In this document: in pieces, positions 1-33,144 of the stretch
Layout: the number at the start of each line of letters is the position of its first letter
How positions within the stretch are numbered: position 1 is the first letter of the stretch
NCBI GenBank assembly: GCA_026982375.1
Contig: JALSHF010000015.1
Location: 1-33,144 of the forward strand
Direction: 5' to 3'
DNA: 33,144 bases
Source of the DNA: Emcibacter sp.
GTDB lineage: Bacteria; Pseudomonadota; Alphaproteobacteria; Sphingomonadales; Emcibacteraceae
The notes under the pieces: generated by a model
The model's database searches: none
Told to the model about the DNA's origin: nothing
Seen by the model: only the letters and a program-made list of their open reading frames with translations
Translations under genes and position numbers: made by a program

Positions 1-660
1 GGGGCCGATGTAGCTATTGAGCGCCGTGGTGCTGACCCGTTCGTAAAAACGTATGGACGGCAACAGCTCGGAAGATACCGTAAGATAGGCCTCGGGCATT
101 AATTCGCGCACCAGTTCAGCGGCCTGTTTCTCATGATCGCCGTTAGCAAAGCTGTTCATAAAACAGATGGAGACGGCCTTGACCTCTTCGGCTTTAAACA
201 AGTCAATGGCCGCCCTGACGTCATCCAGACTTAATGGGGCAATCTCCTGACCATTACGGTCAAGCCGCCCGCCAACCCCGCGCCGCAGATATCGCGGCAC
301 CAGCGGCACCACATTGGTGCAGCGGTTATTATATTGCTCTTCCCGAATGCCGCGCCGCATTTCCAGGGCATCGCGCAGGCCTTCGGTCGTGATCAAGCCG
401 CATTTGGCCCCATTGCTGGTCAAGGTCGCATTGGTGGTCACCGTCGTGCCATGAACAATCGTGTCCAGATTTGCCGCCAATTCTTCCAGCGTCATGGGCG
501 GGGTCATGGCCTCGGCAATATCCGTCAGGCCCTGAATAACCGCAATGGACGGATCAGACGGGGTGGACAAGGTTTTATGGATGCGGGTGTCATGCCCGGC
601 CTGATCTACGAAAAAATCCGTAAAGGTTCCGCCAACGTCAATACCAATTTTCAGACTCAT
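1..660 (-). CDS. Hydantoinase A family protein, N-terminal part (cut by window edge)
   Basis: The first 220 codons are present and the C-terminus lies outside the window. The protein opens with MSLKIGIDVGGTFTD, the actin-like ATP-binding loop of the hydantoinase/oxoprolinase A family, followed by HGTTVTTNATLT near residue 90 and RGIREEQYNNR near residue 125, both typical of the Hydant_A_N domain. Members include N-methylhydantoinase A and the beta subunits of acetone and acetophenone carboxylases; they use ATP to open or carboxylate substrates and usually work with a HyuB-type partner, which would lie beyond the edge. The start has a good ribosome site (AGAGGAA) and follows the thiolase stop by 12 bases, so the two form one operon. 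The substrate cannot be read from this fragment. Confidence 0.88.
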   Translation of the reverse strand, partial: MSLKIGIDVGGTFTDFFVDQAGHDTRIHKTLSTPSDPSIAVIQGLTDIAEAMTPPMTLEELAANLDTIVHGTTVTTNATLTSNGAKCGLITTEGLRDALEMRRGIREEQYNNRCTNVVPLVPRYLRRGVGGRLDRNGQEIAPLSLDDVRAAIDLFKAEEVKAVSICFMNSFANGDHEKQAAELVRELMPEAYLTVSSELLPSIRFYERVSTTALNSYIGP

Positions 661-672
661 TTAATGTTCCTC

Positions 673-1881
673 TTATTTTCTATCTGTGACCTGTATCACG
701 ATCGCCATGGCGGTATCCCCCGCCGCACAACCACTAAACAAGCCATAACCACCGCCCTTCAGGGCCAATTCCTCAATCAATTCAATAACGCCGCGCATCC
801 CCATGGGCCCTTGGGGATGACCCCAGATCAAAGAACAGCCGAAATTATTCATGGTCCGCACATCAATGCCGAATTGATCCGCAAAAAACAGATCATTAAC
901 GGCAAAAGGATTATGGGTTTTAATGGCGTCAATCTGATCAATGGTAATCCCCGCCTGTGTCAGGGCGGCATTTGCCGCCGGAACCGTGGCTTTTGGCATA
1001 TAGGCCAATTCCACCCGCGCCTGACCAATACCCAGAATCTTCACCTGAATACCGCTGTCCTGACTAAGCTCTTTCGCCTTTTCCGAACTGGCCACGATCA
1101 TGGCCGCATTGCCGTCCGCCGGATGGGTCTGACCGCCAAAAGTAATCGTCCCGCCAGCCACCACAGGCCGCAGCTTGGCCAGGCCTTCTGCGGTTGAGGT
1201 CACAAGCCCCTCATCACCGTTCAACTGATTTGCGATTTTCTTGAAGTTTGGAGTCGGCACATCAAACGGCAAGGTCATATAACGTTTTTGAAAGGCGTTA
1301 TCATCGGCCAGAGCGTCCGCATATTGTTCCTGACGCCGTAGAACAAGGTCATGCTGACGCGCGGAGGTGATGTCATAATCACGGGCAACATTTTCCGCTG
1401 TGGCAAGCATGGAGTGCCCGCCCATCGGATCAAACCCGAAATTATCCATGGTCCAGTTTTCTGTTTTGCCCGTCCCGCCCGGCCCCTTTGGATTAGGGTA
1501 ATAAACCTGCGGGCCGTTCGAGACACGATCCGCCGTGACAATCAAGGACGCCGTAGCCTGACCCGTTTCAATTTCCTGCGCGCCGTTCAAGATACAGCGC
1601 ACCCCTGTGGCGCAGGCCTGACCAATGGTCGGGCCGCTCACATGATCAAGTCCTGCCATCCCCGCAAGCCACGGCAACCCGTAAAAAACATGCTGCTGCG
1701 GCACCGATGTCCCCAGCACGCCATAATCAATAAGCCCGCCGTCTATATTGCGCCGGGCCAGCTCCTTAACGGCCACATGAGCAGCAAATTTAAGGCTGTG
1801 AAGATTGGAAAGGCTGCCCTGCCACCGGCAAAAGGGCGTTGACCAATAAGCACCATAAGGGATCTCTGCAAGGTAAGACAT
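673..1881 (-). CDS. Thiolase family protein (acetyl-CoA acyltransferase-like)
   Basis: A 402-residue thiolase, the usual length for the family. The nucleophilic cysteine is C90 in GQACATGV. The conserved C-terminal motifs are THNPFAVND with H323 (in place of the NEAFA motif), WGHPQG with H355, and GCAAGD with the second catalytic cysteine C385. The HNPF variant recalls SCP2-type and atypical thiolases rather than classical PhaA/FadA enzymes. It probably makes or cleaves a 3-oxoacyl-CoA. It lies just upstream of the hydantoinase A gene and is divergent from the LysR gene, so LysR control is likely. The start is supported by AGGAG 5 bases upstream. The exact acyl substrate is unknown. Confidence 0.88.
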   Translation of the reverse strand: MSYLAEIPYGAYWSTPFCRWQGSLSNLHSLKFAAHVAVKELARRNIDGGLIDYGVLGTSVPQQHVFYGLPWLAGMAGLDHVSGPTIGQACATGVRCILNGAQEIETGQATASLIVTADRVSNGPQVYYPNPKGPGGTGKTENWTMDNFGFDPMGGHSMLATAENVARDYDITSARQHDLVLRRQEQYADALADDNAFQKRYMTLPFDVPTPNFKKIANQLNGDEGLVTSTAEGLAKLRPVVAGGTITFGGQTHPADGNAAMIVASSEKAKELSQDSGIQVKILGIGQARVELAYMPKATVPAANAALTQAGITIDQIDAIKTHNPFAVNDLFFADQFGIDVRTMNNFGCSLIWGHPQGPMGMRGVIELIEELALKGGGYGLFSGCAAGDTAMAIVIQVTDRK

Positions 1882-1895
1882 GGGAACTCCTGTAT

Positions 1896-1901
1896 ATTAT
1901 A
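1896..1901 (-). promoter_or_regulatory. Candidate -10 element of the thiolase-hydantoinase operon
   Basis: A perfect TATAAT on the minus strand lies 15 bases before the thiolase ATG, which would give a very short leader. No good -35 is seen 16 to 18 bases upstream, as expected for an activator-dependent promoter. The assignment is sequence inspection only. Confidence 0.4.
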
Positions 1902-2002
1902 ATGGGTTTGCCCTGATTTTTTTAATCATTTAATGAATACCCGACCCAAAGAATAGGGGAAAATACGCCCTTGAAACAATTGATAGTTTCTTATGATTTG
2001 AC

Positions 2003-2015
2003 TTAGAAAAACTAA
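2003..2015. promoter_or_regulatory. Candidate LysR-type binding site (T-N11-A dyad)
   Basis: The 301-base gap between the divergent thiolase and LysR genes (1882-2182) is AT-rich and holds no open frame I would call. It contains TTAG-AAAAA-CTAA, a perfect dyad with the T-N11-A form of LysR-family sites and the CTAAT core known for GcvA/AmpR-type regulators. It sits about 100 bases upstream of the candidate thiolase -10. Binding by the adjacent regulator is inference. Confidence 0.4.
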
Positions 2016-2182
2016 TAGCCAGAAAAATATATATAAAATATATGGTTAAGGTTAAATTATAGCATATTTTTGTAAAAAAATCGTGAAATCTTCATAAATT
2101 TATGTTAGTTGATATAAGTATTTCTAAAGTGAATAACAAGACTCACCGCGCCGAAGGCAAGTATGAAAGACAGAAAAGCATC

Positions 2183-3082
2183 ATGGGCCGCAATTTACCA
2201 AATTTAAATTCCATCCGGGCATTTGAAGCCGTGGCGCGGCATTTAAGCTTCACGCGCGCCTCTGAGGAATTGAATGTCACCCAAGCGGCGGTCAGCCATC
2301 AGATCAAGGGATTGGAGGCACAATTGGGCGTGATGCTTTTTCGCCGCCACAACAAAGGTCTGCTTTTGACCAAGGAGGGTCAGGCCATGCTTCAGCCCAT
2401 GACCAATGCCTTTGATCTTATTGCCGATGCCACAAATTTGATATTCAACAGTGAAATTCAAATTTTAAAAGTGTCAATGCTCAGCAGTTTTGCCACAGGG
2501 TGGCTCATGCCGCGCCTTGATAGATTTTATACCGAATATCCCAATATTGATATAAGAATCATGGTCACCAATAAAGATTTTGATCTTTTAAAGGCCGGTG
2601 ATGTGGATATTGACCTGCGCTACGGCGATGGCAAATGGCCCCATGTGGAAAGTCAGAAATTTCTGCCGGAAGAAATCTTTCCCGTCTGCAGTCCGGATCT
2701 GCTCAAAGGCGGCTTGCCCCTAAAGACTCTGGATGATCTGGGTCGTCATATTTTGCTGCATGACAATAAAGTGATTGGCTGGAAAGAATGGCTTGATGAT
2801 GCGGGCATCAAGGGCGTGGATTATAACCGTGGCCCGGGATTTTCCCATTATCACATCACCCTTCAGGCGGCAACCCTTGGCCATGGCATCGCCCTTGGCC
2901 GAACGCCTTTGGTGCTGGAGGCTTTAAAGAAAGGCGATCTGGTTCGCCCCTTTGACATCAGCCTGCCAACCGGCATGGGCTATTACGTCATCAACACCAA
3001 CACCGCCACCGACAAAACAAAAGTCCGCGCCTTCACAGGCTGGCTGATGGAGGAGGTCAGGGTGTTTGAGGAGGGTGAATAA
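2183..3082 (+). CDS. LysR family transcriptional regulator, GcvA-like
   Basis: A 299-residue regulator, typical LysR length. An N-terminal winged helix-turn-helix (about residues 8-65, with SIRAFEAVARHLSFTRASEE and VTQAAVSHQIKGLE) is followed by a periplasmic-binding-protein-like effector domain. The sequence style, including PNLNSIRAFEA and the ATLGHGIALG segment, is that of the GcvA/AmpR subgroup. The frame is open 81 bases further upstream, but ATG at 2183 gives the canonical N-terminus and is preferred, although its ribosome site is weak. It is divergent from the thiolase-hydantoinase operon and most likely regulates it; the effector is unknown. Confidence 0.9.
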   Translation: MGRNLPNLNSIRAFEAVARHLSFTRASEELNVTQAAVSHQIKGLEAQLGVMLFRRHNKGLLLTKEGQAMLQPMTNAFDLIADATNLIFNSEIQILKVSMLSSFATGWLMPRLDRFYTEYPNIDIRIMVTNKDFDLLKAGDVDIDLRYGDGKWPHVESQKFLPEEIFPVCSPDLLKGGLPLKTLDDLGRHILLHDNKVIGWKEWLDDAGIKGVDYNRGPGFSHYHITLQAATLGHGIALGRTPLVLEALKKGDLVRPFDISLPTGMGYYVINTNTATDKTKVRAFTGWLMEEVRVFEEGE

Positions 3083-3112
3083 TTTAAAGACCCCTAAACA
3101 AAGGTGGTTTAA

Positions 3113-3240
3113 ATTGTGGTATATCAGGCTAAATCATTTCATATTTATTAATCCATACGCTGCCGCATTAAAATCGACTTACTCTGCCCCCCCCATTGAT
3201 TGTTGGACAATTCTATCAGACATTGACTAACCACCAATGA
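3113..3240 (-). pseudogene. Degenerate aldehyde dehydrogenase C-terminal relic
   Basis: Read on the minus strand, this stretch gives SRF*CGSVWINKYEMI*PDIP, which matches SRLECGSAWINKHGMIQPNVP of the intact dehydrogenase at 4823-6226. Further upstream, GG*SMSDRIVQQ aligns with GGSIWSNDIEQA, but in another frame across an 8-base G run. Over 43 bases (3127-3169 against 4923-4965) I count 33 identities. There are at least three stops and one frameshift, so it cannot be functional. It lies between the LysR gene and the AT-rich island. It looks like the remnant of a paralogue rather than a recent copy, since the DNA has diverged considerably. Confidence 0.75.
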
Positions 3241-3351
3241 TAGTACAGTATTCATGGTCACCACTGTGGGTAATCAGATATAAAGTTTTCGTTATGTCTA
3301 GAAAAAATACAAACGGGGCGTTAATAGTATTAAATTATTGGGAAAATTTAC

Positions 3352-4233
3352 ATGGGACGAGGTCGATACTATCTAGGTAGAGTATTAAAACTTGGGAATT
3401 TAAATCGCGAACGGCTCACTGAGGCAATCCAAGAACCCAAGACAATAAGTGTTGGTAAGTTCCAATGGACATTTACAGATATGCTGGACAAAACTAACGA
3501 GACAGAAGGTTATATTTTTGCTCGTTTGGCCAAATATTCACAAGAAGGTCATATGACGATTGTTGATACAGACACTAACTCTCAGAAAGATGCCGTTACT
3601 GAAAATTTACTTGTTGCGAGTTCGCCTTTTGTGTATTTACCTGAATTTTCAGGCATTGCTTATTTACATGTTTGGCATGGGATAGAAGAAAATGTTTTTC
3701 GTCGCCGGTTTAAAAATTTAATTGAAGAGGCATTTAATAAATTTTTTATCAACTGTGAAATTGAGCCTATAGCGGATTATAGGGCTTTTATATCCAAATT
3801 GCAGGCAATTGAGGAAATTTCTGAAATTCACGCCAAAGTATATCCTCCAAATCCACTTTTTGGTGATTTATGGAAGGATTTAAACGAATATATTAAATCC
3901 AGAAATGCTACAGAAGTTCAGATAGTAGAAAAAAGTACTGATGAAGATGGCTTGAGTACTGATTTAGTGAATTTGATAAATGCTATAGTTAAAAAAAATA
4001 TTGATAAAGCTGAGAGGCCTGCTTCCCTGGCTGATGCAGCTCTTCTTATGGCCGCAGATGGATATGGCACAGGTAAAGTGATTGGTGTGACAAAGGATGA
4101 GAATGTAGTTATTCGCACTGCAGATACCCAAAAAAGCTTTCTTTTTGATAAAGAACCAAAAGGCAGTAAGCTGGCAGTTGAGGCACAAAGACAATTTGCT
4201 AAGGTCTCAGCAGAGCGAGATATGAAACATTGA
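3352..4233 (+). CDS. Uncharacterised soluble protein, first gene of an AT-rich two-gene island
   Basis: I do not recognise this 293-residue protein with confidence. It has no signal peptide or membrane segment. Visible features are an N-terminal RGRYYLGRVLKLG, YIFARLAKYSQEG near residue 55, a hydrophobic segment ASSPFVYLPEFSGIAYLHVW near residue 90, a charged helical middle, and a small-residue motif AADGYGTGKVIGV near residue 235. The layout recalls the loosely defined DUF4747/DUF4868-like soluble proteins of paired defence modules, but that is from memory and weak. Codon use is AT-rich, unlike both flanks, which suggests transfer. It overlaps the next gene by four bases (TTGA), so the two are probably translated together. 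GGGA precedes the ATG by 9 bases. Confidence 0.75.
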   Translation: MGRGRYYLGRVLKLGNLNRERLTEAIQEPKTISVGKFQWTFTDMLDKTNETEGYIFARLAKYSQEGHMTIVDTDTNSQKDAVTENLLVASSPFVYLPEFSGIAYLHVWHGIEENVFRRRFKNLIEEAFNKFFINCEIEPIADYRAFISKLQAIEEISEIHAKVYPPNPLFGDLWKDLNEYIKSRNATEVQIVEKSTDEDGLSTDLVNLINAIVKKNIDKAERPASLADAALLMAADGYGTGKVIGVTKDENVVIRTADTQKSFLFDKEPKGSKLAVEAQRQFAKVSAERDMKH

Positions 4234-4700
4234 GCAGCATTTTTGACATAATCAGAAGGACAGTAATATCTCCTGAATTTTTGGTTACCATATTTGCTAT
4301 TCTGATCATCATTCTTAAGCCAAATTTTCTTTTACTTATCTCAAAAGCATTATCTGAAGCTCCTGATGGGGTGAAATATATAGCATTAGTTCCAGTAGGA
4401 ATTACATTTTGGTGTCTGAAACAGTCAAAAACAATATTATTTCCTTCAGAAGATGCACAAGGCCTGTTACAGAATTGGCCAAACTTCCGATATCTAAAAA
4501 CGCGTGTATTGATAGGAATTGTTTATCAAGGATTTTTTTGTGTGTCCGGGGTTCTTGTATGGATAACTGTACCAAAATTTGACAATTATTGGTCGGTTGT
4601 TGTTATAGGGATGGCAATTATCGGTTCTGTAGTTGGTGCTGCAACTTTTTACTTAGCCTCATTAAATGTAGCAGAGATGACAAAGCGCCATACATTATAG
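4230..4700 (+). CDS. Small multi-pass membrane protein, second gene of the island
   Basis: An unrecognised 156-residue protein that begins with TTG overlapping the stop of the preceding gene. It shows about four hydrophobic segments: FLVTIFAILIIILKP (about 18-32), ALVPVGITFWCL (about 51-62), IGIVYQGFFCVSGVLVWITV (about 95-114) and VVVIGMAIIGSVVGAATFYL (about 124-143). The loop between segments two and three is soluble (about residues 63-90). With the soluble partner upstream it forms a cytosolic-plus-membrane pair, an architecture common in two-gene anti-phage modules, but no family match can be claimed. Composition is AT-rich like its partner. Confidence 0.7.
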   Translation: MSSIFDIIRRTVISPEFLVTIFAILIIILKPNFLLLISKALSEAPDGVKYIALVPVGITFWCLKQSKTILFPSEDAQGLLQNWPNFRYLKTRVLIGIVYQGFFCVSGVLVWITVPKFDNYWSVVVIGMAIIGSVVGAATFYLASLNVAEMTKRHTL

Positions 4701-4731
4701 GCTTTGAAAAATCAATGGGGTCAGCGGAGAG

Positions 4732-4782
4732 AGAAAAAGTTAATAGCTTTACCTATCGGCCAAAGGCCGAGGTAAAGCTATT
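4732..4782 (-). terminator. Long hairpin terminator after the aldehyde dehydrogenase
   Basis: Two nested perfect stems form one hairpin: 12-base arms AATAGCTTTACC (4742-4753) and GGTAAAGCTATT (4771-4782) enclose 6-base arms TCGGCC and GGCCGA around an AAA loop, with a two-base bulge. On the minus strand it is followed by AACTTTTTC, as in an intrinsic terminator, and it lies about 40 bases past the dehydrogenase stop. It may also stop plus-strand transcription from the island. The stem is unusually long for a simple terminator. Confidence 0.7.
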
Positions 4783-4798
4783 TGAGCAGGGGTAACTC

Positions 4799-4820
4799 TT
4801 GGCCAGAACTCTATGGCCAA
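4799..4820. repeat. Short inverted repeat next to the dehydrogenase stop codon
   Basis: TTGGCC and GGCCAA flank a ten-base spacer, immediately downstream of the dehydrogenase stop on the minus strand. No T-run follows. It makes a tandem pair with the longer hairpin at 4742-4782. Confidence 0.4.
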
Positions 4821-4822
4821 AA

Positions 4823-6226
4823 TCAGGTAAAAACCGCCTGAATGGTGGTATATTCTTTTAGGCCGTCGACGCCGAATTCGACGCCGATGCCGGAGCCTTT
4901 GACGCCGCCGAAGGGGACGTTGGGCTGGATCATGCCGTGCTTGTTAATCCATGCACTGCCGCATTCAAGGCGTGAGGCCAGCGCTTTTGCCTGTTCAATG
5001 TCATTGCTCCAGATGGAGCCGCCGAGACCATTGTCGGACGCATTGGCGCGCGCGATGGCATCGTTCACGTCAGTATATTTGATGATCGGCAGGGCCGGGC
5101 CGAACTGTTCTTCATCCACAATTCTCGTGCCGTCGCTGACATCTGCCAAAATGGTCAGGGGATAAAAATATCCCGTCCCCTCTTCGGGATTAGCCCCGAG
5201 CAGAACGCGCGCGCCGCCCGCCACCGCATCCTCGACCAAATCTCTGACTTTGTTATACTGCATTTCATTTTGTACAGGCCCCATGATCATATTTTCATCA
5301 AGGCCGTTCCCCATGGGTATATTACGGGCAAATTCGGTCAGGGCCGCGCAGACATCGTCATAAACATCCGCATGGACATATAATCTTTTCAAGGCCGCGC
5401 AGGTCTGGCCACCATTAATGAAAGACCCCCAGAAAAGCCCCTCGGCAATGGCCTTGGCATCCACATCCGGCAGGACAATACCCGCATCATTGCCGCCCAG
5501 CTCCAGGGTCAGGCGCTTCAGGGTCGGGGCCGCGCTCGCCATGATTTTTTCGCCGGTGGCACATGATCCGGTGAAAATGATTTTATGAATATCCTCATGC
5601 TCGCTCATCATCTGGCCCAGATCATCCCGGCCACTGATCACATTTAAAACGCCCTTGGGCAAAATGCCGCTGATCAGTTCAATCATGCGCAACGTGCTGA
5701 GCGGGGTATAGGGGGAAGGCTTGATAACCACGGTATTGCCGGTGCGAAGAGCCGGGATCACATGCCAGATGGCAATCATCAAGGGCCAGTTCCACGGCGT
5801 GATCGAGCCAACAACACCAATAGGCTTGCGGTGTAGTTCCACGCGGCCCTCTTCATTATCCTGAATAACCTCTACGGGCAATTCCAGATCGGCTGTAAAA
5901 TGAGTCCAGGCCTGACAGCCGCCAAGTTCAAAGCGTGACCCGACACCATTCAGCGGTTTGCCCTGTTCCTGCGTCAATAATTTTGCCAGTTCCTCTGCGT
6001 TATCTTCCAAAAGTTTGCCAATGGCATGGCAGGCCGCCTTGCGATCCTCATTGCTTACCTTGCTCCACGACTTGAAAGCCTGCGCCGCGGCGGCGACAGC
6101 GGCGTCCAGTTCTTCCCGACCCGCCACCGGACATTTACCCAATAATTCACCCGTAGCCGGATTGAATATATCCATATGTGTTGCGGTTGGCACAGACGCG
6201 CCATTTATATATAAATTATATTCCAT
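4823..6226 (-). CDS. NAD(P)-dependent aldehyde dehydrogenase of the qhn operon
   Basis: A full-length ALDH superfamily enzyme of 467 residues. It has the cofactor and active-site motifs in order: TPWNWPLMIA near 145, KPSPYTPLS near 170, FTGSCATGEKI near 220, LELGGND with the general-base glutamate near 245, and the catalytic cysteine in GGQTCAALKR near 280. A frame with ATG at 6238 also exists, but GGAG sits 6 bases before the ATG at 6226, so MEYNLYING is preferred. It lies 67 bases downstream of qhnB on the same strand and is probably cotranscribed. The natural role would be to oxidise the aldehyde released by the amine dehydrogenase to a carboxylate, as FeaB does for phenylacetaldehyde. The substrate is inferred from context. 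Confidence 0.92.
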   Translation of the reverse strand: MEYNLYINGASVPTATHMDIFNPATGELLGKCPVAGREELDAAVAAAAQAFKSWSKVSNEDRKAACHAIGKLLEDNAEELAKLLTQEQGKPLNGVGSRFELGGCQAWTHFTADLELPVEVIQDNEEGRVELHRKPIGVVGSITPWNWPLMIAIWHVIPALRTGNTVVIKPSPYTPLSTLRMIELISGILPKGVLNVISGRDDLGQMMSEHEDIHKIIFTGSCATGEKIMASAAPTLKRLTLELGGNDAGIVLPDVDAKAIAEGLFWGSFINGGQTCAALKRLYVHADVYDDVCAALTEFARNIPMGNGLDENMIMGPVQNEMQYNKVRDLVEDAVAGGARVLLGANPEEGTGYFYPLTILADVSDGTRIVDEEQFGPALPIIKYTDVNDAIARANASDNGLGGSIWSNDIEQAKALASRLECGSAWINKHGMIQPNVPFGGVKGSGIGVEFGVDGLKEYTTIQAVFT

Positions 6227-6293
6227 CATAGTCTCCATTATCGTCTCGGGTGATTAGTTTTCTGCTTCGTTTCTTCTTCATTTCTGGGCAATG

Positions 6294-7412
6294 TTATTTA
6301 TGGATCATTCTGACCACTGTGGCCCCCATATCAGGACAACCCGGCAAGATGACTTCGCCGATACGCGACAGGTCTTCGCTGTCATATATGGCAATATCAC
6401 AGGCCGTCCCGCCCACGTAAACTTCCGTGCCATCAGCGGAAATTTCCGTCTGATAGTAAGAATGATCCAGATCTATACGTTTGATTGTTTCAGCCTTTTC
6501 CAGATCAATTTTAAGCAGGGTATTATAAGCGGCATAGGCGGTTTTACGATCTGGATGATAGACCGTACTGAACAGAACCTCTGGCTCTCCCTGAAAGTCA
6601 ATCATATCAAATTTTTCGGTCTTAAGATCAAGGGACAGCACCCCCGTACGGTAACGGGCCATGTTATCTTCGGCCATATCCGTGCGGGCATAATAGATCG
6701 GGGTTGAGAAAATGCCGTTATTATCCCAGCTGGGCCAAAAAGCCAGCGCGTCGGGCTGCGACAGATTTTCCTTTGTCCAATGGCGCAAGGGATAGGCCAC
6801 CTCATAAGCGCCCGTTTGAACATCTATTTTATAAAAATCCCAGCCCATGGCATAAAGCGCACCGCTTTTGGCCGTCATCAATAGATGAATCCGGCGCGGC
6901 ATGGGAAATTCCCGGGCCACCGCGGCCTCTAATCCGGCGTTTGTTTTAAAAACACTTAAGCGCGGCTCAAGGGATTCAAACCGGTCAAGATGAATTTTTG
7001 TCGGAATATCATAGGAATAAATCTCGGAACCGTCCGGACTTAAATCTATGCCATAATTCCATGTTCTTTCGTCATCCTTATAATCAAGGTCGGCACGAAA
7101 AACCACATTACCGTCTTCCAGTTCAATGCCCACAATGGACTTCAGGCTATTGGTGACCACATAAGCGATTTTACCATCCGGCGAGATCACAATATTCTGC
7201 GGAGCGGTGCTGTCGGGTATGGTGAAGGTTTTTTCAACTTTGCGGGCTTTTATATCGATAACAAACAGCTTGTCCGGGCGCGCGCCAACAATCATATATT
7301 CTCTGGTAATATCTTGCTTAGCGCTATCTTCTTTGGCATATGGCAAGGGGGGCACCAAAAAAGACAAGAGAAATACTGTAAGAATAACCGGTAATTTATA
7401 ATTTTTTTTCAC
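6294..7412 (-). CDS. qhnB: Quinohemoprotein amine dehydrogenase beta subunit
   Basis: This is the seven-bladed propeller subunit of the periplasmic amine dehydrogenase. It has an N-terminal signal peptide (KKNYK, then LPVILTVFLLSFLV, with likely cleavage after PPLPYA) and repeated beta-propeller units such as PDKLFVIDIKARKVEKTF, ISPDGKIAYVVTN, LSPDGSEIYSYD and ISADGTEVYVGGTA. Identity is fixed by its place directly after qhnC. The frame extends to a TTG overlapping the qhnC stop, but that codon has no spaced ribosome site. GTG at 7412, 9 bases after AGAGG and at the head of the signal peptide, is the better start, giving 371 residues. Confidence 0.9.
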   Translation of the reverse strand: MKKNYKLPVILTVFLLSFLVPPLPYAKEDSAKQDITREYMIVGARPDKLFVIDIKARKVEKTFTIPDSTAPQNIVISPDGKIAYVVTNSLKSIVGIELEDGNVVFRADLDYKDDERTWNYGIDLSPDGSEIYSYDIPTKIHLDRFESLEPRLSVFKTNAGLEAAVAREFPMPRRIHLLMTAKSGALYAMGWDFYKIDVQTGAYEVAYPLRHWTKENLSQPDALAFWPSWDNNGIFSTPIYYARTDMAEDNMARYRTGVLSLDLKTEKFDMIDFQGEPEVLFSTVYHPDRKTAYAAYNTLLKIDLEKAETIKRIDLDHSYYQTEISADGTEVYVGGTACDIAIYDSEDLSRIGEVILPGCPDMGATVVRMIHK

Positions 7413-7415
7413 AAT

Positions 7416-7441
7416 CTCAATCCTCTGGCTCAATCCTCTGG
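7416..7441 (-). repeat. 13-base tandem duplication at the qhnC-qhnB junction
   Basis: Two exact adjacent copies of CCAGAGGATTGAG on the minus strand. The first copy encodes the last residues and stop of QhnC. The second copy carries the AGAGG ribosome site used by the qhnB GTG start. The duplication appears to supply qhnB with its own ribosome site. Confidence 0.85.
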
Positions 7442-7747
7442 AAAAACGGCTTGTAATTTACGCCAATTCTTGCGGGTATCCTCCAGTTTTGACCAGTCGG
7501 GATAAGTATTGACCGTGTCAGGAACAGCGGCAGGCCACCAGCATGGGTCAGAGCAGCCATATAAATCCGCCTCCATGGGCTGACAAAGGGAGGCAACGCC
7601 CCCGAACGGATCCACTTCCCATCCGGGATCAACCGATGTGGTGCAGCCCGCGATGGATTGCATGGCAAAAACTTCTTCTCTGGCGCCCGCATCACCTGAC
7701 TGGGTAAGCTGGTGGGCTTTTTTATTCATGGGTTTTAAATGTTTCAT
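7430..7747 (-). CDS. qhnC: Quinohemoprotein amine dehydrogenase gamma subunit precursor (CTQ-bearing)
   Basis: The small catalytic subunit, a ribosomally made and heavily modified peptide of 105 residues. A 28-residue leader ending in REEVFA precedes a mature chain starting MQSIAGC. In mature numbering all known crosslink partners are present: C7-E16, C27-D33 and C41-D49 for the thioether bridges, and C37-W43 for cysteine tryptophylquinone, within [17 protein letters not shown]43 becomes the quinone that oxidises primary amines. In studied species QhnD forms the thioethers, QhnG hydroxylates the tryptophan, QhnE removes the leader and QhnF is needed for translocation. QhnG, QhnF and QhnE are encoded at 16957-20775; QhnD is not in the window. 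The start has AGGA 8 bases upstream. Confidence 0.95.
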
Positions 7748-7761
7748 GATCTTGATCCTGC

Positions 7762-9396
7762 TTACATGATAGGCGGATTATTCCAGCGCTGTACGGTGGC
7801 AATCAAATGCGCTTCTGCGGTCAATATTCTCTCTGCGTCGCGGTAAGTGGCGATAATTTTCAGGTCGCCCGCATTATTTGTACCATATTTCCGCTCTGGA
7901 TTTGGGCCGGCTATGGCCGGAATGAATGTCCCCTCTGCGGTAATATGGCCGGCATATTTTGCATCCTGCATGGCTGCGGCGGCCGCGCTGTAATTTTCCG
8001 AAGACCACGCCACCGGCACCATGCCAAGCGAAATATCATCATCCGTATTGGCCAGCCCGTCAGGGCCATTTGAATAACCGGTTGCTTCAAATTGCGCCAT
8101 GACTTTAGGGATAGGCCCGCCCCCGCCGCCCACGCGAGAGATGCCATAATCCGGTGTGACTTTAATATAGTCAACTTGAGTATAGATGTTCATCACAGCA
8201 TTATCCTCACCCACGGCGAGCATCACGGAACCGGCCATTTCCTCCTCCGCCATGGCCGAAATAACAATACGGCCCGGCGCTGTGCTTTTGATGGTAACTT
8301 CGGCCCCGGCAATGCTGACATCACCAGATAAATTAACGCCGCTGATGACAATTTCTGTCTCTTGGCCGACCTTCAGGGCCGATGGGACAATATTCATAAT
8401 ACCCTGCTTTATAATACCATGGGCATCCGCCGTTTGACGCCATGCGGTAATGATCATGCCATCTTCGGGATGGTCTCGTTTAAAGAACCGTCCTGTCATG
8501 ACATTGCCGCCTTCGGATGCGGCCCATATCTGATGGTATTTCTGGTCGCCCAATGTGGCCGCGCCGCGCCATTCATAACCGGAATGAACGATGGATTTCC
8601 CCGTGCCGACTGCGGCCCTGCCATCAGAATAAATCAGGTCATAAGTTACGTCATAGCGATCGCCGCCAACCGCCGTTACCGTCATAATACCGTCCATATA
8701 ACCCCGGCCCGGCAGATGTCCAACCATACGCCATGCGCCGGACATATCTTGCCATTCCGTGGCTTGCCATTCATCCCAGGACGGGGTTTTCAGGGGATAC
8801 ATCTGGCCCAGTTTTTCCGAAACAGGGCCCAGGGCATCCGCCCGCCAGTCCCGCTCCCGCGCGAGCATCTGATATTCGATAGAGGCCCATTGGCCCAGAT
8901 GCATATGAACAAGATTTTGCCATTCCTCGCTGTCCCGCCGCTGCAAAGCCACACGGGCATAGGTATGGCAGCGCGCGCACATGGCCATAAGGTCAGGATC
9001 TGCACCTTGTTCTATTATATTATGTTTGCGCTCCAGAACATCCCGGTGCGCCGCCGTTTCGGAAGGCGCCAACCCTTGGGTATCCGCCAGAAATTTTACC
9101 AGACTGCGGCGGTCTTTCGCGTCAATATCCAGCCCGTGAAAAATCATCATGCGGGCGATATTCATATCCCAGCCTTCGGGCGTTTTCCGTATCTGGCTGA
9201 TGCGGCTGAAATTTCCGTCCCCGGATTCCATATGACAACCGGAACAATTATCCGCGAGCAATGCGCGGCCCGCCTGCATTTCAGCTTCTGAAATATTAAG
9301 CGTCTTTACCGTCTTTTTCCCGTCATCCGAACAGGCCGATAAAAACCCGCTCAAGAGCAAAATAAAAGTCATAGACAAGATATTTTTTAACTTCAT
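7762..9396 (-). CDS. qhnA: Quinohemoprotein amine dehydrogenase alpha subunit (diheme cytochrome c)
   Basis: A 544-residue alpha subunit that carries electrons from the CTQ cofactor to periplasmic acceptors. Two c-type heme sites are visible: CSGCH (residues 51-55) and CARCH (140-144), followed by long beta-rich domains as in the known enzyme. The frame is open 27 bases further upstream, but ATG at 9396 has GGGAA 7 bases before it and starts the export signal. The signal ends in LSAC|S with C22, a lipobox, so this copy is probably a lipoprotein. It is followed after 14 bases by qhnC. The radical SAM gene qhnD, which in Paracoccus lies between qhnA and qhnC, is absent here. Confidence 0.94.
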
Positions 9397-9440
9397 GTTT
9401 TGTTCCCGTAATCCAGAGGCCAAAAAAATTAATTTTTAAG

Positions 9441-9472
9441 AAAAAAGGCGGACTTATAATCAAGCCCGCCTT
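9441..9472 (-). terminator. Intrinsic terminator between the TonB receptor and qhnA
   Basis: On the minus strand, 11-base arms AAGGCGGGCTT and AAGTCCGCCTT pair with one mismatch around a 6-base loop and are followed by six T. It lies 14 bases after the receptor stop and 45 bases before the qhnA start. It should reduce, but need not abolish, read-through into qhnACB. Confidence 0.75.
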
Positions 9473-9486
9473 AAAATCTTATTGTT

Positions 9487-11820
9487 CTAGAAACGCGTGC
9501 GTACATCAATACCAATCGTCCGCGGACGGTTGGTTACAATACGTTGACGTCCGGGCGTCTCTGCGGCAATTGAACGGCTATCTGCCAAATTGGCATGTTC
9601 ATTGGTCAGATTGTCGACAAAAAGCGTAATTTCCCAACTGTCTCGAATAACACCAGCCCTCACATTAAGTGCCGTCCATGCCGGACGCTCGCGTTGTTCG
9701 CCATTATTTGAACTAAAGCTTCGACCATAATGGTTAAAGTCTGCCCGAATGATACCATCCATTTCATTACTCATCGGGAAGATATATTCGCCAGATGCCG
9801 CAACAGTCCAATTAGGCACGCCCTGAACATAATCGCCGACGGAGACAACCGGGTTTGTACCCGGATCAGTGATTTTTGCATCCGCATACCCCAAAGCAAA
9901 AGTCATTGTCAAACCATCAATTGGGGCCGCAATCACCTCAATCTCAAAGCCTTTAACTTCGGCCGCACCAGTATTTAATTTAGCCTGGAAGCCACAAGCC
10001 AGCCTGACCTGCTGGATAACATCATTCCACTTGATAAGATACGCAGAAACATTTAAAGAAACACGATTATCTGCTAATTTTGACTTTAATCCCGCCTCAT
10101 AACTCCAGAGGGAGTCCGAATCAAATGTTCTTACTTCAGCAGGGTTAATACCCAAAGCCGCCATCTCGGCACCGCATAAGCCTAACGGTAAATTGCCGTT
10201 GGCACCACCAATTCGGAACCCCTTGGAAGCAGACGCATAGACGTCCAGATTTTCACTTACATTCGCCTGAACAAGAAGTTTAGGGTTAAAACCAGATTCT
10301 GACTGTTCTACTTTATCAAGCAATGGGTCCTCGGGAAGACGAGAAGGACCATCATTGGCAAAACCATCTGATTCAATGAACGCATCGGTTTCTGTTTTAT
10401 AATAACGGCCACCGGCGGTGATGGAAATCGCTTCTGAAACATCAAAGGTAACCTCGCCAAATGCCGCATATTCTTTCGTATTGAAGAAATTCTCTGTTTG
10501 AAAAATCAAATCACCCGGCACGATATTGGCCGGACCGCCCACAGCCGCATTAAATGCAGCATTGACTCCAGGCTGCAGGGCTGGCGGATATTGCAGATGA
10601 TTTTTAGTTCTCTGATAAAACACCCCGGCCGTAAACTGAAAAGGCCCGTCAAGCGCAGAGGTATATCGCGTTTCATGAGATAACGATTTAAACCGTTCAC
10701 TTTCATCCAGTGGGGATTCAAGAGGGTCCAGTGGAACCCCTATCACATTATTAAAAAGAAAATGCAAGAATGTGGCTTCTTCTTCTCGCTCATCAATAAA
10801 TCTATTAAAGTAGGACGTAGTAGATACGATAACCCCGGAATCCATATCCCAATTCAATGTCCCGCTGGCTAAATACCATCGGTCTGAACCTGGCTCTTCA
10901 GTATCAAAGAAACGCTTTTCGGTGAAGTTGTCCGGGGAAATATCCGCAAATGGCAATCCGTCCGCCTTAACTTTTTGATACATAAACTTTGGCGTGAATG
11001 TTAAATTTTCGGAAACCTGTGCCTTTGCAGCAATTTGAAAGCCTCCAAAGGTTTCGTCATCTACATTTTCATTGGTCTCGAATGCGGGGGCTGTATTTAC
11101 AACCTCTGCACCGGTCTGGGCATTGGTCCATGACGGAACATATTCCCGATCAAAAATCCCTGAATTCTGCCCGAAATAGGCCATTACACGCACGGCAAGC
11201 TTGTCATCTATAACAGGCATATTTATTGACGCATCGACGGACCAGTTGATATCGCCTTCCTTAACCGTGGACAGGGTTCCATGCACCGCACCAAAACTCT
11301 CATTAAATTCGGGCTGCTGCGTGATCAGACGGATTGTTCCGCCCATAGAGCGCGCGCCATAGAGCGAGCCTTGCGGGCCGCGAAGCACTTCGACCCGCGC
11401 CACATCAATCACCCGTGGCTGAAGGGACGCCGGCATAGGCGTATCATCAATATAAAAACCCGTTGTATTATCTCCAAAAACGCCGCGTATTGCCGGAGAA
11501 TTAGAATTAAACCGGCCATCCGATTCATTACCAAAACCCAGGTTCGGTACGCGAACCGCAAAATCCGCAAATGAATTCACACCCATTCTTTCCATTTCCT
11601 GCGCGCCGATGGCGGTCACGGACATGCCGGCCTCCTGAATGGTCTGCTCTCTTTTCGAGGCCGTAATGACGATTTCTTCCAGGCCGCCAAATTCTTTTTC
11701 AGCGTCTTGCGCTATGACTGGTGCCGCAGATCCCAGAGCTATCAAGGCTGTCAGACAAGTTGTCCCGGTTAATTTCCGCCATAGTTTTGGACATAAAATC
11801 GATTGTGTATTTTCCCGCAT
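9487..11820 (-). CDS. TonB-dependent outer membrane receptor
   Basis: A 777-residue TonB-dependent receptor. A signal peptide (TCLTALIALGSAAPVIAQ) is followed by a TonB-box-like EEIVITASKREQ. The plug domain comes next (IRGVFGDNTTGFYIDDTPM, VEVLRGPQGSLYGARSMGGTIRLI), then a long beta-barrel ending in VRTRF with the terminal phenylalanine expected for barrel assembly. A GTG lies six bases upstream, but ATG at 11820 has AGAGGA at the right distance. It is the first gene before qhnACB on the same strand. The ligand is unknown; import of an amine-bearing or metal-loaded compound across the outer membrane would fit the context. Its plug style resembles receptors for large organic ligands rather than classic catecholate siderophore receptors. 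Confidence 0.92.
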   Translation of the reverse strand: MRENTQSILCPKLWRKLTGTTCLTALIALGSAAPVIAQDAEKEFGGLEEIVITASKREQTIQEAGMSVTAIGAQEMERMGVNSFADFAVRVPNLGFGNESDGRFNSNSPAIRGVFGDNTTGFYIDDTPMPASLQPRVIDVARVEVLRGPQGSLYGARSMGGTIRLITQQPEFNESFGAVHGTLSTVKEGDINWSVDASINMPVIDDKLAVRVMAYFGQNSGIFDREYVPSWTNAQTGAEVVNTAPAFETNENVDDETFGGFQIAAKAQVSENLTFTPKFMYQKVKADGLPFADISPDNFTEKRFFDTEEPGSDRWYLASGTLNWDMDSGVIVSTTSYFNRFIDEREEEATFLHFLFNNVIGVPLDPLESPLDESERFKSLSHETRYTSALDGPFQFTAGVFYQRTKNHLQYPPALQPGVNAAFNAAVGGPANIVPGDLIFQTENFFNTKEYAAFGEVTFDVSEAISITAGGRYYKTETDAFIESDGFANDGPSRLPEDPLLDKVEQSESGFNPKLLVQANVSENLDVYASASKGFRIGGANGNLPLGLCGAEMAALGINPAEVRTFDSDSLWSYEAGLKSKLADNRVSLNVSAYLIKWNDVIQQVRLACGFQAKLNTGAAEVKGFEIEVIAAPIDGLTMTFALGYADAKITDPGTNPVVSVGDYVQGVPNWTVAASGEYIFPMSNEMDGIIRADFNHYGRSFSSNNGEQRERPAWTALNVRAGVIRDSWEITLFVDNLTNEHANLADSRSIAAETPGRQRIVTNRPRTIGIDVRTRF

Positions 11821-11850
11821 GGTCACTTCCTCTATTTTTTCTATGAATAT

Positions 11851-11856
11851 ATTATA
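11851..11856 (-). promoter_or_regulatory. Candidate -10 element for the TonB receptor/qhn transcript
   Basis: TATAAT on the minus strand, 31 bases upstream of the receptor ATG. The expected -35 position reads AAAATA, a poor match. This suggests dependence on an activator such as the FeaR/QhnR-like protein encoded just upstream. Confidence 0.45.
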
Positions 11857-11921
11857 CGCATTATTATTGTTATTATTTTTCCCATACTAACATCATACAT
11901 ATGCCGTTTTCTTGTCTGAGC

Positions 11922-11949
11922 GTGACAGCAAGGGCGTTGCAGAGTGACA
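11922..11949. promoter_or_regulatory. Candidate AraC-family operator upstream of the receptor/qhn promoter
   Basis: GTGACA occurs at 11922-11927 and again at 11944-11949 in the same orientation, exactly 22 bases apart, or two helical turns. Direct repeats at this spacing are the usual form of AraC-family sites. They lie about 65 to 95 bases upstream of the candidate -10. Binding by the adjacent AraC-type regulator is inference. Confidence 0.4.
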
Positions 11950-12010
11950 AATATTTTGTTCCCCTGCTTAACTCTTGAGCCTGTGAAGTTTCACCAGAAG
12001 CCTTGAGCTC

Positions 12011-12952
12011 TTATCCTGTATTTGATCTGTATTTGCTGGGTGAGGTTCCAAATTCTTGCCGAAACGCGCGGCTGAAATGTGCCGCGTCATTAAAACCCCA
12101 TTGGAAGGCAATCTGGATGATGCTGTGGTCGTTGAAATGTTTATTTGCCAGTTGCCGGCGGGCTTCGGCGAGGCGGCGTTTGCGCACCCATTCCCCGAAT
12201 GATACGCCATCCCTCTGAAACAGGCGATGCAAATGCCGCGTGGAAATTCCGCTTAACTCCGCGATCATCGTTGGTGATAAATAGGGATCGGTAAGATGCT
12301 GTTCGATATTTTTCCGAATTCGGGAAAGCTGGCGTACTTTGAGGGCCAGCGTCCGTTCCGGTTCATGCCCCCGAAGTGTCGCGGCCAGAAAATTAAGCAA
12401 CGATCCCCGAACTGTTATCCTGTCTTTTTCTTCTATATAGGCAGCCTCATTATAGGTAGACTTGAGAAAATCCCGAATAACCGCCCCCATTCCAGACATG
12501 CCGGATATGGTGCGGGCTTCCTCAATACGCCGGTTCGGCATACAGGATTCCAGAGTCTCCCTTGGGATATGCAGGGAAATCTGCTGCATAAATCCATCGT
12601 AAACAAATTCAGAGGGATAGCCGGAATCAATCAAAGCCATATCGCCGGGTTCAAGAAAGGCCTCATTATTGCGCTGTGACAGAACCGCCCGGCCTTGCAT
12701 CTGCATGATAAGGAAACAATATTTGTCATCGTCATGGGCGATTTGCTTGCGGGATCGCACGACCTTATCCGCATTCATGGCAATACCCGCAACATCAAAA
12801 CCGCCAATATTGCGTAAGTCAATGGTACCTTTGAAATTGGACCAGTCACTGGAAAAGGTTTGAAAGCTCCCGCAGACAGCCCTCAAAGACTGCGCCCATA
12901 GCTCCGCATGGTCAATGGGAGATATTTTCTCATTGGGATAAACTATTTCCAT
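12011..12952 (-). CDS. AraC family activator, FeaR/QhnR-like
   Basis: A 313-residue regulator. An N-terminal cupin-like effector domain of the FeaR type (about residues 20-190, including LEPGDMALIDSGYPSEF) is followed by a C-terminal double helix-turn-helix of the AraC family (about 215-310). The second HTH reads IIQIAFQWGFNDAAHFSRAF, a textbook AraC signature. FeaR activates amine oxidase and aldehyde dehydrogenase genes for phenylethylamine use in Escherichia coli, and an AraC-type QhnR activates qhn genes in Paracoccus. Its place 190 bases upstream of the receptor-qhn genes fits this role. The start is supported by AGGGA. Confidence 0.88.
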   Translation of the reverse strand: MEIVYPNEKISPIDHAELWAQSLRAVCGSFQTFSSDWSNFKGTIDLRNIGGFDVAGIAMNADKVVRSRKQIAHDDDKYCFLIMQMQGRAVLSQRNNEAFLEPGDMALIDSGYPSEFVYDGFMQQISLHIPRETLESCMPNRRIEEARTISGMSGMGAVIRDFLKSTYNEAAYIEEKDRITVRGSLLNFLAATLRGHEPERTLALKVRQLSRIRKNIEQHLTDPYLSPTMIAELSGISTRHLHRLFQRDGVSFGEWVRKRRLAEARRQLANKHFNDHSIIQIAFQWGFNDAAHFSRAFRQEFGTSPSKYRSNTG

Positions 12953-13105
12953 TCGGTCCCTACTATATTTTAATTGAAGCTATCAATATCACGGCCCTTT
13001 TATCAAGGCTCATCATTATAGTTTCGGGAATGTTACCAAATGTAATCTTTCGCGTCAAATGTCGGTGATTTCAGTGTAATAGTTCAGGCCGATTAACGAC
13101 GGGCG

Positions 13106-13291
13106 TTAACTTTTTGCCAGGCTCATGGCTTCGGACAAAGTCTTGTGATCGCCGATATGGTTGGACAGGATCAAAATCAGCTTGGCATTCATAACCTGCA
13201 CCTGATCTTCTTCCATGTCCCGCTGCATATCAATCAATTCCTGATAAAAATCATCGGGCCGCTCTATATTTCTTTTTAAATTCAATGACAT
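13106..13291 (-). CDS. DUF2783 small protein
   Basis: A 61-residue protein matching what I know of the DUF2783 family: an N-terminal PDDFYQELIDMQRDM, then MNAKLILILSNHIGD and a short C-terminal helix. It is probably a small all-helical cytosolic protein. GGAG precedes the ATG by 8 bases, and the gene starts 18 bases after the stop of the flavoprotein gene, so it is in the same operon. Its function is unknown; its pairing with an aromatic hydroxylase suggests a helper role. A short dyad (TTAACG-N5-CGTTAA, 13093-13109) overlaps its stop codon. Confidence 0.8.
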   Translation of the reverse strand: MSLNLKRNIERPDDFYQELIDMQRDMEEDQVQVMNAKLILILSNHIGDHKTLSEAMSLAKS

Positions 13292-13309
13292 GTTTATTCT
13301 CCGGTAATT

Positions 13310-14926
13310 TTATTTTTGACCTGTTGCCCGTGCCAAGGCAGCGATAATTTTTCCTTCATCAAACTTTCGCCATCTGGCGGCCACATGATGATCCGGACGG
13401 ATGAGATATACGGCGCCGTCCTCTGCATCATATCTTTGGGTCAGCAGGCCGGCTTTATCTTCGATCTGCGCCCCCACCGTGATCACCTGCGCCCTTATAT
13501 TGCCCAGCTTGATTTCGGATTTATCGGGCGCATCCCCAAAAACCAGCACGGTAAAGTCATCACTTAACTTATTCAGCAACCAGCCTTCCGCGCCGTCCGC
13601 GATGATCGGCGCATCGGCGCAGTTGGTGCCCGGGGCCACGCCGGCCTCAAAACCATCCTCATCCGCCGTATTCAGGGAGGAATTCACATAAGGCGTTGGC
13701 ATGGACAAACGGCCACTATTAACCAGGGGGCGGGCAAATTCATATTTCTTCGACAGCTCCAGAACCGCATCCCGGAAAATACGGCTGCTTTTGCTTTTCG
13801 GTGTGATAAAATCAGTTGAGCGCGTGGAATTCAACAGATTGTCATCAGCGGCAAAGGCGCGTTCTTCATCATAGCTATCCATGAATTCGATCGGCGCATC
13901 ACCGTCCATGACCATTTTTAATTTCCATGTGAGATTGTCAATATCCTGAATGCCCGTATTGGCACCGCGTGCGCCAAAAGGCGACACCTGATGCGCCGCA
14001 TCACCGGCAAATAATATGCGGCCATACCGGAAATTATCAATGCGGCGGCAGGCAAATTGATAGATAGACACCCATTCCAGCTCAAATTCCGTATCATTGC
14101 CGAGCATGGCCTTGATCAAAGGAATGACATTTTCAGGTTTCGTCGCCTCTTTCGGATCCGCGTCCCAGCCCATTTGAAAATCCAGACGCCAGACATCATC
14201 GGACTGTTTATGAAGCAGAGCCGATTGGTTTTTATGGAATGTGGGATCAAACCAGAACCAGCGTTCTGTGGGGAAATCCGCCTTCATAACCACATCGGCA
14301 ATCAAAAAACGATCCTGAAAAAACTGGCCCGTGAAATCAGCCTTGACCATGTCGCGCACCATGCTGTTGGCCCCGTCACAGGCAATCATCCAGTCACATT
14401 CCATGGTAAAGATGCCGTCCGGCGTTTCCACCTGCAGACTGGTATGGTCATCATGCTGGGTCAGGCTGATCAATTTATGTTTCCAGCGCAGGTCAATGAG
14501 GTCACTATGTTTCATGACCTCATCCACCAGAAATTCTTCACAGTAATATTGCTGAAGATTGATCATGGCCGGCATCTTATGACCTTTTTCAGGCAGAAGA
14601 TCGAATTCATAGGCCAGGTCTTCCTTGAAGAAAACCTTGCCTACATTCCAGCTTATGCCCTTTTCAACCATCTTGTCCGCAATGCCAAGACGATCCCATA
14701 TTTCCAGAGGACGCTTGGCATAACATACCGCCCGCGATCCGATGCTGACCGTATTATTATCATCCAGAATAATCACAGGAATGCCAAGCCGCGCACAATC
14801 CAGTGCCGCAGACAACCCAATCAGGCCCGCCCCGATAACAATGACGGGCTTTCGCTTTACGGTGCCATTTTTCTGGTCATCCGATTGTACGTATGGATAT
14901 TCAGGCCAAGTATATGTATTTAACAT
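13310..14926 (-). CDS. FAD-dependent aromatic-ring monooxygenase-like protein
   Basis: A 538-residue class A flavoprotein hydroxylase of the MhpA/PheA type. It has the three signature motifs: GAGLIGLSAA (FAD Rossmann loop, about residue 33), the DG motif ACDGANSMVRD (about 184) and the GD motif FAGDAAHQVSPFGARGAN (about 303-320). A C-terminal thioredoxin-like domain is suggested by the length and by LVFGDAPD near 465. Such enzymes use NAD(P)H and oxygen to hydroxylate phenolic rings. It lies between the metallo-beta-lactamase-fold gene and the DUF2783 gene in one operon. In this setting it could hydroxylate an aromatic acid made from an amine. The substrate is not determined. Confidence 0.9.
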   Translation of the reverse strand: MLNTYTWPEYPYVQSDDQKNGTVKRKPVIVIGAGLIGLSAALDCARLGIPVIILDDNNTVSIGSRAVCYAKRPLEIWDRLGIADKMVEKGISWNVGKVFFKEDLAYEFDLLPEKGHKMPAMINLQQYYCEEFLVDEVMKHSDLIDLRWKHKLISLTQHDDHTSLQVETPDGIFTMECDWMIACDGANSMVRDMVKADFTGQFFQDRFLIADVVMKADFPTERWFWFDPTFHKNQSALLHKQSDDVWRLDFQMGWDADPKEATKPENVIPLIKAMLGNDTEFELEWVSIYQFACRRIDNFRYGRILFAGDAAHQVSPFGARGANTGIQDIDNLTWKLKMVMDGDAPIEFMDSYDEERAFAADDNLLNSTRSTDFITPKSKSSRIFRDAVLELSKKYEFARPLVNSGRLSMPTPYVNSSLNTADEDGFEAGVAPGTNCADAPIIADGAEGWLLNKLSDDFTVLVFGDAPDKSEIKLGNIRAQVITVGAQIEDKAGLLTQRYDAEDGAVYLIRPDHHVAARWRKFDEGKIIAALARATGQK

Positions 14927-14969
14927 TACGCATTTTCCTTGTGTCTAGTGATCTTAATACGGGGCGCGG

Positions 14970-15923
14970 TTACCCCTCCAGGTCTTCCCACATCTTCTTG
15001 TCTCTCTCTGCGGTCCAGATACGCGGATCGCGAATGCCCTGACATTCATCATAGGCACGGGTCACATCAAAAGGCAGGCAATGCTCAAAAATTACCCAAT
15101 GACCATATTTTGGTTTCAAGGCTTCCAGAGTGGCTTTATAGGTACTATTCAAGTCCATACCCTTGGCCTGACAGGCCTTGACCGAGCCATACATATCGCT
15201 GATGAAGGCACGGGTTTCGGTTAGCGCCTCCATACACTGATCCGCATTCATCAAGGCATCACCCCGCCCCGGCACCAGTTTCTCGGGCTTCATCGCCACC
15301 AGATTATCCAGAGTTGCCGGCCAGTCTTCAAGATAGGCATCCCCCGTATAGGGCGTCGCGCCAAATTCAACCAGATCGCCGCTGAACAGCACCTTGTCAT
15401 CAGGCAGCCACGCAATGGTATCGCCCTTGGTATGACCGCGTCCGACCTGTTTCAACTGCACCTCGACACTGCCGAGCCAGATGGTCATTTCACCCTTGAA
15501 CGTCTGGGTCGGCCATGTGAGTCCGGGGACGCTTTCAATGGCATCAAACAGACGCGGAAAGCGTTCATATTCTGATTTATAATCCTGCTCGCCCCGCTCG
15601 ACGATCAGATCCCGCGTATCCATGCTGCAAATTATATGTTCGGGGCTATAGCCGCTGGCCCCCAAAACACGCACCGCATGATAATGGGTCAGCACAACAT
15701 ATTTAATTGGTTTATCAGTTACTTTGCGAATTTCTTCAATAACCAATTGGGCCATCACAGGCGTTGCCTGCGTGTCCAGAACCATGACACAGTCATCGCC
15801 AATGATGACGCCCGTATTCGGGTCACCTTCTGCGGTGAAGGCATAGGCATGCTCGGATAATTTGGTAAAGGATATTTTCTTTTCTTCCATGTCGGCCTGA
15901 GAGGCAAATTTCTTGTCGGTCAT
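14970..15923 (-). CDS. Metallo-beta-lactamase-fold protein with incomplete metal site
   Basis: A 317-residue MBL-fold protein. The first metal motif reads THYHAVR (H80, H82), so the usual D and H of HxHxDH are V84 and R85. H164 in GRGHTKGD and D183 in FSGDLVE are kept, but the late histidine is R220 in VPGRGD. The first metal site could therefore remain while the second has lost its ligands. The protein is first in an operon with a flavoprotein hydroxylase (43 bases downstream) and a DUF2783 protein. It may be a mononuclear lyase-like or isomerase-like enzyme acting on the hydroxylated product, or non-catalytic. The true substrate is unknown. Confidence 0.85.
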   Translation of the reverse strand: MTDKKFASQADMEEKKISFTKLSEHAYAFTAEGDPNTGVIIGDDCVMVLDTQATPVMAQLVIEEIRKVTDKPIKYVVLTHYHAVRVLGASGYSPEHIICSMDTRDLIVERGEQDYKSEYERFPRLFDAIESVPGLTWPTQTFKGEMTIWLGSVEVQLKQVGRGHTKGDTIAWLPDDKVLFSGDLVEFGATPYTGDAYLEDWPATLDNLVAMKPEKLVPGRGDALMNADQCMEALTETRAFISDMYGSVKACQAKGMDLNSTYKATLEALKPKYGHWVIFEHCLPFDVTRAYDECQGIRDPRIWTAERDKKMWEDLEG

Positions 15924-16002
15924 ATTTTATTTTCCCTGATTATGGCTGTGATGTTTTTGTGATTTCATTTGATACTGTTATAGATGTTAAATAAATAACT
16001 GT

Positions 16003-16024
16003 CTGTCCACATAAATGGGGACAG
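16003..16024 (-). terminator. Hairpin downstream of the LuxR-type gene
   Basis: A 22-base dyad, CTGTCC-CCATTTATGT-GGACAG on the minus strand, with inner CAT/ATG pairing and one mismatch. It lies about 30 bases after the luxR-type stop and 80 bases before the MBL gene start. The following sequence is only moderately T-rich, so it could instead be an operator for the MBL operon. Confidence 0.45.
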
Positions 16025-16053
16025 CCTAGTATAGCAGATTTGTGAGGAGAGGG

Positions 16054-16938
16054 TTATCCGACGACGGAAATAAATTCCAGACACAGGCTGAATAATTCAT
16101 TCTGAGAAGAAATACCAAGCCGCGCATAAGCCCGTTTGCGATAGGTGTTGACGGTTGATTTCGCCACATTCAAATCAAGTGATATGGCTTCAGAGCTGTA
16201 GCCTTGCAAAATCCGAATGCAGACCTCTCGCTCCCGCGTTGTCAATTGGCCGAATATCTCGTTTTTCGCCCCGAGCAAATGCGTCATCGCATCAGGAGAA
16301 CGGCTCAGCGCCACCTGAGTGATGATTGGATCAGCTAATTCGGAACTATGTCCCTTCAGCTCAAGCAAACGGGAATGTTTAAAAATCAAATTGGTCAATA
16401 TGGGTAGAATGCGGGATAAATCATTGAATTCTCGCGGCGCAAAACGGCCCCTGTCCGTTAGGCGGTAGAAACTGCAATAAATGGTATATTGACGGGTTTG
16501 AAGCAGACTTGAAACCTTGTCAACCAGTCCGGTATCCTTAAAAAAACGATCCTGATAGTCCTGATCATAGGCCGTGGTCGGCATATAGGGCAACAGCGTC
16601 ATTCTTATATCGTCCGGCCTTATATCACTGGATTTTTTCAAGCCCTTCCGTGCCGGCGCAAGCTTGGGGTCCTTAACATGAAACCCTTCTGTATAGGCAT
16701 TGGCGAGGCTCTTGCAAATATCCGCGTCCAGCTTGCTTTTGGTGAAAAGATGGGCCGTCGTCCCATCGTTGTTATTAATGAAAACCGCGCAATGATCCAC
16801 GCCAACCGCCGCATTGACCAGATCAAACAGGCTGTCTTCAAATTCCGCCCGTCCCAGCTTGCAGATGGTTTTATTTAATTTGGTCAACCAATCTTCTGAC
16901 CCTGCGATGGAAAAATTTTCTTCTGACATGACGTCCAT
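16054..16938 (-). CDS. LuxR family regulator (GerE-type HTH)
   Basis: A 294-residue protein with a C-terminal GerE helix-turn-helix (about residues 225-285: LTTREREVCIRILQGYSSEA, LNVAKSTVNTYRKRAYARLG). The N-terminal domain does not show acyl-homoserine-lactone-binding signatures and looks GAF-like or novel. It starts 18 bases after the qhnE stop, so it ends the qhnGFE operon. Two nearby starts are possible (16938 and 16929), neither with a strong ribosome site. A LuxR-type regulator in a qhn maturation operon suggests a second layer of control besides the AraC-type one. Target genes are not known. Confidence 0.85.
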   Translation of the reverse strand: MDVMSEENFSIAGSEDWLTKLNKTICKLGRAEFEDSLFDLVNAAVGVDHCAVFINNNDGTTAHLFTKSKLDADICKSLANAYTEGFHVKDPKLAPARKGLKKSSDIRPDDIRMTLLPYMPTTAYDQDYQDRFFKDTGLVDKVSSLLQTRQYTIYCSFYRLTDRGRFAPREFNDLSRILPILTNLIFKHSRLLELKGHSSELADPIITQVALSRSPDAMTHLLGAKNEIFGQLTTREREVCIRILQGYSSEAISLDLNVAKSTVNTYRKRAYARLGISSQNELFSLCLEFISVVG

Positions 16939-16956
16939 TATATTTATTCTGTATAT

Positions 16957-17685
16957 TTATTCTATTCTGCGTTCATTATGGAGATAATTTGCCCGAGAGA
17001 CAAGCCATTCCCGAACAGACGAAACCCTTCCGCCGGCCTGTAAATAGGCCGCGACCTGACCGCAAACATGCGCGGTGCCTATGCTTGCCCCCCCGACCCT
17101 TGCATTTTCTGCCTGCCTCGCCTGACCTGCCTGACTTGGGGGAGGGTTCTGATCAGGGCTGATGTCCCGCGCACATCCCCCGAAATCGGCCTGAACAGAA
17201 TCAAGAAAAGATATTTCCCCCACCGCGCAGCGGGCGTCCCCTGTCGCCCGGATGACCCCGGGATAAGCCGATGGATAGGTCGCACGGCCTTGCGCAGGAG
17301 CCGCCGCAATGAGAATGTTTCCCGCCGCCACAGCTTTGGCACAGGCTTCTTTCAATATCTCGCGGTCCTCCCGCAGGCCCAGACTTAAATTGATCACAGG
17401 GACCTTTTCCTGCACAAGCCAGTCAATGGCCGCGGCCACTGACGCCGCCGTCGTTATCCCGCGCCCATCAAAAACCTGCGCGTTATACAAGGCGACCTTT
17501 GGGGCATAATGCAGAATAACGTCACAAACAGCCGTGCCATGTCCAAGCGCATCTGGCTCAGGCACTTCTGAGATTCTCTGTTCTGTTGTATCTGCCAAAA
17601 AAACGCGCCCGGCCACCACATGCTTTTCCTGACTAGCCGATAACCCGCTGTCCACCAGGCCGAGGCGAATCGGTCTTGTCTTCAT
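16957..17685 (-). CDS. qhnE: Subtilisin-like leader peptidase QhnE
   Basis: A compact 242-residue S8-family protease with the catalytic triad D12 (LGLVDSGL), H49 (LGHGTAV) and S201 (GGASIGTAHV). It has no signal peptide or propeptide, as expected for the cytosolic protease that removes the QhnC leader after crosslinking. It overlaps the qhnF stop by four bases (ATGA). In Paracoccus, QhnE cleaves the 28-residue leader, and the QhnC encoded here has a leader of that length. The identification rests on family, size and neighbours together. Confidence 0.9.
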   Translation of the reverse strand: MKTRPIRLGLVDSGLSASQEKHVVAGRVFLADTTEQRISEVPEPDALGHGTAVCDVILHYAPKVALYNAQVFDGRGITTAASVAAAIDWLVQEKVPVINLSLGLREDREILKEACAKAVAAGNILIAAAPAQGRATYPSAYPGVIRATGDARCAVGEISFLDSVQADFGGCARDISPDQNPPPSQAGQARQAENARVGGASIGTAHVCGQVAAYLQAGGRVSSVREWLVSRANYLHNERRIE

Positions 17686-19406
17686 GGCGTAACCTCGGTT
17701 AAAATGCCGTTCTGCATGGAAAAAATTCTGTCCAGATTATGGATCGCGCCCACATGATGACTGATGATAATACGGGTTCGGTCCGCAAAAAACCGATCAA
17801 GCATATCCTGAAATTCCGCCTCGGTTTCCTGATCGACAGCCGATGTGGCCTCATCCAGAATCAATATCTGTGGATCCATCAACAAGGCACGGGCGATGGA
17901 TATACGTTGTTTTTGCCCCCCGCTCAGGCGCGCGCCCCGCTCCCCGATGTGGGTATCATATCCCTCGGGCAGGCTCTGAATGAAATCATCAATACGCGAT
18001 GCCCTGGCCGCGATGATCACTTGATCCATCGTGGCCTCTGGCACGCCGTAGGTGATATTCTCCTTGACGGTGCCATGGAACAGGATGGTATTTTGATCCA
18101 CCACCGCGATAACCCCGCGCAATTGTTTCAGGGACATATCAATATACCGCACGCCGTCCATTATAATGCCCCCGCTAATGGGATCATAATGACGGTGCAG
18201 CAAATTAATCAGCGTTGATTTGCCAGAGCCGGACGGGCCGGTGATGAGAATTTTCTCGCCGGGGGAGATATGCAGCGAGATATCACGCACCCCTTGGGCC
18301 CGTGCCTTGTCATAAAAAAAACTGACTTGATCCAATATTATATCGCCGCGCGCCTTGCCTTCGATCAAAACTGGTTTTTCAGGGTCATGAATCAATATTC
18401 TTTGCTTTCTCAGCTCCCGCACCCGCACCAGACTGACCATCGCGCGCTGATAGGCCACATAAAGCCCGAGGAACGTCTGCACCGGCCCCGTCGCCCGCGC
18501 CATATAGGCGGAAAAGGCGATGAGCGTGCCGATGGTCGCCGAGCCTTGCGTGATATAATAGCCGCCAAGAATAAAAACGCCGGCGGTGGCCGCGCTGGTC
18601 AATAATCCGGGGATACCGCCGGTCATATGGTTGATGACCTGTAATTTCAACAGTTCGTCCAGATAGGAGCGATTAAGCTTTGACAGCCGTTCCTGCTCAC
18701 CCGTAGTCCCCGACATGGATTGAATAAATTTAACCGACGACAGGGTTTCAATGAAAAAGCTGCTGATGTCCGATGATTTTTCCCGCAGGGTTAAACTGCC
18801 CTTTTCCACCAGGGGCCGCATTTTTCGCAGGAATATAACCTGCAAAGGCAGCAGGGCAAAAGCAATCAGGGTCAGCTGCCAGCTGAGCATCAACATAATG
18901 GCCAGACTGCCGATGAGGGCCAATGTGCCATTAACAACAGCCAGAAGGCTATCGGTGGCAAAGCGCTGAACCTCGGCCACATCACCGTCAAGACGCGAGA
19001 CAATATCACCGGTGCGCCAATGGCCGAAAAAATCCGGCGATAATTTCATAAGACGGCCATAAACATCTTCCCTGAGCTGAAATAAAATCCGGCCCGACAA
19101 AGCCACATATAGCCACCGGTTAAATCCGCTGACGACAAAAACGATAATCGCCATAATAATGATCAGCACCGCAAAGCGGATCACCACATTCATATTGCCC
19201 GCCATCAAGCCGTCATCAATCAGTATTTTCGTAAAATATGGCTGGGCCAGCGCGAAACCTGTCATACAGGCCGCCAGCAGCATGACAAGACTTAAGGATT
19301 TGACTTCGGGGCGGATAAACCGGCCCACCCATGCCAGCGCATTCTGGCGCTTTCTTTTATTTTTCTCCGTCTGATCCAAATCAAGTTTTCCTATTATGCT
19401 TCTCAT
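17682..19406 (-). CDS. qhnF: ABC transporter QhnF (fused membrane and ATPase domains)
   Basis: A 574-residue half transporter. An N-terminal exporter-type membrane domain with about six helices (residues 35-320) is followed by an ATPase domain with Walker A GPSGSGKST (near 390), signature LSGGQKQR (near 490), Walker B ILILDEATSAVD (near 512) and the H-loop HH near 545. In the studied system QhnF is needed for translocation of the processed gamma subunit to the periplasm. It overlaps qhnG by 26 bases and qhnE by four, indicating tight coupling. A strong ribosome site for the ATG is not seen, in keeping with translational coupling. Confidence 0.92.
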   Translation of the reverse strand: MRSIIGKLDLDQTEKNKRKRQNALAWVGRFIRPEVKSLSLVMLLAACMTGFALAQPYFTKILIDDGLMAGNMNVVIRFAVLIIIMAIIVFVVSGFNRWLYVALSGRILFQLREDVYGRLMKLSPDFFGHWRTGDIVSRLDGDVAEVQRFATDSLLAVVNGTLALIGSLAIMLMLSWQLTLIAFALLPLQVIFLRKMRPLVEKGSLTLREKSSDISSFFIETLSSVKFIQSMSGTTGEQERLSKLNRSYLDELLKLQVINHMTGGIPGLLTSAATAGVFILGGYYITQGSATIGTLIAFSAYMARATGPVQTFLGLYVAYQRAMVSLVRVRELRKQRILIHDPEKPVLIEGKARGDIILDQVSFFYDKARAQGVRDISLHISPGEKILITGPSGSGKSTLINLLHRHYDPISGGIIMDGVRYIDMSLKQLRGVIAVVDQNTILFHGTVKENITYGVPEATMDQVIIAARASRIDDFIQSLPEGYDTHIGERGARLSGGQKQRISIARALLMDPQILILDEATSAVDQETEAEFQDMLDRFFADRTRIIISHHVGAIHNLDRIFSMQNGILTEVTP

Positions 19407-20775
19407 ATATTTCTGGTCGTATATTTCTGGACAATAACCAGTTCCGCGCGGAAGTCACCTGCGCCGCCTCGGCCCCGAAAGCCGCCGCAGTTTCACGGTC
19501 AGTTTTCTTTGCCGCCGGAAATGTCATAAGTTTAACCAGGGGAATGCCGTCAATTTTCCAGACCCCGCGCGGATGATCCGCCGTAACTATGACATCTTCG
19601 AGCGCGATCAAACCCTCTTTAACCACGGGTTTTTGACAAATTCTGGCGGGCTGTGTCATGATATCCGGGTGAGAGGGGCCGCCGCCGCGCGGCCATAGGC
19701 GGCGCGCCTTCCAAAATGCCTCCTCCGGCCAGCGTTCCTCGGCGGCGTAAAATTCCCGCCCCATAAGGCAGCCCGCTTTAAAAGCATTATCGAGTCGTTC
19801 CTGATAAAATTGAAGGGCCAGCTCTTTATCTTCCGGCTTTTTAAGCAGACTATTGATCACAGGTGCCGCCGAAAGACCGCTGCCAATGGCATAAAAAATA
19901 CCGTTGCCCGACAAAGGGTCAAGGGCAAGGGCGCCGTCACCCACCACCAGAAAATCATGCCCGCCGGCAGTAGCCGCCTTACTGACCGCCGCCGTTCGAA
20001 CGGAAACACCGCTTGCCCGCCCTATGGCCCCGCGCAGCCACAGCTCGGCCTCGGGCAATATTTTGATTAATTCTGAAAAATAATGCGCCAGCCCCGCTTT
20101 GGGAGGAAGCTCGCCCTTTTCACTGCTGATAAATATCTGGAGAATAGCCGTCCCCTCGCCGTCCCTGAGGTACCACGCCCAGCCTTTTGGAAAAGACGCC
20201 ACCGACGTCATGGCGTCAAGATCAGGGGAAACCTCATAAGATTTCAGCAAAGCAGAGGTTGCGGGCCCGGACGTAAAATCACCTTCTGCAATATCACCCC
20301 CTTTGCCAAGCTTACTCTCACGCCCCCGCGCCTCTACCAGAAAATCTGCCTTGATCCTGGCCTTTTGATGCGGGTGCCCCCCTGAAGTGGCATATGAAAC
20401 CTCCCAACCGTTTTCTTGGCGCACGGCCTTTTCCACGCGGCCATGAATGATCTGAACGCCTTGGTTTTTTGCATCCCGTAATAAAGCCTGATCGAACGTT
20501 TGGCGGTTGAGGATATATTCCCGGTTCTGGGCTTGAGACTGGCCATTCCAATGGGCCGCGCGGGTTACCATGGGGCCAATACTCGCCGTCGCCGCCCTAA
20601 ATCCAAAATGCTGCAAACTGGTGCGCGGGCGCTCAGAGATCCCCTCCCACGCCGGAAAAGGCCGGGGCCGGGTGATGATCGTCGCAGAATAGCCAAGATC
20701 AACAAGGCCGCATGCGGTAAAGACGCCTGCCGGCCCGCCGCCCATAATCACGATTGACCTGTCATTATTCACCAT
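19381..20775 (-). CDS. qhnG: FAD-dependent monooxygenase QhnG
   Basis: A 464-residue flavoprotein of the tryptophan-halogenase/geranylgeranyl-reductase-like group. It shows IVIMGGGPAGVFTA at the N-terminus and the GD motif VVGDGALALDPLSGNGI near 290. In Paracoccus, QhnG dihydroxylates the tryptophan of the crosslinked QhnC to form the quinone. The gene leads the qhnGFE-luxR operon. The frame extends 30 bases upstream, but ATG at 20775 has a GGGAGGGG ribosome site and begins the Rossmann strand, so it is preferred. It is divergent from the Lrp-type gene. Confidence 0.88.
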   Translation of the reverse strand: MVNNDRSIVIMGGGPAGVFTACGLVDLGYSATIITRPRPFPAWEGISERPRTSLQHFGFRAATASIGPMVTRAAHWNGQSQAQNREYILNRQTFDQALLRDAKNQGVQIIHGRVEKAVRQENGWEVSYATSGGHPHQKARIKADFLVEARGRESKLGKGGDIAEGDFTSGPATSALLKSYEVSPDLDAMTSVASFPKGWAWYLRDGEGTAILQIFISSEKGELPPKAGLAHYFSELIKILPEAELWLRGAIGRASGVSVRTAAVSKAATAGGHDFLVVGDGALALDPLSGNGIFYAIGSGLSAAPVINSLLKKPEDKELALQFYQERLDNAFKAGCLMGREFYAAEERWPEEAFWKARRLWPRGGGPSHPDIMTQPARICQKPVVKEGLIALEDVIVTADHPRGVWKIDGIPLVKLMTFPAAKKTDRETAAAFGAEAAQVTSARNWLLSRNIRPEIYEKHNRKT

Positions 20776-20868
20776 CGATCCCCTCCCTTCACAGATTAAA
20801 AACACCGATATTATATTCTAGAGTATTATCAGGTCTAATTAAAGCAAGCTGATGATGATTATTATATA

Positions 20869-20911
20869 TTGACCCATGGGATATTGTCCTATTATTATGA
20901 CTAATCGTCAT
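20869..20911 (+). promoter_or_regulatory. Candidate promoter and operator of the Lrp-type gene
   Basis: TTGACC (20869-20874) and TATTAT (20893-20898) are 18 bases apart on the plus strand, a fair sigma-70 pair. A perfect dyad ATGAC-TAATC-GTCAT (20897-20911) overlaps the -10 and predicted start, where a repressor or autoregulator would bind. CCCATGGG, a perfect 8-base palindrome, lies in the spacer region. All of this is inspection only. Confidence 0.45.
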
Positions 20912-20963
20912 TTTTAATGTATATTTGTTCGGAAAAACGAAGAAATATAACGAAAGAATAGGA

Positions 20964-21398
20964 ATGTACCTACAAAATAAAGAACAAAAGCTTTTGGACC
21001 TGCTCAAAGTGAACAGCCGGTTAAGCGCGGCGGAATTGGGCCGGCAATTGAATTTAGCCCGGTCTACTGTCCATATGATGTTGACACGCCTCGAAGAAAA
21101 AATCATCGACAGCTATACCATAAAATTAAAGGATTTTGATGCTGACAATCACTCAAGCTGCTATGTCTTAATTACCCGTGATCCCAAAAAATCCAAAGAG
21201 ATAGAAGAAAAAATGCGCGCCATGGCAGAAATAGACAGCCTTGTAACGGTGGCCGGCCTTTATGATTTCATTACCGTGATCAGAACCCGTGATAACCGCC
21301 AAATGGACCGGGTCCTCACCGAGATTGCCATGATGGATGGCATCATCAAAACCGAAAGCCACATCATCCTGTCAGAAAAATTTGATCGTAAGCTATAA
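20964..21398 (+). CDS. Lrp/AsnC family transcriptional regulator
   Basis: A 144-residue protein with an N-terminal winged HTH (QKLLDLLKVNSRLSAAELGR, LARSTVHMMLTRLEEKI) and a C-terminal RAM-type effector domain (VTVAGLYDFITVIRTRD). The open frame reaches back to a TTG at 20925, but ATG at 20964 gives the standard Lrp N-terminus and length. It is divergent from qhnG and lies upstream of the AmaB-like dehydrogenase. Lrp-family proteins respond to amino acids, so control of lysine degradation or of the qhn maturation genes is plausible. No direct evidence chooses between these. Confidence 0.88.
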   Translation: MYLQNKEQKLLDLLKVNSRLSAAELGRQLNLARSTVHMMLTRLEEKIIDSYTIKLKDFDADNHSSCYVLITRDPKKSKEIEEKMRAMAEIDSLVTVAGLYDFITVIRTRDNRQMDRVLTEIAMMDGIIKTESHIILSEKFDRKL

Positions 21399-21417
21399 CA
21401 GGGTTACCCTCTTGTTT

Positions 21418-22743
21418 ATGTCCGCCTTTAAACGTCTGGAAATACCCATGACTTCATTCCAAAATATATTATCACTTGCAAGGTTCCAACAATTACATTT
21501 GGCGGGCCGCTTTCTTGTTCTTGCCATAATATTCATTCCGACAATCAGGGTCTTCACCTACCCGCCTCTCACGGGAAATATGCTGGAGCCTGTATTTTTT
21601 ATCATGATCAGCCTCATAGAAATTCTTTTTATTTTTATTTTACTGATCACAAAATGGCGGCATGGTTACCCGATTAATCACTTGCCGGCCATTCTTTGGA
21701 TCGGCTTTCTTGTCTGGGCCGCCGTCGCTCTCTTCAATATTCCCAATATGCCCCTGAAAGCTGGCGGCATTATCGTCACAACGCAATTTTTCATTCATTT
21801 TTTCTTTTTTGTTGCCGTGAGCAGCTATTTAAAAATCCAGCCTCAGGCAGGCCGCCTGCTCATATTTTCCATCCTGCTTTCGGCTGTTGTTTTTATGCCT
21901 TTTTTCTGGTTAAAGCTATATGGAACCTATGATAGCCCTGGTTTCGACTGGGCCTGGTCATTACCCGGGTTTGAGAATGTCCGGCATCTGGATTATTTTC
22001 TGGGCAGCCTCACAACCATTCTGGGGCTTTCCCTCCTGACCAAAAGCTTTAAGAATTTTTCACAGCTTCTCACAGGTCTGGCTTTTCTTATGTTGTTTAT
22101 CTGCTGGGTCATGCTTTTCTGGAGCGGCGGACGCGGCTCAAGCATTGCCGCCGCCGCCGCCATTGGCGGCCTGTTGATATTCTTCAAACCCCCGGGCTGG
22201 CAAAAAATCTTGTTCTTTAATTTTGTTATTATGATTCTCGCGGCTGCAACATCAATATTCCTGCCTGTCCCAAATGGATCTTATGGCATATTCAGGTTCC
22301 TGACAAAAATTACGGAGGCAGAAAGCATTGCCAGCTTCAGCGCAGGACGCACCGTCTTTTGGGCGGAAGCGATTAATGTCTGGAAAGAGAATATCTGGTT
22401 TGGAATCGGCGCGGGTCAAACCAAAACCGTGATTCAATCTGCCTCCGGAACATTTGCTCAACCCCATAATATTTTTATTCAAGCCCTGCTCGCTTGGGGC
22501 GTCATCGGGGGCTTGCCCTTTTTAGGCGGGATTTTCACAATATTCTGGACCAGGGGCTGGGCGCTTTACCGCACGCCGGATCAAATCGGCATGATGCCCT
22601 TGATTGCCTATGGCCTTGCCCTCTCAACAACCCTGAACGCTCTGGTAGACGGCGCGTTATATTCCCCATTTCCAATTTTTCTTTTTGTTATTGCTGTGGC
22701 GGTAACCAGAAACCATACCCATAAGTCTATTATCGCATCATAA
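21418..22743 (+). CDS. O-antigen ligase/polymerase-like membrane protein (Wzy_C)
   Basis: A 441-residue, strongly hydrophobic protein with about ten or more membrane segments. The Wzy_C/O-antigen ligase motif is visible near residue 325: NIWFGIGAGQTKT, then FAQPHNIFIQALLAWGVIGG. It could polymerise or ligate surface glycan in the inner membrane. The open frame overlaps the regulator gene, but the first Met past that stop is at 21418; 21448 is an alternative with a GGAAA site. It has no glycan genes around it, so its role here is unclear. It may simply be transcribed with the Lrp-type gene, whose stop lies 19 bases upstream. Confidence 0.85.
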   Translation: MSAFKRLEIPMTSFQNILSLARFQQLHLAGRFLVLAIIFIPTIRVFTYPPLTGNMLEPVFFIMISLIEILFIFILLITKWRHGYPINHLPAILWIGFLVWAAVALFNIPNMPLKAGGIIVTTQFFIHFFFFVAVSSYLKIQPQAGRLLIFSILLSAVVFMPFFWLKLYGTYDSPGFDWAWSLPGFENVRHLDYFLGSLTTILGLSLLTKSFKNFSQLLTGLAFLMLFICWVMLFWSGGRGSSIAAAAAIGGLLIFFKPPGWQKILFFNFVIMILAAATSIFLPVPNGSYGIFRFLTKITEAESIASFSAGRTVFWAEAINVWKENIWFGIGAGQTKTVIQSASGTFAQPHNIFIQALLAWGVIGGLPFLGGIFTIFWTRGWALYRTPDQIGMMPLIAYGLALSTTLNALVDGALYSPFPIFLFVIAVAVTRNHTHKSIIAS

Positions 22744-22829
22744 TTGTTCAATTTATGTTGACAAATGTCTATTTTTCAAAGAAATAATCGAATTAGAGAA
22801 CAAATTAAGCAATAAACACAGGACAGATC

Positions 22830-24338
22830 ATGAATATTCAAGAAATCTTTAGCCAATTGAACCTGACGGACAATGACCTTGGCGGCGGAACATTGGCCGT
22901 TCATAGTCCGCGTGACGGCGCGCTGATTGGCATGGTCCGCACCGATACGGCCAAAACGGTAGAAGAAAAAATTGCGGCCTCTGCCGCTGCCTTTAAAGAC
23001 TGGCGCATGGTGCCGGGGCCTCGGCGCGGCGAATTGGTCCGTCTGCTTGGGGAAATTCTTCGGGAAAAAAAGGAGGCCTTGGGCTCACTCGTTTCCCTGG
23101 AATGCGGAAAAATATATCAGGAGGGCCTCGGCGAAGTTCAGGAAATGATCGACATCTGTGACTTTGCTGTGGGCATTAGCCGTCAGCTTTATGGCTTGAC
23201 CATTGCCTCTGAGCGGCCGCTTCATAAAATGCGCGAATATTGGCAGCCTATCGGGCCGGTGGGCATTATTTCAGCCTTTAATTTCCCCGTGGCCGTATGG
23301 GCCTGGAACGCGGCATTGGCTTTGGTATGCGGCGACAGCACCCTCTGGAAACCATCGGAAAAAACGCCGCTGACAGCCATGGCCTGCCAAAAAATATTCA
23401 CCGAAGCCTGCAAACGTTTTGGCAAAGATGCGCCGGACGGCCTGAGCCAAATCCTGATCGGCGAGAAGGACATCGGGGAACTTATGGTCGATGACAAGCG
23501 CATTCCCGTTATCAGCGCCACGGGCAGCACCGCCATGGGCCGCATTGTCGGGCCAAAAGTCGCCGCCCGTTTTGGCCGCAGCATTCTTGAGCTTGGCGGC
23601 AATAATGCCATCATCGTCGCCCCTTCCGCCGATCTTGATTTGGCCTTTCAGGGCATTTTGTTTGGCGCGGTCGGCACCTGCGGGCAACGCTGCACCTCGA
23701 CCCGGCGGGTATTTGTCCATGTGGATATTTATGACAAGCTGGTGTCGCGCCTGAAAAAATCATATGAGGGGTTATCCATTGGCGACCCCCTTGACCCCCA
23801 AACACTGGTTGGCCCGTTGATTGATCAACAAGCCTATGACAATATGACGGCTGCCCTTAATCTGGCTAAATCAAATGGCGGCGAAATCATTGGCGGCGAA
23901 CGGGTCATGGAGGCTGATTTTCCCGAGGCCTATTATGTTAATCCGGCCATCGTGGAAATGACCGGCAAGGCGGATAATGTGCAGGAAGAAACTTTTGCGC
24001 CGATCCTTTATATTTTCAAATATACTGATCTGGCAGAGGCCATCCAGCGCCAGAATGATGTGCCACAAGGTCTGTCATCGGCTATTTTCACCCGTGATGT
24101 TTTGGAGGCTGAGACTTTCACCTGTGAAGCAGGTAGTGATTGCGGCATTGCCAATGTCAATATTGGCACCAGCGGCGCGGAAATCGGCGGGGCTTTTGGC
24201 GGTGAAAAAGAAACCGGCGGCGGGCGCGAAAGTGGGTCTGACAGCTGGAAAGCCTATATGCGGCGCATGACCAGCACCCTGAATTACTCAACGGAATTAC
24301 CGCTGGCACAAGGCATTAAATTTGACGCAAATGATTAG
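22830..24338 (+). CDS. amaB: ALDH7-type aldehyde dehydrogenase (L-piperideine-6-carboxylate/aminoadipate semialdehyde)
   Basis: A 502-residue enzyme of the antiquitin (ALDH7) group. Typical marks are QPIGPVGIISAFNFPVAVW near 132, the glutamate motif LELGGNN near 256, the catalytic cysteine in GTCGQRCTSTRR near 290, and the family-specific NVNIGTSGAEIGGAFGGEKE near 440. This group oxidises alpha-aminoadipate semialdehyde/piperideine-6-carboxylate in lysine breakdown. A perfect TTGACA (22758-22763) lies upstream, but no good -10 follows. AGGA stands 7 bases before the ATG. The specificity is assigned from family; a role in oxidising amine-derived aldehydes is an alternative. The Lrp-type gene upstream fits amino acid control. 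Confidence 0.85.
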   Translation: MNIQEIFSQLNLTDNDLGGGTLAVHSPRDGALIGMVRTDTAKTVEEKIAASAAAFKDWRMVPGPRRGELVRLLGEILREKKEALGSLVSLECGKIYQEGLGEVQEMIDICDFAVGISRQLYGLTIASERPLHKMREYWQPIGPVGIISAFNFPVAVWAWNAALALVCGDSTLWKPSEKTPLTAMACQKIFTEACKRFGKDAPDGLSQILIGEKDIGELMVDDKRIPVISATGSTAMGRIVGPKVAARFGRSILELGGNNAIIVAPSADLDLAFQGILFGAVGTCGQRCTSTRRVFVHVDIYDKLVSRLKKSYEGLSIGDPLDPQTLVGPLIDQQAYDNMTAALNLAKSNGGEIIGGERVMEADFPEAYYVNPAIVEMTGKADNVQEETFAPILYIFKYTDLAEAIQRQNDVPQGLSSAIFTRDVLEAETFTCEAGSDCGIANVNIGTSGAEIGGAFGGEKETGGGRESGSDSWKAYMRRMTSTLNYSTELPLAQGIKFDAND

Positions 24339-24346
24339 AGCATAAT

Positions 24347-25120
24347 ATGACCGGCCCTTTATCCCCTGTAAAGGATTCCCCCCCCGCCGTCCTGTTATGC
24401 GGCCACGGCAGTCGATCACCAAAAGCCGCCAAAGAGCTTAATGATCTGGCAGAAAATATCCGGCGGGAAATACCGGATCAGCCGGTCAGAACCGCTTTTC
24501 TGGAATTTAATGCTCCCGGCATCCGAGAAGGCCTTCAGGCATTCTATGATCAAGGCATCCGCGACATCATCCTGCAACCCGTCACCCTTTATAACGCGGG
24601 CCACACCACCCGCGATATTCCAGAAATTATTTCTGATTTCACCGCAAGTCATCCAGATATACGGCTTCGTTATGGCTCATTTCTGGGGCTTTCCCCCGCC
24701 GTTATTGAGGCCGCCGCCAGTGCCGTCATGTCCGTCATGCCAAAGGGGCGGGCAGAAAACTGTCAGTTGCTCCTTGTCGGGCGCGGATCAAAAGACCGCC
24801 TGATCGCCGATCAGACCATTAACCTTTGCCGCAAATTGCATGAAAGACTTGAGCTGGGGGATAGCCGATATTGTTATAATTCTGGAACCACCCCGCGTCT
24901 TGGCACGGCCCTCGCGCAAGCGGCGGCGTCACATTATGACCATGTGATCATCCTGCCATATCTCTTGTTTTCAGGGCGTCTGCTGTCTGATATATATGCT
25001 GAGACAGACCTTGCCACAAAAAAATATCCCGAATTTTCCTTTCACAAGGCCCCGCCCCTGGGGGGGCAGAGCCAGATTGTTACGGCAATTCTGGAAAATA
25101 TCAGAGCATTCTGCGCCTAG
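24347..25120 (+). CDS. CbiX/SirB-like chelatase (sirohydrochlorin cobaltochelatase family)
   Basis: A 257-residue protein made of two similar chelatase halves, as in long CbiX proteins. The first half has the metal-binding pair H20 (LLCGHGSRSP) and H86 (YNAGHTTRDIPE). The second half begins LLLVGRGSKD, where the histidine is replaced by R146, so only the first half can carry the usual metal site. The C-terminal ILPYLLFSGRLL is typical of the family. Such enzymes insert cobalt or iron into sirohydrochlorin for cobalamin or siroheme. It starts 8 bases after the amaB-like stop, suggesting cotranscription. No other cobalamin genes are in the window. Confidence 0.85.
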   Translation: MTGPLSPVKDSPPAVLLCGHGSRSPKAAKELNDLAENIRREIPDQPVRTAFLEFNAPGIREGLQAFYDQGIRDIILQPVTLYNAGHTTRDIPEIISDFTASHPDIRLRYGSFLGLSPAVIEAAASAVMSVMPKGRAENCQLLLVGRGSKDRLIADQTINLCRKLHERLELGDSRYCYNSGTTPRLGTALAQAAASHYDHVIILPYLLFSGRLLSDIYAETDLATKKYPEFSFHKAPPLGGQSQIVTAILENIRAFCA

Positions 25121-25133
25121 AGCAATGCCAGAC

Positions 25134-26438
25134 TTATTTCTCTGCCAAATTGCGGAAATCAAAAACCCGCCGGGCTTTGCCTGCGGAGCGGGGGATGCCG
25201 CCCGGCTCCCGAACATCTGCCTTCACACTCACCCCGCAGAGATTTTTAATGCTCTTTTTCAGCTCTTCTTCAATATGCGACCTGTTATGATCATCTGAAA
25301 AGGCTATCTTGGCTTCTGCCACAACCGTCAGTTCATCCATGACTTTTGGCCGACGGATTTCGCAGAAATAATGAGGGGTCAGCCGTTCGTCCCGGCAAAT
25401 AATCTCTTCAATCTGGGTCGGGAATATATTGACGCCGCGAATGATCATCATATCATCTGTTCGGCCAAAAATCCGCGCCATGCGGCGCATTTTGGACAGG
25501 GAACCCGGCAGCAGCCTTGTCAAATCCCGGGTGCGGTAACGTATGATCGGAAAGGCTTCCTTACAAAGTGAGGTAAAAACCAATTCGCCCTCTTCGCCGT
25601 CGGGCATAAGTTCGCCGGTTTCCGGATCAATTATTTCCGGATAGAATAGATCTTCCCAAATGGTCAGGCCATCCTGGGTTTCCCCGAACTCAGAGCCAAC
25701 GCCCGGGCCCATCACTTCAGAAAGGCCGTAAATATCAACGGCCTTCACATCAAAACGCTGCTCGATCTCACGGCGCATCTCTTCGGTCCAGGGCTCTGCC
25801 CCATGCATGGAAATTTCAAGAGAAGTCGAACGGGGGTCTATGCCAGCCTTGTCAAAGGCATCCGCCAGTGACAACATATAGGATGGCGTTACCATGATGA
25901 TTCGCGGTTTGAAATCCATAATAAGCTGGATCTGCGCCGCCGTCGCCCCGCCAGAGGCCGGCACCACCGTACAGCCCGCGCGTTCTGCCCCGTAATGGGC
26001 GCCAAGCCCGCCGGTGAACAAGCCATAGCCAAAGGCCACATGAACCATATCGCCGGCCCGCCCGCCGGCCACCCGAATGCACCGCGCGATCACTTCTGAC
26101 CAGACATCAATATCCTGCTCGGTATAGCCGACAACCGTCGGCTTTCCCGTTGTGCCGCTTGAGGCATGAAGGCGGGATATTTTTTCTGTTGGAACAGCAA
26201 AAAGACCAAAGGGATAATTATCTCTGAGGTCTTTTTTAACTGTGAAAGGAAATTTTGCCAAATCGCCCAGCGCGTGAAGGTCGTCTGGGCGGACCCCTTT
26301 TTCATCAAAAGCCTTTCGATAAAAAGGCACATTGTCATAGGCATGCTTGAGCGACCATTTCATACGCTCTAATTGAACCGCCTCAATTTCTTCCCGGCTG
26401 GCATATTCAAACCCGTTAATCCCTGTAAACATCGTCAT
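25134..26438 (-). CDS. paaK: Phenylacetate-CoA ligase
   Basis: A 434-residue adenylate-forming ligase of the PaaK type, standard length. It has the ATP loop ASSGTTGKPTVVGYT near 93, the motif YGLSEVMGPGVGSEF near 235, IIRYRTRDLTR near 305, and a C-terminal region with GRTDDMMIIRGVNIFPTQIEE. It converts phenylacetate or a related arylacetate to the CoA thioester. It is last in the ior-kor operon, 40 bases after the gamma-subunit gene. It ends tail to tail with the chelatase gene, 13 bases apart. In this operon it would re-activate acids formed from arylpyruvates or amines. The exact aryl acid is inferred. Confidence 0.93.
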   Translation of the reverse strand: MTMFTGINGFEYASREEIEAVQLERMKWSLKHAYDNVPFYRKAFDEKGVRPDDLHALGDLAKFPFTVKKDLRDNYPFGLFAVPTEKISRLHASSGTTGKPTVVGYTEQDIDVWSEVIARCIRVAGGRAGDMVHVAFGYGLFTGGLGAHYGAERAGCTVVPASGGATAAQIQLIMDFKPRIIMVTPSYMLSLADAFDKAGIDPRSTSLEISMHGAEPWTEEMRREIEQRFDVKAVDIYGLSEVMGPGVGSEFGETQDGLTIWEDLFYPEIIDPETGELMPDGEEGELVFTSLCKEAFPIIRYRTRDLTRLLPGSLSKMRRMARIFGRTDDMMIIRGVNIFPTQIEEIICRDERLTPHYFCEIRRPKVMDELTVVAEAKIAFSDDHNRSHIEEELKKSIKNLCGVSVKADVREPGGIPRSAGKARRVFDFRNLAEK

Positions 26439-26478
26439 TTTATTATTTTTCCCTATTTTTAAATTTTAAGTTATTATT

Positions 26479-27021
26479 TTAAGCCGCTTTTGCCCCCCTG
26501 GCAAGATCCACGCCCGCGTGCAAAGCATCCATATTCAATGTTAAAAATTTCTTTGGTGATATGGACCGCAAGGCACTCTCAATAGTTTCCAGATCAATAT
26601 CCTCTGATAATTCTGCAATAACGCCGGTTGCCACCACATTGGTTATCCGCTCTGACCCCAGGGCAATAGCGGCGGCGCTTAACGGCAGTTCAATGACCTT
26701 GAATTTTCCCTTTGGCGGATTTTTCGTGCGCCTCGGGTCGACAATAACCAGGGCCCCGTCGCGAATGAGGCCTTCTGAGGCCTCTGCGGCGGCCTGATCC
26801 AATATCAATAATGTATCCAGATCAGCGGTCAGCGGGTAATCCGGTGTTCCGGCACTAGCCACAATATCGGCGCGGCTTAAGCCGCCGCGTGACGTTGGCT
26901 CATAACTTTGCGACATGGAGACATGATATCCCTTCCCCGTTAAGGCGCGGGAGAATATTTTTGCGCAGAGCTGAAGCCCTTGACCACCTGCGCCGCTAAA
27001 CCGCATTTCAAGATTTTTCAT
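26479..27021 (-). CDS. 2-oxoacid:ferredoxin oxidoreductase gamma subunit
   Basis: A 180-residue gamma subunit (POR_gamma domain) with the nucleotide-like loop FSGAGGQGLQLCAKI at the N-terminus and YEPTSRGGLSRADI near 43. It completes a three-gene alpha-beta-gamma enzyme of the KorABC/VorABC type. The frame begins with a TTG overlapping the beta-subunit stop, but ATG at 27021 is preferred because AAAGG lies 9 bases upstream. The substrate could be 2-oxoglutarate, branched or aryl 2-oxoacids; context favours aryl or branched acids. Confidence 0.9.
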   Translation of the reverse strand: MKNLEMRFSGAGGQGLQLCAKIFSRALTGKGYHVSMSQSYEPTSRGGLSRADIVASAGTPDYPLTADLDTLLILDQAAAEASEGLIRDGALVIVDPRRTKNPPKGKFKVIELPLSAAAIALGSERITNVVATGVIAELSEDIDLETIESALRSISPKKFLTLNMDALHAGVDLARGAKAA

Positions 27022-27023
27022 CC

Positions 27024-27935
27024 TCAATGACCTTTCTGCTTTTTCTGTATATCATGAACCAATTCACGGTAGCTCTCGCCATATTCCGGCCGGTCAGATT
27101 TCACAAAGACGCCCGTATTCATGCTATTGGGGCGGAAGGGGTGATCAACCACATTATTGTCATATTCCCCGTATTTAAAATCTGCGGGACGCATGCTTCT
27201 TGTCTGGCCCAGCACCATTTCCGATGATGACCCCAGATCATTTTTCCGGCCATTGATTTCCGTGCAGTCTGACATAATCTCAATGAAAGAAAATCCTTTA
27301 TAGTCCAGCCCTTCAGAAATCAAATCTCTGAGGCGCGGCACATGTATCGTCACCTCGCGGCCCACAAATCCGGCACCGGCGGCCTCGGCCAGACGGCTGG
27401 CATCAAAAACAGGTTCTATATTACCGGCCGGCGTGGTCGTGGTAAAACGATCATATGGCGTGGTCGGCGATACTTGCCCGCCCGTCATGCCGTAAATTTC
27501 GTTATTCAGCATAATACAGGTGATGTCCAGATTGCGCCGGGCAGCGTGGATCAAATGATTGCCGCCAATGGCAAGACAATCCCCGTCACCGGTGATAACC
27601 ACCACATGCAAATCAGGCCGGGCCATTTTCAAACCGGTGGCAAAGGCCAAGGGCCGGCCATGGGTGGTATGATAGGTGTTGGCATCAATATAGGTGCCAA
27701 CCCGCCCGGAACAACCAATGCCGCTGACGATCGCCAGCTTGTCCTTGTCTATGCCCTGATCATGAATCGCCCAAAGAAGCGCCCTGAGCGCGATTCCATG
27801 GCCACATCCCGGGCACATAAAATGGGGAAATAAATCAAGGCGCAGATAATCCTGAATTTCAAAATCCCTGATCTTGTCTAATTGATTACCCTGTTCTGCG
27901 GGCTGTTCAGCCTGGGGCATAACATGTTTATTCAT
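27024..27935 (-). CDS. 2-oxoacid:ferredoxin oxidoreductase beta subunit (TPP-binding)
   Basis: A 303-residue beta subunit. CPGCGHGIALRAL near residue 41 and the TPP/magnesium motif ITGDGDCLAIGGNH near 112 are clear, as is NNEIYGMTGGQVSPTTP near 145. A perfect AAGGAGG ribosome site 9 bases before ATG 27935 decides the start, so the 24-base upstream extension is rejected. The start lies within the end of the alpha gene (8-base overlap). It pairs with the alpha subunit upstream and the gamma subunit downstream. Confidence 0.93.
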   Translation of the reverse strand: MNKHVMPQAEQPAEQGNQLDKIRDFEIQDYLRLDLFPHFMCPGCGHGIALRALLWAIHDQGIDKDKLAIVSGIGCSGRVGTYIDANTYHTTHGRPLAFATGLKMARPDLHVVVITGDGDCLAIGGNHLIHAARRNLDITCIMLNNEIYGMTGGQVSPTTPYDRFTTTTPAGNIEPVFDASRLAEAAGAGFVGREVTIHVPRLRDLISEGLDYKGFSFIEIMSDCTEINGRKNDLGSSSEMVLGQTRSMRPADFKYGEYDNNVVDHPFRPNSMNTGVFVKSDRPEYGESYRELVHDIQKKQKGH

Positions 27936-29100
27936 GATCGAGAACCTCCTTAACGGCATTTATAATTTGAGACGGCGATATAGGCTCCCCGTCATAACGG
28001 TTCAGACCGGAAACAACCTGTTTTCCTTGTTTGGCGGCCCCGATTTCCAATATCATCTGACCACTGTTCATTTCCGCCACCACAAAGTTTTTGGCCTTTT
28101 TGGTCAGCTTGCGAAATGTTTGCGTCGGAAAGGGCCATAGGGTAATTGGCCTGAAAAGACCAACTTTAAGCCCCTCAGCCCGAAGTTCCCGCACGGCCTT
28201 GCGGGCCGCGCGCCCGACAATTCCCAAGGCAACAATCACCACATCTGCATCCTCACAATCAACATCCTCAAAACTCTCGATCAAATCCTTGTTGATCTCC
28301 ATCTTGTTAAATAGACGTTTCATGGCGCGATCTACCTCAATAGATTTTTGCGTTGGGAAGCCACTTTCACTCACGGTCAGGCCTGTGGTATGAACCCGGT
28401 AACCATCTCCGGGCCGCGCCATGGGCGCAACACCATCCGCATCCGGGCGGTAAGGCTTATAATCCTCAGGGTTGCCGCTGGCCCATTTACGCACTGTATT
28501 TTCATATTCTGCCACATCCGGCAGAGAAATCGTTTCCACAAGATGACCCAGACTTTCATCGAACAAAACCAATACCGGAATGCGCAATTGTTCCGACAGG
28601 GCAAAGGCACGAGCCGTTTGACTATAAATTTCTTCCACAGATCCCGGGGTCAGCGCAATCACCGGGTGATCACCGTGGGTGCCCCAGCGGGCCTGCATCA
28701 AATCCCCTTGAGAAGGGCGTGTCGGCATGCCCGTTGACGGGCCGCCGCGCATGACATTAACGACGACGCAGGGAATCTGAGCGCCCATGCCATAACCCAG
28801 ATTTTCCTGTTTCAGCGAGAAACCCGGCCCACTGGTGGCGGTCATGGCTTTAACGCCGCCCATGCTGGCACCAAGTGTCGCGGCAATAGAGGCAATCTCA
28901 TCTTCCATCTGTATAAAAACACCGCCAACCTTGGGGAGTTCCTGTGCCAACTTCTCGGCCACTTCCGAAGACGGTGTGATCGGGTAACCGGCATAAAAGC
29001 GGCATCCCGCCGCCACCGCTCCAAGAGCGCAGGCGTGATTGCCCTGAATATTAATGCTATCCTGACTATCCGGCGTATTTTGTGAAGCTTGTCCGGTCAT
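27928..29100 (-). CDS. 2-oxoacid:ferredoxin oxidoreductase alpha subunit
   Basis: A 390-residue alpha subunit of the KorA/VorB type. It shows GNHACALGAVAAGCRFYAGY near residue 20, YPITPSSEVAE and MTATSGPGFSLKQENLGYG near 90, the pyrimidine-binding domain, then a C-terminal transketolase-like domain. It binds TPP with the beta subunit and makes acyl-CoA from 2-oxoacids with ferredoxin reduction. It overlaps the iorB stop by four bases (ATGA). The separate ferredoxin-like delta subunit of some relatives is missing here; the fused iron-sulfur domains of IorA and IorB are the only such domains in the operon. Confidence 0.93.
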   Translation of the reverse strand: MTGQASQNTPDSQDSINIQGNHACALGAVAAGCRFYAGYPITPSSEVAEKLAQELPKVGGVFIQMEDEIASIAATLGASMGGVKAMTATSGPGFSLKQENLGYGMGAQIPCVVVNVMRGGPSTGMPTRPSQGDLMQARWGTHGDHPVIALTPGSVEEIYSQTARAFALSEQLRIPVLVLFDESLGHLVETISLPDVAEYENTVRKWASGNPEDYKPYRPDADGVAPMARPGDGYRVHTTGLTVSESGFPTQKSIEVDRAMKRLFNKMEINKDLIESFEDVDCEDADVVIVALGIVGRAARKAVRELRAEGLKVGLFRPITLWPFPTQTFRKLTKKAKNFVVAEMNSGQMILEIGAAKQGKQVVSGLNRYDGEPISPSQIINAVKEVLDHE

Positions 29101-30092
29101 GCTACGGCCTCCTGAACTATAGGATTAGGGGGGGGATTTAGGGCGGGATTAAGAGAAATGGCAAAATCCGGGCAGAGCCATTCACATATGTGGCAGCCCG
29201 TACATTCTTCCGGATCGGCAAGTTCCACCACCTGATCCTTATTCAAGGTCAGGCAACGTTCCGGGCACATTTTTACGCAGATATCACAGCCTTTGCACCA
29301 TTCTTCGATTATGGAAAGCGTGGTACGCACAGGATGATCTTCCGGCTGCACAAGCGGGATGAAGGCCGACCCTTCCACGGGCTCGCCCTTGCGGGAACCT
29401 TCGATCCATTTCTGCCCCTTGTCAAATACGCTAAGGTTGACGTCTATGGTTTTGGGCGGCACCATCTGCGTGATGACCTCTCTCCAGACCTCATTTGAAA
29501 AGGTCAATGTGGTCGATAAGGCCCCCAGAAGAAGCGTATTGGCGGCCAGTTCATTGCCTTCTTTTGCGGCCATATCCGTGGCATCAATGGCAAAAGTCTC
29601 CGCCACTTTTCCAATGATGTCATCCGGCGTATCCTTTAAATAGCCAATATCTGCGCCCAATATGCGCGAGCGGCAGGCAAAAGGCGGGACGATACGTTTC
29701 GTATCCGTTATGAAAATACCGGTATCAGGCCGCAAGTAATCCATCCATCGCAATCCCTCGGCCCATTCAAGGGCAACCAGAACATCGGCCTTGCCCTTGG
29801 GAATGGTCGGTGACCAGACGGTTTTGCCAAAACGCACGTGGCTGAACACCACACCGCCGCGTTTTGCCATGCCGTGAACCTCACTCTGTTTCACCTGAAG
29901 TCCAAGATTTTGGCAAATTTGCGCCAAGACCTTTGACACCATAATGACACCCTGGCCCCCGACACCAACGATCAAAACATTAATCGCTTCATCCGATGTC
30001 TCCGGATCCAGTCTTTTCGGGTTCAATTTTAACGGCATGCGGTTCGCAATATCCGCCTTGCGGGTTGATTTGTTTTTCTTTGCTTTGGCCAT
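29097..30092 (-). CDS. iorB: Indolepyruvate oxidoreductase subunit beta with C-terminal 2x[4Fe-4S] domain
   Basis: A 331-residue protein. The N-terminal gamma-type domain holds VLIVGVGGQGVIMVSKVLAQ near residue 40 and HGMAKRGGVVFSHVRFG near 72. The C-terminal extension carries two [4Fe-4S] motifs, CKGCDICVKMCPERC and CTGCHICEWLCPDF. Stand-alone IorB proteins are usually shorter, so the extra ferredoxin domain is notable. The frame extends upstream into iorA, but ATG 30092 has GGGAG upstream and follows the iorA stop by two bases, so it is chosen. It acts with IorA to convert arylpyruvates to arylacetyl-CoA. Confidence 0.9.
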   Translation of the reverse strand: MAKAKKNKSTRKADIANRMPLKLNPKRLDPETSDEAINVLIVGVGGQGVIMVSKVLAQICQNLGLQVKQSEVHGMAKRGGVVFSHVRFGKTVWSPTIPKGKADVLVALEWAEGLRWMDYLRPDTGIFITDTKRIVPPFACRSRILGADIGYLKDTPDDIIGKVAETFAIDATDMAAKEGNELAANTLLLGALSTTLTFSNEVWREVITQMVPPKTIDVNLSVFDKGQKWIEGSRKGEPVEGSAFIPLVQPEDHPVRTTLSIIEEWCKGCDICVKMCPERCLTLNKDQVVELADPEECTGCHICEWLCPDFAISLNPALNPPPNPIVQEAVA

Positions 30093-30094
30093 GG

Positions 30095-31945
30095 TCACGC
30101 TCCCCCGCAAGGCGTGATTTTCTCGCCTTTTGAATTTACTGTTGGTTGAATGGCGCCGGTTGGGCAAAATTGGGCGCACATGGAACAGCCGATGCAGGCA
30201 GCCGGGTCAATTTTGACAATATGGCGCCCTTCGTACCATTCATCGCTCCAGATCAGAGCAGGGCAGCCCAAATTCATACAGCCCTGACAGGCGTTGCAAT
30301 CTTTACTGTCCACGGTCATTGTCGGGCCTTTAATCTTCACCGGGTCAAGGACGCAGGGCCGATCCGCGATTAAAACGGATACCCCGCGGTACGCAATGGC
30401 TTCGCGCATGGTTTGCATCATGGAACCGGCATCATATGAATCCACCCGTTCAATCCATTCAACGCCGCAAGCCCGAATCATTTCTTCGAAATCCAGCTTA
30501 TGGGTCTGGTCGCCGCGCAATGTTTTACCCGTACTTGGGTTTTCCTGACCGCCGGTCATGGCGGTAATATGATTATCCAGCAGAATCACCGTAATATTGG
30601 CATCATTATAAACCGCATCAATCAAGGGCGGAATTCCGGAATGGAGGAAAGTACTGTCGCCAAGGGTCGCCACAATAGGCTTGTCTGATAATCCGGCCAA
30701 ATACATACCGACCGCATTGCCAATGCTGGATCCCATGGCCACTGTGGTATCAATGGCCGTCAGCGGATCGCCCACGGCCAGAGTATAACAGCCGATATCA
30801 CCCGCCACCCAGACATCAAGGCTGCGTATGGCGGTATAGCTCATGGCATGTGGGCATCCAGCGCAGAGAACGGGCGGACGGATCAAAGGTTCAAAGGCGG
30901 GTATCACCGTATTTTCTTCAGTTTCAAGCAGACCGGCCTGTTCAAAGCTGGCCCGCACAAGTTCCGGCGAAAATTCGCCAAGGCGCGGGAAATATTCCTT
31001 GCCTTCTACTTTCAGGCCCCAGGCTTTCAACTGATTTTCAATCACCGGCTCCAATTCCTCAACCACGATAATACGGTCATGTTTGGCGCAAAAATCCTCA
31101 ATCAGTTTTTTCGGCAGCGGAAAACTCAAACCAAGCTTTAAAACGCTGGTATCCGGCAGATTTTCCTTCACATAGACATAACTCATGCTGGCGGTAATGA
31201 TACCAACATCTGATGGCCCCATTTCAATTCGGTTCAGGTCTGAAGTTTCCAGTTCCTCCGCCAACCGCGCGAGCCGCGCAATAACAAAAGGATGGCGCGC
31301 ACGCGCATGGCCCGGCACCATAACATTTTTAACAACATCCGACTTGAACCCAAGATCTTTTGGCACCACGCGCGGGCTCACCAGAACGGGGCTTCGCGTA
31401 TGGCAAATTCGGGTTGTGCTGCGCACCATCACCGGCGTGTCAAATCGCTCGCTGATATCAAAGGCGATTTTTGTAAAATCCAAAGCTTCCTGCGCATCGC
31501 AAGGCTCAAGCACGGGAATTTGCGCAAATTGACCAAAAATTCGGCTATCCTGTTCATTCTGGGAACTATGGATACCCGGGTCATCACACACTATCAGCAC
31601 CAAACCGCCATGCGCGCCAATATAAGACTGTGACATCAAGGCATCGGACGCCACATTCAGGCCCACATGTTTCATCATGGTCAAGGACCGCACCCCGGCA
31701 AAGGAACCGCCAATGGCCACATCAAGGCCGACCTTTTCATTGGTTGCCCATTGGGCTTTAATATCACCTGCCGGATAATGACTCATATTTTCCATAATTT
31801 CCGTGCTTGGCGTTCCGGGATAGGCCGAGGCAACTTTGATGCCGGCTTCCCATGCCCCACGGGCCATGGCTTCATTCCCGGTCATCTGGTGGGTGATGCC
31901 GGTTTTAATTGCTGTCACGGAAACTTGTTCGGCCTTCGCGCTCAT
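30095..31945 (-). CDS. iorA: Indolepyruvate ferredoxin oxidoreductase alpha subunit (fused)
   Basis: A 616-residue fused alpha/beta subunit. It shows AYPGTPSTEIMENM near residue 40, the TPP site GDIGCYTLAVGDPL and LGDSTFLHSGIPPLIDA, NHITAMTGGQENPSTG, and a C-terminal ferredoxin domain with CNACQGCMNLGCP and CIGCSMCAQFCP. It oxidatively decarboxylates indolepyruvate and phenylpyruvate-type acids. The frame is open 120 bases upstream, but ATG 31945 has AGGAGAAG upstream and fits the family start. It heads the six-gene operon iorA-iorB-alpha-beta-gamma-paaK. Confidence 0.95.
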   Translation of the reverse strand: MSAKAEQVSVTAIKTGITHQMTGNEAMARGAWEAGIKVASAYPGTPSTEIMENMSHYPAGDIKAQWATNEKVGLDVAIGGSFAGVRSLTMMKHVGLNVASDALMSQSYIGAHGGLVLIVCDDPGIHSSQNEQDSRIFGQFAQIPVLEPCDAQEALDFTKIAFDISERFDTPVMVRSTTRICHTRSPVLVSPRVVPKDLGFKSDVVKNVMVPGHARARHPFVIARLARLAEELETSDLNRIEMGPSDVGIITASMSYVYVKENLPDTSVLKLGLSFPLPKKLIEDFCAKHDRIIVVEELEPVIENQLKAWGLKVEGKEYFPRLGEFSPELVRASFEQAGLLETEENTVIPAFEPLIRPPVLCAGCPHAMSYTAIRSLDVWVAGDIGCYTLAVGDPLTAIDTTVAMGSSIGNAVGMYLAGLSDKPIVATLGDSTFLHSGIPPLIDAVYNDANITVILLDNHITAMTGGQENPSTGKTLRGDQTHKLDFEEMIRACGVEWIERVDSYDAGSMMQTMREAIAYRGVSVLIADRPCVLDPVKIKGPTMTVDSKDCNACQGCMNLGCPALIWSDEWYEGRHIVKIDPAACIGCSMCAQFCPTGAIQPTVNSKGEKITPCGGA

Positions 31946-31978
31946 AATCTTCTCCTGTCCACAGTCAATGATGACAAT

Positions 31979-32025
31979 AATATGATACATTAATTTGATT
32001 AAATTTAAATAAAGCGTATCATATT
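31979..32025. promoter_or_regulatory. Candidate operator of iorA: spaced 10-base inverted repeat
   Basis: AATATGATAC (31979-31988) and GTATCATATT (32016-32025) are perfect inverted copies 27 bases apart, upstream of iorA. A degenerate FNR-like site TTGAT-TAAA-TTTAA (31995-32008) lies at the centre of the dyad, with two mismatches from TTGAT-N4-ATCAA. Function is inferred from symmetry and location. Confidence 0.4.
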
Positions 32026-32243
32026 TATCAGCAATCGCAAGGATAAAACACTTAAAACATGCCATTTTACGAAAGAAAATGTCTTATTAAACCTGTTAGA
32101 GAAAGAAAATTCCCCGAACGGTCGGTTAACTAATTGTAATGCCAATATTTTTCCGTGCAGAAAATTTGATCTTCAAAGATATCAAAAAAAAATATTTAAT
32201 ATCTAAAAGATCAATAAAAACAATCTATTATCCACAAGCTTCC

Positions 32244-32257
32244 TTGATATGAATCAA
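32244..32257 (+). promoter_or_regulatory. FNR/Anr box upstream of ubiT
   Basis: TTGAT-ATGA-ATCAA is a perfect match to the FNR/Anr consensus. Its centre (32250.5) is 41.5 bases upstream of the start predicted from the TATAAA at 32280-32285, the class II activation position. Known ubiTUV genes serve oxygen-independent ubiquinone synthesis and can be FNR-controlled, so the site is well placed. Confidence 0.75.
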
Positions 32258-32260
32258 TCG

Positions 32261-32279
32261 ACCTGTTTAATAAACAGGT
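32261..32279. promoter_or_regulatory. 19-base perfect palindrome between FNR box and -10
   Basis: ACCTGTTTA-A-TAAACAGGT, nine-base arms with one central base. It fills the space between the FNR box and the -10, where a bound repressor would block polymerase. A half copy ACCTGTT lies at 32091-32097. The binder is unknown. Confidence 0.5.
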
Positions 32280-32285
32280 TATAAA
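32280..32285 (+). promoter_or_regulatory. Candidate -10 element of ubiT
   Basis: TATAAA, five of six positions of the sigma-70 consensus, 41 bases before the ubiT ATG and correctly spaced from the FNR box for class II activation. Confidence 0.5.
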
Positions 32286-32325
32286 TGCCCGAAAAACAAC
32301 AAATCACGATTTGGAAAAGCTGAAT

Positions 32326-33024
32326 ATGCCCCTTGAGCCTGATACTCATAACGCGAATGACGCGTTCTCGCCCCTGTTAGTGGCGGGCTTGATGATCAAA
32401 CCATTGCCCAAAACGCCGCTTAATCGATGGCTCCAATATACCACAGATCACATTCAGAAAAACCATCCCGCCATTCTTGCCCGGCTTGAACAGATCGCAG
32501 GCACGGTATTTCTTATCCGGCCAACGGATTTTCCCCATGACTTTCGTCTGACCATTCAAAAACACCGTATGTCCTGCCAAATTGAAGATGAATTTATGAC
32601 CCCTGCGGATGTGACCATCTGCGGGCCTCTTTTGTCTCTTATGGATATGATGGACGGAAAGCTGGACGGCGATGCCTTGTTTTTTTCCCGAGATTTAACA
32701 ATAGAAGGCGATACTGCGGCCCTGTTGACCCTGCGCAATGCTGTCGACAGCGACGATATTGATCTTCGGGCAGAAATCATTGCCTCCTTTGGTCTGTTGG
32801 CTGGCCCGGCAAAGGCCGCTTTAAACCTTGGCGACCATCTGTATCAAAGCCTGTCGCGCAATATGAGTTTAATCAGTCAGGCCATAACCCGCCCCCTGTC
32901 AAAACGCTGTGAGGGGCTTGAGCATGACAATCAAAGCCTTCGAAACAGGGTGGATCATCTGGACAAAATGCTGACCAAGACCCAGAAACGTCTGCAAAGC
33001 CTGAGCCGGAAAACAAAGATATGA
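32326..33024 (+). CDS. ubiT: UbiT, SCP2-domain lipid-binding protein of O2-independent ubiquinone synthesis
   Basis: A 232-residue protein with an SCP2 sterol-carrier domain (about residues 30-140, with FRLTIQKHRMSCQIEDEF, TICGPLLSLMDMMDGKLDGD and ALFFSRDLTIEGDT). A C-terminal helical tail includes a coiled-coil-like stretch (about 195-232). UbiT carries ubiquinone intermediates for the UbiU-UbiV hydroxylase that works without oxygen. The frame starts at a TTG 15 bases upstream, but ATG 32326 has GGAAAAG in place and is preferred. It overlaps the next gene, which is ubiU-like, by four bases (ATGA). The FNR box upstream predicts anaerobic expression. Confidence 0.85.
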   Translation: MPLEPDTHNANDAFSPLLVAGLMIKPLPKTPLNRWLQYTTDHIQKNHPAILARLEQIAGTVFLIRPTDFPHDFRLTIQKHRMSCQIEDEFMTPADVTICGPLLSLMDMMDGKLDGDALFFSRDLTIEGDTAALLTLRNAVDSDDIDLRAEIIASFGLLAGPAKAALNLGDHLYQSLSRNMSLISQAITRPLSKRCEGLEHDNQSLRNRVDHLDKMLTKTQKRLQSLSRKTKI

Positions 33025-33144
33025 CAAAGTTAGAGCTTATATGTCCAGCGGGCACCCCTGCGGCTTTGCGCGTTGCTGTGGATGAGGGCGCGGATGCGGT
33101 ATATTTGGGATTTCGCGATGAAACCAATGCCCGCAACTTCCCGG
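33021..33144 (+). CDS. ubiU: UbiU-like peptidase U32 family protein, N-terminal fragment
   Basis: Only 41 codons lie in the window; the 3' part is cut off. The start MTKLELICPAGTPAALRVAV continues to GADAVYLGFRDETNARNF, the usual N-terminus of U32-family UbiU. UbiU with UbiV forms the iron-sulfur hydroxylase complex for anaerobic ubiquinone synthesis. The overlap with ubiT and the shared FNR-type promoter support the assignment over other U32 proteases such as YegQ-type tRNA hydroxylases. Confidence 0.8.
   Translation, partial: MTKLELICPAGTPAALRVAVDEGADAVYLGFRDETNARNFP

Follow-up and report, generated by a model that had tools for sequence, protein, structure and literature searches.

The window, by which we mean the whole stretch of 33,144 nucleotides analysed, carries a short insert with two linked genes between a LysR and an aldehyde dehydrogenase gene. 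The features, in positions of the window, are the following.

3083..4825, no strand: insert between the convergent LysR and aldehyde dehydrogenase genes
3127..3172, no strand: degraded 46-bp repeat left of the cassette, a copy of the internal aldehyde dehydrogenase piece 4923-4968
3352..4233, plus strand: gene 1, ATG start, 293 aa; RexA-like soluble protein, remote relative of DUF4747
4230..4700, plus strand: gene 2, TTG start, 156 aa; RexB-like small membrane protein
4742..4782, no strand: long hairpin right of the cassette, about -26 kcal/mol

The sequence-only reading had described a linked two-gene module with a four-base overlap, distinct from its flanks in base composition and lying between a pseudogene relic and a long hairpin. 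The two open reading frames were found to overlap by 4 bp, and the G+C content of the cassette is 36.5%, compared with 50.2 +/- 2.9% elsewhere in the window. With the window alone as reference, none of 575 same-size sliding windows outside the cassette was as low. The hairpin on the right was found as described, and the relic on the left proved real but small: it consists of the 46-bp dehydrogenase copy, which aligned to its source with a score of 37 (maximum for shuffled sequences, 26). The hairpin lies between convergent genes and may act as a terminator; no copy of its sequence turned up at the corresponding place in those genus relatives that were inspected. A sigma-70-like promoter was looked for upstream of the pair and none was found.

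In the window's genus the genes for LysR and aldehyde dehydrogenase lie next to each other and converge (L109-L119). Their junction is empty, 9-21 bp long, in four relatives (G057, G063, G041 and G093) and measures about 80-100 bp in G096 and G113. In G105 and G069 it extends to about 720 bp and holds two genes that we read from their sequence as HigB/HigA-like; the same genes lie beside LysR in G108. In the closest relative, G072, this place is taken by a type II restriction-modification (R-M) system, whose C5 methyltransferase and MvaI/BcnI restriction enzyme have Pfam matches. The junction of G078 contains yet another protein, which the end of the contig truncates. Defence-type cargo is exchanged at this junction, and the window copy of the pair is inserted in it. 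The degraded dehydrogenase copy left of the cargo is common to the window and G072 (left flank of L109, with the R-M cargo), and is perhaps the scar of an insertion or of repeated cargo exchange.

Sampling of the order, class and phylum yielded almost no kin of gene 1. Its presence is patchy: it was found in 2 of 298 genomes of the order and in 1 of 385 of the class, the latter being the window's own genome. When 84,980 species genomes were scanned with a motif common to the window gene 1 and a distant Picosynechococcus plasmid protein, 61 relatives with 23-66% identity were obtained, from at least 13 phyla. (Two candidates, the isoprenylcysteine methyltransferase-like protein of G046 and G881, were discarded as chance matches.) A BLAST homologue of gene 2 was present at position +1 in 51 of the 61 loci. 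The linkage proposed for the window extends to the family, whose members are not lone core-genome genes. The genes overlap by 4 bp in 28 loci and by 1 bp in 18. Several further loci have downstream of gene 1 a membrane open reading frame that does not cluster with gene 2, and most loci lacking a gene 2 homologue are accounted for by contig ends or decay. Gene 1 is intact and gene 2 broken in L024 (by a frameshift) and L054 (cut by an apparent transposase), and L041 has gene 1 without gene 2. In G058, a genome of the same order (L002 / L010), gene 2 is intact with 39% identity, and of gene 1 the last ~40 residues are left; this remnant of the pair lies near HigBA-like and mobilisation genes. 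Judging from L024, L054 and G058, either half can be carried alone.

In the gene 1 tree, phyla are intermingled at well-supported nodes: the window protein groups with that of Chlorobium (100/100), and a Bacteroidota protein pairs with a Myxococcota protein (100/99). The copies of Marinobacter, Halomonas and Alcanivorax are almost identical across families. The simplest reading of this distribution is horizontal transfer. No gene 1 relatives were found in viral contigs by pattern scans, whose reach is limited by the patterns, or by tblastn in 50,697 phage records, and the plasmid search returned only a distant pair, from Picosynechococcus. The family is chromosomal. The distant pair, in Picosynechococcus sp. 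PCC 8807 (L003, 4983-6382), is located on a plasmid, inside a Dnd DNA phosphorothioation cluster.

In direct family look-ups neither protein reached the cut-off of Pfam, PADLOC, PHROGs or NCBIfam. Gene 1 gave a sub-threshold match to Pfam DUF4747 (PF15931; E 0.017, 15 bits, gathering cut-off 27 bits), and this model matched only one of the 55 gene 1 family members. When a 55-row gene 1 profile was aligned with canonical DUF4747 proteins by hhalign, the two were collinear over 180 columns (E 4.8e-5, probability 68%); the earlier suggestion to compare the pair with DUF4747 was right. Weak matches to the DUF4747 domain are on record for lambda RexA, Sbash gp30 and CarolAnn gp44 (PMC6426596, PMC6426606, PMC7542560), and through this domain gene 1 would be indirectly linked to lambda RexA. 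No match was obtained by hhalign between gene 1 and either the single lambda RexA sequence or the Butters/Toast profile. Within the order, a genuine DUF4747 gene (L012) is directly followed by a TTG-start open reading frame that looks membrane-type, and a further open reading frame adjoins an Acinetobacter plasmid DUF4747 gene (L076) directly downstream. The gene 1 alignment (55 rows including the window) contains 14 invariant columns. Among its conserved features are the invariant motif M-A-x-D-G-Y-G near the C-terminus (MAADGYG, residues 233-239) and a near-invariant final His.

An AlphaFold2 model of gene 1 was built from the 55-row alignment (pLDDT 91.7, pTM 0.88). In Foldseek the best PDB matches were the two lambda RexA chains of entry 8TWQ (prob 1.00; E 3e-6 and 1e-5), followed by RdgC (E 4e-3). 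VIA-align also placed RexA first (Z 8.5, 135 residues, 3.6 A), as the sole match with Z >= 8; CENP-N/CHL4 and IML3 came after it and RdgC lower. Most of these runners-up belong to the fold relatives named for RexA itself, since RdgC, IML3 and CHL4 are given as such in the RexA structure paper (PMC11077077). The global TM-score between the model and RexA was only 0.31, a low value that may be due to the closed conformation of the two domains in the RexA crystal (PMC11077077). Gene 1 is thus predicted to have the two-domain fold of RexA. With a pI of 5.7 (median of the family, 5.65) the protein as a whole is acidic and not obviously a DNA binder.

For gene 2, AlphaFold gave a helical model (pLDDT 93.1), and a simple hydropathy scan detected three clear transmembrane segments in the window copy and three to four in most relatives, in agreement with the soluble-plus-small-membrane-protein layout originally proposed. 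In 50 sequences residues E16 and W83 are invariant. The family keeps S-x-E near the N-terminus and has a motif, L-x-E-W-P-x-Y-W-x-L-K, which includes W83 and lies in the loop preceding the third long helix. A parallel to this conserved loop is found in Sbash gp31, where the substitutions R70A and D73A in the loop abolish defence. By hhalign, gene 2 matched neither RexB nor Butters gp31 nor the partner gene product in L012; the published membrane partner RexBpp is likewise without an HHpred match (PMC12894663). We call gene 2 RexB-like because of its position, size, topology and partner. Fold-search matches of gene 2 were generic helical bundles, NINJ1 among them, and were not interpretable.

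The layout was compared with those of known systems. The pair resembles lambda RexAB in the RexA fold, in the order of the genes (RexA, then RexB) and in having a small multi-helix membrane partner. It differs in that lambda RexAB neighbours cI in the immunity region of the prophage whereas the pair family is chromosomal, and in that the single lambda RexA and RexB sequences have no detectable similarity to the pair, gene 2 not being alignable with RexB. RexABpp (PP_5643-5644), the system of Pseudomonas putida prophage P1, was compared by its published description (PMC12894663); it shares with the pair the gene order, the four-helix membrane partner and a similar score to 8TWQ (DALI Z 8.8 for P. 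putida RexA, VIA-align Z 8.5 for gene 1), but, unlike the pair, is prophage-encoded behind a CI-like repressor. Sbash gp30/gp31 and CarolAnn gp44/gp43 likewise combine a DUF4747-type soluble protein with a four-TM partner that has a conserved central cytoplasmic loop; their soluble partner, however, is about 370 aa long and phage-borne, and the related Butters/Toast profile does not match the gene 1 family. The DUF4747 family itself (PF15931) is similar in its profile and in that its L012 and L076 members also precede an adjacent open reading frame, but the gene 1 family stays below its cut-off and has its own MAADGYG motif in the C-terminal third. RdgC matches the same fold more weakly and is a single housekeeping gene without a membrane partner.

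Only five RexAB-like systems had been described as of January 2026, all from phages or prophages (PMC12894663). Such carriage, common to all five though not strictly defining, was not found in the pair family. What sets the pair family apart from the described systems is its chromosomal location, its spread over many phyla, a DUF4747 score that stays under the cut-off and the lack of a PADLOC match. The sequence-only reading had named the pair the window's best candidate for an undescribed system. The kind of system, however, is already described, the nearest being RexAB. The pair fits RexAB by fold and layout, and on structural and genomic rather than functional evidence would also work like it.

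In other genomes the pair is often accompanied by defence genes. HsdS is encoded at -1 in six loci (L051, L052, L053, L056, L059 and L060), which form one supported clade, and in most of these HsdR is close upstream. A reverse transcriptase is found at -1 in three loci. PADLOC model matches numbered 298 in 130 near neighbours and 61 in 130 far ones; because the models are redundant, these counts show a direction and not a fold-enrichment. Other neighbours appear AbiE-like, DarTG-like, type III R-M or OLD-like to the eye, with no model matches. Many relatives sit among ordinary genes, some of them among housekeeping genes. In three Idiomarinaceae genomes (L015, L016 and L022) SIR2-like and HNH genes follow the pair at +2/+3 in fixed order, possibly forming a composite island with it. 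PrrC accompanies the type I R-M system in the EcoprrI locus and acts when a phage escapes restriction; the clade whose pair follows hsdS immediately within type I R-M operons is reminiscent of this arrangement.

Among abortive-infection systems, RexAB is the oldest known. The pair recurs in 13 or more phyla, in many cases next to known anti-phage genes, and reads as a RexAB-type defence. It is a probable anti-phage system. We consider it likely, though by a distance short of certain, that the cassette provides abortive infection of the RexAB type from the chromosome; it is probably a branch of this cell-shutdown defence that has so far escaped the catalogues. Points that speak against this reading are the sub-threshold DUF4747 score, the failure of hhalign to connect either protein with lambda RexA or RexB, the low global TM-score, the acidic charge of gene 1 and the many relatives among ordinary genes. 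What the analysis shows are the linked genes and their conserved pairing, the predicted RexA fold and the membrane nature of the partner, together with the horizontal spread, the defence neighbourhood and the insertion at an exchange site. The dimer, DNA binding, activation, pore and abortive infection are taken over from the RexAB literature. By this analogy gene 1 would form a RexA-fold dimer and bind DNA irrespective of its sequence. It would become activated on detecting phage replication (or its intermediates) or a phage protein, and would then engage gene 2, a putative four-helix protein of the inner membrane that is quiet alone. Gene 2, when triggered, would open a pore or otherwise damage the membrane, so that growth would stop and the infection be aborted. 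The gene overlap would keep both products at a fixed ratio.

The roles of the two proteins could also be inverted, gene 1 being the anti-phage effector and gene 2 tethering or restraining it at the membrane until infection. In Butters gp30 alone blocks the phage and gp31 attenuates gp30 (PMC7542560), and in our pair, too, the gene ratio is set by the overlap. However, the occurrence of gene 1 alone in L024 and L054 and of gene 2 alone in G058 suggests that neither half is strongly toxic, and the conserved loop residues of gene 2 exceed what a plain anchor needs. We regard such an inversion as unlikely. A role like that of RdgC, in which a membrane-tethered DNA-binding pair serves recombination or chromosome maintenance and is a passenger of islands, not itself an immune system, would agree with the rank of RdgC as next fold match (E 4e-3) and with the relatives found among housekeeping genes. 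It appears rather improbable, since the pair is patchy (2/298 genomes of the order, 1/385 of the class) yet present in 13 phyla, and is swapped with R-M and toxin-antitoxin genes at one site. That the two genes overlap and are carried on mobile islands, and that relatives have HigBA-like pairs at the junction, might also suggest a toxin-antitoxin or selfish addiction pair acting without a phage trigger. The half-pairs carried alone in some genomes argue against a simple toxin-antitoxin pair, and gene 1, with nearly 300 aa and a DNA-binding-type fold, is unlike the usual antitoxins; this explanation is quite improbable. The Kiwa-like membrane sensor complex first thought of on account of the soluble protein with its small multi-pass membrane partner can be practically dismissed, as the gene order of Kiwa is reversed relative to the pair, none of 55 gene 1 and 50 gene 2 members matched a Kiwa model or, convincingly, any other PADLOC model, and the fold matches of gene 1 are kin of RexA, which makes RexAB nearer; the absence of KwaA and KwaB among the fold matches listed proves nothing.

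A wider form of the RexAB-type reading, which we put forward tentatively and with some doubt, is that the pair represents the main chromosomal branch of RexAB, horizontally transferred over at least 13 phyla, that the prophage RexAB systems are its offshoots, and that the hsdS-linked clade may serve as a back-up of restriction. A compact family would make the sensing of infection by RexA, and its activation, testable. The present family, of about 300 + 155 aa, can be aligned in dozens of culturable species, such as those of Halomonas, Marinobacter, Idiomarina and Dyella; the invariant residues in both proteins would open it to mutational analysis and escape genetics. The libraries of Pfam and PADLOC that were used recognise no member of the family.

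In a fold search of BFVD four uncharacterised phage proteins (A0A8S5S8L2, A0A8S5MSR5, A0A8S5QGP5 and A0A8S5PCY0) outscored RexA as matches to the gene 1 model, with E values of 1e-11 to 1e-13. These may be undescribed phage RexA proteins.
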